A DNA stretch of 64,000 nt from contig NZ_BAAAXV010000009.1 of the NCBI RefSeq assembly GCF_039535785.1, forward strand, positions 1,612,001-1,676,000, given 5' to 3'. The position numbers and the translations under genes are program-made. The notes beneath the pieces were generated by a model that saw nothing but the letters and a program-made list of their open reading frames with translations, searched no databases and was not told the DNA's origin. How positions within the stretch are numbered: position 1 is the first letter of the stretch; the number at the start of each line of letters is the position of its first letter. Source of the DNA: Nonomuraea helvata. Its GTDB lineage: Bacteria > Actinomycetota > Actinomycetes > Streptosporangiales > Streptosporangiaceae. Positions 1 to 64,000 of this stretch are shown piece after piece.

Positions 1-405
1 GGCGGCGAACCGGTCGGCGCTGCGCCAGTGGGTGGTGGCGCGGCGGCCGTCGAGCAGTCCGGCTTGTGCGAGGACGAACGCTCCCGTGCAGATCGCAACG
101 ATCCTCGCCCCGCGCCGGTGGGCGCCTCGCAGCGCCTCGATGACGTCCGGCAACACAGGGGCGTCGGGAGGCTGCCGGCCGGGGACGACCACGGTGTCCG
201 CCTCCCCTAAAGCGGACAGCCCCGCCTCGACGAGCATCGTGTAGCCGGCGCCGGTCGATAGGAGTCCGGGATGCTCGGCGCAGACCCGGAAGCTGTAGCG
301 GGGCGGCGCGTCCGGCGGGGCGATACCGAAGACCTCGAAGGCACAGGCCAGCTCGAAGGGCGACTGCGGCGGGGTGACCAGGGCCACCACGCGATGAAGC
401 GACAT
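1..405 (-). CDS. GlxA-family (DJ-1/PfpI + AraC) transcriptional regulator, N-terminal part
   Basis: The reading frame is open from an ATG at 405 to the window edge (135 codons), so only the N-terminal DJ-1/PfpI-like sensor domain is visible; the AraC-type DNA-binding half should lie outside. Visible family features are the start MSLHRVVALV, the ELACAFEVFG segment, the PGRQPPDAP turn and the IVAICTGAFVLAQAGLLDG nucleophile-elbow region followed by RRATTHW. GlxA-type proteins are usually about 320 residues. It is divergent from the alpha/beta hydrolase at 477, which is its most likely target. Its upstream region shares motif and spacing with that of a second GlxA-type gene near 7.9 kb. Family assignment is secure; the ligand is unknown. 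Confidence 0.85.
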   Translation of the reverse strand, partial: MSLHRVVALVTPPQSPFELACAFEVFGIAPPDAPPRYSFRVCAEHPGLLSTGAGYTMLVEAGLSALGEADTVVVPGRQPPDAPVLPDVIEALRGAHRRGARIVAICTGAFVLAQAGLLDGRRATTHWRSADRFAA

Positions 406-433
406 GGCAAGAATGTACCTAAGAGTGTCATTC
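406..433 (-). promoter_or_regulatory. Shared upstream motif of GlxA-type gene (copy 1)
   Basis: Reading upstream of the regulator start, the minus strand holds GAATGAC exactly 21 nt before the ATG and TTAGGTA between them. The second GlxA-type gene has GAATGAC at the same distance and TTAGCTA at the same position; 19 of the 28 bases are identical by eye. The segment lies between divergent genes, so it could be promoter, operator or both. Confidence 0.45.
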
Positions 434-476
434 CAGACTCTCGGCCGGGGAGACCGGCCTCGGCCACAGTGGGCCC

Positions 477-1316
477 ATGAGCGAAATCATCGAATCGACG
501 TTGCTGCGGACCGAGATCCAGATCGACGGCGAGCCGGCCAGCTACCTGACCGTGGAGCAGGACGGCCCCGCCGTGCTCCTGCTGCACGGAACCTACTGGA
601 GCCGGGTCTGGCTCCCGGTGATGGACCACCTGGGCACGGCGGGGCTGCGGCCCATAGCGGTTGACCTCCCCGGACTTGGGCGCTCGGGAGGCGAACTCAC
701 CCTGGAAACGGGCACAGTCCCAGCCCTCGCGGACTGGGTGGCGCGCTTCGCCTCCGCGCTGAAGCTCTCCGGGCCGATCGCCGTAGCGGGTCATGACATC
801 GGCGGCGCCGTCGCTCAGCACCTCCTCGTCCACGACCGGCTGGAGGTGTCTCGGTTGGCATTGGTCAACTCGGTCACCTACGACTCCTGGCCGGTGTCCA
901 GCGTGGCCCGATTCCGAGACCCGGTGGTCGTCGCCGCGACCACCGCCGACGAGATTCTCACCGCCCGCCGACAAGCCGTGACACAAGCGCTGGCCGGTGC
1001 CGCCACGGAGCAGCGGATCACGGACTATCTGGACCCGTGGACCGATGCGCGGGTTCGCCGCTCCTGGATGGCCATGGTGGGCGCAGCCGACAACCGCTAC
1101 ACCCGGGATCTCGTCCCCGCCCTGCGACAGAACGCGACACCCAAGCTGCTGATCTGGGGCGAGGACGACGGCTTCCAGAAGGTGGAGTACGCTGAGCGGT
1201 TCGCCTCGGAGATCCCGCATACCCAACTTATACGCATCCCGGATGCAGGACACATCCCCACGGAAAACGCGCCCGGCCAGATCGCACGCGCACTCGTTGA
1301 CTTCTTCACGGCATAG
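477..1316 (+). CDS. Alpha/beta hydrolase (haloalkane dehalogenase/epoxide hydrolase type)
   Basis: This 279-residue protein has the alpha/beta-hydrolase layout: oxyanion region LLLHGTYW, then DLPGLGRSGG, then nucleophile elbow AGHDIGG, and catalytic His in DAGHIPTENAP near the C-terminus. The elbow carries Asp rather than Ser, as in haloalkane dehalogenases and epoxide hydrolases, where Asp forms an ester intermediate. A WGEDDGF segment probably supplies the acid. No signal peptide is seen, so it is likely cytosolic. It is divergent from a GlxA-type regulator and probably controlled by it. The substrate cannot be deduced. The start is supported by family alignment only. Confidence 0.8.
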   Translation: MSEIIESTLLRTEIQIDGEPASYLTVEQDGPAVLLLHGTYWSRVWLPVMDHLGTAGLRPIAVDLPGLGRSGGELTLETGTVPALADWVARFASALKLSGPIAVAGHDIGGAVAQHLLVHDRLEVSRLALVNSVTYDSWPVSSVARFRDPVVVAATTADEILTARRQAVTQALAGAATEQRITDYLDPWTDARVRRSWMAMVGAADNRYTRDLVPALRQNATPKLLIWGEDDGFQKVEYAERFASEIPHTQLIRIPDAGHIPTENAPGQIARALVDFFTA

Positions 1317-1344
1317 AGGCTGAGTGGGCGGTAGGTGAACTGCC

Positions 1345-1500
1345 GTCGGGTGCGGGCTGGTAACCGGCATGGTGGAGAGTTTCATAATCGATTTGAGGGT
1401 GGTGATCTTGGGCATGATGATGGCAAGGGTCTGGGCGATCATCCCGCCCAGCGAGATGCCGGCCAGGTGCGCGGACTGCCATCCGAGGGCCGGATAACGA
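1345..1500 (-). pseudogene. Alpha/beta hydrolase fragment
   Basis: On the minus strand a short stretch reads SAHLAGISLGGMIAQTLAI followed by a P and a leucine-rich helix. This is the typical nucleophile-elbow segment (G-I-S-L-G-G) of a serine alpha/beta hydrolase. No N-terminal strand set or catalytic His can be found in frame around it, so I read it as a remnant of about 40 codons. It lies just downstream of the intact hydrolase but is a different type, with Ser instead of Asp in the elbow. Confidence 0.4.
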
Positions 1501-1594
1501 TGGCACCGGCGCTGCGGGCAGCATAAGCATCGCTGATAGACCGTGCAGAAATCATCATTGGTGCTTTAACTCATCGACAGAACAGAATGCCCAC

Positions 1595-2011
1595 ATGTCT
1601 GGTTCCACAGGCCCTCAGGCCGATGCCACACGTCATCCCCGCGAACATCTGACTGTGACGCCTTCTCCGGAAGCGTTCCGCCGGGCCAGAGCCGACGGAA
1701 ATGAGCGCCTGCGCGGCAGCGGCTCGTTGTTCGAATCCTTCTTCGCATTGGACGGAGCAGCGTACGCGCCCGGCGCCCTGCCCGTCTCGGTCAAGGAACT
1801 GCTCGGCCTCGTGGTGTCCGTGATGAAGGACTGCGAGGAATGCGTCTACTACCACCTCGAACGATGTGACGAAGAGCGGGTCGCTCGTGATCAGGTGGTC
1901 GAGGCGCTGCAGATCGCCCTCATAGGAGGCGGGTCGGTCACCATTCCGCTCCTTCGCCGGGCCGTCTCTTACATGGAGAAACTCCCGAACCTCGGCGATG
2001 GGAGAGCGTAA
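1595..2011 (+). CDS. Carboxymuconolactone decarboxylase/AhpD-like protein
   Basis: A 138-residue helical protein. The region SVKELLGLVVSVMKDCEECV followed by YYHLERC matches the CMD/AhpD core: a Cys-x-x-Cys pair with a His three to four residues on, the redox-active site of AhpD-like peroxidase partners and the proton-relay site of CMD enzymes. The C-terminal VVEALQIALIGGGSVTIPLL is the usual second helix pair. About 40 N-terminal residues look unlike the family, so the true start may be a GTG near 1655. A truncated BTAD-type regulator follows 46 nt downstream. Peroxide/disulfide reductase activity is an inference from the CxxC. Confidence 0.7.
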   Translation: MSGSTGPQADATRHPREHLTVTPSPEAFRRARADGNERLRGSGSLFESFFALDGAAYAPGALPVSVKELLGLVVSVMKDCEECVYYHLERCDEERVARDQVVEALQIALIGGGSVTIPLLRRAVSYMEKLPNLGDGRA

Positions 2012-2057
2012 GTGAAGCTCAGTGGAAGCGAGGCGAAGTTGGAGGGATGCAACCCGT

Positions 2058-2195
2058 ATGGCCTCGATTGAGTTTCGGCTGCTTGGGCCAGTCGAGGTCC
2101 TCCTGAACGGACGGGCGTTGGGTCCGACCACGGCCCAGCAGCGGCGCGTGCTGGCGAACACCACGTCGCCACCCGCACGCCTCGGCCGCCCATAG
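2058..2195 (+). pseudogene. Truncated BTAD/SARP-type regulator (N-terminus only)
   Basis: The frame starts MASIEFRLLGPVEVLLNGRA and continues through TTAQQRRVLAN, the signature first strand and helix of AfsR/SARP regulators. Similarity stops after about 35 residues, and a stop follows at residue 46. The winged-helix recognition helix, BTAD domain and any ATPase domain are missing. Downstream sequence contains an ISL3-like fragment on the other strand, so insertion plus deletion is the likely cause. Confidence 0.6.
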
Positions 2196-2525
2196 GAGAG
2201 ACAGAGCGCCGAGATCAGCCACGGATTGGCGAGATCGACATCGGCGCTCTCGTCGAACCGAATGAAGTCCCGGCGTGCTTCGAACAGCCTCAGCTGGATC
2301 CACCCGCTCGGCGGGCCGGACCGCAGGCGGCGGGCGCGGCTTGGGCCGCGACCGCCACCCCCGTCCATGGACCGGCTTTCGGGACGGCGAGGGGTGCGGC
2401 GTTGGTAGGGCGACCGAGCCGTCCAGGGTTCGCGCACGTAGCCGAATCTGCTCGCCCTCGTCCGCCACATCTTCTTCGATCAGCGGCGATAACCCCGAAA
2501 ACACCGTACGCACAAGATCGTCCAC
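2186..2525 (-). mobile_element. ISL3-family transposase N-terminal remnant plus coding-like debris
   Basis: From an ATG at 2525 the minus strand reads MDDLVRTVFSGLSPLIEEDV then DEGEQIRLRARTLDG, which resembles the N-terminus of actinobacterial ISL3 transposases. The zinc-binding CPxCG segment that should follow is replaced by low-complexity sequence, so the element is dead. Between about 2290 and 2186 another minus frame reads RRDFIRFDESADVDLANPWL, which looks like true coding sequence but which I cannot assign. No terminal repeats were identified. Confidence 0.45.
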
Positions 2526-2665
2526 ACCGAGTACAACTTAGCGTGACGTTACGGCACCTTCCGTCACCACCGAATCTGCGACAGAGCCACTGACTCCTGG
2601 ACACATCTGTGGCACCTGATCGCGGTCACCGCCCGCGTGGACCGGATATCCGTGATCCGGATTGC

Positions 2666-4126
2666 TCAATGTCCTGTGTGGGTGGGGATGGTGAGGTTCA
2701 CCTGACTCTCGGTACCGGGTTTGACGATCACGAATTGCCCCATCATGCCGGAGTCCTCGTGGCGGAGGATGTGGCAGTGGTACATGTACGGTGAGGCAGC
2801 GTCGGTGAAGCTGCCGAACTGGACCGCGAGCCGTACGACGCTCTTGGACGGCACGTAGACGGTGTCCTTGTAGCCGACGGCGTAGGCGGGCGGCGCGGAG
2901 CCGTCGATCTCCAGCACCTGGAAGGCGACCTCGTGAATGTGGAAGTTGTGGGAGTAGACATTGTTCTCAATCTCCCAGATTTCGGTGGCGCCGGCGGGCA
3001 CGACCTCGTCGATGCGCGCCATGTTCATCTCCTTGCCGTTGATGGCGTCGTGACCGCTGAGCTTGAAGCGCCGTACCTTGGCGCCGGCGGGTGCGGTGAT
3101 GGGAGTCAGAGGGACCAGGCGGGCGGGGATGTCAGGGGTCGGCTTGAGCTCGTCGGCGGCGATGAGCTTCAGCAGGTCGAAGTCGCCCTTGCCGATGTCG
3201 ACGCCGTTGTCGGTGGTGCGCAGTACCACCTGCTCGCGTGGCGCGAAGGCCACGATGATCTCCGCGCGCTCGCCGGGGGTGAGTGAGAACGCCTCAACCT
3301 CGACCGGGGTACTGAGCAGGCCGCCGTCGTTGGCGACGACGTGGAAGCGGCGCTTGTCGGCGAAAGCCAGGGTGTACATCCGGGCGTTGGACCCGTTGAG
3401 CACGCGGAAACGTACGCGCTCGGTGGTGACGGTCAGGTGAGGGTTGAAGGTACCGTTGACGAGGATGTGGTCGCCCAGGATGCCGAAGGTGCCCTTGAGC
3501 GGGTCGCCGTCGAAGGAGCCGTCGGCGGCGAACTTCTTGTCCTGCAGGATCAGCGGGAAGTCGTTGACACCGTAGTCGGCGGGCAGATCGAGATCGAGGT
3601 CGTCGTCGAGGATGAACATTCCGGCCAGGCCGCGGTAGACGTGCTGAGCAGTGGTGCCGTGGGGATGTGGGTGATACCACGAGGTGGCAGCAGGCTGGTC
3701 GATCGTCCAGTGCGGCGTCCAGACAGTGCCTGGCTCGATGGGCTGGTGCGGGCCGCCGTCCATTCGGGCCGGCAGGCGCATACCGTGCCAGTGCACGGTG
3801 CTGACCTCGGGTAGCTGATTGCGTACGGCCATCTGGACCTTGTCGCCGCGGCTGGCGCGCAGTGTCGGACCGAGGAAGGTTCCGTTGAAGCCCCAGGTGG
3901 GTGTCTGTTTGCCGGCCAGGATCTGCGTCTGGCCCGCCTGCATGGACAGTTCGAAGCGCCGTACGCCGTCCTTGCCCGGCTTGGGGTGAAGCAGCGGGGG
4001 CACCCGCAGGGGATTGCCGAAATCGAGTGCGGCCGCCTGAGACGGCGAACTGGCGTCGGAATCGGAGCTACAGGCCGCTGCCAGGCTGGACAGGGCTGCG
4101 ACTGTGAGGAACTTACGTCGATGCAC
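2666..4126 (-). CDS. Multicopper oxidase, Tat-exported
   Basis: This 486-residue protein should oxidise phenols, Cu(I) or similar donors with O2 at a T1/T2/T3 copper centre outside the membrane. The four copper-binding segments are present: HWHGMRLPARMDGG, WYHPHPHGTT, HNFHIHEVAFQVLE and the C-terminal YHCHILRHEDSGMMG, with T1 Cys, His and axial Met. The N-terminus has RRKFL and a hydrophobic stretch ending LAAAC, giving both a twin-arginine and a possible lipobox signal. I chose the GTG at 4126 because the longer in-frame extension to 4279 encodes an IS630 helix-turn-helix fragment, not oxidase sequence. The layout is closest to CotA/CueO-like three-domain oxidases. The native promoter may have been altered by the IS remnant. 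Confidence 0.88.
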   Translation of the reverse strand: MHRRKFLTVAALSSLAAACSSDSDASSPSQAAALDFGNPLRVPPLLHPKPGKDGVRRFELSMQAGQTQILAGKQTPTWGFNGTFLGPTLRASRGDKVQMAVRNQLPEVSTVHWHGMRLPARMDGGPHQPIEPGTVWTPHWTIDQPAATSWYHPHPHGTTAQHVYRGLAGMFILDDDLDLDLPADYGVNDFPLILQDKKFAADGSFDGDPLKGTFGILGDHILVNGTFNPHLTVTTERVRFRVLNGSNARMYTLAFADKRRFHVVANDGGLLSTPVEVEAFSLTPGERAEIIVAFAPREQVVLRTTDNGVDIGKGDFDLLKLIAADELKPTPDIPARLVPLTPITAPAGAKVRRFKLSGHDAINGKEMNMARIDEVVPAGATEIWEIENNVYSHNFHIHEVAFQVLEIDGSAPPAYAVGYKDTVYVPSKSVVRLAVQFGSFTDAASPYMYHCHILRHEDSGMMGQFVIVKPGTESQVNLTIPTHTGH

Positions 4127-4182
4127 GGTAAATCTTAGCGATCTATCCCCGTTCGCTATGAATCGGCGGGTTTGGCAACGGC

Positions 4183-4355
4183 CGACGCGGGCCACTGTCT
4201 TACGGTCCAACCGCAGCCGAGCCGCCGCCGCCACGTTCCCGCCACCCTCGGCACAGGCCAGCACGATCCGGGCCCTCATCCGCCAGCCCTTGAGCGGTCG
4301 AGCGACGTCTGGCCCAGCCCGTCAGTGTCCGCCGCTCTTCCTCGGATAACACCAC
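4183..4355 (-). mobile_element. IS630-family transposase N-terminal remnant, frameshifted
   Basis: One minus frame reads VVLSEEERRTLTGWARRRST then AQGLA; after a one-base shift the next frame continues RARIVLACAEGGGNVAAAAR then LRLDRKTVARV. Together these are the helix-turn-helix start of an IS630-type transposase. Similarity ends about 57 nt before the multicopper oxidase GTG. The DDE catalytic domain is absent. No inverted repeats were recognised. Confidence 0.55.
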
Positions 4356-4705
4356 CGGCTCGAGTCTGCTGACCAGTGCGGAGAAGGTCGCTACAGCCTC
4401 ACCCGTGAGCCTGGCGCACCGCGTGAGTAGGGGCTGGTCAAGCGACGGTTCCCCTGGCGGCGCGCGCAGTTCCTCGCGCAGATCCCGAGTGGAGCAGCTA
4501 GGACGCGAGCGGGCAGCGACCACTCTGTGCGCGGAATATGCAGGCCTTCACCTGAACGGACGGAGCGGGGATCCGCTCGCGTGCTGGGGCTGGATCAGCG
4601 TGGTCTGGTGAGGTCCCGGACTGATTCCAGGCAATCGCCCGCGGGGTTTGTCGACTTGTTCAAGGACGCGGCGTCGTCGGACTTTGCGCCCATGCGATGA
4701 GCGGC
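4356..4705. other. Region without a recognisable gene
   Basis: Between the IS630 remnant and the CU044_5270-type gene I see no frame with family features. A minus frame with PLLTRCARLTGEAVATFSAL just upstream of the IS630 fragment has coding-like composition but no recognisable relative. This is likely decayed sequence. Confidence 0.3.
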
Positions 4706-5686
4706 TCAGCCCCGCTGGCCGGGACGGTCCACGATCATCGATGCCAGTAGGGCCGTGCTCAACACCGCTCCCTTGCGGGCGATGGGTTCCGTCACGCCAG
4801 GCTGCATCTCATCCTGTAGCCAGACTTTCCGGCTGCCCAGGTAGCGGTAGGTGGCAGGATCCAGAATCTCGTATTTGCGGTAGGGCCGTGCATCGCCGGG
4901 TTGCTCCCGCCAGACGCCCAGCCCGCTGCGGCCGGCGGCGTCGCTTACACCCTGCTCGATCTGGACGCCTGGGATGAGCGCGAGAGCACGGAACATGGCA
5001 GCCTCCAGTCGCGGTGGCATCGAGCCGTACTCGCTCAGGTAGAGCATGATCACGTTATACGCCCGAACGTCGTCGGACACGACGGCCTTGGGCACCCCCT
5101 CCTCACGGGCTCCCTCGATCCAGTGGCGGTCACCCGTGACCTCGGCCAGCAGCTTCCTCGGGTCGGTCGGCAGTGTGCGGAGCTTGGCGTCGTACTGCTG
5201 CGGCGACAGGTCGTCGTCGCCCGGATCCAGGGGATTACCCTCGGAGCCGACGTGCAGTCTTCCGTCCTCACCGAAGTCGGCGGCCTGCATGCCGTCATAG
5301 CGCATCCAGTGCTCACTGGTCTCGATCGTGTCCGAGTTCGGCTGCTTGTCCAGGGTCTTGGTGTAACGCCACTGCGTCGGCAGCGGCACCGGGGCGCTCT
5401 CGCGCCTGCTCGCCACCTCGGCGGCGCGGGCCAGCACCACACCGGAGTCAAGTTGGACGACCGAGGGGGTAGCCGCCAGCCCTTGAGTGGGAGATTGCGG
5501 CCGAAAAGTCGCCACGGCGATCGCGGCGGCGGCCCCCAACGCCCCGACCACGAGCAGACGACGCCCCAATGTCCGCCTGCGCCCCCGCATCCGCATCAGC
5601 AGCCGCCGCCGCTCCGGGATGATCCACTTCTCGCCGGGCTCGGGCACCTCGGTGCGCCACTCGCGCACCCATCGCAGCTCATCCAT
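4706..5686 (-). CDS. CU044_5270-family membrane protein, probable anti-sigma partner
   Basis: A 326-residue protein with a charged cytosolic N-terminus (MDELRWVREWRTEVPEP), one membrane segment around residues 45-65 (LLVVGALGAAAAIAVATF) and a long extracytoplasmic part. This is the architecture of the CU044_5270 family, commonly encoded next to ECF sigma factors. Its start overlaps the end of the sigma gene by 8 nt, so the two are translationally coupled. It probably holds the sigma factor at the membrane until a signal arrives. That role is inferred from gene order; no zinc-binding HxxxCxxC motif is visible. Confidence 0.7.
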   Translation of the reverse strand: MDELRWVREWRTEVPEPGEKWIIPERRRLLMRMRGRRRTLGRRLLVVGALGAAAAIAVATFRPQSPTQGLAATPSVVQLDSGVVLARAAEVASRRESAPVPLPTQWRYTKTLDKQPNSDTIETSEHWMRYDGMQAADFGEDGRLHVGSEGNPLDPGDDDLSPQQYDAKLRTLPTDPRKLLAEVTGDRHWIEGAREEGVPKAVVSDDVRAYNVIMLYLSEYGSMPPRLEAAMFRALALIPGVQIEQGVSDAAGRSGLGVWREQPGDARPYRKYEILDPATYRYLGSRKVWLQDEMQPGVTEPIARKGAVLSTALLASMIVDRPGQRG

Positions 5687-6269
5687 CCGAAGGCTCCTTT
5701 CGCATCATCGCGGGGTCGGATTCGCCGAGCGCCTGGCGTGTCCTGGCCCGGGCCCGGTTCAGGCGGGATCTGACGGTGCCGACCGGAATGTCCAGCGCGC
5801 GGGCCACGTCTTCATACGACATGTCGGCCCAGGCTACGAGTAACAACACCTCCCGGTCCCGGGGTGACAGCTCCATCAGAGCCGCCGCCAGTCCGGCCTG
5901 CTGCGCGGCCACCCGGTCGTCGACGCGTTCGACGTACGGCTCGACGATCTCGTCGATGCCGCTGCGGACCAGCGCCCGGTAGAACCGGACCTCCACCCGC
6001 CGATGCCGGCTGACGAGCCGGGCGGCGATGCCGTACAGCCAAGGCCGCGCGTCAGAATGGCTCAGGTCGTAGCGGCCGCGACGCCGGAAGGCGGCCAAAA
6101 ACGCGTCGGAGACGATGTCGTCGGCCAGGGAAGGACCCAGCCGCCGGGCAACATAGCGCCGCAACGCGGGTGCGTGCCTGTTGAACAGGTCAGCGAAGGC
6201 CTCCGGATCGCTCTCCGAGCGCCGTATCAGCTCGGCGTCATCGGCCCTGCCGGATTCGTCGGCGATCAC
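5679..6269 (-). CDS. ECF-type RNA polymerase sigma factor
   Basis: A 196-residue sigma factor. Region 2 is seen as FADLFNRHAPALRRYVARRL and DIVSDAFLAAFRRR; region 4 as LMELSPRDREVLLLVAWADM then SYEDVARALDIPVGTVRSRL, the -35-reading helix-turn-helix. Regions 1.1 and 3 are missing, as in group 4 sigmas. It leads a two-gene operon with the overlapping membrane protein downstream. ECF sigmas usually activate their own promoter, but I could not assign a target promoter. Confidence 0.85.
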   Translation of the reverse strand: MIADESGRADDAELIRRSESDPEAFADLFNRHAPALRRYVARRLGPSLADDIVSDAFLAAFRRRGRYDLSHSDARPWLYGIAARLVSRHRRVEVRFYRALVRSGIDEIVEPYVERVDDRVAAQQAGLAAALMELSPRDREVLLLVAWADMSYEDVARALDIPVGTVRSRLNRARARTRQALGESDPAMMRKEPSDG

Positions 6270-6344
6270 ATGCTGCTCCCGTCCCTACGTATCGATTCGC
6301 CAGCTTTCGCCCGGACGACCGATACGAGTTCACGTTATGAGGCG

Positions 6345-6640
6345 TGATCTGTGTCACTTCACAGGCCATCCAGCATCCGAGGCCGAAGCCCGGCTGGTCG
6401 TTCCTCGCAAGGCCAGATGCGGTTTGGTGGTCAGGCCGCCGTGTGAACACCCCTGCCCGTGATCGGCCGGCTCCTCGCTACACCGGCCACCCGGCCGCTC
6501 GGCCTGGAGATCCCCCTTTCCGCGCACCTGCGGCGTGCTGATGCGCTCGGGCGATGGTGGAGTCCACGCTGACGTCCCAGGTGATGCGCCCGGCCGTATC
6601 TGCCAACGCCTGCAAGGCCGTCAGGATCCGGGCCGGAGTC
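6345..6640 (-). mobile_element. IS5-family transposase remnant
   Basis: On the minus strand QALADTAGRITWDVSVDSTI then ARAHQHAAGARK matches the catalytic-core start of IS5-group transposases (the D in VDSTI is the first DDE residue). Further on, after frame breaks, GGLTTKPHLA matches the next conserved block. Several stops and shifts interrupt it, and no N-terminal domain or ends are seen. It is a dead fragment filling the gap between the sigma gene and the second GlxA regulator. Confidence 0.55.
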
Positions 6641-6935
6641 GCGGTTTCTCTTGGAGGTGCGGATGTTCTTCAACAAAAAGCACCCCATCCCCGTCTGTGC
6701 GATGACAGACCAGGGAGAGGGCGGAGACGACAGGTGGAAGACGACTCCCGTTTCACGGAGCTCGTCGCCGAGCGGGCCTGACGCGGCCGTGGGCGAAGCT
6801 CTTCCAGCGGCAGGGCGCCCCGGTCCGCCCCAACCCGGCACCCTGTATTGGATCAAGGCCCAGCCAGTATGGATACAGCAATCGTGGGATCTGCGGCGGG
6901 GGATCTGCGGCGGTGCCGAGGTGGGAACCGGGCCG
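6641..6935. other. Region without a recognisable gene
   Basis: Downstream of the GlxA regulator and upstream of the IS5 fragment I find no frame with family features. It holds a direct repeat of GGGATCTGCGGCGG at about 6885-6915. It may be further IS debris. Confidence 0.25.
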
Positions 6936-7913
6936 TCAGGCGCGTGTCGAGGTTGGGGACCGGTCGCTGAACGTGCGGCGGTAGTGTGCCGGCGCCACGC
7001 CCACAGCGCGGGTGAAGTGGTGGCGTAGGTTGGCCTCGGTGCCCAGGCCGGTGAGACCGGCGATGCGGCTGAGCGGCTCCCCCGTCGACTCCAGCAGCTC
7101 GCGCGCCCGCCGCACCCGCTGGGCCAGCAGCCACCGCAGCGGGGAGGTGCCCGTCGCCGCGTGGAAGCGGCGAATCAGCGTGCGCGGCGTGACGTGCTGG
7201 CGGCGGGCCAAGTCGGCGATGGTGAGGGGTTGGTCGAGGTGCTCCACCGCCCACTGGAGCAGCGGCGCCAGGCTTTCGTCCACCCGCTCGGCCAGCGGTG
7301 TCTCTACATACTGGGCCTGCCCGCCGGACCGGTGCGGGGGAACGACCAGCCGCCGGGCGAGCAGATTGGCAAACCCGGCGCCCAAGTCGCGGCGCACCAG
7401 GTGCAGACACAGGTCCAAACCGGCGGCGGTGCCCGCGCTGGTCAACACGTCGCCGTCGTCCACGTACAGGACGCCGGGATCGACGTCCACCTCGGGGAAG
7501 CGCCGCGCGAGCAGGTCGGCGTACAACCAGTGGACGGTCGCACGGCGCCCGTTGAGCAGGCCCGCGGCGGCCAGCACGAACGCGCCCGAGCAGAGCGAAA
7601 CGACCCGCGCCCCGGCCTCGTGGGCCGCCCGCACGGCCGCCACTAGGCCGGGCGGCTGGGCATCGTGAACGTCAGCGCACGCGGGAACGATCACGGTGTG
7701 CGCCGTGGCCAGCTCCTCCAGGCCGTGCACGGTGCCGGCTACGAAGCCCGCCCCGATCGTGGTGCGGCCAGGTTCGGCCGCGCACACCGTGAAGTCGTAG
7801 GGCCACGGGTCGGCCAGGTCGAGACGGGCCCGGCCGAAGACCTCGCACGGAATGGCAACCTCAAAGATCGGCACGTCGTCGGTGAGAGCCAGGGCGACGC
7901 TTCGCACAGTCAT
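6936..7913 (-). CDS. GlxA-family transcriptional regulator (DJ-1/PfpI + AraC)
   Basis: This 325-residue protein has an N-terminal DJ-1/PfpI-like domain (about 1-180; FEVAIPCEVFG, TVIVPACAD, VVSLCSGAFVLAAAGLLNG) and a C-terminal AraC-type double helix-turn-helix (about 215-315; TIADLARRQHVTPRTLIRRF and SRIAGLTGLGTEANLRHHF). It is a cytosolic regulator sensing an unknown small molecule. It is divergent from an MFS exporter gene 71 nt away, the obvious target. The N-terminal half is related to the partial regulator at the left edge, and the upstream regions of both are alike. Confidence 0.88.
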   Translation of the reverse strand: MTVRSVALALTDDVPIFEVAIPCEVFGRARLDLADPWPYDFTVCAAEPGRTTIGAGFVAGTVHGLEELATAHTVIVPACADVHDAQPPGLVAAVRAAHEAGARVVSLCSGAFVLAAAGLLNGRRATVHWLYADLLARRFPEVDVDPGVLYVDDGDVLTSAGTAAGLDLCLHLVRRDLGAGFANLLARRLVVPPHRSGGQAQYVETPLAERVDESLAPLLQWAVEHLDQPLTIADLARRQHVTPRTLIRRFHAATGTSPLRWLLAQRVRRARELLESTGEPLSRIAGLTGLGTEANLRHHFTRAVGVAPAHYRRTFSDRSPTSTRA

Positions 7914-7941
7914 GTCAATATCTTAGCTAATGGCGTCATTC
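7914..7941 (-). promoter_or_regulatory. Shared upstream motif of GlxA-type gene (copy 2)
   Basis: The minus strand carries GAATGAC exactly 21 nt upstream of the ATG, with TTAGCTA (part of the palindrome TTAGCTAA) between. Copy 1 at 406-433 has the same elements at the same spacing. It lies between the regulator and the divergent MFS exporter. Confidence 0.45.
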
Positions 7942-7984
7942 TTGCCGCTGGTGGCGACCCGTCAGCCCCGGCAGGGTTGACGGC

Positions 7985-9403
7985 ATGCCGGAAAACTTCA
8001 ACGGGCGGCGCTGGCTGGTCCTAGCGGTAGTGTCGGCCGCCCAGTTCCTCACCGTGCTGGACCTGTGGGTGGCCAACATCGCCCTCCCGACGTTGCGACG
8101 CGACTTCGCCCCCGCGACGCTGGCGGACGTCTCGTGGATCCTGGACGTCTACGCCATCGTCGTCGCGGCCCTGCTCATCCCCGCCGGGCGAGTGGCCGAC
8201 TCCGCCGGACGGCGCACCTGCTTCCTGGCCGGTCTCGTCGTATTCGGTGCGGCGTCACTCGGCTGCGCACTGGCGCCCACGCTGCCCGTGCTGATCGCCG
8301 GACGGATGGCGCAGGCCGTGGGCGCCGCCGTGCTGATGCCGACCTCGCTCGGACTGGCGCTGTCGGCCTTCCCCGAACGGGAGCGGGGCACCGCGGTCGG
8401 GGTGTGGGCGGCCGTCGGGGCGGCGGCGGCCGGTGCCGGGCCCGTACTCGGCGGGCTGCTCGTTGAGTGGAACTGGCGCTGGATCTTCCTCATCAACGTG
8501 CCCCTGGTCGCCGTCACCGTGGCGGCGGGGCCGTCGATCCTGCCACGGGACGGCGCCAGGCGATCCGGGCGGCGTGTCGGGGCCGTAGGAGCGCTTCTGG
8601 TGTTCGGGGCCGTCGGGCTGGTGTGCACGGCGCTGACCGAGCTGCCCGCCTGGCCACCGGTGCGTACGGAGGGGGTGCTGGCGGCCGGGCTGATCCTGGC
8701 GGCCGGGTTCGCGGTGCACGTCGCGCGCTCGGCGAATCCCGTGGTTTCGCCCCAGTTGTTCACCTCCCGCGCGTTCCGAGCCGGGGTGGCCGGGCTGGTC
8801 GCGTACTACGTCGGCTTCGCCGCACTCCTTCTCGGTACCACGCTGCTGCTGACCGGGCCATGGCGCGTCCCGGCCGTCGCGGCCGCGGCCGGCATCGCGC
8901 CGGGGCCTGTGGCCGCCGGCCTGCTCGCCCCCTTCTCGGGCCGGGTGGCCGCCCGCTTCGGGCGGCGCGGCACTATCCTGGCCGGTGCGGCGCTCTTCGC
9001 CGCGGCGGCCCTCTGGCTCCTGGCCGGCGTGGGCCCGGTGCCCGCCTACCTGTCCGTGGTGCTGCCGGCCATGGTGCTCTGGGGCCTGGCAAACGGACTC
9101 ATTCAGCCGTCGTTGTTCGCCGCGGCCGACACCGCGCCGCCCGCCGAGCTGGCGTCGGGGTCCGCGTTGTTGTCGATGGCCCGCCAGCTCGGCTCGGCTC
9201 TGGGGGTGGCGATCCTGGTGGCCGCGCTGGGTACCGGCCCGAGTGCGGATCCGACGGCCTTCGACCGGGCCTGGCTCGTGGTCCTCGCCGCCGCGGTTTT
9301 GACCGCCGCCGCCGCGCTCGGCGCGGAGCGGCGCGCGGAATTGGAGGTACGCACTCCCGCCGAGCGCGGCCCGGTCGCCTCTGGCAGGCGGGCCCGGCCG
9401 TAG
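7985..9403 (+). CDS. MFS exporter, DHA2 (EmrB/QacA-like) family
   Basis: A 472-residue membrane protein with about 14 hydrophobic segments. The first reads FLTVLDLWVANIALPTLRRD, the DHA2 signature motif (LD-x-x-x-VN-x-A-L-P); the next loop, DVSWILDVYAIVVAALLIPA, and the later AAAGAGPVLGGLL (antiporter motif C) also fit. DHA2 proteins are proton-driven drug exporters of the plasma membrane. It is divergent from a GlxA-type regulator, which probably controls it. The natural substrate is unknown. Confidence 0.88.
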   Translation: MPENFNGRRWLVLAVVSAAQFLTVLDLWVANIALPTLRRDFAPATLADVSWILDVYAIVVAALLIPAGRVADSAGRRTCFLAGLVVFGAASLGCALAPTLPVLIAGRMAQAVGAAVLMPTSLGLALSAFPERERGTAVGVWAAVGAAAAGAGPVLGGLLVEWNWRWIFLINVPLVAVTVAAGPSILPRDGARRSGRRVGAVGALLVFGAVGLVCTALTELPAWPPVRTEGVLAAGLILAAGFAVHVARSANPVVSPQLFTSRAFRAGVAGLVAYYVGFAALLLGTTLLLTGPWRVPAVAAAAGIAPGPVAAGLLAPFSGRVAARFGRRGTILAGAALFAAAALWLLAGVGPVPAYLSVVLPAMVLWGLANGLIQPSLFAAADTAPPAELASGSALLSMARQLGSALGVAILVAALGTGPSADPTAFDRAWLVVLAAAVLTAAAALGAERRAELEVRTPAERGPVASGRRARP

Positions 9404-9435
9404 ACGCGATGGCTCCGGCGAGCGCGGCCCTGCCG

Positions 9436-9640
9436 ACCCGGGTCGGTTACGCCCGTTGCAGCACGGCCCAGCAGGAACTGGACAGTCGCCGCGGACCTCC
9501 TGGCGATCGTCGAGGAGCTGCGCCGTCACGACATTGAACTGGAGTTGCTGACCGGGCCGTTGCAGGGCGTCTACAACCCGTCGGGGCACGGGGCAGCGCT
9601 GTTCGCCTTCGCCCGCAAGCTGGTCATCCCCACCGGCAAG
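9436..9640 (+). pseudogene. Serine recombinase (resolvase/invertase) remnant
   Basis: One frame reads TRVGYARCSTAQQELDSR, the N-terminal catalytic motif of serine recombinases (YxRxST). After a deletion and frame change the next frame reads LAIVEELRRHDIELELLTGP and PSGHGAALFAF, which fits the later part of the same domain. The DNA-binding part is missing, so it is a mobile-element relic. Confidence 0.5.
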
Positions 9641-9890
9641 AACAAGGGCTGGCACCCGTCCGTGGCCAGCGTCTGGCGCGGCGCCGCTCTTCCTGCCGCC
9701 TCTGCCCTCGCTCGTCGGCTCCCTGGGCCGCGACGGTGGACCGCGTCTCACGGCCGAGGCAACCGCCATCTTCCTGGACATCACCCTGCGCGGCAGGCGG
9801 GCGGACCTCGCCACCCGTCTGTCGGGCTACGGCGTCCTCACCGTCCACCGGGGCGATAACCGGTGAGCCGCTGCGCGGTCCCCTGATCGC
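9641..9890 (+). other. Coding-like debris
   Basis: A plus frame ending near 9866 reads LTAEATAIFLDITLRGRRAD then LATRLSGYGVLTVHRGD and a stop. The composition is like real protein, but no start codon fits and I cannot name the family. It is probably the C-terminal scrap of a lost gene. Confidence 0.25.
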
Positions 9891-10808
9891 TCACGGGTGC
9901 AGGCCGGCCGCCAGGCGTGGTCGCAGCGGGGTCAGCCAGTGCCGGTAGCGCGCGTCGCGGCCGTGCACGGCCTCGGTGTAGGCGGCGGCCAGCGCGCTCG
10001 TCACCGGGCCCGGCGGGGCCAGGTCGCGCCCGTCGACCGATCGCACCGGCACCACTCCTGCGGCGGTGCCGCACAGGAACACCTCGTCGGCGCCGTAGAG
10101 GTCGGAGCGCATCACGTCGCGCCTGGTCACCGGCATTCCCAGGTCGGCGGCCAGGTGCTCGACGGTGTCCTGCGTAATGCCCTCCAGCGCCCCGGCGCTC
10201 GCCTGCGGCGTGCCGATCCGGCCCGCGCGCACCACGAACAGGTTGGCGGCGGTGCACTCGCTGACCTGCCCGGCCGCGTTGAGCAGCACCGCCTCGTCGT
10301 AGCCGGCCTCGACCGCCTCAGCCTTGGCCAGCACCGAGTTGAGGTAGGGGCCCGTCGCCTTGGCGGCCGTGGGCACGGCCGCCTGGTCGTTGCGCCGCCA
10401 CGAGCTGGTCATCAGCCGTACGCTGGAGGCCGGCGTCTCCCACTCCCACGTCGCGATCGACACCACGACCGGGTTGGCACGCGCCGCCAGCCCCAGTTCG
10501 CCGTAGCCGCGGTGCACCAGGTGGCGGATGTAGCAGGCGCGGTGACCGTTGGCGGCGACGGTCTCCAGGGTAGCCTCGGCCAGCTCGTCCACGCCGTACG
10601 GCACCCGCATCCCGAGAATCCGGGCGCTGCGATGGAGGCGTTCGAGGTGCTCGCGCAGCCGGAACACGGCCGGGCCCTCACCGGTGTCGAACGCCCGTGT
10701 CCCCTCCAGCACGCCGGTGCCGTAGTGCAGGGCGTGCGAGAGCACGTGCACCCTGGCCTCGCCCCACGGGACCAGCGTCCCGTCCATCCAAATGTGGCCT
10801 GTCTGCAA
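9891..10808 (-). CDS. ilvE: Class IV aminotransferase (branched-chain aminotransferase-like)
   Basis: A 305-residue PLP enzyme of fold type IV. Family features are WMDGTLVPWGEARVHVLSHA then LHYGTGVLEGTRAF at the N-terminus, PTAAKATGPYLNSVLAKAEA with the PLP lysine in TAAK, and VSECTAANLFVV; the phosphate-binding CGTAAGVVPVRSVDG follows. It should interconvert branched-chain 2-oxo acids and amino acids with glutamate. SECTAANLF instead of the common SEGxGxN leaves a D-amino-acid transaminase or ADC lyase possible. It is divergent from a MocR-type PLP regulator, suggesting control by a PLP-linked or amino-acid signal. Confidence 0.78.
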   Translation of the reverse strand: MQTGHIWMDGTLVPWGEARVHVLSHALHYGTGVLEGTRAFDTGEGPAVFRLREHLERLHRSARILGMRVPYGVDELAEATLETVAANGHRACYIRHLVHRGYGELGLAARANPVVVSIATWEWETPASSVRLMTSSWRRNDQAAVPTAAKATGPYLNSVLAKAEAVEAGYDEAVLLNAAGQVSECTAANLFVVRAGRIGTPQASAGALEGITQDTVEHLAADLGMPVTRRDVMRSDLYGADEVFLCGTAAGVVPVRSVDGRDLAPPGPVTSALAAAYTEAVHGRDARYRHWLTPLRPRLAAGLHP

Positions 10809-10845
10809 AGGACATCACCCTCCTCAAGTGGCTCAGCACGCTATG

Positions 10846-10877
10846 CCATTGAATGGTCTAGTGGCAAGCTAGTATGG
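10846..10877. promoter_or_regulatory. Candidate MocR-type operator between divergent genes
   Basis: The 65-bp divergent spacer holds CCATTGAATGG (a CCATT/AATGG inverted repeat) followed by two direct CTAGT repeats starting 11 bp apart (10858 and 10869), the second overlapping the start of the MocR gene. MocR proteins typically bind direct repeats next to their own promoter. If the ATG at 10874 is used, the transcript may be leaderless or nearly so. Confidence 0.35.
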
Positions 10878-12199
10878 GCCGCATGGAACTGCTCGTCCCG
10901 CTGCTCCGCGACCGGCTCCGGTTGCACCAGGGTTCGCCCAGCCGCCGCCTCGCGGGAGCCGTGGCCGACCTCGCCCAGACCGGCGCCCTCACCCCGGGCG
11001 ACCGGCTGCCGTCGGAGCGGGAGCTGGCCCAGGCCCTCGGCATGAGCCGGGGCACCGTGGCGGCCGCGTTCAACGCGCTGTGCGAGGAAGGGCTCTGCGA
11101 GCGCCGCCACGGCAGCGGCACCTACGTCACGCCCACCCGGTCCATGGCCGGCCTGATCACCGGCGCCGTCCTGCCCGCCGACCTGTCGACCTCCGTGGTG
11201 CCCGACCCCTCCCACCTGGCGATGCCGCCGCTCGACCCGGCCACGCTGCTGCGCAGCCCGAGCGGCCACGGCTACGACGCCATGGGCGACCCGCGGCTGC
11301 GCGCCCTGCTGGGCTCCGGCGACGCCGCGGCCGCCGCCGGGTCCGTGCTGATCACCGGCGGAGCGCAGCAGAGCATCGACCTGGCCGCGCGCACGCTGCT
11401 GCGAGCGGGGGAGCAAGTGCTCGTCGGCGATCCCACGTATGTCGGAGCGCTCGCCGCGTTCCGCCGGGCCGGAGCCCACGCCGTGCCCGTGGACCTCGCC
11501 GATCCCGGCGCCGTCGAGGCCGCCTTCGCCCGCCACCGCCCGGCCGCCGTCTACGTGGTCGGCGTCGACAACCCCACCGGCGCTCTATCGGTGCTGCGGC
11601 ACGTCGCCGAGCTGGCCGCGGCCGCCGGAGTGCCGCTGGTCGAGGACCGCACCCTGGCGCCCCTCGTCTACGACGGAGCCTCGCCGCCCGAGCCGCTGTC
11701 CCGGCTGCATCCGCGCGGCACGGTGACGGTCGGTTCGCTGTCCAAGGTGCTGTGGGGCGGGCTGCGGGTCGGCTGGCTGACGGCACCCGAGGCGCTACTG
11801 GCCCGGATCACCGAGGTCAAGCTCGACTCCGATCTGGCCACCAGCGCCGTGGCGCAACGGCTGGCCGCCGAACTGCTGGAGCACAATCCTGCCGGGCCGT
11901 GGGTGACCGAGCTGGCGCGCCGCCGCGACCGCTTCGTCGCCGCCCTGGCCGACCGGCTGCCCGAGTGGTCCTGGGCCCGCCCGTGCGGGGGGCTGTCGGT
12001 GTGGGTGCGGCTGCCCGGAGCCGACGGCGACCGGTTCGCGGCGCTGGCCCGCGAGGAGGGCGTGGCGGTCGCGCCCGGCTCGCTGTTCTCACCGGACTGC
12101 CGGCACCGCGACCACCTGCGCCTCAGCTTCGCCCCACCACCTGCGGTGGCCGACCAGGCCGTGGCGGCGCTGGCGCGCGCCTGGGCGCGGCTGCGTTGA
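10874..12199 (+). CDS. MocR-type regulator: GntR wHTH fused to class I aminotransferase domain
   Basis: A 441-residue protein. Residues about 10-80 are a GntR winged helix (LAQTGALTPGDRLPSERELA, ALGMSRGTVAAAFNALCEEG); residues 100-440 are a type I aminotransferase fold with the PLP lysine in VGSLSKVLWGGLRVGW and the GVDNPTGA and VEDRTLAP motifs. MocR proteins use the PLP domain as a sensor and often regulate a divergent neighbour, here a class IV aminotransferase. An alternative ATG lies three codons downstream. Confidence 0.85.
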   Translation: MGRMELLVPLLRDRLRLHQGSPSRRLAGAVADLAQTGALTPGDRLPSERELAQALGMSRGTVAAAFNALCEEGLCERRHGSGTYVTPTRSMAGLITGAVLPADLSTSVVPDPSHLAMPPLDPATLLRSPSGHGYDAMGDPRLRALLGSGDAAAAAGSVLITGGAQQSIDLAARTLLRAGEQVLVGDPTYVGALAAFRRAGAHAVPVDLADPGAVEAAFARHRPAAVYVVGVDNPTGALSVLRHVAELAAAAGVPLVEDRTLAPLVYDGASPPEPLSRLHPRGTVTVGSLSKVLWGGLRVGWLTAPEALLARITEVKLDSDLATSAVAQRLAAELLEHNPAGPWVTELARRRDRFVAALADRLPEWSWARPCGGLSVWVRLPGADGDRFAALAREEGVAVAPGSLFSPDCRHRDHLRLSFAPPPAVADQAVAALARAWARLR

Positions 12200-12650
12200 C
12201 CTTGACGCGACGGCAAGGAAGGAGAGACCGGGGAGGGCTGGGGAAGTCGGGCGGGGAGCTTTCTACCTGCGCAAGCGTCTTAATCCATCGCGAGCCGTCG
12301 TTGCAGGTCTGAGTCCGGTGGCTCCCTCACCTGGCTCCCATGTGGAAGATCGTCGAAGTTCACCGCCAGTACGTCGAATCCCTGCGCCGATCGAGCTGAC
12401 CGGCGTCGTCGGGTGCTCGCCCGACAAGGCCGCCGCCCGCCTGCAACGTGATCCTCGGCGCATACGTGCCCAGCAAGGCACGACGACGCCCCACCAAACC
12501 GCTGGCCACTTGGGCACCCTGATCCAGCAGGCACATCAACCTAAAATGTGAGCTAAATCATGCAGGGCAGCCGAAGGTGACCTGCATGCGGACGCATTTA
12601 CCGTCCTCCATGCGGAGCGCAGCCGCACCGACCAATCCGTAACAAAGAAG
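12200..12650. other. Region without a recognisable gene
   Basis: About 450 bp between the MocR gene and the tRNA terminator. A minus frame ending near 12558 reads AAALRMEDGKCVRMQVTFGC, resembling protein sequence, but it has no start and is cut by the tRNA terminator. Nothing else stands out. Confidence 0.3.
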
Positions 12651-12678
12651 TAGCCCCGGCTCTTGCCAACCGGGGCTA
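12651..12678 (-). terminator. Rho-independent-type terminator of tRNA-Leu
   Basis: TAGCCCCGG and CCGGGGCTA form a perfect 9-bp stem around a 10-nt loop, about 43 nt downstream of the tRNA 3' end on the minus strand. The minus-strand flank after the stem is ACTTCTTTGTT, giving a modest T-rich tail. Confidence 0.7.
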
Positions 12679-12721
12679 GTTTCGTCAGTGTGGGTCTGCC
12701 GATTTCATCGGTGACCCTGAG

Positions 12722-12804
12722 TGGGCGAGGAGGGATTTGAACCCTCACGTCCTTTCGGACACACGGACCTGAACCGTGCGCGTCTGCCGTTCCGCCACCC
12801 GCCC
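12722..12804 (-). tRNA. tRNA-Leu (anticodon CAG)
   Basis: The minus strand folds as a class II tRNA. Acceptor GGGCGGG pairs with CTCGCCC (one G-U); the D arm is GCGGAACGGCAGACGC; the anticodon stem CACGG/CCGTG encloses TTCAGGT, giving anticodon CAG; a long variable arm (TGTCCGAAAGGACGT) follows, then the T arm with GGTTCAAATC. The long variable arm and CAG identify leucine. The 3' CCA is not encoded. It is followed by a hairpin terminator and lies upstream of, and divergent from, fhaA. Confidence 0.95.
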
Positions 12805-13003
12805 TTGTGGGTGCGGAAAGAACACTAGCACGGAACAGCCAGTGGTACTGAACCCGGATACGATCGCATAAGACACGGGAGCGGAGGAGCTGGGCGCGAC
12901 AGCCGACGAGCGCCAGGGACGCCGTGACGTGGGAACGAGCGGAAACCGGGCGCCGACGCGTCTGGGGGCCGCGATCATATGCACGGAGGAAGGGAGGTAC
13001 CCG

Positions 13004-13744
13004 GTGGGAGTCCTTCAGCGCTTCGAGCGAAGGCTCGAAGGCTTGGTTGAGGGGGCCTTTGCGCGGGCGTTCAAATCTGACCTTCAGCCGGTCGAGGTCG
13101 CCAGCGCGGTTCAGCGGGAGATGGATGAGCGTGCGGCGATCGTCGCTCAAGGTCGCACGCTCGTACCCAACGACTTCGTGGTTGAGCTGTCCACGACCGA
13201 CAGCGAGCGGCTTGAGGTCTACGCCGACAGCATCAGCCACGAGCTGGCCAACCTCGCCAGGGAGTACGCCAAGGAGCAGGGCTACTCCTTTGTGGGACCG
13301 GTCCGGGTCCGCTTCGAGACCGCCGGCGACCTGGCTGTGGGGCTGTTCCGCATCAGGTCGGGCGTCATCCGCGGCGCGACGGTCGAGCAGGACGAGATTC
13401 GCCAGCCGGCGAGCGACCTGCCTCCGTCGAGGCCGAACGCGTTCAACGGGCGGCCGAGGCTGCTCGTCTCCACCCAGGACGACCCGCAGGGCGACCGTTC
13501 CTACGAGCTCACCACTCCGGTGACCTTGCTCGGCAGGGGCACCGACTGCGATCTTCGTCTGGTCGATCCGGGCGTCTCGCGACACCATGCGGAGTTGCGG
13601 GTAGAGGGCCAGACGGTGGCCCTCGTCGACCTCGGGTCCACCAACGGCACTTTCGTCAACGGCCAGCCGGTACGCAGGATCGAGCTCCAGAACGGCACGC
13701 GAGTGACGTTGGGGCGCACGACCCTGGTGTTCCGGCGCGATTAG
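13004..13744 (+). CDS. fhaA: FhaA: DUF3662 and FHA domain protein
   Basis: A 246-residue protein. The GTG at 13004 is chosen because it follows GGAGGAAGGGAGG and gives the family start MGVLQRFERRLEGLVEGAFA. Residues about 5-115 are the DUF3662 domain; about 165-240 form an FHA domain with LLGRGTDCDLRLVDPGVSRH and LVDLGSTNGTFVNG, whose R, S and N residues bind phosphothreonine. FhaA is a target of PknB-family kinases and acts in cell-wall synthesis control at the membrane. It begins the operon that continues through the kinases. Confidence 0.93.
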   Translation: MGVLQRFERRLEGLVEGAFARAFKSDLQPVEVASAVQREMDERAAIVAQGRTLVPNDFVVELSTTDSERLEVYADSISHELANLAREYAKEQGYSFVGPVRVRFETAGDLAVGLFRIRSGVIRGATVEQDEIRQPASDLPPSRPNAFNGRPRLLVSTQDDPQGDRSYELTTPVTLLGRGTDCDLRLVDPGVSRHHAELRVEGQTVALVDLGSTNGTFVNGQPVRRIELQNGTRVTLGRTTLVFRRD

Positions 13745-13761
13745 GGGTAGACAAACGGTCC

Positions 13762-14229
13762 ATGTCCGAGCTCACGCTGCTGCTGATCCGGCTCGCTTTC
13801 CTGGCGGTGCTGTGGTTCTTCGTCATTGCCGCAGTCGGCGTGATCCGGACTGACTTGTTCGGTTCACGCACGGCTCCCGCGGGCCCACGTAACGTGAAAC
13901 CCGCCAAACCCGTGGCGAAGCCCAAGAGCAAAAAGGGCGAGCCACGCCAGCTCATCGTTACGGGTGGCCCGCTGCAAGGCACCACCATTAACCTCACGGA
14001 GACGCCCATCACCATTGGCCGGGCCAATGACGCCACGCTGGTAGTCACGGACGACTACGCTTCCAGCCGGCACGCCCGGCTCTTCCCCCAGGACGGTCAG
14101 TGGATCGTGGAAGATCTCGGTTCGACCAACGGCACGTATCTCGACCGCTCGAAAGTCACCCGTCCGACCCCGGTGCCGCTCGGTGTTCCGATCCGCGTCG
14201 GCAAGACAGTCATTGAATTGCGCAAATGA
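13762..14229 (+). CDS. fhaB: FhaB (FipA): membrane-anchored FHA protein
   Basis: A 155-residue protein with one N-terminal membrane helix (residues about 5-28, LLLIRLAFLAVLWFFVIAAV), a Lys/Pro-rich linker and a C-terminal FHA domain (about 65-150; ITIGRANDATLVVTDDYASS then RHARL, and DLGSTNGTYLD). The conserved R, S-x-R-H and N-G residues read phosphothreonine on cell-division and wall proteins. It overlaps the phosphatase gene by 4 nt and is likely co-translated with it. Confidence 0.93.
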   Translation: MSELTLLLIRLAFLAVLWFFVIAAVGVIRTDLFGSRTAPAGPRNVKPAKPVAKPKSKKGEPRQLIVTGGPLQGTTINLTETPITIGRANDATLVVTDDYASSRHARLFPQDGQWIVEDLGSTNGTYLDRSKVTRPTPVPLGVPIRVGKTVIELRK

Positions 14230-15533
14230 CCATCGCACTCCGCTACGCCGCCCGCTCGGACGTCGGCCTCCTCCGCGAAGGGAACGAGGACTCGGCGTAC
14301 GCTAGCGGCCGCCTGCTCGCCGTCGCAGACGGCATGGGCGGGCACGCACACGGCGAGGTGGCGAGCTCAGTCGCCATCGCCGCCATGGCCTCTCTGGAAG
14401 AGGCCCAACAGGGGGGTGACCTGCTCAACACCATCGAGGCAGCGGTACGCGACGCCAACCGCAGGCTGCACGAGATGGTGGGGCGGGATCCCAGCCTCAA
14501 AGGCATGGGCACGACTCTCACAGCCATGCTCTGGCACGGCACCCAGGTCGCCCTGGTGCATGTGGGCGACTCGCGCGCCTACCTGCTCCGGCGCGGGGAG
14601 CTGTACCAGATCACCCATGACCACACGCTGGTGCAGCAGCTCGTCGACGACGGGCGCATCACGCCGGAAGAGGCGGCCACCCATCCGCAGCGCTCGATCC
14701 TGCTGCGCGCGCTCGACGGCAGCGGTGAGGTCGATCCCGACCTCACACTCCGCGAGGCGCAGGTGGGCGACCGCTACCTGCTCTGTTCCGACGGCCTGTC
14801 GGGCGTGGTGAGCGCGGAGACGCTGCACGCCACGCTCACCAACATCGACGACCCCGAAGAGGTCGTGCGCCAGCTCATCGACCTGGCCAACCGGGGTGGC
14901 GGGCCCGACAACATCACCTGCGTGCTGGCCGACGTGCTGGAGCTCACCGACGGGCAGCAGGTGCCCACGGAGGCCGCCATGGTCGGGGCCGCGGGCATGA
15001 CCCGGCTGCACGGCAGTCCGCAGGAGACCCAGCCGGGGCGAGCCGGCGCGGTGACCGCACCCCAGCCGGTGTTCACCGACGACGACTTCGACGAGCCGGT
15101 CGCCGAGGCGCCCCGGCGCAAGCGTCGTCGTCTGTGGCCCGTGCTGGTCACCGTGCTCGGCGTAGGCGTGGTCGCCGTCAGTGTCGGCGGCTACTTCGGA
15201 TACCAGTGGACCCAGGACCAGTTCTTCGTCGGCGCTAGGGGCGACGAGGTGGTCGTTTTTCAAGGGGTCAAGAGGGAGCTGGGGCCGTTCCAGCTCTTCC
15301 AGGTCTCCAAGGCCACGGGACGGCAGCTCTCCCAGCTGTCCGAGGCCGACCAGGCACTGATCAGGAGCGGCATTCCGGTCACCGACGTCGACGAAGGCAT
15401 GACGAGGATCAATGCTTTGAAGTTCTCCGCAGACCAGAAGAGCGCGGACCAGAAGAGCAGCGACACCCCCTCCACGACCGCCAGCTCGTCGCCCACGCCA
15501 TCCGCGAGCGCGACCAAGACGAAGCAACGGTAA
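14226..15533 (+). CDS. pstP: PstP-type PP2C Ser/Thr phosphatase
   Basis: A 435-residue protein. The cytosolic PP2C domain (about 1-240) shows metal-binding REGNEDSAY, VADGMGGHAHGE, HVGDSRAYLLR, LLCSDGLSGVV and GPDNITCVLAD. A membrane helix at about 303-322 is followed by an external part with a Ser/Thr-rich tail. PstP removes phosphate from the kinases and their substrates encoded in this operon. It overlaps fhaB by 4 nt and abuts rodA, giving tight coupling. Confidence 0.93.
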   Translation: MTIALRYAARSDVGLLREGNEDSAYASGRLLAVADGMGGHAHGEVASSVAIAAMASLEEAQQGGDLLNTIEAAVRDANRRLHEMVGRDPSLKGMGTTLTAMLWHGTQVALVHVGDSRAYLLRRGELYQITHDHTLVQQLVDDGRITPEEAATHPQRSILLRALDGSGEVDPDLTLREAQVGDRYLLCSDGLSGVVSAETLHATLTNIDDPEEVVRQLIDLANRGGGPDNITCVLADVLELTDGQQVPTEAAMVGAAGMTRLHGSPQETQPGRAGAVTAPQPVFTDDDFDEPVAEAPRRKRRRLWPVLVTVLGVGVVAVSVGGYFGYQWTQDQFFVGARGDEVVVFQGVKRELGPFQLFQVSKATGRQLSQLSEADQALIRSGIPVTDVDEGMTRINALKFSADQKSADQKSSDTPSTTASSSPTPSASATKTKQR

Positions 15534-16922
15534 ATGAGCGAAGTCGCAGCCTCCTCCGTCCCGATGCCGGCCAAGCGCCGCCTGGCCCAGCTCGTCATGC
15601 TGGCCATCGCGGTGCTGATCATCATGGGCGCCTACGCCAACGTGGGCCTGGCGATGACCGGCAAGGTTCCCACGGGCATGCTGACGTACGGGCTGGGCCT
15701 GGGCGGGCTGATGCTGGCCGCCTACCTCGTGCTGGCCAAGTTCGCCCCTTGGGCGGATCCCCTGATCCTGCCGCTGGTGACGTTGGTCAACGGGCTCGGC
15801 TTGGTGATGATCTACCGGCTGGAGAACTCCGGCTCGAAAATGCAGGCAGGCGCCTCCACCAACACCCAGATCATCATGACTGCCGCGGGCGTCGTGCTTT
15901 TCGCCGTGACATTGCTGGTGCTGCGTGACCATCGCGCGCTGCAGCGGCTGACCTACACGGCGGGGCTGGTCGGCGTGGTCCTGCTCATCTCTCCGATGGT
16001 GCCCGGGCTGGGCAAGGAGATCAACGGCGCGCGCATCTGGATCGGGTTCGGCGCCGCCTCCATCCAGCCGGCCGAGTTCGCCAAGATCGCGCTGGTCATC
16101 TTCTTCGCCGGTTACCTGGTGGCCAAGCGAGACGTGCTGGCGCTGGCCGGGCGGCGGCTGCTCTTCATCGACCTGCCCAGGGCCCGCGACCTCGGCCCGG
16201 TGCTCATCACCTGGGCCGTCGCCATCGGCGTGCTCGTCCTGCAGAAAGACCTGGGCTCTTCGCTGCTGCTGTTCGGCGCCTTCGTGGTCATGCTTTACGT
16301 CGCCACGCAGCGCACCTCGTGGGTGCTGATCGGCATCCTGCTGTTCGTGGGCGGCGCGTACCTGGCCGGGCAGATCTTCAGCCACGTGGGTGACCGGTTC
16401 GACGTCTGGCTCGACCCCGGCAACCAGGCGTACTACGACCGCACTTACGGCGGCAGTTTCCAACTCATGCAGGGCCTGTTCGGGCTGGGCGCGGGCGGTA
16501 TCCTCGGCACCGGTCTGGGCCAGGGCCACCCCGAGCTGATCCCACTGGCGTTCTCGGACTTCATCTTCAGCGCGACGGGTGAGGAGCTCGGTCTGACCGG
16601 GCTGATGGCGTTGCTGATGATCTACGCGTTGATCGTGGAGCGTGGCCTGCGCACGTCGCTCTCGGCCCGCGATCCGTTCTCCAAGCTCCTGGCGGCCGGC
16701 CTGTCGTTCATCCTGGCCTGGCAGGTCTTCATCATCGTCGGCGGTGTGACGAACCTCATCCCCCTGACCGGCCTGGTCACCCCGTTCATGTCCCAGGGTG
16801 GCTCGGCATTGCTGGCTAACTGGATCCTTATCGCGCTATTGGTACGCATGTCGGACACGGCACGGCGGCCCCCGCCCCAGGCGATCCAGAACGAAGGACT
16901 GACGCAGGTGTTCCAGCGATGA
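15534..16922 (+). CDS. rodA: RodA/FtsW-type SEDS peptidoglycan polymerase
   Basis: A 462-residue SEDS protein with about 10-12 membrane helices. Conserved segments are INGARIWIGFGAASIQPAEF then AKIALVIFFAGYL, QKDLGSSLLLFGAF (catalytic Asp loop region), FIFSATGEELGLTG and a C-terminal SQGGSALLANW. SEDS proteins polymerise lipid II into glycan strands and work with a class B PBP, here encoded immediately downstream with a 4-nt overlap. The ATG follows the pstP stop without a gap. Confidence 0.93.
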   Translation: MSEVAASSVPMPAKRRLAQLVMLAIAVLIIMGAYANVGLAMTGKVPTGMLTYGLGLGGLMLAAYLVLAKFAPWADPLILPLVTLVNGLGLVMIYRLENSGSKMQAGASTNTQIIMTAAGVVLFAVTLLVLRDHRALQRLTYTAGLVGVVLLISPMVPGLGKEINGARIWIGFGAASIQPAEFAKIALVIFFAGYLVAKRDVLALAGRRLLFIDLPRARDLGPVLITWAVAIGVLVLQKDLGSSLLLFGAFVVMLYVATQRTSWVLIGILLFVGGAYLAGQIFSHVGDRFDVWLDPGNQAYYDRTYGGSFQLMQGLFGLGAGGILGTGLGQGHPELIPLAFSDFIFSATGEELGLTGLMALLMIYALIVERGLRTSLSARDPFSKLLAAGLSFILAWQVFIIVGGVTNLIPLTGLVTPFMSQGGSALLANWILIALLVRMSDTARRPPPQAIQNEGLTQVFQR

Positions 16923-18379
16923 ACGGCACTCTGAAGCGCATCGCCGTGGCCTGTCTGGCCATGTTCGCGCTCCTGATGATCAACGTGAACTATCTGCAGG
17001 CCGTCAAGGCTGAGGACTTCCGCACGGACGCTCGTAACACCCGCAACTTCTACGAGCGCTACGCCATCGAGCGCGGCCGCATCACCGCGGGCGGCAAGGT
17101 GCTCGCGCAGTCCGTCGAGACCAAGAGCGACGAGTTCCGGTTCATCAGGGAGTACCCGGAGGCCAAGCTCTACGCGCACGTCACCGGCTTCTTCTCGCCC
17201 GAGAGCGAGAGCGCGATCGAGAAGTCCGAGAACCAGCTGCTCGACGGCTCCAGCGCCGACCTGCTGCTGCGGCGGAGCATCGACCTGTTCACCGGCGAGC
17301 CGACCAAGGGCGCCAACGTCGATCTCACGATCAACCCCAAGGCCCAGAAGGCGGCCTACGACGCGCTGCGCCAGAGCGGCAAGCGCGGCGCCCTCGTCGC
17401 GCTCGACCCGAAGACCGGCGGCATCCTGGCGATGGTCTCGCTGCCGACCTACGACCCCACCGAGCTCTCCGGCACCAGCAAGAGCAAGGTCTTCCCGCGC
17501 TACGACGAGCTGGCCAAGGACAAGAGCCAGCCGCTGCTCAACCGCACGATCGACCAGACGTACCCGCCGGGCTCGACGTTCAAGGTGGTGACCGCGGCGG
17601 CCTACCTCGAGGACGACTCCTCGCGCGGCCCGCAGACGACCGTGGACGCGCCGCAGCGGCTGCCCCTGCCCAACACGAGCATCAGCCTGCCCAACTACGG
17701 CGGCGCGGCCTGCGGCTCGGGCTCGGTCACGCTGACGTTCGCGCTGGAGAAGTCCTGCAACACGCCGTTCGGCAAGATCGGCATGGAGCTGGGCTTCGAC
17801 AAGATGAAGGAGCAGACCGAGAAGTTCGGCATGGGCACGCCGCTCGCCGTGCCGATGTCGGTGGCCCAGAGCGACTTCGGGAAAGATTACGACAAGGCGG
17901 CCCTGGCGATGGCCTCCATCGGCCAGAACAGCAACCGGATGACGCCGCTGCAGATGGCCATGATCGCCGCAGGCATCGCCAATGACGGCAAGGTGATGAA
18001 GCCGTACCTGGTCAACAAGATCACCGACGCCAAGGGCGACACGGTCGACCAGGCCAAGCCGGAAGAGCTGTCGGAGGCCGTCAGCTCCGAGACGGCGGGC
18101 AAGCTGCGTGAGATGATGGTGAGCGTCGTTCAGAACGGCACCGCCAACCTGGCGCAGATCCCAGGCGTCCAAGTAGCGGGCAAGACGGGCACCGCGGAGA
18201 CTGCCGACAAGCAGCCGCCGCACGCCTGGTTCATCTCCTTCGCGCCTGCCGAGGACCCGAAGGTGGCCCTCGCGGTCATCGTCGAGTCCGGTGCGGCCAA
18301 CGTCGGCGCGGAGGCGACCGGCGGCCACACCGCCGCGCCGATCGCAAAGGCCGTGCTGGAGGCGGTGCTGAACAAATGA
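16919..18379 (+). CDS. pbpA: PbpA: class B penicillin-binding protein
   Basis: A 486-residue transpeptidase. An N-terminal membrane anchor (residues about 5-25) is followed by the dimerisation domain and the acyl-serine transpeptidase domain with motifs PPGSTFKVV (SxxK, catalytic Ser near residue 218), EKSCNTPFG (SxN) and VAGKTGTAE (KTG). It cross-links the glycan made by its SEDS partner RodA, whose gene overlaps by 4 nt. The active site is outside the membrane. Length matches actinobacterial PbpA. Confidence 0.93.
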   Translation: MNGTLKRIAVACLAMFALLMINVNYLQAVKAEDFRTDARNTRNFYERYAIERGRITAGGKVLAQSVETKSDEFRFIREYPEAKLYAHVTGFFSPESESAIEKSENQLLDGSSADLLLRRSIDLFTGEPTKGANVDLTINPKAQKAAYDALRQSGKRGALVALDPKTGGILAMVSLPTYDPTELSGTSKSKVFPRYDELAKDKSQPLLNRTIDQTYPPGSTFKVVTAAAYLEDDSSRGPQTTVDAPQRLPLPNTSISLPNYGGAACGSGSVTLTFALEKSCNTPFGKIGMELGFDKMKEQTEKFGMGTPLAVPMSVAQSDFGKDYDKAALAMASIGQNSNRMTPLQMAMIAAGIANDGKVMKPYLVNKITDAKGDTVDQAKPEELSEAVSSETAGKLREMMVSVVQNGTANLAQIPGVQVAGKTGTAETADKQPPHAWFISFAPAEDPKVALAVIVESGAANVGAEATGGHTAAPIAKAVLEAVLNK

Positions 18380-18400
18380 GTGACGGTAACCTGCTGGGTC

Positions 18401-19753
18401 ATGCGGCTCCGTAACCGCTACCTCCTGCTCTCCCGCATCGCCACAGGCGGTATGGGAGAGGTCTGGCGTGCCCGCGACGAGCTGCTCGGGCGCGAGGTGG
18501 CGGTGAAGATCCTGCGTAGCCACATCTACGCGGACCCCACGTTCCGCGAGCGGTTCAGGAACGAGGCGCGTCTCACCGCGGCCCTGGCCGACCCGGGAGT
18601 GGCGCAGATCTTCGACTACGGCGAGCAGAGCGATCTGGCCTATCTCGTGATGGAGCTGGTGCACGGCGAGCCGCTGTCGGCCATCCTGGCCCGCAACGGC
18701 GCCATCGGGCCCGAGGTGACGCTCGACGTGGTCCACCAGACGGCCAAGGCGCTGCACGTGGCGCACTCCGCCGGGATCATCCATCGCGACATCAAGCCGG
18801 GCAACCTGCTGGTCACCTCCGAAGGCGCCATCAAGGTCACGGACTTCGGCATCGCCAGGGCACTGGAGGCCGCGCCGGTCACGCAGACGGGCACCGTACT
18901 GGGCACGGCCCAGTACGTCAGCCCCGAGCAGGCCCAGGGGTTCCCGCTCACGCCCGCGACCGACCTCTACTCGCTGGGCGTGGTGGCCTACGAGTGCCTG
19001 GCCGGGCGCACGCCGTTCCAGGGCGAAAGCCAGGTGGCGATCGCGCTGCAGCACCTCAACGAGCTGCCGCCGCCGCTCGGCGTGGACGTGCCCGCGCCGG
19101 TGCGCGAGCTGGTGATGGCGCTGCTGGCCAAGGACCCCGCGCGGCGTCCCGCCACCGCGATGGAGGCGGCCGACCGGGCGTACGTGCTGCGGGAGTCGCT
19201 GGCCGGCGCCGCGCCGGTCGCCGACCTCAGCATGCTCACCGACCCGGGCGGCTTCCGCGTACGCGAGGCGGCGCCGGAGGACGAGCAGGAGACCGACCAC
19301 CTCGACCAGGCCACCGCGCTGCAGGAGCCGGCCGGGGGAAGGCGTCACAAGAGGGCGTTCGCCCTGGTGGCCGCCGCCGGCTGCGCGGCCGCGGTGGGAC
19401 TCACCGCGATCACGCTCGCGAGCAGCCCGCCGGCGGAGACGGCGACGCCGGAGGTGGCCGAGCCGAGCAGGTCGGCCGTACGGACGTCGGAGCAGCCGTC
19501 GCCCACACCGAAGAAGAAACGCACCAGACGGCCCCCTGTGGTTCCGGTGAAGTCGCCGAGGCCTATACCCTCGCGGTCAGCTACGGTAAGCAAGTCAGCA
19601 ACTCCCACCAAGAAGCCGACACCGAAACCGACGCCGACCACGCGAACCCCGACACCCACGCCCACCCCGACGCCCACCACGACACAGAAAACTCCGACAC
19701 CCACCGCCTCGCCGGACCCGGGTGCTACAAACCCGTCCAAAGAGGAGACGTGA
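18401..19753 (+). CDS. pknA: PknA-like Ser/Thr protein kinase
   Basis: About 450 residues from the ATG at 18401; an in-frame GTG at 18380, directly after the pbpA stop, would add seven. The kinase domain (about 1-265) has the glycine loop IATGGMGEVW, catalytic Lys in VAVKIL, HRDIKPGNLL, VTDFGIARAL and GTAQYVSPEQ. A single membrane helix near residues 320-340 leads to an external tail of Thr/Pro/Lys repeats without PASTA domains. By position it corresponds to pknA, which phosphorylates division proteins such as Wag31/DivIVA in relatives. Confidence 0.88.
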   Translation: MRLRNRYLLLSRIATGGMGEVWRARDELLGREVAVKILRSHIYADPTFRERFRNEARLTAALADPGVAQIFDYGEQSDLAYLVMELVHGEPLSAILARNGAIGPEVTLDVVHQTAKALHVAHSAGIIHRDIKPGNLLVTSEGAIKVTDFGIARALEAAPVTQTGTVLGTAQYVSPEQAQGFPLTPATDLYSLGVVAYECLAGRTPFQGESQVAIALQHLNELPPPLGVDVPAPVRELVMALLAKDPARRPATAMEAADRAYVLRESLAGAAPVADLSMLTDPGGFRVREAAPEDEQETDHLDQATALQEPAGGRRHKRAFALVAAAGCAAAVGLTAITLASSPPAETATPEVAEPSRSAVRTSEQPSPTPKKKRTRRPPVVPVKSPRPIPSRSATVSKSATPTKKPTPKPTPTTRTPTPTPTPTPTTTQKTPTPTASPDPGATNPSKEET

Positions 19754-19835
19754 TGCGCTATGGGGTCGATGATGGACACCGGCGGCCCCCGAGCAGGCCG
19801 GTACCCAAGATGAACGGTAAGGGACAGTGCAGGAA

Positions 19836-21698
<1,863 letters not shown>

Positions 21699-21708
21699 GC
21701 CAGGCATC

Positions 21709-21744
21709 GGAAAGGGCCGCCCGGGAAACCGGGCGGCCCTTTCC
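21709..21744 (+). terminator. Strong terminator after pknB
   Basis: GGAAAGGGCCGCCCGG and CCGGGCGGCCCTTTCC form a perfect 16-bp stem closed by a GAAA tetraloop, 11 nt after the pknB stop. It ends the fhaA-pknB operon. Confidence 0.85.
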
Positions 21745-21788
21745 GTCTTTCCCAGGCGGGCTTCTCGCCGCCGGCGCACACAAAACGC

Positions 21789-21815
21789 CCCCGCCGCTCG
21801 GGGGCAACGGCGGGG
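21789..21815 (-). terminator. Terminator after trpG/pabA
   Basis: CCCCGCCG and CGGCGGGG form an 8-bp GC stem with an 11-nt loop; on the minus strand GCGTTTTGTG follows. It lies about 37 nt downstream of the glutamine amidotransferase stop and faces the pknB terminator. Confidence 0.6.
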
Positions 21816-21851
21816 ACGCTCATCTGGTAGTCGCTCGGCGGAAGACGTTCG

Positions 21852-22424
21852 TTACACGATTCGGCGCAGCCAATTCTGGAGCAGCCGGTGGCCGTGCTCC
21901 GACAGCACGGACTCGGGGTGGAACTGGATGCCCTCGATGGGCGCCTCGCGGTGGCGCAGGCCCATGATGACGCCGTCCTCGGTGCGGGCGGTCACCTCGA
22001 GCACCTGGGGGACGGTCTCGGGCAGCACGGCGAGCGAGTGGTAGCGGGTCATCCGCACGGGCGAGGGCAGCGTCTCGAACACGCCCTTGCCGTCGTGGGC
22101 GACGGCGCTGGTCATGCCGTGGACGAGCTCGGGTGCGCGGGACACGGTGGCGCCGTACGCGACGGCGATGGCCTGGTGGCCGAGGCATACGCCGAGCAGC
22201 GGCAGGCCGCTCCCGGCCGCGTGGTGGACCAGGGGCACGCTCACACCGGCCGCCTCGGGGGTGCCGGGGCCGGGGCTGATGAGGACGCCGTCGAAGCCGT
22301 CGGCGTCGCTCACGCGTACGTCGTCGCGCGGGCGCACGTCGCAGTCGGCGCCCAGCTCGCGCAGGTACTGCACGATGGTGTGGACGAAGCTGTCGTGGTT
22401 GTCCACGACCAGCACGCGGCTCAT
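21852..22424 (-). CDS. trpG: Glutamine amidotransferase subunit of anthranilate/aminodeoxychorismate synthase
   Basis: A 190-residue class I glutamine amidotransferase. It has VVDNHDSFVHTIVQYL, the oxyanion SPGPGTPE, nucleophile Cys in LLGVCLGHQAIA and the His-x-Glu dyad in GIQFHPESVLSEHG. It supplies ammonia to a chorismate-using partner (TrpE or PabB, not in this window). In actinobacteria a trpG/pabA gene lies in this near-origin block beside pknB. Its ATG overlaps the stop of the small membrane-protein gene upstream (ATGA), so it is translationally coupled to it. Confidence 0.9.
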   Translation of the reverse strand: MSRVLVVDNHDSFVHTIVQYLRELGADCDVRPRDDVRVSDADGFDGVLISPGPGTPEAAGVSVPLVHHAAGSGLPLLGVCLGHQAIAVAYGATVSRAPELVHGMTSAVAHDGKGVFETLPSPVRMTRYHSLAVLPETVPQVLEVTARTEDGVIMGLRHREAPIEGIQFHPESVLSEHGHRLLQNWLRRIV

Positions 22425-22579
22425 TTCCTTACGTTCACCTCGTCAAGCGTCACCATGGGCTCGAGTAGCGGGAAGACGACATCCCACAGTACGGCCACCG
22501 TGACAGCGACCAGCACGGCGGCCGTCAGCACCTTGACCCACGTGGTGCCGGGCAGCTTGCGCCAGAGCCAGGCGTACAT
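22421..22579 (-). CDS. Small single-pass membrane protein (52 aa)
   Basis: From an ATG at 22579 the minus strand encodes 52 residues: MYAWLWRKLPGTTWVK, one hydrophobic helix (VLTAAVLVAVTVAVLWDVVF) and a short acidic tail. It follows the sortase stop by one base, has GGAGG upstream, and its TGA overlaps the trpG start in an ATGA. It therefore sits in a tight sortase-smallTM-trpG operon. Small membrane proteins occur at this position in related genomes as far as I recall. Function is unknown; helping the sortase at the membrane is a guess. Confidence 0.75.
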   Translation of the reverse strand: MYAWLWRKLPGTTWVKVLTAAVLVAVTVAVLWDVVFPLLEPMVTLDEVNVRK

Positions 22580-22580
22580 G

Positions 22581-23207
22581 TCACTCCTCCCTCGGCTCGA
22601 TGTCCTTGAGCACCCCGTGAACGACGTAGCGCTGGGCGGCCGAGTATTCGGGGTGGCAGGTGGACAGCGTGATGAAAGCCCGGATGGGCCGGATGTCGGG
22701 CTTGCCGGGCACCGGCGCGAACTCGTCGATCTCGCTGGGATCGACCACGTCGTGCGAGGTCACCCGGTACGTGTAGCGGGCCTCGCGGGCCTCCACGACG
22801 ATCTCGTCGTCGCGTTCGAGCTCGTCGATCTTGTTGAACGGGGCCGCGTACGTGGTGCGGTGCCCCGCCAGCGCGAAGTTTCCGACCTGGCCGGGCATGG
22901 CGCTGCCGGGAAAGTGCCCGGGACCCTTCTTCAGGTCCTCGGTCGCCACGCCCTCGACGACGGCGTACGAGTAGTGAGAGCCAAGTTTGGGGATGCGCAG
23001 CAGAGCGAGGGCCGAGCCCGGCACGGGCTTGTCCGGCCTCTTCGCCCCCGGTCTGTCCTGCTTCGTCACCGCCAGTTCGCGCTGGAGCCGTTCCTGCTCC
23101 CGCCCGGTGTACACACCGGTGCCCCAGAGCAGGTAGGCACAGAACAACATCAGAATCAGGCCCGCGGTGATGCTCGTCTCCCCCATGGCCCGGAGCATGG
23201 TCCGCAT
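22581..23207 (-). CDS. Class E sortase
   Basis: A 208-residue transpeptidase with an N-terminal membrane helix (about 12-32; SITAGLILMLFCAYLLWGTG). The catalytic domain has GNFALAGHRTTYAAPF (catalytic His), FITLSTCHPEYSAAQRYVVH (catalytic Cys, and Arg shortly after) and the class E spacing. Class E sortases anchor LAxTG-type surface proteins or build pili in GC-rich Gram-positives. No pilin gene is next to it. It shares a tight operon with a 52-residue membrane protein and trpG. Confidence 0.9.
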   Translation of the reverse strand: MRTMLRAMGETSITAGLILMLFCAYLLWGTGVYTGREQERLQRELAVTKQDRPGAKRPDKPVPGSALALLRIPKLGSHYSYAVVEGVATEDLKKGPGHFPGSAMPGQVGNFALAGHRTTYAAPFNKIDELERDDEIVVEAREARYTYRVTSHDVVDPSEIDEFAPVPGKPDIRPIRAFITLSTCHPEYSAAQRYVVHGVLKDIEPREE

Positions 23208-23349
23208 TGGACGAGTTTATTTCGGCGAGATGCGGCGGTCCGGGATCGCCATGTCCCGCGCGTGGCGACTATCCTGGGGACCTTCAACTACGCTTAACGC
23301 CAGAGCCTGCGGACGATCCGGATGCCCAGGCCCTCAGCAGGAGTTACCA

Positions 23350-23595
23350 GTGCCCAAGTCCAAGGCTCGCAAGAAGGCGGTCTACACGCCGCCGCAGAGA
23401 ACGCAGCAGGTCAAGGTCAGCCCGCGCTGGCTGGCGCCCACGATGGTGGTGGCGTGGATCATCGGCATCCTGTGGATCGCCGTCTACTACGTCGCCCCGA
23501 CGACGCCCTTCTTGAAAGACCTCCAGAACTGGAACCTGCTGATCGGGTTTGTTTTCATCGTCTTCGGTGTAGTGCTTTCCACCCGCTGGCGTTAG
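23350..23595 (+). CDS. crgA: Cell division protein CrgA
   Basis: An 81-residue protein starting at the GTG at 23350 (VPKSKARKKAVYTPPQRTQQ, preceded by AGGAG). Two membrane helices follow (PTMVVAWIIGILWIAVYYV and NLLIGFVFIVFGVVLSTRW). The basic N-terminus plus two helices and the short length match CrgA, a divisome membrane protein that recruits PBPs and restrains FtsZ ring formation. It is divergent from the sortase operon across 142 bp. Confidence 0.92.
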   Translation: MPKSKARKKAVYTPPQRTQQVKVSPRWLAPTMVVAWIIGILWIAVYYVAPTTPFLKDLQNWNLLIGFVFIVFGVVLSTRWR

Positions 23596-23629
23596 TTCTT
23601 TCCACAGTCTTTTCCACAGGCTGGGGAAG

Positions 23630-24517
23630 TCAGCTCACGCCGGCGAGGATGGCCGAGGTGCGCACCATCACGAGCGCGGCCAGCACCGCCAGCGCTCCCA
23701 CGATGGCCACCACGTGCCAGAGGGCTCTGTTGCGGGTGGGGGCGTAGGCCAGCGCCGCCGCCAGCAGCGTCCCGGTGACCAGGCCGCCGACGTGACCGGT
23801 CCAGCTGATGCGCAGACCGGAGATCGCGGGCAGCACGAACGTGATGGCGAGGTTGAGCCCGATGATCAGGGTGATGCCTCGCACGTCCAGGTTGAGCCTG
23901 CGGCCCACCACGAAGACGGCGCCGAACATGCCGAAGACGGCTCCCGAGGCGCCGACCGTGGCCGTCGTCAGCGGGTCGAGCCAGAGGCTGAGCACCGAGC
24001 CACCCAGCGCGCTGAGCAGGTAGATGGCCGCATAGCGGAGATGCCCGAAGGCTCGTTCGAGGTACGGGCCGATCACGAAGATGGCCCAGCCGTTGAACAG
24101 CAGGTGGAGCGGGTTGCCGCTGTCGTGCACCAGGGCGACGGTGACCAGGCGGTAATACTCGCCGTTGACCACTCCCGGCGTCCACATCGCCAGTGCGGCG
24201 CCGAGCGCGTTGTCCGTCAGCAGCTGGCCGCCGAAGACCAGCGCGGTGATGCCCAGGATGGCGTACGTCACGATCGGCGTGCTGACGACTCTGCCGCCGA
24301 AAGCGGACCTGGCCTGGCGGATGGCCGTGTTGCCCTCGGCCACGCACTCCGGGCACTGGAAGCCCACCGACGCGTCGCGCATGCAGTCGGGACAGATGGG
24401 GCGCTCGCAGCGCTGGCAGCGGACCCAGGTCTCCTTGTCCGGGTGCCGGTAGCACGTGGGCACCGCCTCAGCGGGCTGCTCGGGCTGCTGTGGCGGGCTG
24501 GGCGGCTGGCTGGTCAT
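23630..24517 (-). CDS. Rhomboid-family intramembrane serine protease
   Basis: A 295-residue protein. The cytosolic N-terminus has Cys pairs (CYRHPDKETWVRCQRCERPI, CPDCMRDASVGFQCPECV) typical of a small zinc ribbon in actinobacterial rhomboids. About six or seven membrane helices follow, with catalytic Ser in GASGAVFGMFG and catalytic His in GHVGGLVTGTLL; LFNGWAIFVIGPYLE supplies the oxyanion region. It should cleave membrane-protein substrates within the bilayer. Its end is 34 bp from that of crgA (convergent). Confidence 0.9.
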   Translation of the reverse strand: MTSQPPSPPQQPEQPAEAVPTCYRHPDKETWVRCQRCERPICPDCMRDASVGFQCPECVAEGNTAIRQARSAFGGRVVSTPIVTYAILGITALVFGGQLLTDNALGAALAMWTPGVVNGEYYRLVTVALVHDSGNPLHLLFNGWAIFVIGPYLERAFGHLRYAAIYLLSALGGSVLSLWLDPLTTATVGASGAVFGMFGAVFVVGRRLNLDVRGITLIIGLNLAITFVLPAISGLRISWTGHVGGLVTGTLLAAALAYAPTRNRALWHVVAIVGALAVLAALVMVRTSAILAGVS

Positions 24518-24631
24518 AACCGGAAGCCTATGACTTACGCTCCCTGCCTGCGTCCTGCCAGGCAGCCCGCCGCCCCAGGTGCGCCACCACCCCTCCGGCG
24601 CCGACGGTGCGCCGCGCGCACAGGGCCGTGT

Positions 24632-24663
24632 GGAGCCTGGGCGGAGGGGCGGGTCCAGGCTCC
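24632..24663 (-). terminator. Hairpin downstream of the cyclophilin gene
   Basis: GGAGCCTGG and CCAGGCTCC form a perfect 9-bp stem around a 14-nt loop, 23 nt past the cyclophilin stop. No T run follows, so it may be a Rho-aided or stability hairpin. Confidence 0.45.
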
Positions 24664-24685
24664 GGGCCGAAGCGGCGCGTTCAGG

Positions 24686-25222
24686 TCAGGACTGGACGCG
24701 GTCGATGGTGACCGACTCCAGAACGACGTCCTCCACCGGGCGGTCGTTGCGGCCGGTGGAGGTCTTGGCGATGGCGTCCACGACGTCCTGGCCCTCGATC
24801 ACCTCGCCGAAGATGGTGTGCCGGCCGTTCAGGTGAGGCGTGGGCACGACCGTGATGAAGAACTGCGACCCGTTGGTCCCCTTGCCGAACCGGACGCCCG
24901 CGTTGGCCATGGCCAGCAGGTACGGCCGGTTGAAGTAGAGCTCGGGGTGGATCTCGTCGTCGAACTCGTAGCCGGGGCCGCCGATGCCCTGGCCGAGCGG
25001 GTCACCGCCCTGGATCATGAAGCCGGAGATGACCCGGTGGAAGATCGTGCCGTCGTAGTAACGGTCGGTGCTCTTGTCACCGGTGCCCGGGTGCGTCCAT
25101 TCGCGCGTGCCTTCTGCGAGCTCGACGAAGTTGCGCACCGTCTTCGGGGCCTTGGTGGGAAAGAGTTCGACCTTGATATCGCCGCGATTGGTCTTCAGAT
25201 TAGCGATCAGCTTCTCAGCCAC
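24686..25222 (-). CDS. ppiA: Cyclophilin-type peptidyl-prolyl isomerase
   Basis: A 178-residue protein without a signal peptide, so likely cytosolic. The active-site motifs are FHRVISGFMIQGGDPLGQGI, GSQFFITVVPTPHLNGRHTI and FGEVIEGQDVVDAI, giving the conserved Arg, Phe, Gln and His of cyclophilins. It speeds cis-trans isomerisation of X-Pro bonds. An ORF of this type (ppiA) is a landmark close to gyrA near the origin in many actinobacteria, consistent with the neighbouring trpG and crgA. Confidence 0.9.
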   Translation of the reverse strand: MAEKLIANLKTNRGDIKVELFPTKAPKTVRNFVELAEGTREWTHPGTGDKSTDRYYDGTIFHRVISGFMIQGGDPLGQGIGGPGYEFDDEIHPELYFNRPYLLAMANAGVRFGKGTNGSQFFITVVPTPHLNGRHTIFGEVIEGQDVVDAIAKTSTGRNDRPVEDVVLESVTIDRVQS

Positions 25223-25375
25223 GAGACAGCTGCCCCCCTCTGTACAGGGTTGGTTCGTGATGTTTCAGTGCCATGGCCGTTCGGCCATGAGAGCCATCCT
25301 CCCACGGCTGTCCAGGATTGAGCCGCCTCGTCCAGGGAAGGTCAGGCTCGGGATCCAACGACAGGGGAGGTTGTC

Positions 25376-25876
25376 GTGTCCCTGACACTGAAGAGACGCC
25401 GCGTGGTCATAGAGGTTCCCGCCACGTGGATGGGCCGCATGAAGGCCCAGGCCGTACGAACCGGCCACCGAATGGCGCCCATGGCGGACCAGGCCAAGAT
25501 GGCCGCCGCCCAGCGCTTCGAGGACGCCCGCTACTGGGCGGCGCCGCGGCTGGAGTCCGCGGCACACGGGATCGAGGACCAGGTCGCTCCCGCGGTCAGC
25601 TCGATGCTGACCCGGGCGGCCAGGAGAATCGATCCCAAGCCCACGCGGTCGCGGCGATGGCCGATGCTCGTTCTGCTGACCGGTGTAGCGGTGGGGACGA
25701 TGGGTTACATGTTCTACCGCCGCAACGCTCAGCAGTGGACCGAGCACATGAAGGAATCCGCCTCGGATGCGTCACGCTGGGTCAGCGAGAAGGCCGACAG
25801 GACCGCCGAGTCCACTGACCGGATGGCGACCAATGTGTCGAACAAGGCGGACGAGGCATCGCGCAAGATGTCCTGA
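25376..25876 (+). CDS. DUF5324-like membrane-associated protein
   Basis: A 166-residue protein from the GTG at 25376. It has a basic N-terminus, an Ala-rich helical stretch (AQRFEDARYWAAPRLESAAH), a single membrane helix near residues 100-118 (PMLVLLTGVAVGTMGYMFYR) and a C-terminal amphipathic part with Lys/Ala heptads. This matches a conserved actinobacterial family (DUF5324) found near ppiA. Function is not known; the tail may form a coiled coil. A strong terminator follows. Confidence 0.7.
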   Translation: MSLTLKRRRVVIEVPATWMGRMKAQAVRTGHRMAPMADQAKMAAAQRFEDARYWAAPRLESAAHGIEDQVAPAVSSMLTRAARRIDPKPTRSRRWPMLVLLTGVAVGTMGYMFYRRNAQQWTEHMKESASDASRWVSEKADRTAESTDRMATNVSNKADEASRKMS

Positions 25877-25902
25877 TTTGTTGCTGCCGGTGCCGCCGGC
25901 AA

Positions 25903-25944
25903 GGGAAGCGCGCCCCCGGATCCGAGTCCGGGGGCGCGCTTCCC
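25903..25944 (+). terminator. Terminator after the DUF5324-like gene
   Basis: GGGAAGCGCGCCCCCGGA and TCCGGGGGCGCGCTTCCC form a perfect 18-bp stem with a six-base loop (TCCGAG), 26 nt after the stop. Confidence 0.85.
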
Positions 25945-25994
25945 TGTTCCGGGCCCCGTTGACGCTCCACCAAGCGCTTGCTACAAATCCGAGC

Positions 25995-27071
25995 ATGGCC
26001 CTCTCCCCGTTGGACGACTACCCCGTTCACCAGACCGCCCAGGTCATGCGGCACGTCGCCACCTCCGATCGCAACTTCTACGACCGCTACTACTTCAACT
26101 GCCACCCCGGCACCGACGAGCTCATGCTGATCGTCGGCCTCGGCCAGTACCCCAACCTGGGCGTCACCGACGCCTTCGCCTGCGTACGCCACAGAGACCT
26201 GCACCGCGTCGTACGGGCCTCCCGCGAGCTGGGCCCCGACCGGATGAACACCGAGATCGGCCCGTTCCGCGTCGAGGTGCTCGAAGGGCTCAAACGCCTC
26301 AGGGTGGTCCTGGAGCCGAACGAGCATGGCCTGGCCTTCGACCTCCTCTGGGAGGGCACGATCCCGGCGACCCTGGAGCCGCGGCACTTCCTGCGGTGGC
26401 AGGAGCGGGTCATGTTCGACTCGGTACGGCTGGCGCAGACAGGGCTCTGGTCCGGCAATATCAGGATCGGCGAGGAGGACATACCGGTCACGCCCGACCG
26501 CTGGCAGGGCACCAGGGACCGGTCCTGGGGCATCAGGCCGGTCGGCGAGCCCGAGCCGCCCGGCATCCAGGCCAAGAACCCCGGCACGTTCTACTGGCTC
26601 TACGCGCCCATGCGGTTCGAGGACCACGCCATCCTCTGCATCATCCAGGAGGACGAGCGCGGCCGCCGGGTGCTGGAGGAGGCCGTACGCGTCTGGTCCG
26701 ACGGACGCGAGGAGGAGTACCTCGGCAGGCCGGAGTACCGCCCGGTCTACGCCCCCGGCACCCGCGACGTCGTCGAGGCCACGATCACCTTCTCACCGCC
26801 TGGCGGCAAGCCGTTCGACGTGCGCTGCACTCCCCTCCTGCCGGTGCACCTCATGGTCGGCACCGGCTACGGGCTCGAGCCCGACTGGAAGCACGGGATG
26901 TACCAGGGCGAGGGGCCCGTCGTGCAGGGCGTGACGTACCGGCTGCCCGACGACGCCGCCAGGATGTGGGGCATGGTGGACGCCGTCGGGCGTTTCGAGT
27001 ACGACGGGCTCGTCGGCCACGGGCTCTACGAGTACTGGGCGTTGGGGCCGCACCCGTCCTTTACGGAGTGA
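25995..27071 (+). CDS. Conserved protein of unknown function (358 aa)
   Basis: The ATG at 25995 is preferred because sequence before it is terminator DNA. The 358-residue protein has no signal peptide or membrane helix and is rich in aromatic and charged residues: DRNFYDRYYFNCHPGTDELM, GTRDRSWGIRPVGEPE, GTFYWLYAPMRFEDHAILCI. The layout suggests a beta-rich, lipocalin-like (CrtC/AttH- or DUF7064-type) fold, judged from the RDRSWGxR and W-x-x-x-P pattern. I cannot name a reaction. Its end overlaps that of the convergent secreted-protein gene by 11 nt. Confidence 0.6.
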   Translation: MALSPLDDYPVHQTAQVMRHVATSDRNFYDRYYFNCHPGTDELMLIVGLGQYPNLGVTDAFACVRHRDLHRVVRASRELGPDRMNTEIGPFRVEVLEGLKRLRVVLEPNEHGLAFDLLWEGTIPATLEPRHFLRWQERVMFDSVRLAQTGLWSGNIRIGEEDIPVTPDRWQGTRDRSWGIRPVGEPEPPGIQAKNPGTFYWLYAPMRFEDHAILCIIQEDERGRRVLEEAVRVWSDGREEEYLGRPEYRPVYAPGTRDVVEATITFSPPGGKPFDVRCTPLLPVHLMVGTGYGLEPDWKHGMYQGEGPVVQGVTYRLPDDAARMWGMVDAVGRFEYDGLVGHGLYEYWALGPHPSFTE

Positions 27072-27525
27072 CCTGGTCGGCCTTCTCGCAGATGATCCGC
27101 ACCTTCATGGCGCCCTCGGGCGCGCCGGCCGGCGGCTGCACCTGCGTGAACCCCTCCTCGCCGGGCTCCGCCGGCTGCGCGGGAACGACCTTCACGCCCT
27201 CAGGGAGCTCCCCGTCCGGGAGCTTCTCGACCTTCACGCCGTCCGGGACCTTCTCGACCTCGATCGCGCCCGGCGGCAGAGCCTCGCCGTCGGGAAGGCT
27301 CTCGGTCTTCGCGTAGTCTCTGGTCTCGATCGGCTTCGCCCTGCCACTGCGCGTGGCGAACTTGCCGCCGATCTCGGGCAGGGTGATGGTCTTGCCGTCG
27401 GCCGTCTTGCAGGTCACCTTGGCACCGGGAGCGGCCGGGCTCTCGTCGGCCATGGCGGAGCCGGCAAGGCCGGTGATGGCGAGTACGGCGACCGCGCCGA
27501 GCACCGCGAGACGTCGCTTGAACAT
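27061..27525 (-). CDS. Secreted protein with internal LPDG/PDGV repeats
   Basis: A 154-residue protein with a clear signal peptide (residues 1-26; LAVLGAVAVLAITGLAGSAM then A). The mature part has two Cys (VTCKTADGKTITLP and VRIICEKADQ) that could form a disulfide, and a Pro/Glu-rich middle with repeated LPDGEALPPGAIEVEKVPDG-like units. No known domain is recognised. It is divergent from an OmpR-type response regulator, and direct repeats in the spacer suggest control by that system. It could be the sensed or regulated envelope protein of that system. Confidence 0.65.
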   Translation of the reverse strand: MFKRRLAVLGAVAVLAITGLAGSAMADESPAAPGAKVTCKTADGKTITLPEIGGKFATRSGRAKPIETRDYAKTESLPDGEALPPGAIEVEKVPDGVKVEKLPDGELPEGVKVVPAQPAEPGEEGFTQVQPPAGAPEGAMKVRIICEKADQVTP

Positions 27526-27578
27526 GGATTCTCCTCACTGGGATCAGTCGAACGCCTCGAGCGTGGCGCGGCGTACCT

Positions 27579-27635
27579 TAAAAGATCCTGAAGAGGCCCT
27601 AAATGATCTTCAGGTTGGCTTTAGGTGGCCTGAGG
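27579..27635. promoter_or_regulatory. Three direct repeats at 21-bp spacing, probable response-regulator site
   Basis: TAAAAGATCCTGAAG (27579), TAAATGATCTTCAGG (27600) and TTAGGTGGCCTGAGG (27621) are spaced exactly 21 bp, two helical turns. OmpR/PhoB-family regulators bind such in-phase direct repeats as dimers. The array lies between the secreted-protein gene and the response regulator GTG at 27649. CCTGAAGA/TCTTCAGG also makes an inverted repeat at 27587-27614. Confidence 0.55.
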
Positions 27636-27648
27636 CACGCTGGTCGGT

Positions 27649-28320
27649 GTGCGAGTGCTACTGGTGGAGGACGAGGAGCGGCTGGCCGACCTGGTGAAGG
27701 GCGGTCTGGCGGGCGAGGGCTTCGCGGTGGACGTGGCCCACGACGGGCGCGACGGCCTGTGGATGGCCACCGAGAACACGTACGACGTGATCGTCCTGGA
27801 CGTGATGCTGCCCAGGATGAACGGGTACGCGCTCTGCTCCAGACTGCGCGAGGCCGGCGACTGGACGCCGATCATGATGCTCACGGCCAAGGACGGCATC
27901 TACGACGAGGCCGAGGCGCTCGACAACGGGGCCGACGACTACCTGGCCAAGCCGTTCTCGTACGTGGTGCTGCTGGCCAGGTTACGGGCGCTGGTGCGGC
28001 GGGGCGGGCGGGAGCGGCCCGTCTCGATCACCGTGGGCGACCTGGTCGTCGACCCCGCCGCGCTGAAGTGCCGCAGGGGCGAGGCGGAGATCGCGCTGAC
28101 GCCCAAGGAGTTCGCGGTGCTGCACGCGCTCGCGCGGCGGCCCGGTGAGGTGGTCTCCAAGAGCGAACTGCTGGCCCAGGCCTGGGACTTCTCCTACGAC
28201 GGTGACCCGAACATCGTCGAGGTCTACATCAGCGCCCTGCGGCGCAAGATCGACATGCCCTTCGGGAAAACGACGCTCATGACGGTCCGCGGGGCCGGCT
28301 ACCGGTTGGAGGCGGCGTGA
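27649..28320 (+). CDS. OmpR/PhoB-type response regulator
   Basis: A 223-residue protein from a GTG. The receiver domain (1-118) has the acidic pocket VEDEER, phosphoacceptor Asp in VIVLDVMLPRMNG, MLTAKDG and KPF. The winged-helix effector domain (about 125-222) shows LTPKEFAVLHALARRPGEVV, then SKSELL, and NIVEVYISALRRKI. It overlaps the sensor kinase start by 4 nt, so the two form one operon. The direct repeats immediately upstream are probably its own binding sites. Confidence 0.9.
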   Translation: MRVLLVEDEERLADLVKGGLAGEGFAVDVAHDGRDGLWMATENTYDVIVLDVMLPRMNGYALCSRLREAGDWTPIMMLTAKDGIYDEAEALDNGADDYLAKPFSYVVLLARLRALVRRGGRERPVSITVGDLVVDPAALKCRRGEAEIALTPKEFAVLHALARRPGEVVSKSELLAQAWDFSYDGDPNIVEVYISALRRKIDMPFGKTTLMTVRGAGYRLEAA

Positions 28321-29621
28321 AGCTGGTGGCCGTGCTCTCCTCAGTGCGCTTGAAGGCGACCGTCGCCGCCACCCTGGTGGTCGCCCTCGCCCTGGGCCTG
28401 GCGGCCCTCGCGCTGGTGGCCGTCCTGCGCAGCACGCTGGAGCGCAACGCCGATGCCGAGGCGTCCAGGAAGGCCGTGGCCGCGGCGCCGTACGCGGAGA
28501 CCATGGAGATCAAACGCACCACCGCGGGAGAGTCCGGGCCGATCCAGATCGCGAAGACGGGCGGCGTGATCCAGCTGAGCGACGGCGCGGCGGCCAACTT
28601 CGTCGACCCCGACGTGCTGCTGACCGTCGACAAGGCGGCCTCGACCGCCGATTGGGCGGAGCCGCAGAAGTACGCCGTCGCCGGACTCAAGGTGAGCACC
28701 GCGACCGGGCCCGCCACGGTCTGGACGCGGGTCTCCCTGGACGGCGCCGAGGAGGCGCTGCGGACGCTGTACGGCGCGCTGCTGCCCGGCGTGCCAGCCG
28801 TGCTGCTCGTGGTGGCCGGGATGACCTGGATCTCGGTCGGTCGCGCGCTCGCCCCCGTGGCCGCCATCAGGGCCAAGGTGGCCGACATCACTGCCCGCGA
28901 CCTGCACCAGCGGGTGCCCGTGCCTGGCTCGAAGGACGAAATTGCCGGGCTGGCCACGACCGTGAACGGCACCCTCGACCGCCTGGAGACAGCGGTGGAG
29001 ACGCACAAGCGCTTCGTCGCGGACGCGGCGCACGAGCTGCGCAGCCCCATCGCCACCCTGCGCGCCCGCCTGGAGCTGGCCGCGCCCAGTGAGCTCACCC
29101 GGGAGGCGCTGGCCGACGTCGAACGCCTGCAGTCCCTGGCCGCCGACCTGCTCATCCTGGCCAAGCTGGACGCCGGCGAGCCGCTGCGCACGGCCGAGCT
29201 GGACCTGGGCCAGGTGGCCGCCGAGGAGTCCCTGCGGGCCCGGCGCCGCCCCGACGTGCGGGTGGAGCTGGACATCGAGCCGGACGTCGTGATGAACGGC
29301 TCGCGCGCCCATCTCGACCGCCTGGTGACGAATCTGGCCGACAACGCGGTACGGCACGCCGCCTCGACCGTGCGGGTACGCGTACGCGCCGAGGAGGGGC
29401 AGGCCGTGCTGGAGGTGCAGGACGACGGGCCCGGGATCCCGCCCGAGCAGCGGGAGGCGGTGTTCGCCCGCTTCACCAGGCTCGACGAGGCGCGGGCCAG
29501 GGACGCGGGCGGCGCCGGGCTCGGGCTGCCGATCGCGCGGGACATCGCCCTGCTGCACGAGGGCACGCTGGAGTACGCAAATTCCGGATTCGTCGCGAAA
29601 TTTCCCCTGAAAGTGACATGA
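28317..29621 (+). CDS. Sensor histidine kinase
   Basis: A 434-residue membrane kinase. Two helices (about 12-37 and 150-172) flank an external sensor of about 115 residues; a HAMP-like linker (VGRALAPVAAIRAKVADITA) follows. The H-box is RFVADAAHELRSPIATLRAR, the N-box NLADNAVRHA, and G boxes DDGPGIPPEQR and GAGLGLPIARDI. It phosphorylates the response regulator encoded 4 nt upstream. The signal is unknown; genes for a Rieske protein and a secreted protein beside it hint at an envelope or redox cue. Confidence 0.9.
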   Translation: MKLVAVLSSVRLKATVAATLVVALALGLAALALVAVLRSTLERNADAEASRKAVAAAPYAETMEIKRTTAGESGPIQIAKTGGVIQLSDGAAANFVDPDVLLTVDKAASTADWAEPQKYAVAGLKVSTATGPATVWTRVSLDGAEEALRTLYGALLPGVPAVLLVVAGMTWISVGRALAPVAAIRAKVADITARDLHQRVPVPGSKDEIAGLATTVNGTLDRLETAVETHKRFVADAAHELRSPIATLRARLELAAPSELTREALADVERLQSLAADLLILAKLDAGEPLRTAELDLGQVAAEESLRARRRPDVRVELDIEPDVVMNGSRAHLDRLVTNLADNAVRHAASTVRVRVRAEEGQAVLEVQDDGPGIPPEQREAVFARFTRLDEARARDAGGAGLGLPIARDIALLHEGTLEYANSGFVAKFPLKVT

Positions 29622-29667
29622 ACCGGTTGATGATCCGGAAACGTGTGAATGGTTGAAGGAGGCAACC

Positions 29668-30051
29668 ATGCTCACACGCCGTGCACTGATCACCCGAGGG
29701 AGCGCCGTGGGCGCAGGAGTCGTGTTCCTGTGGCCGCGTCCCGCGGAGGCGGAGGCCGAGGCGGCGAAGCCCGTCCTCGCCACGACGAAGAGCATCCCGC
29801 TCGGGGGCGGGAAGATCGTCAAAGGCAAGTACGTGATCACCCACCCCAAGAAGGGCGTCTACAAGTGTTTCAGCGCCATCTGCACCCACCAGGGCTGCAC
29901 GGTGGCGAGCGTCAGCAAGGGCACGATCAACTGCCCGTGCCACGGCAGCAGGTTCAGCGCGACGACCGGCAAGGTCGTGAACGGCCCCGCCAAGCGGCCG
30001 CTCGCCGCCAAGAAGATCAAGATCTCGAAGGGGGCGATCAGGCTCGCTTGA
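29668..30051 (+). CDS. Rieske [2Fe-2S] domain protein, exported
   Basis: A 127-residue protein. The ATG at 29668 follows GAAGGAGG. The N-terminus is LTRRALITRGSAVGAGVVFL with an Arg pair, then WPRPAEAEAEA, suggesting Tat- or Sec-type export. The Rieske cluster ligands are CTHQGC (Cys, His) and CPCHGSRFS (Cys, His), with the two outer Cys able to form the stabilising disulfide. Length is that of small Rieske proteins with a signal but no other domain. It lies 46 nt after the sensor kinase gene, so it may be in the same transcript. The electron partner is unknown. Confidence 0.85.
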   Translation: MLTRRALITRGSAVGAGVVFLWPRPAEAEAEAAKPVLATTKSIPLGGGKIVKGKYVITHPKKGVYKCFSAICTHQGCTVASVSKGTINCPCHGSRFSATTGKVVNGPAKRPLAAKKIKISKGAIRLA

Positions 30052-30674
30052 TCCGCAGGGCGTAGGTCGTGCTGCGCCTGGCGATCTCGAAGCCCGCACG
30101 GGAGTACACCCGGACGGCTCCCGTGGGGTTGTGGGCGTCGACGCCGAGCCCGGTGCTCTCGTACCCCTGATCTTTGAACGCGGCAAGGGCGTGCCCGATC
30201 AGCGCGCTCGCCACGCCCTTGCCGCGCCACTCCTTCAACGTGGCGATGATCTGGATCCACGCCTGTCGCTCGGCCCGCGCCTCGGGCGCCGTCGTCCAGC
30301 TCGGGCGACCAGGTGGCGATGGACACGCCGTCCGGCGACCCGGGCGCGGGCAGGTCGCCCATCAGGCTCCGTTCCATGCGGGCGAACGAGCGCACGGGGG
30401 CGAACCCGGCCTGCTCCACCAGCGCGGTGAGACCCGGCTGACCGTCGTGGACGTCGAGCTGGAGCTCCAGAGGGACGCCGGGGTAAGCCTTCTCGCTCAC
30501 CCCCGGCGCCGTCCGGACGCACCAGTCGATGACGTGCCTGCCGAGCCCTTGCCCGCGGTGGGCCGGGTGCACGCCGCCCGTGATGTGCATCATGTGAACG
30601 CCGTCGGCGGACTGCCTGACCGGGAGACAGCCGAAGGCTGCGATCCGATCGCCCTCCCGGGTCAGGGGTCCCAT
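30038..30674 (-). pseudogene. Two-domain GNAT acetyltransferase, internally deleted and frameshifted
   Basis: From an ATG at 30674 the frame encodes a GNAT half with GGVHPAHRGQGLGRHVIDWC (acetyl-CoA loop) and then starts a second domain (ERSLMGDLPAPGSPDGVSIA). Near 30285 the sense is lost; a different frame resumes with AWIQIIATLKEWRGKGVASA then LIGHALAAFKDQGY, the acetyl-CoA loop of the second domain, ending at 30038. About 80 residues of the second domain are missing, so one deletion explains both gap and shift. The end overlaps the Rieske gene by 14 nt (convergent). It could also be a sequencing error. Confidence 0.65.
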
Positions 30675-30689
30675 TGCATGATCGGCAGC

Positions 30690-31025
30690 CTAGGCGAGCC
30701 TGGTGGCGCACCCCAACTGTGTTCCGATGTGGGCCAGACCTTCGGCGAACCCCCGGCGCGTGCGCTCGCGGAACCCGATGAAGAGCCGGTTGCCCAGGGC
30801 GACGGCCCAGTGGTTGCCCGCCACGTTGTAGACGCGGTGGACCAGGCGCGTGCCCTCGGGGTCGGCGGTGACCGACCATTCTCCGCGGTACCACCAGCCG
30901 CCCTGGTAGGCCAGGCTGTGCTCGCCCAGCTCCGTGCTCGGGACGCGCTGTACGAGCACCGGCCACACCTCCTCGACCGGGGCCGCGATCACTCCGGCGA
31001 CCTCGGTGATGAGCCGCCTGCTCAT
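30690..31025 (-). CDS. SRPBCC (START-like) family protein
   Basis: A 111-residue protein starting at an ATG that overlaps the stop of the upstream NTF2-like gene (ATGA). The start SRRLITEVAGVIAAPVEEVW is the usual first strand and helix of SRPBCC proteins, followed by YRGEWSVTADPEGTRLVHRV; the C-terminal helix is short. These bind hydrophobic small molecules in a cavity; the ligand here is unknown. The coupling suggests joint function with the SgcJ-like neighbour. Confidence 0.7.
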   Translation of the reverse strand: MSRRLITEVAGVIAAPVEEVWPVLVQRVPSTELGEHSLAYQGGWWYRGEWSVTADPEGTRLVHRVYNVAGNHWAVALGNRLFIGFRERTRRGFAEGLAHIGTQLGCATRLA

Positions 31026-31405
31026 GGCTTGTGCACCCGGGTGTTGTGGAAGGAGGCGAAACGCCAACCCTCAGGAGTGCGCAGCGCGGTCAGCGTGATG
31101 GCGGACTCGCGGCCGGGGTCGGGCTCGCCGTTCACGGACGAGGTGCCGCCCACGATCACCAGGGCGACGTCGTCGGTGAGCGGCTTGATCAGCGGCTCCG
31201 GCCCTCCGCCCGCCAGCTTGATGTCGAGCTTGAACAGCCCGCGGTGCGCCTCCTCGATGGCCTGCCGGCCCTTGAGGTGCCGGCCGAAGAACGTGATGTA
31301 GTCGGCGTCCTCGGTGAAGAGGCCGGCGTAACCCTCGGAGTCGCCGGCGTTCCAGGTCTCTCCGATGCGCGCGAGCAGGTGAAGGATCTCTTTCTCTGTG
31401 GACAT
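31022..31405 (-). CDS. SgcJ/EcaC-like NTF2-fold protein
   Basis: A 127-residue single-domain protein of the NTF2/SnoaL type: EILHLLARIGETWNAGDSEG then YAGLFTEDADYITFFGRHLK, GRQAIEEAHRGLF and a C-terminal WRFASFHNTRV. The SgcJ/EcaC subfamily is named for genes beside secondary-metabolite pathways but is widespread outside them, and its reaction is unsettled. It is translationally coupled to an SRPBCC gene downstream and separated from padR by a terminator hairpin. Confidence 0.8.
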   Translation of the reverse strand: MSTEKEILHLLARIGETWNAGDSEGYAGLFTEDADYITFFGRHLKGRQAIEEAHRGLFKLDIKLAGGGPEPLIKPLTDDVALVIVGGTSSVNGEPDPGRESAITLTALRTPEGWRFASFHNTRVHKP

Positions 31406-31481
31406 GGCACAGCTCCCTGTGTCGCGGCGCCTATCCTGTGAATGCGAGTTCGGGCAAGGCAGGCGCCTTGTTCGGATGTCG

Positions 31482-31513
31482 GGCCGTCGGGGTGTTGGCG
31501 CACCCCGGCGGCC
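31482..31513 (-). terminator. Terminator after the padR gene
   Basis: GGCCGTCGGGGTG and CACCCCGGCGGCC form a 13-bp stem with one G-T pair and a six-base loop. It starts 5 nt past the PadR stop on the minus strand, separating padR from the SgcJ-like gene. No clear T run follows. Confidence 0.6.
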
Positions 31514-31517
31514 TCTT

Positions 31518-32090
31518 TCACGGCTCGACCGTGGTCTTCCAGTCGAGCTCGCCTCTGTCGAGCCGGTCGATCAGCCTCCTGACCCAGTCGAGCTCGGCTG
31601 TGTAGAGCGCCTGCTCGCACTCCACCTCCAGCATGAGGATCTCGGGCAGGCCGCTGTCGGCGATGGCTCTCATGTGGGCCTCCATCCCGGCGAGGACGCC
31701 CTCGATGGAGGCTGCCCGGCCGCGCAGCGCCCGCTGCGCCTCTGCCAGGGGCAGGCAGCCCATGAGCGAGACCGCCGCGACGAAGGCGCGCCGGTCGGGG
31801 TCGGGCTTCTCCAGGAGCCGGCGCAGCCGGGTGGCCAGCTCCTTACGGCCCTCGTCGGTGATCTCGTAGACCGTGCGCTCCGGCCTCCGGCCCTCGCGGT
31901 CGGTCTTGGCGGGCACGATCAGCTCGTCCTTGGCCAGCCGCTCGACCGCGTGGTAGAGGCTGCGCGGCAGGCCGGTGATGTAGTCCTTGTGCGTGTCGAT
32001 CATGAACCGGTGCAGCTCGTACGGGTGGCTGGGGCGCACAGTGAGCAGGGCCAGCACGGTCAGGCCGACCAAGCTCTGGCGTTGCGCCAT
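31518..32090 (-). CDS. PadR-family transcriptional regulator
   Basis: A 190-residue repressor-type protein. The N-terminal winged helix shows LTVLALLTVRPSHPYELHRF, GLPRSLYHAVERLAKDELIV and the wing RTVYEITDEGRKEL; the C-terminal half is the Vir_C-like helical dimer domain (ASIEGVLAGMEAHMRAIADS). A perfect 10-bp-arm palindrome lies 11 nt upstream of its start, consistent with autorepression. Likely targets are its own gene and the adjacent SgcJ/SRPBCC pair. The effector is unknown. Confidence 0.88.
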   Translation of the reverse strand: MAQRQSLVGLTVLALLTVRPSHPYELHRFMIDTHKDYITGLPRSLYHAVERLAKDELIVPAKTDREGRRPERTVYEITDEGRKELATRLRRLLEKPDPDRRAFVAAVSLMGCLPLAEAQRALRGRAASIEGVLAGMEAHMRAIADSGLPEILMLEVECEQALYTAELDWVRRLIDRLDRGELDWKTTVEP

Positions 32091-32101
32091 GATGCCTCCT
32101 T

Positions 32102-32124
32102 CTATATTGCACTTTGCAATATAG
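32102..32124. promoter_or_regulatory. Palindromic operator upstream of padR
   Basis: CTATATTGCA and TGCAATATAG are perfect inverted repeats separated by CTT, in an AT-rich island within GC-rich DNA. It is 11 nt upstream of the PadR start and ends one base from the stop codon of the MBL-hydrolase gene. The position and symmetry fit an autoregulatory PadR operator. Confidence 0.75.
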
Positions 32125-32125
32125 C

Positions 32126-32920
32126 TCAGGCGTCGAGCTGCAGGAAGGCCCTGTCGATCGCCTCCCTGGTCACGTCCTCCGGATAGGGGAAGAGCTTGAT
32201 CAGGTCACGCAGGCCCTCCACGTGCGCCCGCCTGGCCAGCTCGGCCACGAGGACGAGCTCCTCGCGCTGCGCCTGCGCGAACGCGCGGTCCACCACCGCG
32301 CCGTGCCCGGGCACGATCACCTGCTCGGGCAGCTCGTCCAGCATCGCCGCCATCGTGGCCGGCCAGTCGAGCGGGTACGAGTCGCTGAACGCCGGCGGCG
32401 CCCCCTCCTCCACCAGGTCACCGGCGAACACCACCCCCGCGTCGGGAACGTGCACGACGATGTCGTTGCTGCTGTGGCCAAGCCCGAAATGCCGCAGGTG
32501 CACGATGCGACCGCCGATGTCGAGGCTGGCCGCGGCCGTGAACGTGTGGTCCGGCGGGACGATCGCGACCTCCTCGTACTCCTCACGCCGCTCGGGCTGC
32601 CTCTTGATCATCCCGGCGCGGCTCTGCTCGCCGTACTGCTCGATCTCCTCGGCGCACCTGACGTGGCCCCAGATCTCGGCGGGGCCGAAGAGCGCGTTGC
32701 CGAAGTAGTGGTCGAAATGGGAGTGGCTGTTGACGACCGTCCACGGGCTGATGGTGATCCTCCTGACCGCCTCGATCAGGTCCGCCGCCTCCCTGTGCGA
32801 GGCACGCGTGTCGAGCACCAGGCAGTGCCCGTCGCCCACGACCAGACCCACGTTCATGTCGAACGACTCATGGCGCCGGACATAGATCCGGTCGCCGACC
32901 TCAAGCCACTGCTCGTTCAT
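32126..32920 (-). CDS. MBL-fold metallohydrolase
   Basis: A 264-residue protein; the ATG at 32920 is chosen because the longer frame runs into the divergent VOC gene. Metal ligands are HSHFDHYFG (HxHxDH), GLGHSSNDIV (His), VFAGDLVEEGAP (Asp) and IVPGHGAVVDRA (His), the glyoxalase II/beta-lactamase-like set binding one or two zinc ions. No signal peptide is seen. The substrate cannot be told; lactone, thioester or beta-lactam-like compounds are possible. It is divergent from a VOC gene by 30 bp. Confidence 0.85.
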   Translation of the reverse strand: MNEQWLEVGDRIYVRRHESFDMNVGLVVGDGHCLVLDTRASHREAADLIEAVRRITISPWTVVNSHSHFDHYFGNALFGPAEIWGHVRCAEEIEQYGEQSRAGMIKRQPERREEYEEVAIVPPDHTFTAAASLDIGGRIVHLRHFGLGHSSNDIVVHVPDAGVVFAGDLVEEGAPPAFSDSYPLDWPATMAAMLDELPEQVIVPGHGAVVDRAFAQAQREELVLVAELARRAHVEGLRDLIKLFPYPEDVTREAIDRAFLQLDA

Positions 32921-32950
32921 GCCAAGGAAGCCTACTTTTAGGATTGGACC

Positions 32951-33382
32951 ATGGCATATGACTTCCAGGTCGTGATCGACACGAGCGACCCTCACCGGCT
33001 GGCGGACTGGTGGGCCGACGCGCTCGGTTGGAAGGTGGAGCCCCAGGACGAGGCGTTCATCCGCGGGATGATCGAGAAGGGCTACGCCACCGACGATGAC
33101 ACGACCCGCCACAACGGCGCGCTGGTCTGGAAGTCCGGCACGGCCATCAGGCATCCCGACGGCCTCGAGCGCGCGCCGCGCGTGCTGTTCCAGCTCGTGC
33201 CCGAGCCCAAGACGGTCAAGAACCGCGTGCACCTCGACATCCGGGTGGGCGCCGACAACATCGACCCCGTGGTCGAGCGGCTCACCGCCAAGGGCGCGAC
33301 CGTGCTGCACCGCGGCCGCCAGGGGCCCAACTGGTGGGTGACCATCGCCGACCCCGAGGGCAACGAGCTCTGCATCACCTGA
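32951..33382 (+). CDS. VOC-family (glyoxalase/dioxygenase fold) protein
   Basis: A 143-residue protein with two beta-alpha-beta-beta-beta modules: YDFQVVIDTSDPHRLADWWA then DALGW at the start and VHLDIRVGADNIDPVVERLT plus ADPEGNELCIT at the end. ADPEGNExC is the common C-terminal motif of VOC proteins. Metal-ligand identity is uncertain. It may be a resistance or small-molecule-binding protein. It overlaps the convergent response-regulator gene by 8 nt at the 3' end. Confidence 0.8.
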   Translation: MAYDFQVVIDTSDPHRLADWWADALGWKVEPQDEAFIRGMIEKGYATDDDTTRHNGALVWKSGTAIRHPDGLERAPRVLFQLVPEPKTVKNRVHLDIRVGADNIDPVVERLTAKGATVLHRGRQGPNWWVTIADPEGNELCIT

Positions 33383-34013
33383 GGTAGGCCAGCACCGCCA
33401 GGACCCTCCTGTGCCCGTCGGACTCGGGCGGCAGGTCGAGCTTGGCGAAGATGTTCGCGATGTGCTTGGCCACGGCCGCCTCGGTGACGAACAGCTCCTT
33501 GGCGATCGACGCGTTCGTCCGCCCCTCGGCGATCAGGCCGAGCACCTGCTGTTCGCGCGGGGTGAGCCTGGCCAGCGGGTCGCGCCGCCGCCTCAGGAGC
33601 TGGCGGACCACCTCCGGGTCCACCACCGTGCCGCCGGCGGCCACCCGGTCGAGCGCCTCCACGAACTCGCGCACGTCGCCTATGCGGTCTTTCAGCAGGT
33701 AGCCGATGCCGGCGCCGGCGCCGGACTCCAGCAGCTCGGCCGCGTACGTCTGCTCGACGTACTGGCTGAGCACCAGCACGGCCAGCTCCGGGTGGCGTTC
33801 GCGCAGCTCCAGCGCGGCCCGCAGCCCCTCGTCGGAGAAGCCGGGCGGCATCCGCACGTCGGTCACCACGGCGTCGGGGCGGTGCTCGGCGACGGCGGCG
33901 AGCAGGGCGGGCGCGTCACCGACCGAGGCGGCCACGGTGTGGCCGAACCGTTCGAGCAGGCCGACCAGGCCCTCCCGCAGCAGTACGGCGTCCTCCGCGA
34001 TCACTACGCGCAC
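33375..34013 (-). CDS. NarL/LuxR-type response regulator
   Basis: A 212-residue protein starting at a GTG (34013) that overlaps the kinase stop by 10 nt. The receiver domain has VIAEDAVLLREGL, phosphoacceptor Asp in AVVTDVRMPPG, and VLSQYVEQTYA; the C-terminal helix-turn-helix reads LTPREQQVLGLIAEGRTNAS then IAKELFVTEAAVAKHIANIF. The longer open frame further upstream is a shadow of the kinase gene. It pairs with the histidine kinase upstream. Confidence 0.88.
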   Translation of the reverse strand: MRVVIAEDAVLLREGLVGLLERFGHTVAASVGDAPALLAAVAEHRPDAVVTDVRMPPGFSDEGLRAALELRERHPELAVLVLSQYVEQTYAAELLESGAGAGIGYLLKDRIGDVREFVEALDRVAAGGTVVDPEVVRQLLRRRRDPLARLTPREQQVLGLIAEGRTNASIAKELFVTEAAVAKHIANIFAKLDLPPESDGHRRVLAVLAYLR

Positions 34014-35146
34014 GGGATCTCCACTCGTATCAACGTCGGCCCTCCGACCGGGCTGGACAGGGACAGTCTCCCGCCCACCACGGCCAGCCGGTCGGCCAGG
34101 CCGGTCAGCCCCGTCCCCTTGGCCGGGTCGGCGCCGCCCGTGCCGTCGTCGCGCACCTCGACGACCAGCGTGCCGCGCTCCACCCGCGCCGTGACGGCGC
34201 CGCTGGTGGCCCGGCTGTGCTTGGCCAGGTTCGCCAGCGCCTCGCTGACCACGTAGTACGCGGTGACCTCCACGGGCGCGGGCAACCGGCCGTCGAGCTC
34301 GACGGCCACATCCACGGGTACGGGCGAGCGCCCCGCCACGTCGCGGACCGCCGCGCCCAGCCCGCGGTCGGTGAGCACCTGCGAATGCACGCCTCTGATC
34401 AGCTCGCGCAGCTCGGCCAGCGCCTGCTTGGCCTCGTCGTGGGCGCGCTCGATCAGCCGGCCCGTGGGAGAGTCGTCCGGCAGGTCCAGCCTGGCCAGGC
34501 CGAGCGTCATCGACAGGGAGACCAGCCGCTGCTGCGCGCCGTCGTGCAGGTCCCGCTCGATCCTGCGGCGCTCCACCTCGAACGCGTCCACCAGCCGCGC
34601 CCGTGACCGCAGCACCTCGCTCAGCTCGGCTCCCTGCGGCGCGAGCATCGCCCGTACCATCACGCCTCGCGCGCCGCCCCAGGCGGTGATCGTGTACGCG
34701 GCGACGGGCAGCAGCAGCACGCCGCCCACCGAGGCCACGACGGCGACCGAGTCGGCCAGCGGCTGCACGACCGGCGAGAGGATCAGGATCACCGGCCCGC
34801 CGACCGTGAACGCCAGCATGATCAGGTCGATCCACCACAGCGCGAGCACCGTGAAGACGGCCAGCCCCGCCTCCCGCCGACGCCTGTCCGGCACCTCGGG
34901 CAGCGGAACGCCGTCGACGAGGCGCAGCCTCCGCCGCTCGAACCAGGCGACGAAGGGGAGGCTCAGCGCCAGCACGACCGGCGCCCCGACCCAGCCCAGC
35001 GGGATCGTCGCGAACGCCGCGACCCCGACGGCCACGCCCGGAACGGCACTGGCCAGCAGGTACGCCGCGGAGCGCCAGGGCCAGGCCGAGCCCAGGAAGG
35101 GCAGCGGCCGCCGCGTGAGCGCCTCCAGCGCGGTCCGGTTGAGCAC
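34004..35146 (-). CDS. NarL-type (HisKA_3) sensor histidine kinase
   Basis: A 380-residue kinase with four to five membrane helices in the first 170 residues and little external sequence. The HisKA_3 motif is VERRRIERDLHDGAQQRLVS; the ATPase part has ALANLAKHSRATSGAVTARV, VRDDGTGGA and GLTGLADRLAVVGG. Such kinases (DesK/LiaS-like) often sense membrane or wall stress through the helices. It forms an overlapping operon with its response regulator. Confidence 0.88.
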   Translation of the reverse strand: MLNRTALEALTRRPLPFLGSAWPWRSAAYLLASAVPGVAVGVAAFATIPLGWVGAPVVLALSLPFVAWFERRRLRLVDGVPLPEVPDRRRREAGLAVFTVLALWWIDLIMLAFTVGGPVILILSPVVQPLADSVAVVASVGGVLLLPVAAYTITAWGGARGVMVRAMLAPQGAELSEVLRSRARLVDAFEVERRRIERDLHDGAQQRLVSLSMTLGLARLDLPDDSPTGRLIERAHDEAKQALAELRELIRGVHSQVLTDRGLGAAVRDVAGRSPVPVDVAVELDGRLPAPVEVTAYYVVSEALANLAKHSRATSGAVTARVERGTLVVEVRDDGTGGADPAKGTGLTGLADRLAVVGGRLSLSSPVGGPTLIRVEIPCA

Positions 35147-35209
35147 CTTCCGACCGTATCCACCGGGGAGAGGCCGGGCAGTAGTGCTGGGTCTACCTCG
35201 TACGGGCGG

Positions 35210-36010
35210 TCATCGTCCGAGGAAGCGGGTGAGCACTGGGGCCAGCGCCTTCGGGTCGACCATGTGCGTCTGGCCCTCGATGATCTCGCGCACGGCGCCG
35301 GGGACGAAGGCGGCGATCGCGTCCGCGGCCCGGTCGAAGAAGTCGCCTCCCCCGCCCACGAACGAGTCCGCGCTGGCCCCGCCGGTGGCCACCAGCGTCG
35401 GGCAGGCGATCCCCACCAGGCGATCGGCGGGCGGCCGGCCGTCGCCCAGGCAGGCGGCGTCGTAGGCGAGGGTGTGCGCGACGGACTCGAGCCCCGGCCA
35501 CGCCGGGGAGTTGCGGGCCTGCTCCACCATCTCCTCGGTGGCGCCCGCCGTCGCCATGAACAGCGCGAACGCGTCTCCCCTGCGGCCCTCGGCCAGCAGC
35601 TCGTGGAGCCGACCGACGTATTCGCGCCAGCGCTCCCGCCCGTCGGGGGCCAGGTTGTACGGCACCTCGTACACGGCCAGCTTGGCGATCGGGAGCCCGG
35701 CGGCCGCGGCCTCGAGCGCCAGCGCGCCACCCGACGAGGCCCCGAACAGGTGCGCGGCCCCGCCCGCCTCGGCGATGAGCGCGGCGATGTCCTCGATCTC
35801 GCGCTCGACCGCGTACGGGAGCGTGTCGCCGCTGTCGCCCCGGCCGCGCCGGTCGTAGTTGTAGACGGTGAACCTGCCCGACAGCTCCTGCGCGAGCTGC
35901 GCGTTGCCGGAGCGGTCGACCGTGGCGCCGCCGACCAGGATGATCGCCGGGCCGTCGCCGAGGCGTTCGTATGCGATGGACGTGCCGTCTTTCGCCGTGA
36001 CGCGGTGCAT
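35210..36010 (-). CDS. Alpha/beta hydrolase
   Basis: A 266-residue serine hydrolase. Features are the strand AIILVGGATVDRSGNAQLAQ, NYDRRGRGDSGDT, nucleophile elbow HLFGASSGGALALEAAA (catalytic Ser in GASSG), acid region VATGGASADSFVG and catalytic His in IEGQTHMVDP. No signal peptide, so cytosolic. The substrate is unknown. It stands alone, 63 bp upstream of the kinase operon on the same strand. Confidence 0.83.
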   Translation of the reverse strand: MHRVTAKDGTSIAYERLGDGPAIILVGGATVDRSGNAQLAQELSGRFTVYNYDRRGRGDSGDTLPYAVEREIEDIAALIAEAGGAAHLFGASSGGALALEAAAAGLPIAKLAVYEVPYNLAPDGRERWREYVGRLHELLAEGRRGDAFALFMATAGATEEMVEQARNSPAWPGLESVAHTLAYDAACLGDGRPPADRLVGIACPTLVATGGASADSFVGGGGDFFDRAADAIAAFVPGAVREIIEGQTHMVDPKALAPVLTRFLGR

Positions 36011-36174
36011 ATGACTCCTCAGGAGGCCCTTATGACCATCCGATCTCGCTGGGTGACTATCGGCGGCGGCGTTACAGGACTACCGTCGTGCGTATGGCGA
36101 TGCCCATTCCATCACGGCGGAATTCCGCGGACAACGACAAAGCCCCCGACACCCCCGCTCCGCCGTCGTGGCCA

Positions 36175-36480
36175 ATGTCGGCTCCTCGGCTTTCCCGGGG
36201 GGATCAATCAGATGAAACAACATCAATCATCGTAAATTTAGACAAGGCGACACTTGATGCGGTTCATCAGAAAGCACGCTCCGATGGCCGTATGATTTCC
36301 GACGTGATTCGCGCCGCCGTGGAGCGTGAAGTCGCCAACATGACGCATGCGACCATCCTGATCCAGCGTTGGAACCTGCAGTGCGAAGACCTGGACCGGG
36401 CGGCCGACGCGCTGCAGGTGGACCGGATTTCGGATGAAGTGATGCTCGGGCTCGGCCTGCATCGGAATCAAGAGGATTGA
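36175..36480 (+). CDS. Ribbon-helix-helix-like protein (possible antitoxin)
   Basis: About 101 residues from the ATG at 36175 (an in-frame ATG at 36088 also exists). TTSIIVNLDKATLDAVHQKA then RSDGRMISDVIRAAVEREVA has the strand-helix-helix pattern of RHH DNA-binding antitoxins. The rest (MTHATILIQRWNLQCEDLDR) is helical and unfamiliar. It ends 2 nt before a gene with PIN-like features, the usual order of an antitoxin-toxin pair. The role is inferred from this layout. Confidence 0.55.
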   Translation: MSAPRLSRGDQSDETTSIIVNLDKATLDAVHQKARSDGRMISDVIRAAVEREVANMTHATILIQRWNLQCEDLDRAADALQVDRISDEVMLGLGLHRNQED

Positions 36481-36482
36481 CC

Positions 36483-36878
36483 ATGCTTCCTGGGCGGGTT
36501 CTCGATGTGGGGGCGCTCGTCGACATAGCGGTCGCCAAGACGAACCATTCCCGCAGCATCGCGGCGCTCTGCCTTTACCGGGGCGGCGGGCTGTGCATTC
36601 CGGCCACCGCGCTGACGCTCGTCTATTCGATCGTCCCGCTCGCGACGAAAGCCGAGCTCTTCGATCTGATCAGCAGCCCGGCCGTGCAGGTCGACGAACT
36701 CACCGCCGGAAAGGTGCCCGACATCGCGGAGATCCTCGACGGGTCGCCCGACATCACCGCCGGCCACGTGATTTTATGCGCGCGGGCCACCCGATGGCCG
36801 GTCCTGACCGACCGCCCCGACATCCTGCGCATCCTCGACCCGGCGATCCCCGTCGACCTGCTCCCCGAGCAGAACTGA
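36483..36878 (+). CDS. PIN-like domain protein (possible toxin)
   Basis: A 131-residue protein starting 2 nt after the RHH gene stop. The start MLPGRVLDVGALVDIA resembles the first PIN strand and Asp; TKAELFDLI could hold a central acidic residue, and AGHVILCARATRWPVLTDRP then DILRILDPAIPVDLL resembles the last PIN strands with Asp. The central motif is weak, so nuclease activity is uncertain. As a pair with the RHH protein it looks like a VapBC-type module, possibly degenerate or acting as a regulator. Confidence 0.5.
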   Translation: MLPGRVLDVGALVDIAVAKTNHSRSIAALCLYRGGGLCIPATALTLVYSIVPLATKAELFDLISSPAVQVDELTAGKVPDIAEILDGSPDITAGHVILCARATRWPVLTDRPDILRILDPAIPVDLLPEQN

Positions 36879-36903
36879 CCCGCACGGAAGTCTCGGCCGG
36901 TCA

Positions 36904-36940
36904 GTGTCCGGAACACCCACTATTGTGGGGGCCCGGACAC
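36904..36940. other. Nested stem-loop before the GT-C gene
   Basis: GTGTCCGG/CCGGACAC form an 8-bp outer stem and CCCAC/GTGGG an inner stem closed by TATT. It lies between the PIN-like gene stop (36878) and the TTG start at 36960. No T run follows, so it could be a weak terminator or an attenuator-like structure in the 5' leader. Confidence 0.4.
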
Positions 36941-36959
36941 ACGAGGAAGCAGATCCACC

Positions 36960-38297
36960 TTGGCTCATCGCGCCCTGGTCATCGCCATGCTGCCCGCGGT
37001 CGGGCTGCGAATGCTCGCCGTGCTCGGATTCCCGCCGTCGATCCTCTTCTACGGCGACTCGTTCGCCTTCCTGCGCGAGGACCTGACGCCCGGCACCACC
37101 AGACCGTCCGGATACTCGCTGCTCCTCGCACTGCTCCGCCCCGCGCACAGCCTCACGCTGGTGACCGTCCTGCAGCACCTGCTCATGCTCGGGCTCGCCG
37201 TGGCGGTGTACGCCCTGCTGAGGCGGCGCGGCCTGCCCGGCTGGGGCGCCGCTCTGCTGGTCACCCCACTGCTGTACGACGAGTTCCTGATCCTGCTCGA
37301 GCACATGATCATGGCGGACGCGGTCTTCATCGTGCTGGTCACGGTCGCGATGCTGCTCATCGTCCGGCGCGTCACCCCCGCCACGGCCGCCGTCGGCGGC
37401 GTGCTGCTGGGCCTGGCCGGGATCACCAGGACCGTCGGCCTGCCGCTGCTGATCCTGACGGCCGCGTACCTGCTGATCAGGAGGTACGGCTGGCGCCCGC
37501 TCGTGGCGCTGCTGGTGGCCGGCGCGATCCCCCTGGGCGCGTACGCCACCTGGATGAAGGTGGAGAAGGGGAAGTTCGCGCTGACCGAGGCGGACGGGAA
37601 CTTCCTGTGGTCCAGGACCATGTCCTTCGCCGACTGCTCAGTGATCAAGCCGCCGGAGCGGCTGGCCGTGCTCTGTCCGGACATGCCGGTGGCGCAGCGC
37701 CCGTACCCGCCGCACTGGCTGTGGGAGAGCTTCTCGCCGCTGCTCAAGGTGCCGGGGACGAGCAATCGCAACCAGCTCGCCGGGGAGTTCGCCAGGCAGG
37801 CCATCCTCGCGCAGCCGGGCGAGTATCTCGGGGCGGTCGCGACCGATCTCACACAGTTGCTGCGCTGGGAGCGTACGGCCGTGGACGAGAAGACGCCGTA
37901 CAAGCTGCCCACCGCGGAGCGGCCGCTGAGCGGGTCGGTGCGGGGGGTGGCGGAGTCGTACGAGGCCGGGCCGGCCGCCACGCGGGTGGTCGAGCCGTTC
38001 GCGGGGTGGCTGCGCGCGTACCAGCGGTTCGGTTATGTGCCGTTCCCGCTGCTCATGCTGGCCCTGGTCGGCGCCCTGGCGGGGGCGCTGCTGCGGCGCC
38101 GGTGGGACGCGCTGCTGCCCGGCGTGGCGGCGCTCGCGCTGGTCGTCTCCCCGCCGTTCCTGGCCGCCTATGACGTGCGGTACGTGATCCCGGCGATCCC
38201 GCTGATCTGCCTGACCGTGGGGCTGACTCTCGGCGCCCGCTCGTCGTCGCCCCGAGAGCAGGCCGAGACCGCGCGAGAGCCGCTCAACGTGGGCTGA
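36960..38297 (+). CDS. GT-C type membrane glycosyltransferase-like protein
   Basis: About 445 residues starting at a TTG with GAGGAAG upstream; an ATG at residue 10 is an alternative. There are 10 or so membrane helices. The first outer loop has SILFYGDSFAFLRED, in the place where GT-C enzymes (ArnT/PMT type) carry the catalytic acidic residue, and SGYSLLLALLR follows. A large outer domain (about 195-340) precedes the last helices. Such enzymes transfer sugars from polyprenyl-phosphate carriers outside the membrane. The acceptor is unknown. Confidence 0.6.
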   Translation: MAHRALVIAMLPAVGLRMLAVLGFPPSILFYGDSFAFLREDLTPGTTRPSGYSLLLALLRPAHSLTLVTVLQHLLMLGLAVAVYALLRRRGLPGWGAALLVTPLLYDEFLILLEHMIMADAVFIVLVTVAMLLIVRRVTPATAAVGGVLLGLAGITRTVGLPLLILTAAYLLIRRYGWRPLVALLVAGAIPLGAYATWMKVEKGKFALTEADGNFLWSRTMSFADCSVIKPPERLAVLCPDMPVAQRPYPPHWLWESFSPLLKVPGTSNRNQLAGEFARQAILAQPGEYLGAVATDLTQLLRWERTAVDEKTPYKLPTAERPLSGSVRGVAESYEAGPAATRVVEPFAGWLRAYQRFGYVPFPLLMLALVGALAGALLRRRWDALLPGVAALALVVSPPFLAAYDVRYVIPAIPLICLTVGLTLGARSSSPREQAETAREPLNVG

Positions 38298-38307
38298 GCC
38301 GGTGCCG

Positions 38308-38739
38308 CTATCCCTGGAAGCGGGCCACGAAGCGGCGCTGCCAGGGGGTCTCGACGGCGTGTGCCGAGTAGTGCTCGCGTACGTAGGCGACGGCCTGGTC
38401 GTTGGGCACCCCGTCGATCACGGCCAGGCAGGCCAGCGCCGTGCCGGTGCGTCCGCGACCGCCGCCGCAGGCGACCTCGACGCGCTCGGACTCGGCGCGC
38501 GCCCATGCCTCACGCAACGCGTCGGCGCTCGCCTCCCGGTCGGACGGCAGCCAGAAGTCGGGCCAGCGCACCCACCGGTGCTCCCAGTCGACGGACTCGG
38601 GGCGGCGGCCGAGCAGGTAGAGAGCGAACGCCGGGCGCGGGCCCTCCGGAAGTGGATGTCTCAGGCCCCGGCCGCGGATGAGCCTGCCTGAGGGCAGGCG
38701 CAGCACGCCTGACGCTGTGGGCTCCCAGGTCGCGATCAT
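38308..38739 (-). CDS. Protein-tyrosine phosphatase-like protein
   Basis: A 143-residue protein with the cysteine-phosphatase loop VACGGGRGRTGTALACLAVI, which satisfies C-x5-R. The residue before the Cys is Ala rather than the usual His. WPDFWLPSDREASADALREA supplies a WPD-loop-like Asp. The fold is probably that of dual-specificity/plant-type phosphatases in actinobacteria. It is convergent with the GT-C gene, 10 bp apart. The substrate is unknown. Confidence 0.75.
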   Translation of the reverse strand: MIATWEPTASGVLRLPSGRLIRGRGLRHPLPEGPRPAFALYLLGRRPESVDWEHRWVRWPDFWLPSDREASADALREAWARAESERVEVACGGGRGRTGTALACLAVIDGVPNDQAVAYVREHYSAHAVETPWQRRFVARFQG

Positions 38740-39032
38740 GATGAGAGCCTAGCCGCCGCCGTCGGGGCGGACTTCGCCCTTCAGCTTTCCGCTGATTGAC
38801 GCGACCCCTTGATGATCTCGGTCAACCCCGGGAGCAGTACGCGGTCCGACCCCGCTGGACCAGACCTGGGCAAACATGATGAGGCCTCGCCTTGGGGCTG
38901 AAGTTGACTCCTGGGCCTCCAGCTTTCTGACGTTATTTGTGGTAATTATGGTGACTGATGGTGAACTCTCCCTCATCCTTTGTTATGGTCACTCCTCGTC
39001 CGGGATTGGGACAACCCTTACCTAGGAGGATC

Positions 39033-39902
39033 ATGCGGACCCCGAGGATCGTCGCCCTCACGACTGCAGTGGCGGCGGCCGCCGCTCCCATGCTGGCTCT
39101 CGCGTCCCCAGCGATCGCCGATCAGCGCACCACGACAACCACGACGACCGTCCAGAACAGCCCATTGGACTGGCTCTCCCTTCCGGCTCTCGGCGCCACC
39201 GATTGGCTGCAGAAGGTCAAGGAGATGCTGAACACCGGCTACGTGCCCGAGGTGTTGAGCGTGACCAACGCGGCCAACCCGCAGTACACGTCCGTTTGGG
39301 TCAAGGACACCACTCGCAAGGTGAACGTCCTGCAGGGCCTTTCGGCGACCAACCTGCAGCAGCGCATCACTGACCAGATGAAGCTCGGCTACGTGCCGAC
39401 CCTCATCTCGGGCACCGGTTCGGGCCCGGGCGCCATCTTCGCCGCGGTCTTCGAGAAGACCACCGAGAAGATCCAGTCGAAGCTCGACCTGACCAAGGGC
39501 GCCTTCGTCACCCTCAACACCAAGCTCGCCGCCGCCGGTTACACCCTGTCCTCGCTGGACGTGTACGGCACGGCCGAGAAGCCCCTCTACGCGGCCGTCT
39601 GGGTCGTCGGGGGCGTCGCGGGCACCGTCCAGGTGACCACCGGCCAGACCGTTGAGCAGCGCGGCCAGGAGCTGCTGGCCAAGACGAAGCAGGGCCTGCA
39701 GCCCGTTCTCATGTCCATCGAGCCCGGCAACCTCTACACCACCGTGTGGAGCAAGGGCAACGCGACCGGCCTGAAGGAATACCTGAAGCTGTCCCGCGTG
39801 ACGTACACGCTCAAGGCCACCGAGATGAAGGCCCTGGGATACAAGCCCGAGATCCTGGACACCAACGGCGACACCATCGCGGCGATCTGGAGCAAGGGCT
39901 AA
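39033..39902 (+). CDS. Secreted tandem-repeat (polyglycine-hydrolase-like repeat) protein
   Basis: A 289-residue protein; the ATG at 39033 has AGGAGGA upstream. A signal peptide of about 30 residues (ALTTAVAAAAAPMLALASPA then IADQ) is followed by a Thr tract and about five repeats of some 50 residues, each like LNTGYVPEVLSVTNAANPQY then TSVWVKDTTRKVNVLQGLSA. This is the pattern of bacterial tandem repeat domain 1, which also occurs in polyglycine hydrolases. The repeats alone lack the Ser-hydrolase domain, so it is probably a binding or surface-coat protein. The 290-bp upstream spacer is AT-richer than average. Confidence 0.65.
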   Translation: MRTPRIVALTTAVAAAAAPMLALASPAIADQRTTTTTTTVQNSPLDWLSLPALGATDWLQKVKEMLNTGYVPEVLSVTNAANPQYTSVWVKDTTRKVNVLQGLSATNLQQRITDQMKLGYVPTLISGTGSGPGAIFAAVFEKTTEKIQSKLDLTKGAFVTLNTKLAAAGYTLSSLDVYGTAEKPLYAAVWVVGGVAGTVQVTTGQTVEQRGQELLAKTKQGLQPVLMSIEPGNLYTTVWSKGNATGLKEYLKLSRVTYTLKATEMKALGYKPEILDTNGDTIAAIWSKG

Positions 39903-40103
39903 GAAGCGGTGCCCCGCCGGGGCCGCGGTGCCGAGTCCGGCTGCTCCGTCTGATCCCTGGGACGGCTCCGCCGGGCACGTCATCAGGCGGTGCGATGACC
40001 CGAATCACTGTTCCTCTCCCTCGCAGTGCCCGGGTCTCGCGCTGCCTCCACCGCGTCCACACCTGCGCCGCGCCGCCCCGCCGCCGGCTCGTTGCCGCGG
40101 CTT

Positions 40104-40135
40104 GAAGGGCTCCTTCCCACCGGAAGGAGCCCTTC
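40104..40135 (+). terminator. Terminator after the tandem-repeat protein region
   Basis: GAAGGGCTCCTTCC and GGAAGGAGCCCTTC form a perfect 14-bp stem with loop CACC. It lies 200 nt after the secreted-protein stop, so it may end that transcript or one from the decayed genes on the other strand. Confidence 0.65.
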
Positions 40136-40159
40136 AGCTTGACGGTGAACGGCGGAGTG

Positions 40160-40360
40160 TCAGGCGCGCGTCCACCGCTTGAGGCACTTGCCGTCGATGC
40201 CTCCGGAGCCGGAGCAACCGGGGCCGTGGATGGTGCCGTGAACGGTGCTGGGCTCGCGGCCGATGGTCTCCATGATGTCGATCTCGCCGCTGTTGGGCCA
40301 CTGGACCGACCCGATGTCGTCGCCGAGCATCCAGAAGGCAGGCCAGATGATGATCAGCCC
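40160..40360 (-). pseudogene. GH16 beta-glucanase (laminarinase) fragment
   Basis: The minus strand reads WPAFWMLGDDIGSVQWPNSG then EIDIMETIGREPSTVHGTIH and GPGCSGSGG before a stop. GEIDIME is the catalytic ExDxxE motif of family 16 glycoside hydrolases, and the surrounding residues match secreted actinobacterial laminarinases. Only about 65 residues remain, without signal peptide or the rest of the jelly roll. Confidence 0.65.
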
Positions 40361-40429
40361 TCTGACCGGGCGGGCTCAGCGCGGGGACGGCAGTACGGAC
40401 AGCTCGCAAGGGTAGGCGTCGGCGGGTGC

Positions 40430-40554
40430 GCTCAGCACCCAGCCGCCCGGCACCGCGTCCCACGGCGGTCACGTCATACCCCGGCCTCCACCAGCGCGCC
40501 GACCAGCGCCACCCCGATCCCGCCGGTCGCTCCGGTCACCAGCACATGTCCCAT
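40430..40554 (-). pseudogene. SDR/NAD(P)-epimerase N-terminal fragment
   Basis: From an ATG at 40554 the frame reads MGHVLVTGATGGIGVALVGA then LVEAGV and a stop; a one-base shift restores YDVTAVGRGAGRLGAE. TGATGGIG is the Rossmann nucleotide loop of SDR and epimerase proteins. Sequence then changes to the GH16 fragment. It is clearly a truncated gene. Confidence 0.6.
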
Positions 40555-40693
40555 GACGGCTCCCATCCCTCGGTACGCGGCACCTGATCAGTCCACGCAC
40601 CGACCCGGGAGTGAATTCGCCGCGTCTACAGCGGAACTCGGCTATCAGCGAATTCGTTTCCTGGTTAGCACGAGCCCCGGGGGAAAGGTGATT

Positions 40694-41134
40694 ATGGGCA
40701 CGAGCAGAACCAGCGAGCGACAGCTGCGGAAAAGCGCCCGGCGGCAGGCAGGCAGATTCGGTTCCGTGGCTCCGGAAATGCTGCGGCGCCTGACCGGGCG
40801 GCAGCGGCGACGTATGGCGTACCCGGCCGGGGCGGAGCGCGCGCAGCGCAGGACGGTATGGCGGGAATGGGGGCCGGTGACGGCGGTCACGCTCGTCGTC
40901 TTCGAGCTTCTCTATTTCTTCGTGTTCGCCGACATGCTCGGGGGGACGAGCACCGCCGGCGTGGTCGTGACGGCCGCCGTCGGCTGCATCACGGTCTGCT
41001 CCAGATTCGTGCAGGAATATGCGATGTTCCGGAGCACAGACGCCAAACATGCTCCATTTCTGGTGGTCGGCGTCGTATCGGTGGGCGTGCTGCTGGTCGC
41101 CATGGCCGCCGAGGCGCTGTGGAAAACGTTCTGA
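40694..41134 (+). CDS. Small membrane protein, unknown family
   Basis: 146 residues from an ATG preceded by GGGGGAAAGG. A long basic N-terminus (RQLRKSARRQAGRFG, RRLTGRQRRRMAYP) precedes three hydrophobic helices (VTAVTLVVFELLYFFVFADM, AGVVVTAAVGCITVCSRF, APFLVVGVVSVGVLLVAMAA). The basic half may contact nucleic acid, lipid or a partner. I do not recognise the family. It stands 86 nt upstream of a secreted Ig-like protein gene on the same strand. Confidence 0.5.
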   Translation: MGTSRTSERQLRKSARRQAGRFGSVAPEMLRRLTGRQRRRMAYPAGAERAQRRTVWREWGPVTAVTLVVFELLYFFVFADMLGGTSTAGVVVTAAVGCITVCSRFVQEYAMFRSTDAKHAPFLVVGVVSVGVLLVAMAAEALWKTF

Positions 41135-41220
41135 TGACGCCGCCCTTTTCCTCTTGCCGACAATGCCGGAAAGCTTGAACATCATCAGCAGGGGCCCACA
41201 ACAATCACGGGGAGAACATC

Positions 41221-42552
41221 ATGCGACGCATCATCGCCGCTTTAGCCGGCGTGCTCACAGGCCTGACGCTCATCGCCGGCTCACATCCCGCGGCAGCCAG
41301 ATCTCTGGGCACGATCACGATCAACTGGTCCGGCAGCGACAATGACGACCTCGGCAGAATCCGCGTGTCCACCACCTCCGAGCAGCCGATCGCCACGCTG
41401 AAGGCCCATGTCGTCTCCGCCGCCGGCGAGAAACTGGCCACCGTCGACGACTTCGACCTCACCTCGGGCACCCCCACCAGCGGCATCTGGACCACCCGGT
41501 CCCGTGTCCAGCTCACCGAACTCGGCTCCTACCGCATCGACGTGGAGGCCACCGACACCCAAGGCACCCACATCACCGCCGAACGCACCGGCCAGCTCAT
41601 CTACATGGTGCGGACCGTCTTCGACCCGCTCGTTCCCAGCCGTACCACCATCGACTACGCCCACCGCAACGTCACCGTCAGGGGCCGCGCCTATGGCATC
41701 TGGCCCGGCACCGGCGCGCGGAAACCGCTCGGGCAAGGCTTCCCCATCTCGCTGAGCATCAACTACCTCAACAAGCAGGGCGGGTACGCCGGCTTCGAGC
41801 ACGCCGACCTCACCACCGACGCCAACGGCAGGTTCCGGCACTCGCTCACCCTCAAGATGGGCGCTGAGTTCATCGCGACCTACCCCTACAGCAACGACCA
41901 CCCCTACTATCTCAGGGGCACTTCCGACAAGCTGATCGTCAAGGCCACGGAGTCGGCCACCGAGGTGCAGGTCAACGTGGACCCTGCCCGCGTCAACGCC
42001 GGAGACCCGCTCACCGTGTCCGGCCTGGCCAGGTGGCGCTCGCTCGCAGGGTGGCGGCCGCTCGCCGACACCACGCTCAACGTCTGGGTCGAGAACACCA
42101 ACGACACGCCCCGGTCCGTCACCACCGACGCCGAAGGCCGCTACAGCCTGAAGTTCGTGCCGTACACCACAGGGGCCGTCAACGTCGCTTACTACAGCGA
42201 AGATCCCTTCAGGGCGAACGTGACCACCACCGTCGCGTTCACCGTCGCCCACCCCGCCTCCTTCGCTGACTTCACAGCGGTACGGCAGGCGGCTGAGATC
42301 GCGGTGTCGGGCCACCTCGCCTTCACCGGCGCCGCAACCCCGGGCGACCCGCAGGCGATCATCGAATTCTCCGCCGACGGAACCACCTGGGCCCCCCGGG
42401 CCACCCGTCCTGCCGTCTGGGACGGAACCGGCTACGCCTTCTCCGGCACCGTCACCGAGCCGGCGGCCGGCCATTGGCGGGCCCGCTTCGAGGGCGGCCG
42501 GTATTTCCAGGACGCGCTGAGCCAGAGCGTCGAGATGGGCGCCGCTCAATAG
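41221..42552 (+). CDS. Secreted protein with Ig-like beta domains
   Basis: A 443-residue protein with a signal peptide (residues 1-27, cut near AAARS) and no membrane anchor. At least three beta-sandwich-like units follow: ITINWSGSDNDDLGRIRVST, TTIDYAHRNVTVRGRAYGIW and VQVNVDPARVNAGDPLTVSG, with TTDANGRFRHSLTL- and TTDAEGRYSLKFVP-type strands. Such proteins bind or coat surfaces; no enzyme motif is seen. A 14-bp hairpin follows the stop. It neighbours a secreted M23 peptidase. Confidence 0.6.
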   Translation: MRRIIAALAGVLTGLTLIAGSHPAAARSLGTITINWSGSDNDDLGRIRVSTTSEQPIATLKAHVVSAAGEKLATVDDFDLTSGTPTSGIWTTRSRVQLTELGSYRIDVEATDTQGTHITAERTGQLIYMVRTVFDPLVPSRTTIDYAHRNVTVRGRAYGIWPGTGARKPLGQGFPISLSINYLNKQGGYAGFEHADLTTDANGRFRHSLTLKMGAEFIATYPYSNDHPYYLRGTSDKLIVKATESATEVQVNVDPARVNAGDPLTVSGLARWRSLAGWRPLADTTLNVWVENTNDTPRSVTTDAEGRYSLKFVPYTTGAVNVAYYSEDPFRANVTTTVAFTVAHPASFADFTAVRQAAEIAVSGHLAFTGAATPGDPQAIIEFSADGTTWAPRATRPAVWDGTGYAFSGTVTEPAAGHWRARFEGGRYFQDALSQSVEMGAAQ

Positions 42553-42562
42553 CGGGTGAACC

Positions 42563-42604
42563 CGGCACGCTCGCGACGGCCGTCAGGCGCTCGCGAGCGT
42601 GCCG
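42563..42604 (+). terminator. Terminator after the Ig-like secreted protein
   Basis: CGGCACGCTCGCGA and TCGCGAGCGTGCCG form a perfect 14-bp stem around a 14-nt loop, 10 nt after the stop. Confidence 0.7.
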
Positions 42605-42841
42605 CCGGGGGATGGACGCCGCGCACGATAGCCACAAAATTTCACATTCATAGAGATTGATGAAGAGAACCTTCAGGGCTATGTTCATGATCGACCCGTC
42701 CAATCTCTTGGGCGGCGAGATGTCGAAACGCTCCTGACGACGGCCTTCCCCCACCCACATTGATCACGATGCCGCCTCGCCACGAGCTCATCGACATCGA
42801 GGAACGCGTATCCCCCCATACGCACCTTCAGAGAGGTGAGC

Positions 42842-43741
42842 ATGCCCACAATCGGCAGGCCGACCTGGCCTAAGACCCTCCGAACCACGATCACTGCCCT
42901 GCTGGTCACTTTCGCGGCGGCACTGATCCCCCAGGCGGCCTCAGCGCAGGATGCCAGCGTCCTGGCTGTGTCTCACAAGAGCCCCTTCAACTGCGGCAAG
43001 ACGTTCTATGCCAACAACTGGCTCCCCGACCACAGCCCGTCGGGTGCCATCGACTGGCAGGACTACGGGGGCGACGACATCGACGGCGAGACCGTCCGCG
43101 CCACCGCGGCGGGCACCGCGTACTTCTACGACTTGGGCAACACGAGCTACGGCAAGTGGATCGAGATCCGGCACAGCGACGGCACCAGGACCCGCTACGC
43201 CCACCTCGCGACCATGGTGCGGGCGGCCGGCGGCTCGATGACCGTCAGCCAGGGCACCGCGATCGGAACGGTCGGCTCGACCGGCGGCTCGAACGCCCCG
43301 CATCTGCACTACGAACAGCGCAACTCCGCCGGTACGGTCGACACCAGCCCGACCGTGGAGGGCGTGACCGTGTCCTTGGGCCAGAAGACGGCCATCAAGA
43401 GCACCAACGCCTGCAGCGGCAACCCCTACACCCCTGAGGGCGTCTGCGGCAGCGGCTACTCGATCATCGACTCGGCAGCCCTCACCGGTGGTCGCGCCTA
43501 CCTGCTCTACAACTCCGGCAACGGCTACAACTGCGTCGTGACGCTGAAGTCCACGAGCCTCGGCTCGGCGTCGCCGGTGTCGGCCTTCCTCGAGCCGGAA
43601 GGGGAGAGCAGGACGACCGACTCGGGCAGCTACGACTACTACGCGGGGCCGGTCAAGCGTGACGCGGCCGGGCAGTGCGTCAAGTGGGGCGGCTCGGTCG
43701 GCAGCAGCTCGTACACCAGCGGCTTCGAACACTGCAGTTAG
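42842..43741 (+). CDS. Secreted M23-family (LytM-like) peptidase
   Basis: About 299 residues from the ATG at 42842 (GAGAGGTGAG upstream; a GTG at 42836 is also possible). A signal peptide ends near AASAQD. The LytM domain shows PDHSPSGAIDWQDYGG (first Zn ligands His and Asp in the wider H-x6-D spacing), TRYAHLATM and the HLHYEQR motif. It should cut peptide cross-links in peptidoglycan. A C-terminal domain of about 100 residues with several Cys (SACSGN, CGSGYS, NCVV, CVKWGG) is unassigned and may bind the wall. Confidence 0.8.
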   Translation: MPTIGRPTWPKTLRTTITALLVTFAAALIPQAASAQDASVLAVSHKSPFNCGKTFYANNWLPDHSPSGAIDWQDYGGDDIDGETVRATAAGTAYFYDLGNTSYGKWIEIRHSDGTRTRYAHLATMVRAAGGSMTVSQGTAIGTVGSTGGSNAPHLHYEQRNSAGTVDTSPTVEGVTVSLGQKTAIKSTNACSGNPYTPEGVCGSGYSIIDSAALTGGRAYLLYNSGNGYNCVVTLKSTSLGSASPVSAFLEPEGESRTTDSGSYDYYAGPVKRDAAGQCVKWGGSVGSSSYTSGFEHCS

Positions 43742-43753
43742 TGAATCATTCGA

Positions 43754-43811
43754 TGCTCGGCCGTTGAGGGAGGCGCGGAAGCGCTACTCAACGGCCGAGC
43801 ACATTCGTCGG
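43754..43811 (+). terminator. Terminator after the M23 peptidase gene
   Basis: TGCTCGGCCGTTGAG and CTCAACGGCCGAGCA form a perfect 15-bp stem with a 28-nt loop, 12 nt after the stop. Confidence 0.65.
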
Positions 43812-43898
43812 TGCCGACGAACAATGGCGATATGTTCGTCTCGCCCTTCCCCTACCGCGGCGACCGCCGCCGGGCACGTGGGCGCCGGCTGCCTTGAT

Positions 43899-44060
43899 TC
43901 AGGGGGAGACGAAGCAGAACTCGTTGCCTTCCGGATCGGCCATCACCTGGAAATCGGCCGAAGACCACCCGGGATCGCGATCCACTGCCGTCCCGTCCAG
44001 GATGGCCGCCCAGAATGCGGCCAGCCGGGCCGGGGCGGGAAGCCACTGCGGGCGTGGGAA
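43899..44060 (-). pseudogene. VOC-family protein remnant with internal deletion
   Basis: The minus strand reads RLAAFWAAILDGTAVDRDPG then WSSADFQVMADPEGNEFCFV and SP-stop. The first part is the N-terminal helix of a VOC module, the last is the C-terminal ADPEGNEFC strand; about 80 residues that should separate them are missing. It is a collapsed copy, with no start codon, just upstream of a methyltransferase gene on the other strand. Confidence 0.6.
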
Positions 44061-44142
44061 AACGCTCTCAAGAACCCGAAAGTTTCATACCGACCGGACT
44101 GAAGGCACGTGGGCCGGCCGTCATGAACTACAGTCAGCCGCC

Positions 44143-44781
44143 ATGGCCGAATCCTCCCCCTATCTGACGGCGACGGCGGACGCTTACGATGCTGTCGCCC
44201 CGATCTATGCCGAGTTCGTCCGAGACAGTCTCGACCGCCTGACCCTGGATCGCGCGCTGATCGCCGCGTTCGCCGAGCTCGTACGGGCTGCCGGTCCCCG
44301 ACCCGTGGTCGAGGCCGGATGCGGCCCCGGATACATGACGGCGCACCTGCGGGGCCTCGGGCTGGACGCCTTCGGCGTCGACCTGTCCGCTGTGATGATC
44401 GACCTCGCCCGTGAGGCCTATCCCGATCTGCGCTTCGAGGTCGGTTCGATGGACGCCCTCGACCTGGCGGACGGCGAGCTGGGCGGCCTCGTGTCCTGGT
44501 ACTCCGTGATCCACATCCCGCCACAGGAGCTGCCGCCGTATTTCGCCGAGTTCCACCGGGTGCTGGCTCCAGGCGGTTACCTCCTGCTCGGCTTCTTCGA
44601 GTCCGAGGGTGGGCCGGTACTGGAGTTCGATCACAAGGTGACGCCGGCCTACCGATGGCCGATCGACGACCTCGCCGAACTGGCGGGCAAGGCAGGGTTC
44701 GTCGAAGTGGGGCGAATGCTGCGCGAGCCTTATGAGGATGAGCGGTTCCGCCGGGGCCATCTGCTGATGCGCCGACAGTAG
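44143..44781 (+). CDS. Class I SAM-dependent methyltransferase
   Basis: 212 residues from the ATG at 44143. The SAM site is VVEAGCGPGYMTAHLRGLGL, with acidic FGVDLSAVMIDLARE, then MDALDLADGELGGLVSWYSV and RVLAPGGYLLLGFFES. It is a small-molecule-type methyltransferase (Methyltransf_25/11-like); the substrate is not deducible. It is convergent with the BtrH-like gene, 21 bp apart. Confidence 0.83.
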   Translation: MAESSPYLTATADAYDAVAPIYAEFVRDSLDRLTLDRALIAAFAELVRAAGPRPVVEAGCGPGYMTAHLRGLGLDAFGVDLSAVMIDLAREAYPDLRFEVGSMDALDLADGELGGLVSWYSVIHIPPQELPPYFAEFHRVLAPGGYLLLGFFESEGGPVLEFDHKVTPAYRWPIDDLAELAGKAGFVEVGRMLREPYEDERFRRGHLLMRRQ

Positions 44782-44802
44782 ATCCGGCGTACTCCCGTTG
44801 AG

Positions 44803-45786
44803 CTACAACTGGCTCAGCACCTGCATGGCGTCCCTCTCGATGCGTGAGAGATCGTGGAGGATGACGCCGGCCTGCTCGAGGTACCCTGCGTCGCCGCTCT
44901 CTCCAGCCTTCGCGATCAAGGTGGACACGTCCGTCCACAGGGCGGCGGCCTCCGTGTACAGCCGGTGGCCAGTGCGGAGGTTGCCGTCGTCGATCAGCCG
45001 GGTGCACTCGTCGAGGAAGTCGCGATAGAGGGCGCGGAACAGGGCGCCGCCGGTGCCGCCCTTCTCCATGAGGAGGGCGGCCTGCGGCAGGTCCTGCTGC
45101 GGCTCGCCGGCGCGTAGCAGCCATCCGGGCACCTGTTTGCCGGCTTTCTCGATGCCGCGGTGGCCCAGGTTCGCGATGGGAGCGGCGAGAAAGGCATCGG
45201 CGCAGTCCTTGATGGCGGGGATGATCTGGTCCTGCCAGGAAAGCGGGTGAGCCGGCAGGGTGATGGTGAACGATCGGTGCCTGGCGGTCATCGGGCCGCG
45301 TTCGGCCCGCGCCATGGCGAGGCCGGCCCGGCTGGTGCGCACCGCTCCTCCCTGCTGGTCGGTGTCCACCAGGTAGACGTCGTGCTCGTCGTAGCCGTAC
45401 ATGGCGACGACATGACCGCCGAAGTGCACCTTGGAGCGGAAATAGTCCAGGTGGTAGCAGTCGAGCTGGAGACCGACCGGCCGACCTGCGTCGATGGGGG
45501 CGGCCACGTTCTCCCACGCCTTGCGCGGTGAGGTGGTCTCCTGGGTCATCAACGTCAGCCCCAGCCTGGCGGCCAGGTTCCTGGTGAGGTCGAAGGGCTT
45601 GACGCGGCCTCCGAGGAAGGGGAACGCCATGCCCTTGCTGTCCCAGTAGATGAAGGACAGGCCCGAGCCCAGCCCGAACAGCATGGGCTCGGACAGCTCA
45701 AGCCCCTCGTGCCGCAACAGCACGCCCAGCGCCGTCGTCTCGCAGTGGTGCATGCCGCGGGCCTCGATGTCCTTCACGATGGTCAT
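44803..45786 (-). CDS. BtrH_N/DUF4872-like protein
   Basis: 327 residues from the ATG at 45786. MTIVKDIEARGMHHCETTAL then GVLLRHEGLELSEPMLFGLG is the BtrH N-terminal pattern, with Cys in HHCETTA; GGHVVAMYGYDEHDVYLVDT places a His and an Asp as in a papain/C39-like fold. The C-terminal half fits DUF4872. BtrH itself transfers an acyl side chain in butirosin biosynthesis; homologues outside that pathway are often unassigned. It is divergent from an aminoglycoside phosphotransferase-like gene across 80 bp. Confidence 0.75.
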   Translation of the reverse strand: MTIVKDIEARGMHHCETTALGVLLRHEGLELSEPMLFGLGSGLSFIYWDSKGMAFPFLGGRVKPFDLTRNLAARLGLTLMTQETTSPRKAWENVAAPIDAGRPVGLQLDCYHLDYFRSKVHFGGHVVAMYGYDEHDVYLVDTDQQGGAVRTSRAGLAMARAERGPMTARHRSFTITLPAHPLSWQDQIIPAIKDCADAFLAAPIANLGHRGIEKAGKQVPGWLLRAGEPQQDLPQAALLMEKGGTGGALFRALYRDFLDECTRLIDDGNLRTGHRLYTEAAALWTDVSTLIAKAGESGDAGYLEQAGVILHDLSRIERDAMQVLSQL

Positions 45787-45827
45787 ACGTCGCTCTCCTC
45801 TGGTGACGCCTGGGAGGAGCATGGAGC

Positions 45828-45842
45828 CTCCCACAGTGGGAG
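45828..45842. promoter_or_regulatory. 15-bp inverted repeat between divergent genes
   Basis: CTCCCAC and GTGGGAG flank a single A in the 80-bp spacer between the BtrH-like gene and the APH-like gene. A shared operator for both is plausible, but no cognate regulator is nearby. Confidence 0.3.
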
Positions 45843-45866
45843 AGTCCAACCGTAAGCTCTGAGCAC

Positions 45867-46640
45867 ATGGCAGCGGATGAGGAGATCCTGCAGGATTCTG
45901 CGCATCGCCGGGTGATACGCCTGGGCGACACCGTTCGCAGACCCATGCACCCGTGGACACCGGCCGTCCATGCGCTGCTCCAGCATCTGGAGGAGGTCGG
46001 TTTCCCGTACTCGCCGCGCGTGCTGGGGGTCGATCAGGAGGGCCGTGAGATCCTCACCTACCTGGACGGCGAATCCGGCCCTCAGAGCTGGGCCAAGGTG
46101 GTCGACGACTCAGGTCTGACGTCCTTTGCCCGCCTGCTGCGCGACTATCACGACGCGGTCGCCGGCTTCCGGCCGCCCGAGGGGCTCCGATGGTCCAGCG
46201 GGGAGGCAGAGCCACGCGATGACGAGGTGATCTGCCACGGGGACTTCGGCCCGTGGAACACCGTCTGGCGCGGCGAACGCCCCGTCGGCATCCTGGACTG
46301 GGACTACGCCCGGCCCAGGCCTCGGCTGCACGACATCGCGTACGCGCTGGAGTACGTCGCGCCGTTCCGCGACAATGCCGAATGCGTACGCTGGCTGCGC
46401 TACCCCGCGCCGCCCGATCGGCGCCATCGCCTGGAGCTGTTCGCCGCCGCCTACGGCCTCGCGTCCACCGCGGGTCTGATCGATGCGGTCATCGACGTTC
46501 AACAGGACGTCATCGAGCAGGTCCGCCGGCTGGCGGACACCGGACACCAGCCTCAGGTCCACTGGGTCGCCGACGGCTTCCTGGAACAAGCGGGCCAGAA
46601 GCTCGCCTGGAGCCGGGCCAACCGCCACCTGTTCGAGTAG
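45867..46640 (+). CDS. Aminoglycoside phosphotransferase-like protein (APH family)
   Basis: A 257-residue kinase-fold protein. The catalytic loop is EVICHGDFGPWNTVWRGERP (HGDxxxxN) and the metal-binding loop VGILDWDYARPRPRLHDIAY (DWD). The N-lobe is short, with RVIRLGDTVRRP in place of a clear ATP Lys strand, as in many APH-fold proteins. It phosphorylates a hydroxyl of a small molecule; aminoglycoside resistance is only one option. It is divergent from a BtrH-like gene, which makes an antibiotic-related substrate worth testing. Confidence 0.8.
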   Translation: MAADEEILQDSAHRRVIRLGDTVRRPMHPWTPAVHALLQHLEEVGFPYSPRVLGVDQEGREILTYLDGESGPQSWAKVVDDSGLTSFARLLRDYHDAVAGFRPPEGLRWSSGEAEPRDDEVICHGDFGPWNTVWRGERPVGILDWDYARPRPRLHDIAYALEYVAPFRDNAECVRWLRYPAPPDRRHRLELFAAAYGLASTAGLIDAVIDVQQDVIEQVRRLADTGHQPQVHWVADGFLEQAGQKLAWSRANRHLFE

Positions 46641-46702
46641 CCGGCTCAGCCCGCCAGACGCGAGACCCTTTCCCTGATCTCAGCCTCGTCTACCGTGTCG
46701 GG

Positions 46703-47353
46703 GTGGATCTCCTCTCGCGTCTCAGCCGCTTCAACGCCCGGCACCCGTGGAGTCACAACGACTTCTACCGGCGCTGGATCGCCGGACAGGTCGCTTCCAG
46801 CGGCGCGCGCCACGTCCTCGACGTCGGATGCGGCACGGGCAACCTGATCGACCGCCTCCGGCTCCGGGCCGTGTCCGTCACCGGCCTCGAGCCGGACCCG
46901 CCCACGGCGCGCATCGCGGCGGCCCGTTTCGCGGGCACCGACACGGTCGTGATCGAGGAGGCGGGCTTCGGGCAACGCGACCGCAACCGCCGGTGGGACG
47001 CGATCACCCTCGTGGCGGTCCTTCACCATCTCCCACTGTCGGAGACACTGCGCGAACTGCGCGAGTGCCTCTCTCCCGGCGGCCGTCTCGTCGTCATCGG
47101 GTGCTACCGGGAGGCGAGCCCGGGCGACTTCCTGATCTCGACCGCCGCGCTCGTCGCCAACCCGGTCATGGGCCTCATCAAGCATCCGGCCCCCGCGCGA
47201 TCCCTGCCGGTGCAGATGACCGCGCCGACCGCCGCGGCGCGTGAAACACTCGACGAAATCCGCGTCGAGGCGGCGGCCACGCTGCCGGGGGCGAGGATAC
47301 GGCGTCGCCTTTTCTGGCGGTACTCGCTGGTCTACGACAAGCCCGCAGCTTGA
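46703..47353 (+). CDS. Class I SAM-dependent methyltransferase
   Basis: 216 residues from the GTG at 46703, chosen because the longer frame upstream overlaps the APH-like gene. The SAM loop is HVLDVGCGTGNLIDRLRLRA, then VTGLEPDPPTARIAAARFAG, WDAITLVAVLHHLPLSETLR and CLSPGGRLVVIGCYRE. The C-terminal part (LISTAALVANPVMGLIKH) is hydrophobic. The substrate is unknown. It follows the APH-like gene by 62 nt and could share its transcript. Confidence 0.82.
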   Translation: MDLLSRLSRFNARHPWSHNDFYRRWIAGQVASSGARHVLDVGCGTGNLIDRLRLRAVSVTGLEPDPPTARIAAARFAGTDTVVIEEAGFGQRDRNRRWDAITLVAVLHHLPLSETLRELRECLSPGGRLVVIGCYREASPGDFLISTAALVANPVMGLIKHPAPARSLPVQMTAPTAAARETLDEIRVEAAATLPGARIRRRLFWRYSLVYDKPAA

Positions 47354-47386
47354 CCCGCCTTCGTCGACACGGCCGTCGTCTCTTCG

Positions 47387-47424
47387 CCGGCACATGCACG
47401 AGCTCGCGCCGATGCATGTGCCGG
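47387..47424. terminator. Bidirectional terminator between convergent genes
   Basis: CCGGCACATGCA and TGCATGTGCCGG form a perfect 12-bp stem with a 14-nt loop, located between the methyltransferase stop and the L,D-transpeptidase stop. Confidence 0.65.
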
Positions 47425-47454
47425 GACCGATCGGCCGCCGCTCTCGTCCTCAGG

Positions 47455-47487
47455 GAGTGACCAGAACCCTCAAGGAGTGACCAGAAC
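47455..47487. repeat. Short tandem duplication at the L,D-transpeptidase 3' end
   Basis: GGAGTGACCAGAACC occurs twice in direct order, 18 bp apart (starting at about 47455 and 47473). The first copy is outside and the second contains the L,D-transpeptidase stop codon. A small replication-slippage duplication would explain it. Confidence 0.5.
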
Positions 47488-48252
47488 CGGAGTCCCCAGA
47501 GGCAGCTTCGCCAGCACCTTGAGCGCGGGAGCAGGCACCCTGATGCAGCCGTGCGTGATCGCCTGGCCGAACACCTTCGGGTCCGGCCAGCCGTGGAATG
47601 CGACCGTACCGGGACCGCCGCCGAAGGTGTCGAGTGTGGTCGAGTGCGTGCCGAGAGGCATGATCAGCGGGCTGTAGGCGGCCTTGTCCTTCGGCGACAT
47701 CAGGGCCAGCAGGAAGGTCCTGCCCACCGGAGTGGGCGTCTCGGGGCCGCCGACGGCCACCGACCAGGTGCCGACCTTCTTGCTCGCGTTCATCACGGTC
47801 AGCTTCTTGGTGCCCAGACTCACGATGGCGCGGTAGCGGCTGCGCGCCTTCTTCAGGCCCGCGGCCTTGACCCAGCCGGTCACGTGGTTGGGCTTGCTGG
47901 GCAGGAGCACGCGGTACCAGCCCTTGCGCGCCTCCACCACCGGGACCCAGGTCTGGCTGCCGAGCTGCGTCGCCGGAAGGGTGGCCACGGGCTTGCCGCC
48001 GGCCTGGGCATAAACGGCCACCGTGCGTCCGGGGTGGACCACGACGCCGCTCAGCTTGCCGTACGTGTCGGTGTCCTGCGGCAGGCCACTCAACTGCGTG
48101 AACGTGGTGGAACTGGGGAGTGCGGCCACCGTGACCGAGGCATCGGCGGCGAGAGTGACGGGCGACGCGACCGCCGCGGTGTGGGTCGAGGCGACGAGGC
48201 CCACGGCGACGAGTGCGGAACCGATGAATCGGCGGGGGGCATCGAGGGGCAC
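47470..48252 (-). CDS. L,D-transpeptidase (YkuD domain), secreted
   Basis: 260 residues from the GTG at 48252 (AGGAG upstream); the longer frame would bury the signal peptide. The signal is RRFIGSALVAVGLVASTHTA then AVAS. An SH3-like part (VAVYAQAGGKPVATLPATQL, KGWYRVLLPSKPNHVTGWVK) precedes the YkuD domain with KLTVMNASKKVGTWSVAVGG and the catalytic THGCIRVP. It should make 3-3 cross-links in peptidoglycan or anchor proteins. It is divergent from a Thr/Pro-rich exported protein. Confidence 0.88.
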   Translation of the reverse strand: MPLDAPRRFIGSALVAVGLVASTHTAAVASPVTLAADASVTVAALPSSTTFTQLSGLPQDTDTYGKLSGVVVHPGRTVAVYAQAGGKPVATLPATQLGSQTWVPVVEARKGWYRVLLPSKPNHVTGWVKAAGLKKARSRYRAIVSLGTKKLTVMNASKKVGTWSVAVGGPETPTPVGRTFLLALMSPKDKAAYSPLIMPLGTHSTTLDTFGGGPGTVAFHGWPDPKVFGQAITHGCIRVPAPALKVLAKLPLGTPVLVTP

Positions 48253-48418
48253 GATCGGCTCCTGAGGTTCTATGACACATACGGTACAAACGCGTAACCG
48301 TCTGGCCAGTTCTATAACGTTTTGGAACGTTTGAAGATCTTTGGCCAGCAGGTGTGTCATTTTTACACAGATGAGCCTCGTGAGGCTCCAGTTCTCTCAT
48401 AACATCCGAGGTGCAGTC

Positions 48419-49237
48419 GTGTTACCCCCCAGGCTCTCTTCAGTCCGTCGCTGGGTCACAGCGACACTCATGCTCGCGGTGGCAGCGGTCGCGGCGCTCG
48501 CCATCTCCGGCGCGGCCCCGGCGGCAGCCGTCCAGACGCCGCCCGGCAACAACGGCACTGTCAAGGTCCACAACTGGACGACGCGGGAGTACGACCCGAG
48601 GGACGAACCGCAGGTCTGCTGCACGTTCTATCTGGTCGGGTCCGGCTTCGACAGGGACCAGCAGGTGACGTGGGAGATCAGGTCCTGGCCGAACGGGCCC
48701 GTCGTCAAGAGCGGCGCCATCGTCCTCGACAGGAACGGGCATGGCCGTACCGCCGACATCACCCTGCCGGGCGGGCAGTACAAGCTGTTCTGGACCTCCT
48801 CGGGGAAGCATGGCCAGTCCAAGCAGAAGGTGTTCACGGTCAAGTGCGGCCACACGCCGCCCAAGCCCACGCCTACGCCTACGCCTACGCCCCCGGTGAC
48901 GCCTACGCCGACGCCGACGCCCACCGAGACGCCCAAGCCCACCGCGACGCCCACGCCCACGGTGACGCCCACCGCGACGCCCACGCCCACGGTGACGCCG
49001 ACTTCCACGCCCACCGCCACGCCCACGGCGACCCCCACTCCCCCGCGGACCCCCACCCCGACGCCGACGCCGACGTCGAGCAGCACGCCGACCCCCACCC
49101 AGCCCAGTGTGGGTGAAATCGGTACGGTGACCCACGAGTGGGTCACGTGGGAAGAGAACGTGCCGGAGACGCAGGACAAGCCCAAGCCCGCGCCCACGCC
49201 GACGCCGGTGAAGACCGAGATCCCGGTCACTGGCTGA
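48419..49237 (+). CDS. Exported Thr/Pro-repeat protein ending in IPVTG
   Basis: About 272 residues from a GTG at 48419 (an ATG at 48371 is also possible). A signal peptide (VTATLMLAVAAVAALAISGA) precedes a beta domain of about 100 residues with a Cys pair (VCCTFYLVGSGFDRDQQVTW). Then come some 70 residues of TPTPTVTPTATP repeats, a wall-spanning linker type, and a short acidic end. The protein stops at TEIPVTG, which looks like a sortase signal (LPxTG-like) but lacks the usual membrane helix and basic tail. A terminator hairpin follows. Confidence 0.65.
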   Translation: MLPPRLSSVRRWVTATLMLAVAAVAALAISGAAPAAAVQTPPGNNGTVKVHNWTTREYDPRDEPQVCCTFYLVGSGFDRDQQVTWEIRSWPNGPVVKSGAIVLDRNGHGRTADITLPGGQYKLFWTSSGKHGQSKQKVFTVKCGHTPPKPTPTPTPTPPVTPTPTPTPTETPKPTATPTPTVTPTATPTPTVTPTSTPTATPTATPTPPRTPTPTPTPTSSSTPTPTQPSVGEIGTVTHEWVTWEENVPETQDKPKPAPTPTPVKTEIPVTG

Positions 49238-49259
49238 CACACGACACCCGAACGACGGA

Positions 49260-49286
49260 GGCCCCGGATCAACGCGATCCGGGGCC
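49260..49286 (+). terminator. Terminator after the Thr/Pro-repeat protein
   Basis: GGCCCCGGATC and GATCCGGGGCC form a perfect 11-bp stem with loop AACGC, 22 nt past the stop. Confidence 0.75.
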
Positions 49287-49445
49287 TTCGCCGTCTCTCG
49301 GCCCCGGACGAGCATGCGCGGCGGATCAGCGAGCAGCCGTTCGTCACCTTGTACGGCGCCAACCTCGCCGTTCAACGCCGTTCGCGGAAATTCGTCATCG
49401 AAACGGGCTGACCGTTCGCACGACGTGATCGATACTCTGGCCCTC

Positions 49446-50099
49446 ATGGGCGACGGCGAACCATCCTTGCGACTGACGGACGTCACAACGGCGTTGGACA
49501 CGGCACTTACGGCCCTGAGAGCCGCGGACGCCGACCTCGATTATCGGATGGGTGGCACCAGCGCCGCTCTTCTGCAGGGTGTTCATCTCCCGGCCGGGGA
49601 CATCGACCTCTTGGTGGCCCGGCGAGAGGACGTGGACACGTTCGCCGCGGCCCTCTCATCGTTTCCTTGCCTTTATCCGGCATCCTGGATCCCAGAGAGT
49701 TTGCAGTACTTCGCCAGGTACGAGGTCAACGGCGTGAAGGTAGAGATCAGCACCGTCGAGTGGCAAGTCGACTCGGACGGGTGGGAATGCGCCGGCCCTG
49801 GCCCGTGGCAGCACTATGTCGTGGTCACCTGCGGCTCTCATCGCGTCCCTGTGGTCCGACTGGAACTCCGGTTGGCCACGGAGGTCCTACGAGATCGACC
49901 TGATCGCTACGAACCTCTCCTCGACCACATGGGCGCCCACGGATTCGATTCCGATCTTCTGCAGACGGCAATGAAGGCGCGCCGCCTTCCAGCGGAACGG
50001 CAGAGGATGATTCAAGATCGCCTCGCGGGAACGCCGACCTCAGGCAAGATCTACAACGACGCCACCCCTGCACCCGATTCACTCGGTACGGCGAAATAG
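49446..50099 (+). CDS. Nucleotidyltransferase-like protein
   Basis: About 217 residues (an in-frame GTG at 49425 would add seven). MGGTSAALLQGVHLPAGDID then LLVARREDVDTF resembles the G-[GS]-x9-D-x-D core of MNT-type nucleotidyltransferases, and VNGVKVEISTVEW supplies a third acidic residue. The C-terminal part is helical (RPDRYEPLLDHMGAHGFDSD). Related folds include AbiEii-type toxins and antibiotic nucleotidyltransferases. No partner antitoxin is adjacent. It overlaps the next gene convergently by 21 nt. Confidence 0.55.
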   Translation: MGDGEPSLRLTDVTTALDTALTALRAADADLDYRMGGTSAALLQGVHLPAGDIDLLVARREDVDTFAAALSSFPCLYPASWIPESLQYFARYEVNGVKVEISTVEWQVDSDGWECAGPGPWQHYVVVTCGSHRVPVVRLELRLATEVLRDRPDRYEPLLDHMGAHGFDSDLLQTAMKARRLPAERQRMIQDRLAGTPTSGKIYNDATPAPDSLGTAK

Positions 50100-50351
50100 G
50101 CATGTGATGTTGTCGTAGTAGCCGAGGCCGTTTGACATAACACTGGTGGCCATCTGGTCCAGGCGCCAGCCGTACGCCTCGATCGCCTCCACGAGATCTG
50201 CGATCTCAGGCAGGCTCCTGCCGTGCGATGCCTTGTCTGTAGAGGCACTGAGCCGGGCGACGAAGACACGTCGGCCCTGTGCATGGGCTTGACCGGCATC
50301 TTCGATGATCTGGTGCCTACCAGAACCACTGCCACCAAAAAGCACCATCAT
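50079..50351 (-). CDS. Small conserved-looking protein, unknown function (90 aa)
   Basis: 90 residues from MMVLFGGSGSGRHQIIEDAG; the composition is soluble with one Gly-rich start, two predicted helices (SLPEIADLVEAIEAYGWRLD) and a short C-terminal strand (NGLGYYDNITCLFRR). No domain recognised. GGSGSGRH is too short and misplaced for a P-loop. It is convergent with the nucleotidyltransferase-like gene, overlapping 21 nt. Confidence 0.5.
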   Translation of the reverse strand: MMVLFGGSGSGRHQIIEDAGQAHAQGRRVFVARLSASTDKASHGRSLPEIADLVEAIEAYGWRLDQMATSVMSNGLGYYDNITCLFRRTE

Positions 50352-50560
50352 GTACGCACCTTTACTTCATTGCCGTCATGCACAGAGATTTTCCTCGCGG
50401 TAGAACACAATCTCCCTGACGCCCGCACAAGAAAGACCCCATCGGGGATATCCCTCATTTCTTCTCAGCAAGGCAATGGGCTTCCCTGAATATCGAGCGG
50501 TTCTGAAGTGCACCGGACGACAGAACTCACTCCTGAACCTGTGGCTGACAGACGGTGGGG

Positions 50561-51100
50561 TTACGCGACCGTGGGCGGGGTGCCGTCGGTCCATACGCGC
50601 GCGACCGACCCGTCCAGAACCTCGCGGGTGAGGCTGTAGTGGTAGTACGGCGCAAGAGAATGCTCAGATCCGATGGTGAGCCGCTTGAAGACCTTGCTGT
50701 GCGGCCAGGTCCGTATGCCGTTGTCCAGATCGACACAGGCGTTGTTCTGGCGGATGTCATAGGCCCACCGTCCACCACCGTTGCGGATCATGAGCTCACC
50801 GAGATACGCCCCCATGCCCATCACCATGGTGTGGATGTAGTCCTTCCTGGGCTTACCGGTCCAGCGACTCGTCGGAGTGAGCTCTCCCGCCATGAACGCA
50901 TCACAGTAAGAATCAAGTCGAAAGGCAGAGGCCGAGGTCCAGTCAATAGAGAACCCTTGAAGCCTGGCTCCATCAACGAATGTCTCAGCTAGACGCCGCA
51001 TCAACTCCGTCGTCTCAGCGTCCGTCGGGACCGATCCGGATGGAAAATTCCGGTTGCTCCGACGTCGCCACATCTTTTGCCTCCGAGCGGACTGCGCCAA
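50561..51100 (-). CDS. Protein of unknown function (about 170-179 aa)
   Basis: The frame opens at 51100 (a better start may be the ATG at 51073, MWRRRSNRNFPSG). It is soluble. AYLGELMIRNGGGRWAYDIR then QNNACVDLDNGIRTWPHSKV and FKRLTIGSEHSLAPYYHYSL look like a compact alpha/beta domain of the DUF3806/DUF6278 kind that recurs near immunity or ADP-ribosylation genes, but I cannot assign it firmly. It is divergent from the crystallin-like gene. Confidence 0.5.
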   Translation of the reverse strand: MAQSARRQKMWRRRSNRNFPSGSVPTDAETTELMRRLAETFVDGARLQGFSIDWTSASAFRLDSYCDAFMAGELTPTSRWTGKPRKDYIHTMVMGMGAYLGELMIRNGGGRWAYDIRQNNACVDLDNGIRTWPHSKVFKRLTIGSEHSLAPYYHYSLTREVLDGSVARVWTDGTPPTVA

Positions 51101-51170
51101 TTTTTCTGGCCCAGAGTAGCGGCTAACCGCCTGCGCACTCCTCCTGAGACCGACGCTCCTACGAGAGTGG

Positions 51171-51203
51171 AAGAGCCCGGGGACGGAGAGGCTCCGGGCT
51201 CTT
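51171..51203. terminator. Hairpin in the divergent spacer
   Basis: AAGAGCCCGG and CCGGGCTCTT form a perfect 10-bp stem with a 13-nt loop. It lies upstream of both neighbouring genes, so it may end a lost gene or an unannotated small transcript. Confidence 0.45.
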
Positions 51204-51348
51204 GTGCGTCTGGGCCAAGCTGGGGGTCACGCTCAGGATGAAGCCGGCAACATTGACCATGAACACCATCCCCAACACTGGGGAATGCCCAGGCCGCCGC
51301 CCCACCCGACCATGAAGGAGTTCGCACCGCTCATAGGGAAGGCAACCC

Positions 51349-52068
51349 GTGAAAAGCATCTCAACCCCGGCCCGCCGACAGATCGAGCGCTTCCTGGAGT
51401 TCTCCGACCACGTCGGGGGACTGAACGAGGCCGACGTGCTGGCACTGCTCCGCGACCAGGGCATCACCACGCTGGAGACACTCGTCAGCAAGGCGGTCAA
51501 CGCGCCCCGCTCCGCCCCGCCCGTCAAGATGGACACCGCCCAGGCACTGAGCAGGCCCAAGGCCGCCTCCTCTCAACCCGTCACCCACCCGGCCCCCGCC
51601 ATGGCGGTGGTTGTGGACGGCGTCGAGCACGACCCCCGGGACCTGTCGCGGTTCGACGGCCGCCCGCTGACCTACATCTACGGCACCGAACGCCTGGTCG
51701 CGCTCACCGACGACAGCGCGCTGAACGGCGCACTGTGGGCGGCCTCGCAACTGCGCGCGGCCGACCCCCGCCCCGCGACGCAGGGTGAGGTCCAGATGTT
51801 CGAGCACGTGGACTACGCCGGCGACTGGTTCTGGTGCGGCGCCCACCAGGCGTACAACGACCTGACCAGCGTCCACCACGGCCCGCTCCACCTGCATGAC
51901 TGGAACGACGTCATCAGCTCCATGGGCAGCACGAACAACGCGGTCCGCTACTACGAGCACATCAACTTCGGCGGCAGCTCCCTGTTCGTGCAGCCCTTCT
52001 CCGACATCCCCACCCTCGTCCCGAGCGGATGGAACGATCGCATCTCATCTGTCTGGAACATGGGCTGA
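51349..52068 (+). CDS. Crystallin-fold (peptidase inhibitor I36-like) protein with N-terminal extension
   Basis: 239 residues from a GTG. The C-terminal 90 residues hold two Greek-key motifs: VQMFEHVDYAGDWFWCGAHQ with LHDWNDVISSM, and VRYYEHINFGGSSLFVQPFS with PSGWNDRISSV. The (N/D)(N/D)xxS pattern binds calcium in beta-gamma crystallins; the streptomycete inhibitor SMPI (I36) has the same fold. The first 145 residues include a short helical domain (RRQIERFLEFSDHVGGLNEA) and an Ala/Pro linker. No signal peptide is present, unusual for this family. Function is uncertain. Confidence 0.6.
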   Translation: MKSISTPARRQIERFLEFSDHVGGLNEADVLALLRDQGITTLETLVSKAVNAPRSAPPVKMDTAQALSRPKAASSQPVTHPAPAMAVVVDGVEHDPRDLSRFDGRPLTYIYGTERLVALTDDSALNGALWAASQLRAADPRPATQGEVQMFEHVDYAGDWFWCGAHQAYNDLTSVHHGPLHLHDWNDVISSMGSTNNAVRYYEHINFGGSSLFVQPFSDIPTLVPSGWNDRISSVWNMG

Positions 52069-52160
52069 CCCAACCCCGCCGCGACAGGACGGCACCATCA
52101 CCCTGCCCGGGGCCGACTGAACCTCGAAGAGAGGCCGGCGTCTCGGCGGGAGTGGCGCGG

Positions 52161-52191
52161 CCTCGGCGAACTCGCGCCGGGTTCGCCGAGG
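52161..52191 (+). terminator. Hairpin downstream of the crystallin-like gene
   Basis: CCTCGGCGAAC and GTTCGCCGAGG form a perfect 11-bp stem with a 9-nt loop, 92 nt after the stop. Confidence 0.5.
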
Positions 52192-52300
52192 TGTGCAGCG
52201 CCACGAGGAACGTCGGTCACGAGTTTGCGCCTGCTTGGGCTCTTCTGCCTCTACCCGCGTAGACCCGCACGGACCAGTGAGTGCATGTCGTCAGCCTTGG

Positions 52301-53053
52301 TCAACGCGCTTCGAGTATCGCGAGGTCGCGCACCATGTAGCGGCGATGCTCGCACTCCTCCTCCATCACCACGCGCAGGCAGTCGCCGACCGAGCGCGGC
52401 TCCTCGGGATAGCCGGGCGCCGGTGCGCGCGTGCACCTCCGTGCAAGCTCGGTGTCGGTGAGGCCGTCGACGATGCCGCGCACCAGCGCCATACGGCCGG
52501 CGCGAGCCTCCGTCACCGCTGCGTACGACGGACGCGCATCAAGATCTATGCCGAGTGCCGCCGCGTCCGTGGGCGGATAGCCGGTGTGGGTGAGACCGAG
52601 CCGATGGAACGGCATCGGCTCGTCGAGGATCGTCCGGCTTGCCCAGGCGTCTGTGGCGAAGACGAGGTGGCGAAGCGTCTCGACGAAGGACCACTCGTCG
52701 TCGACCCGTTCGTGGCGAGCCGCTTCGGGCAGCCTCTCCGCTCGGGCGACCGTTCCCGACCAGAGCCGTTCGATCGTGTCCCACATTGCGCGGAAGTCAT
52801 CGGCTGTCCGCATCGCCCGTAGCTGCGTGCGTTCGGGATGTCGCCGGTCAAGCTCGGCCTCGACGAAGGGGGTGACGTCCACGTCGTTGACGAGGAAGTT
52901 GCGTACGTCTCCGGACATGTTGACGTCCACGAGCAAGGAGTCGACGATCTTGATCCTTCGCATGTCGCAGTCGCGGAATGTCGCAGCGGCGAAGGTGGCG
53001 CTTGTGAAGCTCGCGCCGCGAAACTCGTCGGTGTTGTCGTACTGCGCTGCCAT
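52301..53053 (-). CDS. DinB-like protein with N-terminal pentapeptide-type strand region
   Basis: 250 residues from the ATG at 53053. Residues about 5-70 (FRGASFTSATFAAATFRDCD, then IVDSLLVDVNMSGDVRNFLV) have the A(D/N)Lxx-like periodicity of pentapeptide repeats. The rest is a DinB four-helix bundle: RHERVDDEWSFVETLRHLVF then ATDAWASRTILDEP, and a final EEECEHRRYMVRDLAILEAR with metal-ligand His residues. Some DinB proteins are thiol-dependent metalloenzymes. The substrate is unknown. Confidence 0.7.
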   Translation of the reverse strand: MAAQYDNTDEFRGASFTSATFAAATFRDCDMRRIKIVDSLLVDVNMSGDVRNFLVNDVDVTPFVEAELDRRHPERTQLRAMRTADDFRAMWDTIERLWSGTVARAERLPEAARHERVDDEWSFVETLRHLVFATDAWASRTILDEPMPFHRLGLTHTGYPPTDAAALGIDLDARPSYAAVTEARAGRMALVRGIVDGLTDTELARRCTRAPAPGYPEEPRSVGDCLRVVMEEECEHRRYMVRDLAILEAR

Positions 53054-53156
53054 CGCGCCATTGTGCCCGTACGGGCGGCCGTAACGGTACAGCGTCGATG
53101 TCGACCTCAGCACGGTCCGTGAGCGGTGTGTTCAAAAGGGAAGGCAGGCAGGAACC

Positions 53157-53918
53157 TCAGCGCAGAACCAGGAGGTCGAGCCAATTAGCCCTGGGTTTTG
53201 TGGCGGAGGTCTGCTCGGCGTCCTGCGCGGCCCGGCGGAGTTGTTCTTTCCCTCGGAGGAATTCCTCCTCGGTGAGGCCGCGCATGATGGTGGCGGAGCG
53301 GCGGAGGACATCCACCTGGGCGAGGAACTCGGCAAGGCTCATCAGTGTCTCGGGGACCGGCTCAAGCGCGTCGCGGCGGAATCCCGCGGTGGCGAACGCC
53401 CGGCACGTCTGCTCGAGTGAGGGAAAGGTATCGGTCGTCCGGACGGTCTCGGGGAAGAACTCCCAGGGAAAGGTGCGCGTCGTATAGGGCCTGTCCGGGT
53501 ATCCCTGCCGGATCAGAACGGGAGCGCCCGGGCGCAGGACGCGGCGGATTTCTCGCGCGGCGGCTTCCATGTCGGGGATGTGGTGGATCATGAGGGACAT
53601 CCAGGCGCCGTCCGCCGAGCCGTCTGGCAGCGGGAGGGCGCCGGCGTCGCCCTCCAGCACCTGGATGCCCGGGCGGCGCGCAATCTGGGCCCGCATCGCC
53701 GCCGACGGTTCGACCGCGAAGATGTCGAGGCCGAACCAATCGCTGAAGGCGGTGGCGAACGCGCCGGTCCCCGCGCCGATGTCGACCACGGTCATCCCGG
53801 GCGACGGGCTGAGGTGACGTCGTACCGCTTCACGCCATTCTTCGAGCCCGTCTCGGGGAACCTCACGGACCGCCTTGTACGCTGCCGCGGTCTGGTCGTC
53901 GTAGGCGATTCTGGCCAT
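53157..53918 (-). CDS. Class I SAM-dependent methyltransferase
   Basis: 253 residues. The SAM site is MTVVDIGAGTGAFATAFSDW, the acidic strand end DIFAVEPSAAMRAQIARR, then LEGDAGALPLPDGSADGAWM and RRVLRPGAPVLIRQGYPDRP. It is of the Methyltransf_11/25 type acting on small molecules. A C-terminal helical part (AEFLAQVDVLRRSATIMRGL) is longer than the minimal fold. No operon partner is evident. Confidence 0.83.
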   Translation of the reverse strand: MARIAYDDQTAAAYKAVREVPRDGLEEWREAVRRHLSPSPGMTVVDIGAGTGAFATAFSDWFGLDIFAVEPSAAMRAQIARRPGIQVLEGDAGALPLPDGSADGAWMSLMIHHIPDMEAAAREIRRVLRPGAPVLIRQGYPDRPYTTRTFPWEFFPETVRTTDTFPSLEQTCRAFATAGFRRDALEPVPETLMSLAEFLAQVDVLRRSATIMRGLTEEEFLRGKEQLRRAAQDAEQTSATKPRANWLDLLVLR

Positions 53919-54241
53919 GTCGCGCCTCCTGATTCACGCTGCTTCGAGATCGCGCCGCCGGGCTGTCGACTCACCTCGAGCAGATCGTCCCCAACTGGAA
54001 AGGCTGTGCGCCGCGAGTTCAGTGAGTGTTTTTCAACCTGAAGTCGCAGGACCGGCTCCCGCGCCCCAGGAAGGCTGGAGCGGCGAATTCTTGGGCACGG
54101 CCCGGTGGAAGGCCACAGCCAGATTCAAGGGTGATGCAATTAAAATGGCCTTGATGATCCTCGTCATCAGCACCGGCCTCACCGCGGCGGTTCGCTAATG
54201 CGGCGCTCCCTGCGCGGGATCAGCCTTTCCGCGGTCATTTA
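53919..54241. other. Region without a recognisable gene
   Basis: About 320 bp between the divergent methyltransferase and GNAT genes. A plus frame ends near 54198 but has no family features or plausible start. I see nothing else except the palindrome listed separately. Confidence 0.3.
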
Positions 54242-54255
54242 CATGATTAATCATG
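54242..54255. promoter_or_regulatory. Perfect 14-bp palindrome upstream of a GNAT gene
   Basis: CATGATTAATCATG is a perfect palindrome in an AT-rich patch, 18 nt before the preferred GNAT start. It may be an operator; a MarR- or TetR-sized site would fit, but no regulator gene is adjacent. Confidence 0.4.
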
Positions 54256-54273
54256 ATCGATAGGGTCGCCGGC

Positions 54274-54774
54274 ATGAGTCTCGTCATCACAGTCGCGCGA
54301 GTCGAAGATGTGACCGCTCTGATCCAGTCAGCCGCATCTCTCTTCCAGGAGGACGGAGGCCAACGGGATCCCTTCATGGACGCGAACTGGCCGACACGAA
54401 ATGGGCTCGACTACTACCTGGGTATGATCACCAGCGCAAGGAGTCTGGCGCTTCTCGCCCGCCGTGACTCGACCGAGGGCACGGTCGTAGGCCATCTCAC
54501 GGGCCAGATGAGAGCTCCGAACGAGCTCAGGCCGAACGCGGTCGTCGCCGAACTCGTAAGCATGCGCGTAACGGAGGAACAGCGCGGACATGGTGTCGGA
54601 GCCAAGCTTGTGGAGCACTTCTTTTCCTGGGCAAAGGAGCAAGGAGCGAACCAGGCAACGGTCTCCGCGTACGCCTCCAACACCGATGCGGTCTGCTTCT
54701 ATCAGGGCCGAGGGTTCCAACCCGAGCTCATCGGACTGAAGATTGATCTGTCATCCCTCGACCAGCAGGCGTGA
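54274..54774 (+). CDS. GNAT-family acetyltransferase
   Basis: 166 residues from the ATG at 54274 (an ATG at 54253 inside the palindrome would add seven). The acetyl-CoA signature is VSMRVTEEQRGHGVGAKLVE (Q-x-x-G-x-G region), followed by the beta-bulge ATVSAYASNTDAVCFYQGRG. The N-terminus (VITVARVEDVTALIQSAASL) is the usual first strand-helix. The substrate is unknown. Confidence 0.8.
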   Translation: MSLVITVARVEDVTALIQSAASLFQEDGGQRDPFMDANWPTRNGLDYYLGMITSARSLALLARRDSTEGTVVGHLTGQMRAPNELRPNAVVAELVSMRVTEEQRGHGVGAKLVEHFFSWAKEQGANQATVSAYASNTDAVCFYQGRGFQPELIGLKIDLSSLDQQA

Positions 54775-54856
54775 CCAGCGTCTGGATGTTCGTCCCGTGC
54801 TTCTTATACGTGCCGGAGCAAGCGGCGATCTGCATCAGCGTCTCGCCTGATGAGGA

Positions 54857-55003
54857 TTAATTGGACCACGTGTAACCGTTGGTAGTGACCTGTCCTCCGC
54901 CAGACGTTTCGGCGTCGGCATGGGCCGGGCTTGCGAATGCGATACCGGCGGCAACGATCGCCGCAGTGATGAGCATTTTCCGTGCTCTGATTCTTGCAGC
55001 CAT
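54857..55003 (-). CDS. Small secreted peptide (48 aa)
   Basis: 48 residues from the ATG at 55003, with GGAGGTG 5 nt upstream. A basic N-terminus (MAARIRARKM) and one hydrophobic stretch (LITAAIVAAGIAFASPAHA) make a signal peptide cut after AHA, leaving a mature peptide of about 19 residues, DAETSGGGQVTTNGYTWSN. No Cys is present and no modification enzyme gene is near. It could be a signalling peptide or small surface protein. The ribosome site and signal make it a credible gene. Confidence 0.6.
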   Translation of the reverse strand: MAARIRARKMLITAAIVAAGIAFASPAHADAETSGGGQVTTNGYTWSN

Positions 55004-55381
55004 AAGGCACCTCCGAACGCGAAATCCCCGGCGATTCCGGCTTCGCCAAGGCCCGACGGAAGTGATCTTACATAGGCCATCGAACCTTGACAAGGACCTC
55101 AGTTTAGGACATGTCCTATTGTGTAAATTGCTGTCGGCATTGCCCATATTGACAGTTGAGTGACCGTCTGGACCGTTGAGAAATGTGATCGTGGCAGTAC
55201 ACCAGGACAGTCGCCACACGGTCACGGCTGCACGAGAGATGCCCGGCGAGCCGCACTGAGGTATGAGGCGCGCCTCGTGATCGCCCCCGACCATGCCTGG
55301 GCACCAGCCACCATCAGGTGATCGTGAGGGCGGCCCATAAACCAGATGAGCATAAGCGTGTGGACTGGCATGATCCGAATC
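55004..55381. other. Region without a recognisable gene
   Basis: About 370 bp between the divergent small secreted peptide gene and the next plus-strand gene. The first 150 bp upstream of the peptide gene are AT-rich (around TAGGACATGTCCTATTGTG, where TAGGACATGTCCTA is a perfect 14-bp palindrome at about 55105-55118). The rest shows nothing recognisable. Confidence 0.35.
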
Positions 55382-55948
55382 ATGACCAGGGGGACAGCTC
55401 TCAAAGACCTGAAGAGAGCAAGACGCTCCGGTGAACCCGTGAGAGTCAGGCGTGAAATCGCCGGCGCAGATCGACTTGATGCTTACGTGGTAGGCGTCGG
55501 TCGCAAGTGGGTGCTGTTGCACACCATCTCCGACGAAATCCGTCTCGACGGCTACTCGGCAATACGCCTCCGCGACATCCGGCACGCGACGCGCTCGGGA
55601 TGGAAGGGCGCGATGACGGCCCATCGTGCCATCACCTTGCGCGAGGAGCACCCTCAGCCTCTGCCGGACATCGACCTTGACTACACCAAAGGCCTGATCG
55701 AGACGCTCACCACGGCGTTTCCCCTGGTAGCTGTCTACATCGAGAAGCTCGACCCCCATGTCTGCCACATCGGCCGTGCCCGCGGGATCACCCGGAACAA
55801 GCGACTGCGCCTCCAGGAGATCGGCCCGGCCGCGGACTGGGCACTCACGCCCTCCACGAACAGGACAACGGACATCACCCGGTTCGACGTCAGCGGCGGG
55901 TACATCGATGCACTCCACGCGGTCGGCGGAGATCCCCCAGAGTGCTGA
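55382..55948 (+). CDS. Protein of unknown function (about 188 aa)
   Basis: The most likely start is the ATG at 55382 (MTRGTALKDLKRARRSGEPV); earlier in-frame ATGs at 55346 and 55370 exist. The first half, DAYVVGVGRKWVLLHTISDE then IRLDGYSAIRLRDIRHATR, looks like a small beta-barrel (Sm- or WYL-like) domain; the second half, FPLVAVYIEKLDPHVCHIGR, is a mixed fold. No signal or membrane helix. I do not recognise a named family. Confidence 0.5.
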   Translation: MTRGTALKDLKRARRSGEPVRVRREIAGADRLDAYVVGVGRKWVLLHTISDEIRLDGYSAIRLRDIRHATRSGWKGAMTAHRAITLREEHPQPLPDIDLDYTKGLIETLTTAFPLVAVYIEKLDPHVCHIGRARGITRNKRLRLQEIGPAADWALTPSTNRTTDITRFDVSGGYIDALHAVGGDPPEC

Positions 55949-56106
55949 TCATCGGTGGCACGGCTCCTGCCCCATCGAATACGCACTGCCGCTTCGGAAG
56001 GTTCGGGTTCGCGCGGCGTGGACGGGCTCCGCTGCTGGTGAACGACCTGCAGTTGCATCTCCGGCCAGGCCGCCCGAGCCGGCCGCTCGGCCGACGGGCC
56101 GCAGAT

Positions 56107-59100
56107 CTACCTTCCCGTGAGTGCCGTGAGCCGGTCCATCGCCTCCTGCCTCGGCAGGCTCGCGCCACGCCGGTACGCCTCCAGGTAACCCTCGTCGCCG
56201 AGCTGCCCAGCCAGTACGGGCACCAGCCGGCGCAGATCGGGGTCGCCCTCGTCGAAGACGCCCCTGATCACGTGGCTCATCCCGAGCGCCGTCGCGGCCC
56301 CCGCCGGGTCGCCTTCCAGCCCGAGCAGCCTGGCCAGCAGCTCCGCGGCCCGGGCCATGGCGTTGGCGTTGGTGTGTCCGAGCACGCCGCGCATCGCGCG
56401 GGGCAGCAGCTCGCGCGCCCGCTCCGCCGCCCCCTCGGTCATGAGGACGGCCATCCGGGAGGACACGATCACGTCGCTGTTCAGCTCGGGCGGGCCGGGT
56501 AGCCGGTGGATGACCGTATCGAGCTCGTTCACGGCCTGATGGGCCAGTTCCAGGTCGCCGGCGTGGCGGTGCACCTCGGCGAGCGGGAACAGCATGCTGG
56601 CTTCCAGCCTCCGGTGACCGTGTTCGCGACCCTGGTGCCGCGCGGCGTGGATGTCGTGCAGTGCGCCGTCCAGGTCGCCACCGCGCATTCGGTTCTGGGC
56701 GAGATGCGACTTGGTGATGAAGAGGTGTTCCTCGGTGCCGAGCTCGGCGGCGATCGCGACGGCGCGCTCGCAGGCCGCGACCGCACGTTCGTGCTCGCCG
56801 CGCAGGCCGTGGACGCGACTCTGCCGTACCAGGCTCATCACCAGCCCCCAGCGGTCGCCGACCTGCTGGAACAGTCGCAGTGCCTCCTCCCTGTGGCGGG
56901 CTCCCGTCTCCTGGTCGCCCTGTTCCGTGAGGAGGAAGTCGTACGCCCAGTGGGCGCTGGCGCGCACCCAGGGGTCGGGCGAGTCCAGCGCCTCCAGCTC
57001 CCGGGCGTCCTGGGTGGTGAGCTTGGAGATGCGGAGCAACGGCAGCGCGTTGTGGAACTTCGTCACCCCGGGACGGCGGAGGTTCTCACGGACCTCCTGC
57101 CCGCCTCCCCGGCCCGACGTCGACCGCACCACCTCGAAGGCAGCGCGCGTGTCGGCCGGCAGCTCGTCGCCGAACGTCAGCACCTCGCTCAGGAAGGCGT
57201 CGGACTGGGTAGACATCCCGCGCATGCCCCAGTACCAGATCATGGACCTGACGAGCCGGGCGGCCGTGGCCGCGTCGCCCGCCTCGACGGCGGCCCGCAG
57301 CACGGCGACCAGGTTGTCGTGCTCGGCGTCGAAGACCTCGACGGCGCGCAGCTGGTCCCTGGTACGCAGCAGCGGCTCGTTCTCCTCGGCCAGCGCCAGG
57401 AAGTACGCGCGGAACCGGTCGGCGATCGGCTCTGGAAGTTCGGCCGCCGCGTAGGCGCGGATGGTCTCCAGCATCCGGTACCTGTCGCCGACCTGCTGGA
57501 TCATGGACTTCTCGACCAGTGCACCCGCGACGTACACCATGTCGTCGGCGGGGAGGGACGCGTCAGAGCAGATCGCCTCGAGCGCGGCCAGGTCGGCTCC
57601 GCCGGGGAAGGCGGCCAGCCGGGCGGCCAGCACCCGCTCGGGCTCTTCCAGCAGGTCCCAGCTCCACTCCACCATCGCGAGCAGCGTGCGCTGGCGCGGC
57701 AGCGCGGTCCTGCTCCCCGAGGTGAGCAGGCGGAAACGGTCATCCAGCCGCTGGGCGATCTGCGCCACGCTCATCGCCCGCAGCTTGGCCGCGGCCAGTT
57801 CGAGCGCCAGCGGCATGCCGTCCAACCGGCGGCAGATCTCCACCACGGGCACCAGGGTGGTCTGGTCGAGCGCGAACCCCTGGCGCACGCTGGCGGCCCG
57901 CTCGACGAACAGCCGCACGGCGGCTGACTCGGCGGCCTCTGCCAGGTCCGCGTCCTCCACGGGCAGGTCGAGTGGGTCGAGGTGGCACAAGGCCTCCCCG
58001 GTGATCGCCAGAGCCTCCCTGCTGGTGGCCAGGATGCGCAGCTGCGGAAGCCGGACGAGCAGCCGCTCGACAAGCTGGGCGGCCCCCTCCACCAGGTGCT
58101 CGCAGTTGTCCAGCACCAGTACGGCGGGGCCGACGTCGAGCTGGGCGGCCAGCCGCGCGGGGGCAGGAGCCTGCGGCTTGAACCCGCCCTCGAACAGGCC
58201 GCCGCAGGCGCTGAGCACCGCGTCCGCGATCTGGTCCGGCTGGGCGACCCCGGCGAGCGACACGAACCAGGTCCGTTCCTGGACGTGGTCCGCGGCCTCC
58301 AACGCCAGCCTGGTCTTGCCCGCGCCGCCCGGTCCGACGATCGTCACCAGTCGCGCGCCGACCATCAGCCGGGCGAGCTCGCCGAGTTCACGCTCCCGGC
58401 CGACGAAGCTGGTCAGCCTGGCCGGGAGCCGGCTGGGCGCGGCCTGCGGTCGTACCGGGGGTCGGTTCAGCTCCCCGCGGAGGAGGGCGAGGTGGACCGC
58501 GCGGAGCTCGGGCGAGGGATCCATGCCCAGCTCGTCACCGAGCCTGCCGCGGACCTCCTCGTACACGGACAGTGCCTCTGACTGGCGTCCGGCGGCCGAC
58601 AGGGCCCGGATCCGCAGTTCGGCCAGGCGCTCACTCAGCGGGCGGGCGACGGCCGCGGTGCCCAGGTCGGCCAGCACCTCGGCGTGGCGGCCGAGCCGTA
58701 CCTCCGCGTCGAAGAAGTCCTCGGCGACGGTGGCGCGTAACTCCTCCAACCGGGCCGCGACGTTGCGGGCGAACGAGGCCTCCAGCACGTCCGCCAGCGC
58801 GGCACCCCGCCATTGCTCCAGGGCGGCGCGGAGCAAGGAGGAGGCTTCACGGGGCCTGCCGGCCGCGAGCTCCCGCCTGGCCTGCCCGGCAAGCTGCTCG
58901 AATCGGTGCGCGTCCACGTCCTCGGGGCGCAGCGGCAGCCGGTAGCCGCCGGCCACCAGCTCCACGGACTCCGGCCCGCCCAGCGTCCTGCGCAACCGGG
59001 AGACCAGGCCATGCAGCGCGCTGACGGCTCCGGCGGGAGGCTCTTCGCCCCAGATGCCGTCGATCAGGGATTCGGCTGACACCGGACGGCCGGCCTCCAG

Positions 59101-59202
59101 CGCGAGCCGCGCCAGCAGCATCCGCAGGCGCGCGCCGGGGATGTCGATCGGGGAGGCGTCGTCAGAGGCGGCTTCGACCGGACCGAGGAGGGAGATCTGC
59201 AC
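56107..59202 (-). CDS. AfsR-like regulator: wHTH, BTAD, NB-ARC ATPase, TPR
   Basis: 1031 residues from a GTG at 59202 (VQISLLGPVEAASDD); the longer frame upstream has no family sequence. Order: OmpR-like winged helix (about 1-90; ALHGLVSRLRRTLGGPESVE), BTAD (about 95-240; EALSVYEEVRGRLGDELGMD then PSPELR), STAND-type ATPase with P-loop IVGPGGAGKTRLALEAA near 287 and Walker B VLVLDNCEHLVEG, and C-terminal TPR-like helices. AfsR-type proteins activate antibiotic or differentiation genes after ATP-driven assembly, often under Ser/Thr kinase control. No target operon is adjacent, so it may act at a distance. Confidence 0.88.
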   Translation of the reverse strand: MQISLLGPVEAASDDASPIDIPGARLRMLLARLALEAGRPVSAESLIDGIWGEEPPAGAVSALHGLVSRLRRTLGGPESVELVAGGYRLPLRPEDVDAHRFEQLAGQARRELAAGRPREASSLLRAALEQWRGAALADVLEASFARNVAARLEELRATVAEDFFDAEVRLGRHAEVLADLGTAAVARPLSERLAELRIRALSAAGRQSEALSVYEEVRGRLGDELGMDPSPELRAVHLALLRGELNRPPVRPQAAPSRLPARLTSFVGRERELGELARLMVGARLVTIVGPGGAGKTRLALEAADHVQERTWFVSLAGVAQPDQIADAVLSACGGLFEGGFKPQAPAPARLAAQLDVGPAVLVLDNCEHLVEGAAQLVERLLVRLPQLRILATSREALAITGEALCHLDPLDLPVEDADLAEAAESAAVRLFVERAASVRQGFALDQTTLVPVVEICRRLDGMPLALELAAAKLRAMSVAQIAQRLDDRFRLLTSGSRTALPRQRTLLAMVEWSWDLLEEPERVLAARLAAFPGGADLAALEAICSDASLPADDMVYVAGALVEKSMIQQVGDRYRMLETIRAYAAAELPEPIADRFRAYFLALAEENEPLLRTRDQLRAVEVFDAEHDNLVAVLRAAVEAGDAATAARLVRSMIWYWGMRGMSTQSDAFLSEVLTFGDELPADTRAAFEVVRSTSGRGGGQEVRENLRRPGVTKFHNALPLLRISKLTTQDARELEALDSPDPWVRASAHWAYDFLLTEQGDQETGARHREEALRLFQQVGDRWGLVMSLVRQSRVHGLRGEHERAVAACERAVAIAAELGTEEHLFITKSHLAQNRMRGGDLDGALHDIHAARHQGREHGHRRLEASMLFPLAEVHRHAGDLELAHQAVNELDTVIHRLPGPPELNSDVIVSSRMAVLMTEGAAERARELLPRAMRGVLGHTNANAMARAAELLARLLGLEGDPAGAATALGMSHVIRGVFDEGDPDLRRLVPVLAGQLGDEGYLEAYRRGASLPRQEAMDRLTALTGR

Positions 59203-59389
59203 CGAGCCAGCTTCCCATCCGCGCCTTTCGTACGGCCGCCGGACCCCGGCCGGCGGCCGAACGCCCCGACCAGGCTCACTCCGGCGGTGACAGCACCCGT
59301 CCGCGAGGCCATACCGGCCGGGGTGATGGCGATGGTGACCGCTGGTCTCCCGCAGCCGGACCGGGCTGAGGCTGAGGGCCGACGCGACA

Positions 59390-59570
59390 TCCGAATGTGA
59401 CCCGGTTGGGGCCGGGACGGCTGACGGGCTCGTCAAATGCCCAGGCATCGTCGATGATGATGTCGATCCATGCTTCGTGGATTCCGTCGTGGTGGTAGCA
59501 GGAGGCGTAGGTAGATCGCGTAAGCCCCGTTGTCGTTGAATCCTGTCACGCGTTCGAAGGGGGTTTGGCA
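59390..59570 (-). pseudogene. Frameshifted remnant of an unknown small protein
   Basis: Minus strand frames read TPFERVTGFNDNGAYAIY and, after a shift, STYASCYHHDGIHEAWIDII then IDDAWAFDEPVSRPGPNRVT and FGCRVGPQP. The residue use is protein-like and continuous across the shift. The family is not recognised, but the acidic, Trp-rich character resembles immunity-type proteins nearby. It lies directly after the stop of the next gene on the same strand. Confidence 0.4.
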
Positions 59571-59572
59571 GA

Positions 59573-60082
59573 TCAGGCGGGGGGAGGGGTGCGCGCGGTG
59601 TGCGTCTCCGCGACTTTCGCGATCTTTCCAGCGTAGGCGCGGAGTTCGTCATCGCTTGGGGGCGTGGTCCTGATGGCCTCCCAGTCGTCGATGAGGATCA
59701 TGAGTTCAGTGATCTCCGGCGGATGGCCGCACTTCTCCGCGAGTTGGATGATCAGGAAGTCGGCGCCGGATGAGATGGGTAGCGTGCCATCCCGCATGGT
59801 CAGCGAGATGTCACGGGCGACGGCCCACGGCTCTTGCCGCGTGTCGATGGGGGGCATGCCGCACTCCGACAGCACTTGGCGGATGAGTGGCTCGATCTCC
59901 GACAGAGAGCCGATAGAGAGGGCGTGCCCAGCAAGCTCAAGCATGGCGGGCGTGTCCAGTCCGGCTCCGATCAGGTCGCAGGCAACCCATCCCGCATCTG
60001 CGACAGAGCCGACAAGCCGCCCATGGAGAAGATCACCTCGAAGCGAGGTCAGGTAGTCATGTACCTCTGCTGGGAGCCGCAT
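59573..60082 (-). CDS. Protein of unknown function (169 aa), helical
   Basis: 169 residues from the ATG at 60082 (MRLPAEVHDYLTSLRGDLLH). It is mainly alpha-helical with LDTPAMLELAGHALSIGSLS and SGADFLIIQLAEKCGHPPEI. There is no signal peptide. The length, acidic character and location among other immunity-like genes suggest a cytosolic immunity or accessory protein, which is an inference only. Confidence 0.5.
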   Translation of the reverse strand: MRLPAEVHDYLTSLRGDLLHGRLVGSVADAGWVACDLIGAGLDTPAMLELAGHALSIGSLSEIEPLIRQVLSECGMPPIDTRQEPWAVARDISLTMRDGTLPISSGADFLIIQLAEKCGHPPEITELMILIDDWEAIRTTPPSDDELRAYAGKIAKVAETHTARTPPPA

Positions 60083-60403
60083 GGGGGCAATTATCGAGGC
60101 TCCCGTACAAGTGTCTGATGGCGTGATCGACTCGCCGTGCAATATACGGAAGATGATCACCACGGTCGGGTGCACGTATGAAGGCCATGCCGCAGGTCAA
60201 GGTACGTGTGGTCCAGAGGCGCAACGCCCCGTACAAGCCGCCCCCATTGGGTGTGCGTGCCCGATGGCGCGGCGATCAAGGGGACTCGTGAGGCAGAGCT
60301 GCACGACAGCTGACCTGAGCCGGAGCAGCCAGGGGATCATGAGCCGAAATCTTCCAAGCTGGTGGCCAGCCCCGCAGGTATGTCTCTCAGAGAGGATGAC
60401 CAT
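60083..60403. other. Divergent spacer without a clear gene
   Basis: About 320 bp. A 37-codon plus frame from an ATG at 60178 (VQRRNAPYKPPPLGVRARW) has no ribosome site or family and is left out. Nothing else recognised; promoters for the two divergent genes are expected here. Confidence 0.3.
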
Positions 60404-60853
60404 ATGGAGCATGCGGAGATCGTCATCGGCCGAGGCAGGCAGTCCGATCATGTGCTGATCCAGGTTCGCGGTCGTATGCATCCTGGCAGTACCGACTACT
60501 GGGACGGGAACTGGCTGATCTCTCCCATCCACGTGCAGGTCGGCGGGTTCACCGCCAGGATCGATGCAGGGCTTCGAGTTGAGGAGCTCCGCGACTTCCG
60601 GGTTGCTCTGGAGCGCATCCATGCAGACGTCAGGGGAAGCGCCAGCCTGTCCTCCATGGAGAATTGGATAGAACTCACCGTCGAGTGTCATCCCACAGGC
60701 TCTCTGTCGATCTCCGGGGCCGTGGCTGATCACCCTGGTAAGCGGAACATCCTTCACTTCGCGATCGAGAGCTTGGACCAGACGGACATCCCGCCGCTTG
60801 TCGACGCGCTCGTTGCCGTAGAGGAGCGATTCCCCATCCTGGGACACCGATGA
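60404..60853 (+). CDS. WapI-like immunity family protein
   Basis: 149 residues from the ATG at 60404, with AGAGAGGATG upstream. It has the pattern I associate with WapI-type immunity proteins: DYWDGNWLISPIHVQVGGFT, LRVEELRDFRVALERIHADV, SMENWIELTVECHPTGSLSI and LDQTDIPPLVDALVAVEERF, a compact beta-alpha protein. In polymorphic-toxin loci such proteins protect against WapA-like toxins; no toxin gene is in view. Its stop overlaps a following 54-codon frame (ATGA). Confidence 0.6.
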   Translation: MEHAEIVIGRGRQSDHVLIQVRGRMHPGSTDYWDGNWLISPIHVQVGGFTARIDAGLRVEELRDFRVALERIHADVRGSASLSSMENWIELTVECHPTGSLSISGAVADHPGKRNILHFAIESLDQTDIPPLVDALVAVEERFPILGHR

Positions 60854-61014
60854 CCGCTTTCTGGAAGCCACCTAAGGAGCCACCCGGACGGCTGTCACGA
60901 ACTCTGCCGGACGGATCTGAATGGTCGGGACTCAACGAGCTGCCGATGGGTTGGGGACTTACGGGTCAGATGTTCCGAGTGTGTACCGCGTGTAGTGGTC
61001 GCCAGGAGAAGTGA
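60850..61014 (+). CDS. Possible small protein (54 aa), coupled to the immunity gene
   Basis: A frame starting in the ATGA overlap with the WapI-like gene encodes 54 residues, MTAFWKPPKEPPGRLSRTLP then DGSEWSGLNELPMGWGLTGQ, with a late Cys pair (CTACSG). The coupling favours translation, but it runs into the 3' end of the convergent gene and may be the start of a truncated gene. Function unknown. Confidence 0.35.
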   Translation: MTAFWKPPKEPPGRLSRTLPDGSEWSGLNELPMGWGLTGQMFRVCTACSGRQEK

Positions 61015-61507
61015 ACTCGAGGCCGTTTTCATCGAGGGCGTTGTAGATCGTCACTTGGCCGTTCGGGAAGCCGAACCCCAAAGACACGATCGTCCCCTCC
61101 ACGAGATCTCTGCTTCTCCACATCAGCAGTTCCACTGCCGAACAAGGCTCGCCGACCAAGGCAGTGAGCTCGTCTGATGCATCATCTCGCCATGCCAGGT
61201 GGAAGTCCGGCCAGTCCAGCGCGCGCTTCGGATCGATGGTGTTCCAGGTGATGGAGAGCTCGTCGAACTTCCAGTGGTTGATCTCGACCTGTTCGCCATC
61301 GAAGTCCAGGAGGATCGGGCAGTCGGCGAACCACTCATCCTGATCGAGATCCCACACCAGGAGTGCGCGGGTCAGCCGCCGCCCAGTGAGGTGGGCCAGC
61401 CGCACTCCGTGAGCGGTCGTGATCGCCGATTGTCCACTCAACCACTCCGGCCTGTATCCGGGGATCCCGAAGTTGAACATCCAGTGATTGTGCCGGAATG
61501 CCCTCAC
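60959..61507 (-). CDS. Immunity-like protein of unknown function (182 aa)
   Basis: 182 residues, acidic and Trp-rich: ALLVWDLDQDEWFADCPILL then DFDGEQVEINHWKFDELSIT, and EPCSAVELLMWRSRDLVEGT then IVSLGFGFPNGQVTIYNALD. The beta-strand-rich pattern with many exposed acidic and aromatic residues is typical of toxin-immunity proteins, but I cannot name the family. Its 5' side touches an integrase remnant. Confidence 0.5.
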   Translation of the reverse strand: MRAFRHNHWMFNFGIPGYRPEWLSGQSAITTAHGVRLAHLTGRRLTRALLVWDLDQDEWFADCPILLDFDGEQVEINHWKFDELSITWNTIDPKRALDWPDFHLAWRDDASDELTALVGEPCSAVELLMWRSRDLVEGTIVSLGFGFPNGQVTIYNALDENGLEFTSPGDHYTRYTLGTSDP

Positions 61508-61531
61508 TTCCGCCGTGCCATTTGCGTGCCA

Positions 61532-61680
61532 TTAAGGGCCGTCCGCTCCGCGTGCCAGCGCGTCGAGCTTGCGGGCGACCTCGCGTTGGCGTTCGTCGGT
61601 GGAGTGCTGGTAGATGAGAGCGGCCCGGGTGCTGGAGTGGCCCATGCGGGCCATCAGCTCGCGGCGCGACCGGCCTCCTA
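61532..61680 (-). pseudogene. Tyrosine recombinase (phage-type integrase) C-terminal remnant
   Basis: The minus strand reads GGRSRRELMARMGHSSTRAA then LIYQHSTDERQREVARKLDA and a stop. ELMARMGHSS-x-x-x-x-x-x-Y is the C-terminal active-site block of tyrosine integrases (His and the nucleophile Tyr). The catalytic Arg and the rest are lost at a sharp junction near 61680. It marks an old integrative element here. Confidence 0.65.
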
Positions 61681-61746
61681 GTGCTGCTGCTCCTCCTGCC
61701 CACCGTCATCTGGCTTGCGATGACGATGCTGCGCCGCCGCAGGTAA
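61681..61746 (+). pseudogene. Tail of a membrane protein gene
   Basis: Plus frame VLLLLLPTVIWLAMTMLRRR then R and a stop looks like the last helix and positive tail of a membrane protein. It begins exactly where the integrase fragment stops, supporting a deletion junction at about 61680. Confidence 0.35.
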
Positions 61747-61886
61747 TGCTTTCAGCGGGGTACTCCAGTTCCCCAGAGGGGCGCCCTTGGTCAGTCAGTG
61801 TTCCACCAGAAGTTCGGGCGTCGCCGCAGCCACCGTCTCAAGAGGATCAACGCGCTCACCCGTGCGGAAGTTGAGAAGATCTTGGG

Positions 61887-62684
61887 ATGGAATTCGACGA
61901 CCCCACCCACATGCTCCAGGTATGCACCGAACGGCTCGGCGAGAAGGCCGGCCGACAGTTCGCAGCCATGGCCCGCCGCGGCTTCCGCTTGGACCCCCCT
62001 TCGGGCGACGCCCCAGCCACCGGGCGCTGCCGACTCGGCGGCCTGGCCCTGCTCGAACCGGGAAACCCCTGGCCCGAACTCGGCGGCTTCCCCCTGTCCC
62101 TGCACGCAGTACTCGACACTGACGCCCTCGCCCCCTGGCTCGGGGACGAACTGCCCACGCGACCGGGACTGCTCAACTTCTTCTACCTCGATCCGGATGT
62201 GCCGTACGAGGAGTACCAAAAGCTTGACATGTCCGGGCCTGAGGTATGTCGCGTGATTCCCGCCGACCCGGCACGGGCCGTCGAGACAGCCGCACCCGAA
62301 CCGGCCAGGAGCTATCCGGCCATTCCAGTCCACGCGGCCCAGGTGATCATGCTTCCGGACTGCTGGGACGTCGAGAACGACGACGTCGAGTTCGACACGG
62401 ACCAACACTGGGGCGCGACGTCGCTCATCCTCAACGAGATGAGCGGCCTGGACGCGAACACCGCCAACAGCCACTGCGCCTTCGGCTGGCCTGACACTTC
62501 GTACGCGTCCAGCGTGACCGATCGCGACGTCGATGGCCCCGCGATTCATCTGCTCCAACTCGCAGAGGACGGGAAGCTCGGATGGGGCTGGGGCGACGCC
62601 GGAACGATGTACTTCATGATTCCGGCGAAGGCGTTCACAGCGGGGAATTTCAGCAAGGTCGAGCCGGTCATGCGCTGCTGCTGA
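61887..62684 (+). CDS. DUF1963 (YwqG-like) protein
   Basis: 265 residues from an ATG with GAGAAGATC upstream. It has the DUF1963 pattern: GRCRLGGLALLEPGNPWPEL then GGFPLSLHAVLDTDALAPWL, PGLLNFFYLDPDVPYEEY, ATSLILNEMSGLD and IHLLQLAEDGKLGWGWGDAG then TMYFMIPAKAF. YwqG-type proteins occur as immunity or SUKH-like partners in toxin systems and also alone. It is cytosolic. It fits the immunity-rich neighbourhood. Confidence 0.75.
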   Translation: MEFDDPTHMLQVCTERLGEKAGRQFAAMARRGFRLDPPSGDAPATGRCRLGGLALLEPGNPWPELGGFPLSLHAVLDTDALAPWLGDELPTRPGLLNFFYLDPDVPYEEYQKLDMSGPEVCRVIPADPARAVETAAPEPARSYPAIPVHAAQVIMLPDCWDVENDDVEFDTDQHWGATSLILNEMSGLDANTANSHCAFGWPDTSYASSVTDRDVDGPAIHLLQLAEDGKLGWGWGDAGTMYFMIPAKAFTAGNFSKVEPVMRCC

Positions 62685-62687
62685 ACC

Positions 62688-62765
62688 CGTACCTGGCCGA
62701 GCACATCAACCAGGTCAGTGAACGCCGCACGCACAAGCTCGACATTCATCTAGCCCAAGACGTCC
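62688..62765 (+). mobile_element. Possible Tn3-family transposase C-terminal scrap
   Basis: In a frame overlapping the end of the DUF1963 gene, LNPYLAEHINQVSERRTHKL then DIHL resembles the last conserved block of Tn3-type transposases (SPYLxxHIxRFG). The match is short, and no other part of such an element is seen. Confidence 0.25.
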
Positions 62766-62859
62766 AACCGCGAACGACGGAAGGTCGTCGGCTGGCGGAA
62801 CACGCGAAGCCATCCCTGACAGAACCCGCCTGACAGCCCCGGAGGTGGGCGGCTGCCGT

Positions 62860-63522
62860 CTAGATCTCCGTTCTCGCTTGCTCGATTTGCCGCACGATGG
62901 CATGGGCACCATGCGCCTGTGCGAGGGCGTGCGCCTCGTCGAGTGTCGTGAGCGCGTCCGCCCGGCGGTCCTGGGCGGCGGCGATGTAGGCCAGCCCGAC
63001 CATGTTGGCGGCCACGCCCGGCAGGGCCCCGACCTTCCGGCGCAGCCGCGACGACTCCTCCAGCCGCTCGCGGGCTTCATCCAGCCGACCGGCCATGTGT
63101 GCCGCGATGCCCAAGTGCCGTAAGGCCTCGGACTGGATCGGCTTGTCGCCGACCTGCGCCGCCAGCTGGCAGGACCGCTCCAGTTCCGGAACCGCAGTCT
63201 CGTTGTCATGCCGGATGACCTGATGTAGGCAGCCGATCCAGAACAACGCCTCGGCCTCGCCGCGCGCGTCGCCCAGCGCCCGGTACAGCTCGAGCGCGCG
63301 CTCGAACAACGGCAGTTCAGCCGGGTCCTCAACGGGTGATGAGCCGGCGCTGGCGCGCTCGTTGAGAAATCGCGCATGCAGGATCCGCCCACGGGCCAAC
63401 GCGGCATCGGCCTCCACCGCGTCCAGGCTCCGTTCGGCGTCGGTCAGCACGCTGGCGTCGCCGCTGAACACTGCCCGTTCATAGAGCGTCTTGGCCTGTT
63501 CGATCCGGTCTTCGACGCTCAT
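62860..63522 (-). CDS. TPR-repeat protein
   Basis: 220 residues from the ATG at 63522 (MSVEDRIEQAKTLYERAVFS). About five TPR-type helix pairs are visible, for example FERALELYRALGDARGEAEA, LERSCQLAAQVGDKPIQSEA and LEESSRLRRKVGALPGVAAN. It resembles the TPR tail of larger actinobacterial regulators but is a complete short gene. It probably mediates protein contacts; partner unknown. Confidence 0.7.
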   Translation of the reverse strand: MSVEDRIEQAKTLYERAVFSGDASVLTDAERSLDAVEADAALARGRILHARFLNERASAGSSPVEDPAELPLFERALELYRALGDARGEAEALFWIGCLHQVIRHDNETAVPELERSCQLAAQVGDKPIQSEALRHLGIAAHMAGRLDEARERLEESSRLRRKVGALPGVAANMVGLAYIAAAQDRRADALTTLDEAHALAQAHGAHAIVRQIEQARTEI

Positions 63523-63607
63523 CGCCGCCCCCGCCCTGGCATCGCCACCACGTGCTAGATCAGCAGTAGAGTACTCCGGACGCGGATCGTCATGTGGATG
63601 GCCGGCG

Positions 63608-64000
63608 ATGAGTGGGTTGGCCGGTATTGGCCGCGACGAACACGCCCTGCCTGCCGCCGAAGAAGCCGTCACCATCTATCTCGACGGCCAGCCCGTCGCC
63701 GTCCTCGGACGGTGGGGTGGCGGCTTCCGAGTCCGTGACCTCACCGTGAACCGCGACACCGGACTCCAGACCACCGGTAGCAACGGCAAACCGGTACGCC
63801 TCGTGGCCGCCACCATCGTGGACGGACGGCCCATCGCCATCACCACGAACGACGACTGGCGCGACCCACCGATGAAGGTATGGGACGTCGCCACCGCTCA
63901 GCAGATCGGCCGGCTTTCCATGGGAACCGTGGGCGCACTCGCCGCCACCACGATCAACGGCCACCCCATCGCGGTTGCCGCCAGCCACAGCACGGTAGCG
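63608..64000 (+). CDS. TPR-scrap/WD40-like hybrid protein, partial
   Basis: Open from an ATG at 63608 to the window edge (131 codons). The first 23 residues, MSGLAGIGRDEHALPAAEEA then VTIY, match the helix of TPR-NB-ARC proteins; from LDGQPVAVLGRWGGGFRVRD onward the sequence is WD40-like with VAATIVDGRPIAITTNDDWR, MKVWDVATAQQIGRLSMGTV and AATTINGHPIAVAAS repeats, each about 50 residues. The junction looks like a fusion of two unrelated gene parts. The start may lie elsewhere. Confidence 0.5.
   Translation, partial: MSGLAGIGRDEHALPAAEEAVTIYLDGQPVAVLGRWGGGFRVRDLTVNRDTGLQTTGSNGKPVRLVAATIVDGRPIAITTNDDWRDPPMKVWDVATAQQIGRLSMGTVGALAATTINGHPIAVAASHSTVA

Follow-up and report, generated by a model that had tools for sequence, protein, structure and literature searches.

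The 64,000-nt stretch of Nonomuraea helvata DNA analyzed here (the window, to which positions refer, with the reading strand given for each feature) contains two genes for GlxA-type regulators, and the question raised by this locus is what the likeness of the sequences upstream of the two genes means. The first-pass annotation had pointed out a shared, equally spaced motif before both genes and had suggested that the two paralogs bind each other's sites in one small regulatory circuit. The observation itself was confirmed by direct reading. On the minus strand, the ATG at 405 is preceded by GAATGACACTCTTAGGTACATTCTTGCC and the ATG at 7913 by GAATGACGCCATTAGCTAAGATATTGAC, and 19 of the 28 bases are identical. 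GAATGAC lies exactly 21 nt before each ATG and is followed after 4 nt by TTAGGTA or TTAGCTA, which gives a common minus-strand pattern, GAATGAC-N4-TTAGSTA-N10-ATG, with two copies in the genome. A scan of the 11.26-Mb genome for GAATGAC-N4-TTAGNTA returned 2 exact matches, both at the window loci, and 0 control matches, with 0.02 matches expected by chance genome-wide from the G+C content of the window. If bases are assumed to be independent, the binomial chance of at least 19 identities in 28 for one preset pair of this base composition is about 1.6e-5; an alternative background for the same event (1%) was set aside, as it had been derived from pieces that included homologues. The two regulators also face different neighbors, as had been noted, namely an alpha/beta hydrolase on the left and a major facilitator superfamily (MFS) protein on the right according to Pfam, and the gap between the divergent ATGs is exactly 71 nt at both loci.

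Both genes belong to the GlxA type, which combines an N-terminal DJ-1/PfpI domain with a C-terminal AraC-type helix-turn-helix (HTH) domain. Pfam recognizes the two domains in the right protein; for the left gene, the DJ-1 domain lies inside the window, and the full-length protein of 316 amino acids, read from the genome sequence, aligns end to end with the right one. In the following, loci carry L-numbers, which are row labels, the right window gene being L004 and the left one L008. The matching stretches are copies of one control site, which is placed at the regulator's own start codon and, judged from sequence comparison, is probably bound by GlxA-type regulators. This operator is a 35-bp inverted pair of AdpA-type boxes, the last A of which is the A of the ATG in both window genes (Table 1). 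GAATGAC corresponds to positions 7 to 13 of the operator, in the distal half-site, and within TTAGNTA conservation is limited to GNTA (positions 21 to 24), where the −10 region of the regulator begins.

Table 1. Genes, operators and predicted promoter elements at the two GlxA-type loci of the window
Feature	Position	Strand	Basis or remark
Left GlxA-type regulator (DJ-1 + AraC)	1..405	-	Cut by window edge; Pfam DJ-1
Start codon of left regulator, ATG	405-403	-	
Left operator, 35 bp, score 11/12	405..439	-	Conserved in orthologues
Left distal half-site AGTCTGGAATGAC, containing GAATGAC of the first-pass annotation	427..439	-	
Left proximal box TGGCAAGAAT, overlapping regulator ATG; 9/10 to AdpA consensus	405..414	+	
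Predicted −10 of left regulator, TACATT	412..417	-	Family position
Predicted −10 of hydrolase gene, CACAGT, 60 nt from proximal box	465..470	+	Family position
Divergent alpha/beta hydrolase gene, predicted target	477..1316	+	Pfam; divergent in 10 other loci
Right GlxA-type regulator (DJ-1 + AraC), 325 aa	6936..7913	-	Pfam
Right operator, 35 bp, score 11/12	7913..7947	-	Conserved in nearest relatives
Right distal half-site CGGCAAGAATGAC	7935..7947	-	
Right proximal box TGTCAATATC, overlapping regulator ATG; 7/10 to AdpA consensus	7913..7922	+	
Predicted −10 of right regulator, TAAGAT	7920..7925	-	Family position
Predicted −10 of MFS gene, CAGGGT, 59 nt from proximal box	7972..7977	+	Family position
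Divergent MFS transporter gene, predicted target	7985..9403	+	Pfam; divergent homologue in 3 other loci

The operator was defined in a first survey of 169 distinct genes from the same genome, genus, family and order, 58 of which were retained at less than 80% protein identity. Gene starts were taken from the alignment and not from the motif; the loci are related, and the counts below are not counts of independent events. Within 150 nt upstream of the start, TGKC...GMCA pairs showed a peak at a span of 35 bp, found in 27 of the 58 genes against a mean of 0.7 and a maximum of 3 in 100 shuffles, and each other span from 20 to 60 bp occurred in at most 5 genes. Among these 27 pairs, the cells that had played no part in picking them were nearly constant (A8 in 25, G11 in 26, C13 in 26 and T28 in all 27). 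The strict TGKC...GMCA pair was present in 82 of the 169 genes and ended exactly on the A of the ATG in 66 of those; both window operators miss it by one base each, base 1 being the deviating one (AGTC, CGGC). On a twelve-cell score, which was set on this first survey, values of at least 10 were reached by 42 of the 58 relatives and by 29 of 1160 shuffled sequences (2.5%), and 29 of these 42 operators end on the A of the ATG. Lower scores were found for 16 of the 58 relatives and for 20 of the 80 loci of a second survey, L005 and L015 of N. helvata being among the low scorers. The 66 non-redundant operators of both surveys give the consensus TGKCnnGAWYGnC-N12-RWTCnnGMCA. Their boxes fit the AdpA consensus TGGCSNGWWY with means of 8.0 and 8.5 of 10, values raised by the partial selection of the operators for their TGKC cells; the approximate fits at the window loci are 7 and 9 for L008 and 8 and 7 for L004.

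Simpler searches were less informative. An inverted-repeat tool missed the operators because their boxes are imperfect: it reported nothing at the left site and, at the right site, only a short imperfect hairpin, CCGTCAGCCC/GGGTTGACGG at 7959-7983, which overlaps the predicted −10 of the MFS gene. A strict 39-base pattern had 0 matches in 296 genomes of the phylum and is uninformative because it is too strict, missing the N. helvata genome as well. The plain 35-bp dyad pattern is not enriched in that genome, with 6 places against control counts of 8 and 8; two of the six (L009, L013) precede GlxA genes, and a third, L033, stands as an orphan. The operator together with both −10 regions occurred within the window only at the two loci and was found 0 times in 6 random windows. 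The orphan operator L033 (C1:1918433-1918467, minus strand) has strict TGGC/GCCA boxes followed by TG (GCCATG), and the dyad leads into an unrelated frame of 87 codons with no GlxA gene behind it. A frame of 391 codons, MFS-transporter-like by eye, diverges about 80 nt away, and the site may have lost its regulator gene or had it replaced. In 12 genes of the surveys (L053, L098, L099, L101, L103, L108, L112, L126, L127, L132, L134 and L195) the strict dyad ends 12-16 nt upstream of the chosen start, so that the start codon lies outside the operator, and some of them have a TAnnnT-like element between the two.

In the N. helvata genome, the right protein has 29 matches at E <= 0.001. Of these, L004-L015 extend over parts of both domains, whereas the match is confined to DJ-1 in L016 and L017 and falls in the AraC part in L018-L032. 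A usable start was available for 11 of the 12 rows L004-L015; L011 (no start found), L148 (the same gene as L008) and the DJ-1 fragments L016 and L017 were left out. Nine of the 11 DJ-1 + AraC homologues reach an operator score of at least 10 of 12 (L006, L009, L012 and L013, 12; L004, L007, L008 and L014, 11; L010, 10; L005, 9; L015, 8), although the operators of L010 (−12) and L014 (−28) do not reach the ATG and may reflect chance. In the 15 control AraC loci without DJ-1 (L018-L032), the best score was 9 in 11 loci, 10 in 4 and never 11 anywhere in about 3.3 kb of one strand, which shows that a score of 10 is cheap. When all 55 pairs of the 11 homologues were compared, with L006 read from an ATG 3 nt upstream, L012-L013 agreed at 20 of 28 bases, L007-L009 at 19 and L004-L007 at 18. 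The 19 identities of the window pair are not special, therefore, because other pairs of the same genome equal or exceed them. Neighbors of these paralogs include MFS proteins (L005, L013), a zinc-type dehydrogenase (L012), an NADP-binding protein of the saccharopine dehydrogenase type (L006) and a sub-threshold NAD(P)-binding match (L009), and there is none at L010. L006 and many of L043-L097 show a second layout, in which both boxes are mostly TGTC and a candidate divergent ATG lies about 100 nt away behind a leader; the divergent −10 is at an unchanged distance from the operator.

Two predicted promoters occupy fixed places relative to the operator. In 24 of the 29 operators that end on the ATG, a TAnnnT element for the regulator, whose last T is also a score cell, starts at −12 (20 cases) or −13 (4 cases), suggesting that transcription of the regulator probably starts at or beside its ATG. 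Positions 20 to 28 of the operator tend to CGnTAnnnT. In Mycobacterium tuberculosis, TANNNT is centered 7-12 bp before the transcription start, often after CGN, and messages are leaderless for about a quarter of genes (PMC3898074). On the other strand, 39 of 42 operators have an nAnnnT element at 59 or 60 nt from the proximal box, while other neighboring position pairs average 1.9 such cases and reach 5 at most; this element does not contribute to the operator score, and the stricter YAnnnT is found at 25 of the 42. Candidate divergent ATGs, which were taken from frames of at least 120 codons and are not annotated starts, are 70-72 nt away in 37 loci with this divergent −10 (13 non-redundant) and 95-105 nt away, with a leader, in 38 (6 non-redundant).

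The layout is not confined to the order. The second survey covered bacterial genomes, partly overlaps the first one and comprises the best 80 of at least 597 loci. Scores of at least 10 were obtained for 60 of the 80, five Proteobacteria included, and for 37 of 1600 shuffles (2.3%); 35 of the 60 operators end on the ATG and 55 have the divergent −10. Among loci with less than 65% protein identity to the first survey, 24 of 42 reach this score, 23 of the 24 with the divergent −10. Outside Actinomycetota, as judged by record title, 7 of 11 loci score at least 11 (Ktedonospora, an acidobacterial MAG, a Rhizobiales isolate, Paraburkholderia acidicola, Ottowia, Pseudomonas alcaligenes and Cupriavidus), and all of these except Cupriavidus, that is 6 of 7, have the divergent −10; scores of 7-9 were obtained for a deltaproteobacterial MAG and three further Paraburkholderia. 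AdpA-like genes, recognized by LLFSGGP/MFSGGP and which we take to be AdpA, behave otherwise: near the start, 0 of 12 score at least 10 (L252, L253, L258, L262, L263, L269-L274 and L277), all 12 belonging to the 42 loci below 65% identity, and a rescan of 10 of them over as much as 1200 nt gave best scores of 8-9.

The window proteins share 52% identity with each other. A tree of 32 chosen rows places the left protein in a fully supported clade with L149, L139, L156 and L170 and groups the right one with L182, L039 and L179 at 92/83; L262 and L263 form a 100/100 clade of their own without L004 or L008, so that neither window gene appears as an AdpA orthologue. Each clade keeps its own version of the site. 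Relatives of the left gene have roughly GTCnGGAAnGAC...GGTACnTTCnTGCC-ATG, and among the 20 near relatives of the right gene (L178-L197), a TGGC...GACA dyad whose proximal end reads GTGACA is present in 16. A divergent hydrolase gene of this kind recurs at 10 further loci, and in at least 9 of these the gap measures 70-71 nt. A divergent homologue of the MFS gene occurs at three loci (L213, L225, L247), and L182, a closer relative of the right gene, faces a pyridoxal-dependent decarboxylase.

Compared with PDB entries, the right protein's DNA-binding half is closest to AdpA (3w6v). Residue 295 in the second HTH (right-protein numbering) is associated with base 5 of the half-site, N occurring with A in 45 of 58 cases and S with C in 17 of 22, and T being mixed. 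Proteins with the same residue 295 share base 5 more often than proteins with different ones at 50-60% protein identity (59% versus 19%), at 40-50% (40% versus 28%) and at 60-75% (66% versus 43%, 14 comparisons), a matching by which ancestry is not fully removed. For residue 246 and base 3 the identity-matched values are 77% versus 55%, 59% versus 48% and 82% versus 85%, and the link is weak. Both window proteins have N295 and L246, and L009, L012 and L013 have S295. Of the four window half-sites, three carry A5, whereas T5 in the left distal one runs counter to the association of N295 with A5.

These results allow several explanations to be compared. A dedicated circuit, in which each window regulator would bind the site of the other and the pair would jointly control hydrolase and MFS transporter, now seems unlikely. 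It would account for the restriction of the exact 14-base pattern to these two loci and for the presence of GGCAAGAAT in both the left proximal and the right distal box, and mutual binding of the paralogs is possible, since they have N295 and L246 in common and since GbdR binds the cdhR-caiX region (PMC5806209). However, the motif itself shows no circuit. Its conserved cells are family-wide, in a layout that spans families and phyla, other pairs in the genome are equally alike, and the two proteins belong to different clades whose members keep distinct proximal boxes. What stands of the original suggestion is the regulatory site tied to GlxA-type genes, which is strongly supported. A private motif of this pair is rejected, as many relatives carry the operator in the same layout, and the shared motif is whatever any two family members with this layout have in common. 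Recent duplication of a regulator together with its upstream region, which the common window, the distance of only 7.5 kb and the equal gaps might have suggested, was also rejected and has next to no probability, being contradicted by the tree, the 52% identity and the unrelated divergent genes.

It is also conceivable, but quite unlikely, that the operator consists of two half-sites that point the same way and recur at a 21-bp period, like those of CdhR (GGTCGC, 15-bp spacer) and the I1-I2 half-sites of AraC, which are arranged head to tail. The conserved GnC (11-13) and GMCA (32-35) are indeed 21 bp apart, and CdhR belongs to the same subfamily (PMC5806209), but the inner box is a poor fit to the AdpA consensus (mean 5.5 of 10 versus 8.0 and 8.5) and direct TGKC pairs have no comparable peak (best 11 of 138 versus 63 of 138 for inverted pairs). 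One global regulator, such as an AdpA orthologue, might occupy all sites in place of the local product, given that the boxes resemble the AdpA consensus and that AdpA is described as pleiotropic in the literature. We regard this as very unlikely, because the operator is found in Proteobacteria and Chloroflexota at GlxA-type starts and because the bases of the box vary with residue 295 of the adjacent gene. Hardly more can be said for core promoter signals alone, that is, two back-to-back −10 regions at a fixed distance without an operator, which we hold to be slightly less probable still. Both −10s are at fixed places and the GNTA of the original match belongs to the −10 of the regulator, but the most constant cells (TGKC, G11, C13 and GMC) fall outside both −10s and fit a known AraC-family box, and some operators located 11-40 nt from the annotated start still keep the divergent −10 at 59 or 60 nt.

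We therefore favor, as probable, a conserved operator and double promoter of the GlxA/AdpA-like (DJ-1 + AraC) family, at which a dimer on both boxes would repress its own gene and activate the neighbor. The two AdpA-type boxes face each other across 35 bp, and a dimer of the cognate regulator would most likely bridge them. As the proximal box covers the −10 and the ATG of the regulator gene, a bound dimer would shut its own leaderless or nearly leaderless promoter; it is from this overlap that we infer autorepression. The distal box would lie just upstream of the would-be −35 of the divergent gene, where the regulator with a putative ligand might act as an activator in a class II arrangement. 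AraC-type activators of class II bind near −42, and the distal 10-bp box would be centered at about −42 from the predicted divergent start; the distance from the operator to the predicted divergent −10 is fixed, the start sites themselves being predictions. The sign of regulation is uncertain because AdpA shows negative autoregulation in Streptomyces griseus but activation of its own gene in other species (PMC8653842, PMC5840217). CdhR is reported to increase its own expression, with inhibition proposed for conditions that lack carnitine (PMC5806209).

Among the closest known systems are the AraC-type regulators CdhR and GbdR of Pseudomonas aeruginosa with GATase-1 domains, which share with the window regulators the subfamily, a divergent target, self-regulation, a cross-binding paralog with sites of GbdR and CdhR overlapping in one intergenic region, and a 15-bp spacer in a 34-bp contact region; unlike the window operators, CdhR uses direct repeats, a class I position and a 63-nt leader on its own message (PMC5806209). 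The AraC-family regulator SAV742 of Streptomyces avermitilis likewise combines negative autoregulation with activation of adjacent sig8 via inverted repeats, but its box, GCCGA-n-TCGGC, has variable spacing and low specificity, and DJ-1, ThiJ and GlxA do not occur as terms in that paper (PMC5107987). AdpA of Streptomyces is also an AraC-type protein with a ThiJ/PfpI/DJ-1 N-terminal part (PMC5840217), and the structural match and the approximate box consensus point in the same direction. It differs in that AdpA-like genes lack the operator and in that AdpA is global, whereas GlxA-type regulators look local, with one divergent neighbor. RhaS at rhaBAD of Escherichia coli is an AraC-family protein that binds upstream of its target at inverted half-sites separated by a spacer of comparable length; it has no DJ-1 domain, and the start codon of the regulator is outside the operator. 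To our knowledge, few GlxA-type regulators have a mapped site, and no description of this operator layout was found in the literature searched, which was seen in part and lay mostly outside subscription journals.

A wider reading is possible, and we put it forward tentatively: in several phyla, GlxA-type regulators may share a single ancient module of rigid build, in which the regulator's own start codon forms part of an inverted AdpA-type operator, with back-to-back −10s at fixed distances and a half-site code (residue 295 for base 5, perhaps residue 246 for base 3) that would sort the paralogs of a genome into cross-binding classes. GlxA-type regulators are numerous in these bacteria, with 2 to 16 matches per genome at E <= 1e-60 in 54 genomes of the genus. 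If the operator holds, it would provide a predicted site, target and start codon for each GlxA-type regulator at once, and its fixed form would open cross-talk between paralogs to testing and reveal orphan sites that have lost their regulator.

Follow-up and report, generated by a model that had tools for sequence, protein, structure and literature searches.

The intergenic region at positions 27526–27648 of the window (the whole 64,000-nt stretch of Nonomuraea helvata DNA analyzed here) very likely serves an OmpR/PhoB-family two-component system as a control region acting in both directions; the response regulator (RR) would activate both its own gene and a divergent gene encoding a small secreted protein. 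The best reading of the system is a positively autoregulating OmpR-family pair that switches on a very small envelope regulon. As a bidirectional promoter it is of a known kind and under strong constraint, and it belongs to a little-studied two-component system; the type of switch is ordinary, and what is new is the tiny regulon marked out by the promoter modules. The analysis yields base-by-base predictions for two operators, two −10 elements, a probable leaderless start, and the whole regulon of a system that is conserved across a family of antibiotic-producing actinobacteria. The features discussed are as follows.

27061–27525, minus strand: divergent secreted protein, 154 aa, with a signal peptide, cysteines at residues 39 and 146, and no Pfam family
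27526–27648: intergenic region between the secreted-protein and RR genes, the predicted control region
27560–27565, minus strand: −10 element CACGCT of the secreted-protein promoter, 10 nt past the second half-site
27576–27592, minus strand: putative secreted-side operator, TTCAGG (27592–27587)-N5-TTAAGG (27581–27576); plus-strand hexamers CCTTAA and CCTGAA
27598–27603, minus strand: central hexamer CCTAAA, read as TTTAGG on the minus strand and keeping the 11-bp register of both modules
27609–27625, plus strand: putative RR-side operator, TTCAGG (27609–27614)-N5-TTTAGG (27620–27625); as 7-mers, CTTCAGG-N4-CTTTAGG
27636–27641, plus strand: −10 element CACGCT of the RR promoter, 10 nt past the second half-site, with the RR start codon 7 nt on
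27649–28320, plus strand: OmpR/PhoB-family RR, 223 aa, predicted phospho-acceptor Asp51
28317–29621, plus strand: sensor histidine kinase, 434 aa, HAMP-HisKA-HATPase_c, phospho-acceptor His239; overlaps the RR stop codon
29668–30051, plus strand: Rieske [2Fe-2S] protein, downstream of the kinase in the same orientation

Two divergent promoter modules upstream of the RR and secreted-protein genes

The RR consists of a receiver domain (PF00072, 4e-27) and a Trans_reg_C winged helix (PF00486, 1.9e-24), and the closest named relatives of the kinase all belong to Nonomuraea. Against the heavy-metal families, the RR scored 229 bits with TIGR01387 (CusR/CopR regulators), below the curated cut-off of 279, and the kinase scored 171 with TIGR01386, below the cut-off of 293.

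The conserved register of the intergenic region is 11 bp: five hexamers, each exactly 11 bp from its neighbor, extend from 27576 to 27625. Read on the minus strand, the first three are TTAAGG, TTCAGG, and TTTAGG; the last two belong to the plus strand, and a perfect dyad about 27600.5 is formed by the outer four. The region contains TTCAGG-N5-TTWAGG-N10-CACGCT twice, back to back and once per strand, with a half-site period of 11 bp (a 7-bp repeat plus a 4-bp spacer) and with CACGCT following the second half-site after exactly 10 nt on both strands. The consensus of these two identical divergent copies is TTCAG(G)-N5-TTYAG(G)-N10-SANNNT. The secreted-side operator, which is TTCAGG-N5-TTCAGG in most relatives, is degenerate in the window genome, where its second half-site is TTAAGG (E 2e-4). 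The central CCTAAA is a possible extra half-site; it is less conserved, being CCGAAA or CTGAAG in relatives and deleted or displaced in three loci (L216–L218).

Since the right module ends 7 nt before the GTG codon at 27649, leaving no room for a leader, the RR mRNA is probably leaderless and started at this codon. Between the left module and the ATG of the secreted protein lies a normal leader that includes a ribosome-binding site. A conserved TTGGCT on the plus side may act as a weak −35 element at 15-bp spacing and hence allow basal transcription, and nothing comparable was found as a −35 element at the left promoter. A generic sigma-70 and terminator scan returned no matches, as expected for GC-rich −10 elements, and an Rfam search of 27000–30700 detected no RNA family.

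Specificity of the modules and their association with the RR

The strict pattern TTYAGG-N5-TTWAGG had exactly two matches in the 11.26-Mb genome, both at this locus and on opposite strands, compared with about 0.5 expected from base composition and about 2e-7 for two facing copies within 40 bp. A sequence-only module model likewise recovered the two modules in the window genome at E 2.7e-7 and 2e-4, with the next match at 0.38. A wider regulon in this genome was considered and rejected: allowing one mismatch gave 22 matches against 26 for a reversed-pattern control, showing no excess, and the promoter context of the model's third-best matches (L248 and L249; E 0.38 and 1.3) was unconvincing. 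As judged by these scans, the direct regulon of the RR in the window genome appears to consist of these two promoters alone.

We then compared the distribution of the 49-bp composite, allowing up to one mismatch, with that of RR orthologs detected at E ≤ 1e-90. The composite was found in 80 of 343 family genomes, and its reversed-pattern control in 0. All 80 composite-bearing genomes carried an RR ortholog, and none of the 231 RR-less genomes carried the composite (Fisher p 2.5e-52); within the genus, it was present in 46/47 RR-positive and 0/8 RR-negative genomes (p 7e-9). Binding of the site by a different regulator of the same taxonomic distribution is unlikely, given the position of the site. 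One genome (G318) has a second copy of the element on contig C7 (L195), immediately 5′ of a stretch that encodes the beginning of a regulator-like gene whose best alignment matches the RR only over its last quarter; this copy probably stems from a duplication of the system that has since decayed or been rearranged.

Conservation of the modules across loci

The alignment sample comprised 23 genus loci and 40 further family and genus loci, 62 of which aligned gap-free on the plus-side module. In base counts from the 61 best of these 62, the plus-side TTCAG was invariant (61/61). The A at position 2 and the T at position 6 of the plus-side −10 element were each present in 61/61, and the corresponding bases on the minus side in 61/61 and 60/61. 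The bases between this A and T varied much more, on the minus side freely, as one would expect of bacterial −10 elements. The RR start codon lay 38–40 nt past the first half-site in every aligned locus, with N5 and N10 fixed.

The initial annotation had proposed that loss of the repeats in close relatives keeping the genes would speak against a regulatory role. We therefore read the modules in the 20 RR-positive loci lacking an exact composite, and a strong RR-side module (score > 21) was still present in 18 of them; the top chance score in the 64-kb window was 2.3. In five loci (L214–L218), both modules were intact and the gap between them was 9, 45, or 67 bp instead of 16. This variation in inter-module distance, with internal spacing kept, indicates that the modules are independent and that their overall phasing is unconstrained. 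A single palindromic operator was accordingly ruled out, its halves being 9 to 67 bp apart in relatives with both halves intact. L213 and L222 have lost the left module, and the search recovered no divergent secreted gene at either locus; this absence is indicative only, since the same search also missed the gene in L214, L215, L219, and L231.

Module copies elsewhere in the genomes of relatives

The model learned from the cis sites found sites away from the locus in 10 relatives. Four of these trans sites lay upstream of a second two-cysteine secreted protein (L243–L246, L250–L267) with a conserved C-terminal HLTCVW, which is encoded in 18/55 genus genomes and absent from the window's genome. 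The module was located 31–45 nt upstream of the aligned start in all 18 genus copies, and the RR was present in each of the 18 genomes; the restriction of this protein to RR-positive genomes was weakly significant (p 0.03). A fifth trans site was found upstream of a lipoprotein (CMKGKGFTY...CLKGKGY; L247, L268–L273) whose family also supplies the divergently encoded protein of L173 and L191. The module was present at 6/6 close orthologs of this lipoprotein, and 23 of 24 distant paralogs were without it, the one with a module being L277. Three distant lipoprotein paralogs are encoded in the window's genome at G000:C9:2334541–2337081. In our view, the return of the same protein families by a blind scan with the cis-learned motif is the strongest evidence suggesting that the module defines a regulon.

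Proposed mechanism and alternative readings

In PhoB-type activation, a regulator site ends 10 bp upstream of the −10 element at a promoter with no −35 element, and the regulator replaces the −35 element and recruits sigma. From sequence comparison, we infer binding by this RR, an activating and not a repressing effect, and a requirement for phosphorylation. Upon activation, two phosphorylated RR molecules would bind each half-site pair as a tandem dimer, the right-facing pair being CTTCAGG-N4-CTTTAGG and the left-facing pair CTTCAGG-N4-TTTAAGG. With a GC-rich −10 element (CACGCT) located 10 bp beyond each pair, the bound RR would replace the −35 element as PhoB-type activators do. The right promoter would raise RR and kinase levels, probably via a leaderless mRNA, resulting in positive autoregulation. 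The left promoter would make a small secreted protein predicted to carry a disordered, variable linker between its two cysteines. The module copies found in relatives would also drive the second two-cysteine secreted protein and the lipoprotein encoded elsewhere.

Repression is the main rival to activation. The RR might occupy both half-site pairs and block both promoters until a signal arrives, giving negative autoregulation, and the half-sites do abut the core promoters while the conserved plus-side TTGGCT could be a weak −35 element. However, the half-sites overlap neither the −10 element nor the start, a conserved −35 element is missing from the left promoter, and the half-sites end exactly 10 nt upstream of the −10 element on both strands as well as in trans, the position from which an activator replaces the −35 element. 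Since a site 10 bp upstream of a −10 element without a −35 element favors activation in both directions, we consider the repressor reading improbable. The hexamers might instead be promoter elements of an alternative sigma factor and not an RR site, which would also account for how strongly they are conserved and for their constant distance from the −10 element. This is the least probable of the readings considered, because the tandem hexamers lie 10 and 21 nt upstream of the −10 element, neither spacing fitting a −35 element; in addition, the −10 element keeps the ordinary A2/T6 signature, and there is one composite locus per genome, always beside this RR gene.

The initial annotation had instead read the region as a single multi-site operator of three in-phase 21-bp direct repeats, two helical turns apart, governing an envelope/redox regulon that includes the Rieske gene. 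The three 15-mers, TAAAAGATCCTGAAG (27579–27593), TAAATGATCTTCAGG (27600–27614), and TTAGGTGGCCTGAGG (27621–27635), are present as described at exact 21-bp spacing, with 13 nt between the third and the RR GTG codon at 27649. Their mutual identity is weak to modest (11, 7, and 8 of 15; sum 26/45). Among 2000 mononucleotide shuffles, 1 attained this sum at period 21, and 25 did when any helical period was allowed, which places the repeats above nearly all shuffles. The 21-bp register was not conserved, however, averaging 19.3/45 across 62 loci including the window's own compared with 26 here, and the conserved period is 11 bp with strand inversion. The actual sites are two opposed pairs with half-sites 11 bp apart, and the distance between the two halves shifts by −7, +29, and +51 bp in relatives. 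Regarding the redox element, 12 of 17 named Nonomuraea loci have a Rieske gene about 40–100 nt downstream of the kinase gene, as do scattered loci from two other genera; most other loci lack it downstream, and it is thus accessory. This operator model is therefore very improbable. The comparative evidence nonetheless favors three elements of the initial annotation: a regulator site between the secreted-protein gene and the two-component system, autoregulation, and membership of the divergent secreted protein in the regulon. Its place and general function were correct, with the repeat architecture misread and the redox part overstated.

Comparison with known systems

Regulators of the OmpR/PhoB family bind direct repeats as tandem dimers, and Mycobacterium tuberculosis PhoP requires 7-bp motifs with a strict 4-bp spacer (PMC4832192). 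The sites described here share with the PhoP (M. tuberculosis, Streptomyces) and PhoB pho boxes the 7-bp direct repeats, 4-bp spacer, and 11-bp period (PMC4832192); the regulator is likewise composed of a receiver and a winged helix, and extra tandem repeats can add monomers. In contrast, the half-site here is CTTCAGG/CTTTAGG instead of GTTCACC or CTGTCAT, the two pairs face away from each other, and the regulon appears to comprise one locus in place of dozens.

MprAB of Corynebacterium and mycobacteria is also an actinobacterial OmpR-type, envelope-tied system, and C. glutamicum MprA, with the site TKTTAAGAAM, is reported to be positively autoregulated (PMC12113857). The two sites have a common TTAAG/TTCAG core, a similarity that serves as a lead and not as evidence of membership; the published motif is a loose 10-mer, whereas two strict 7-mers are found here. 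No sigE/htrA-type targets were seen at these sites, and the strict model gave no second target in the window genome. CutRS of Streptomyces is another actinobacterial OmpR-type system linked to secreted and envelope functions. The CutR site is TAWATAAA, and none was found at the cutRS promoter (PMC12802291). In our alignment, TAWATAAA was not found among the conserved columns; the conserved site consists of CTTYAGG repeats and, unlike that of CutR, is probably autoregulatory.

The divergent secreted protein and neighboring genes

The secreted protein of the window has exactly two cysteines, which bracket a low-complexity linker rich in Ala, Pro, Val, Gly, and Glu. A Pfam scan assigned it to no family at E ≤ 0.001 and gave nothing credible at E ≤ 1; specifically, no PepSY domain was found at either threshold. 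Across relatives, the divergent slot is nearly always occupied by a signal-peptide protein of 120–240 aa. Exactly two cysteines were found outside the signal-peptide region in 54/54 sequences scored, a set that left out atypical or incomplete entries. One cysteine follows soon after the signal-peptide region and the other is 3–21 residues from the C-terminus, with an intervening linker rich in the same five residues and having almost no Trp or Tyr. An AlphaFold2 model of the secreted protein, run with 16 sequences, had a mean pLDDT of 44 and contained only a signal helix and a short hairpin, consistent with a disordered protein.

This hypervariable two-cysteine family occupies loci L001–L023 and L173–L212, except that the slot of L173 and L191 holds an unrelated lipoprotein. 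In a subgroup (L179, L223–L225, and L227), the protein has six cysteines and contains repeats. L232, one of the two most distant cases, encodes an RR 65% identical to that of the window and has the same layout of a secreted protein divergent from the regulator and kinase, but its slot protein appears PepSY-like by eye and has no cysteine, in contrast to the two-cysteine, low-complexity protein without a Pfam family found here.

The median pairwise identity was 12% for the mature secreted protein, compared with 85% for the RR and 65% for the kinase core; the extracytoplasmic sensor domain of the kinase was also highly variable across the family (18%). The promoter modules have thus exposed a hypervariable family of two-cysteine secreted proteins that is absent from Pfam and far less conserved than its promoter, and the dedicated regulator makes the function of these proteins testable. 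It is rather unlikely, though conceivable, that the two-cysteine protein is more than an output and acts as the feedback partner of the kinase, a secreted, disordered protein closed by a disulfide that reports the cell-surface state to the hypervariable sensor domain, with the RR dedicated to making it; if true, this arrangement would represent a new kind of three-part envelope sensor in Streptosporangiaceae. Coevolution of the secreted protein and the sensor domain looked strong by a linear partial Mantel correlation (0.59) and was rejected as a saturation artifact: with rank and quadratic control for RR and kinase-core distances, the correlation was 0.09 (39/500 permutations), and within the genus it was 0.07.

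Elsewhere in the window, a class E sortase encoded at 22581–23207 on the minus strand scored above its NCBIfam cut-off, and a second two-component pair, of the NarL/LiaS type, is encoded at 33375–35146 on the minus strand, with the sensor kinase at 34004–35146 and a LuxR-type regulator downstream.
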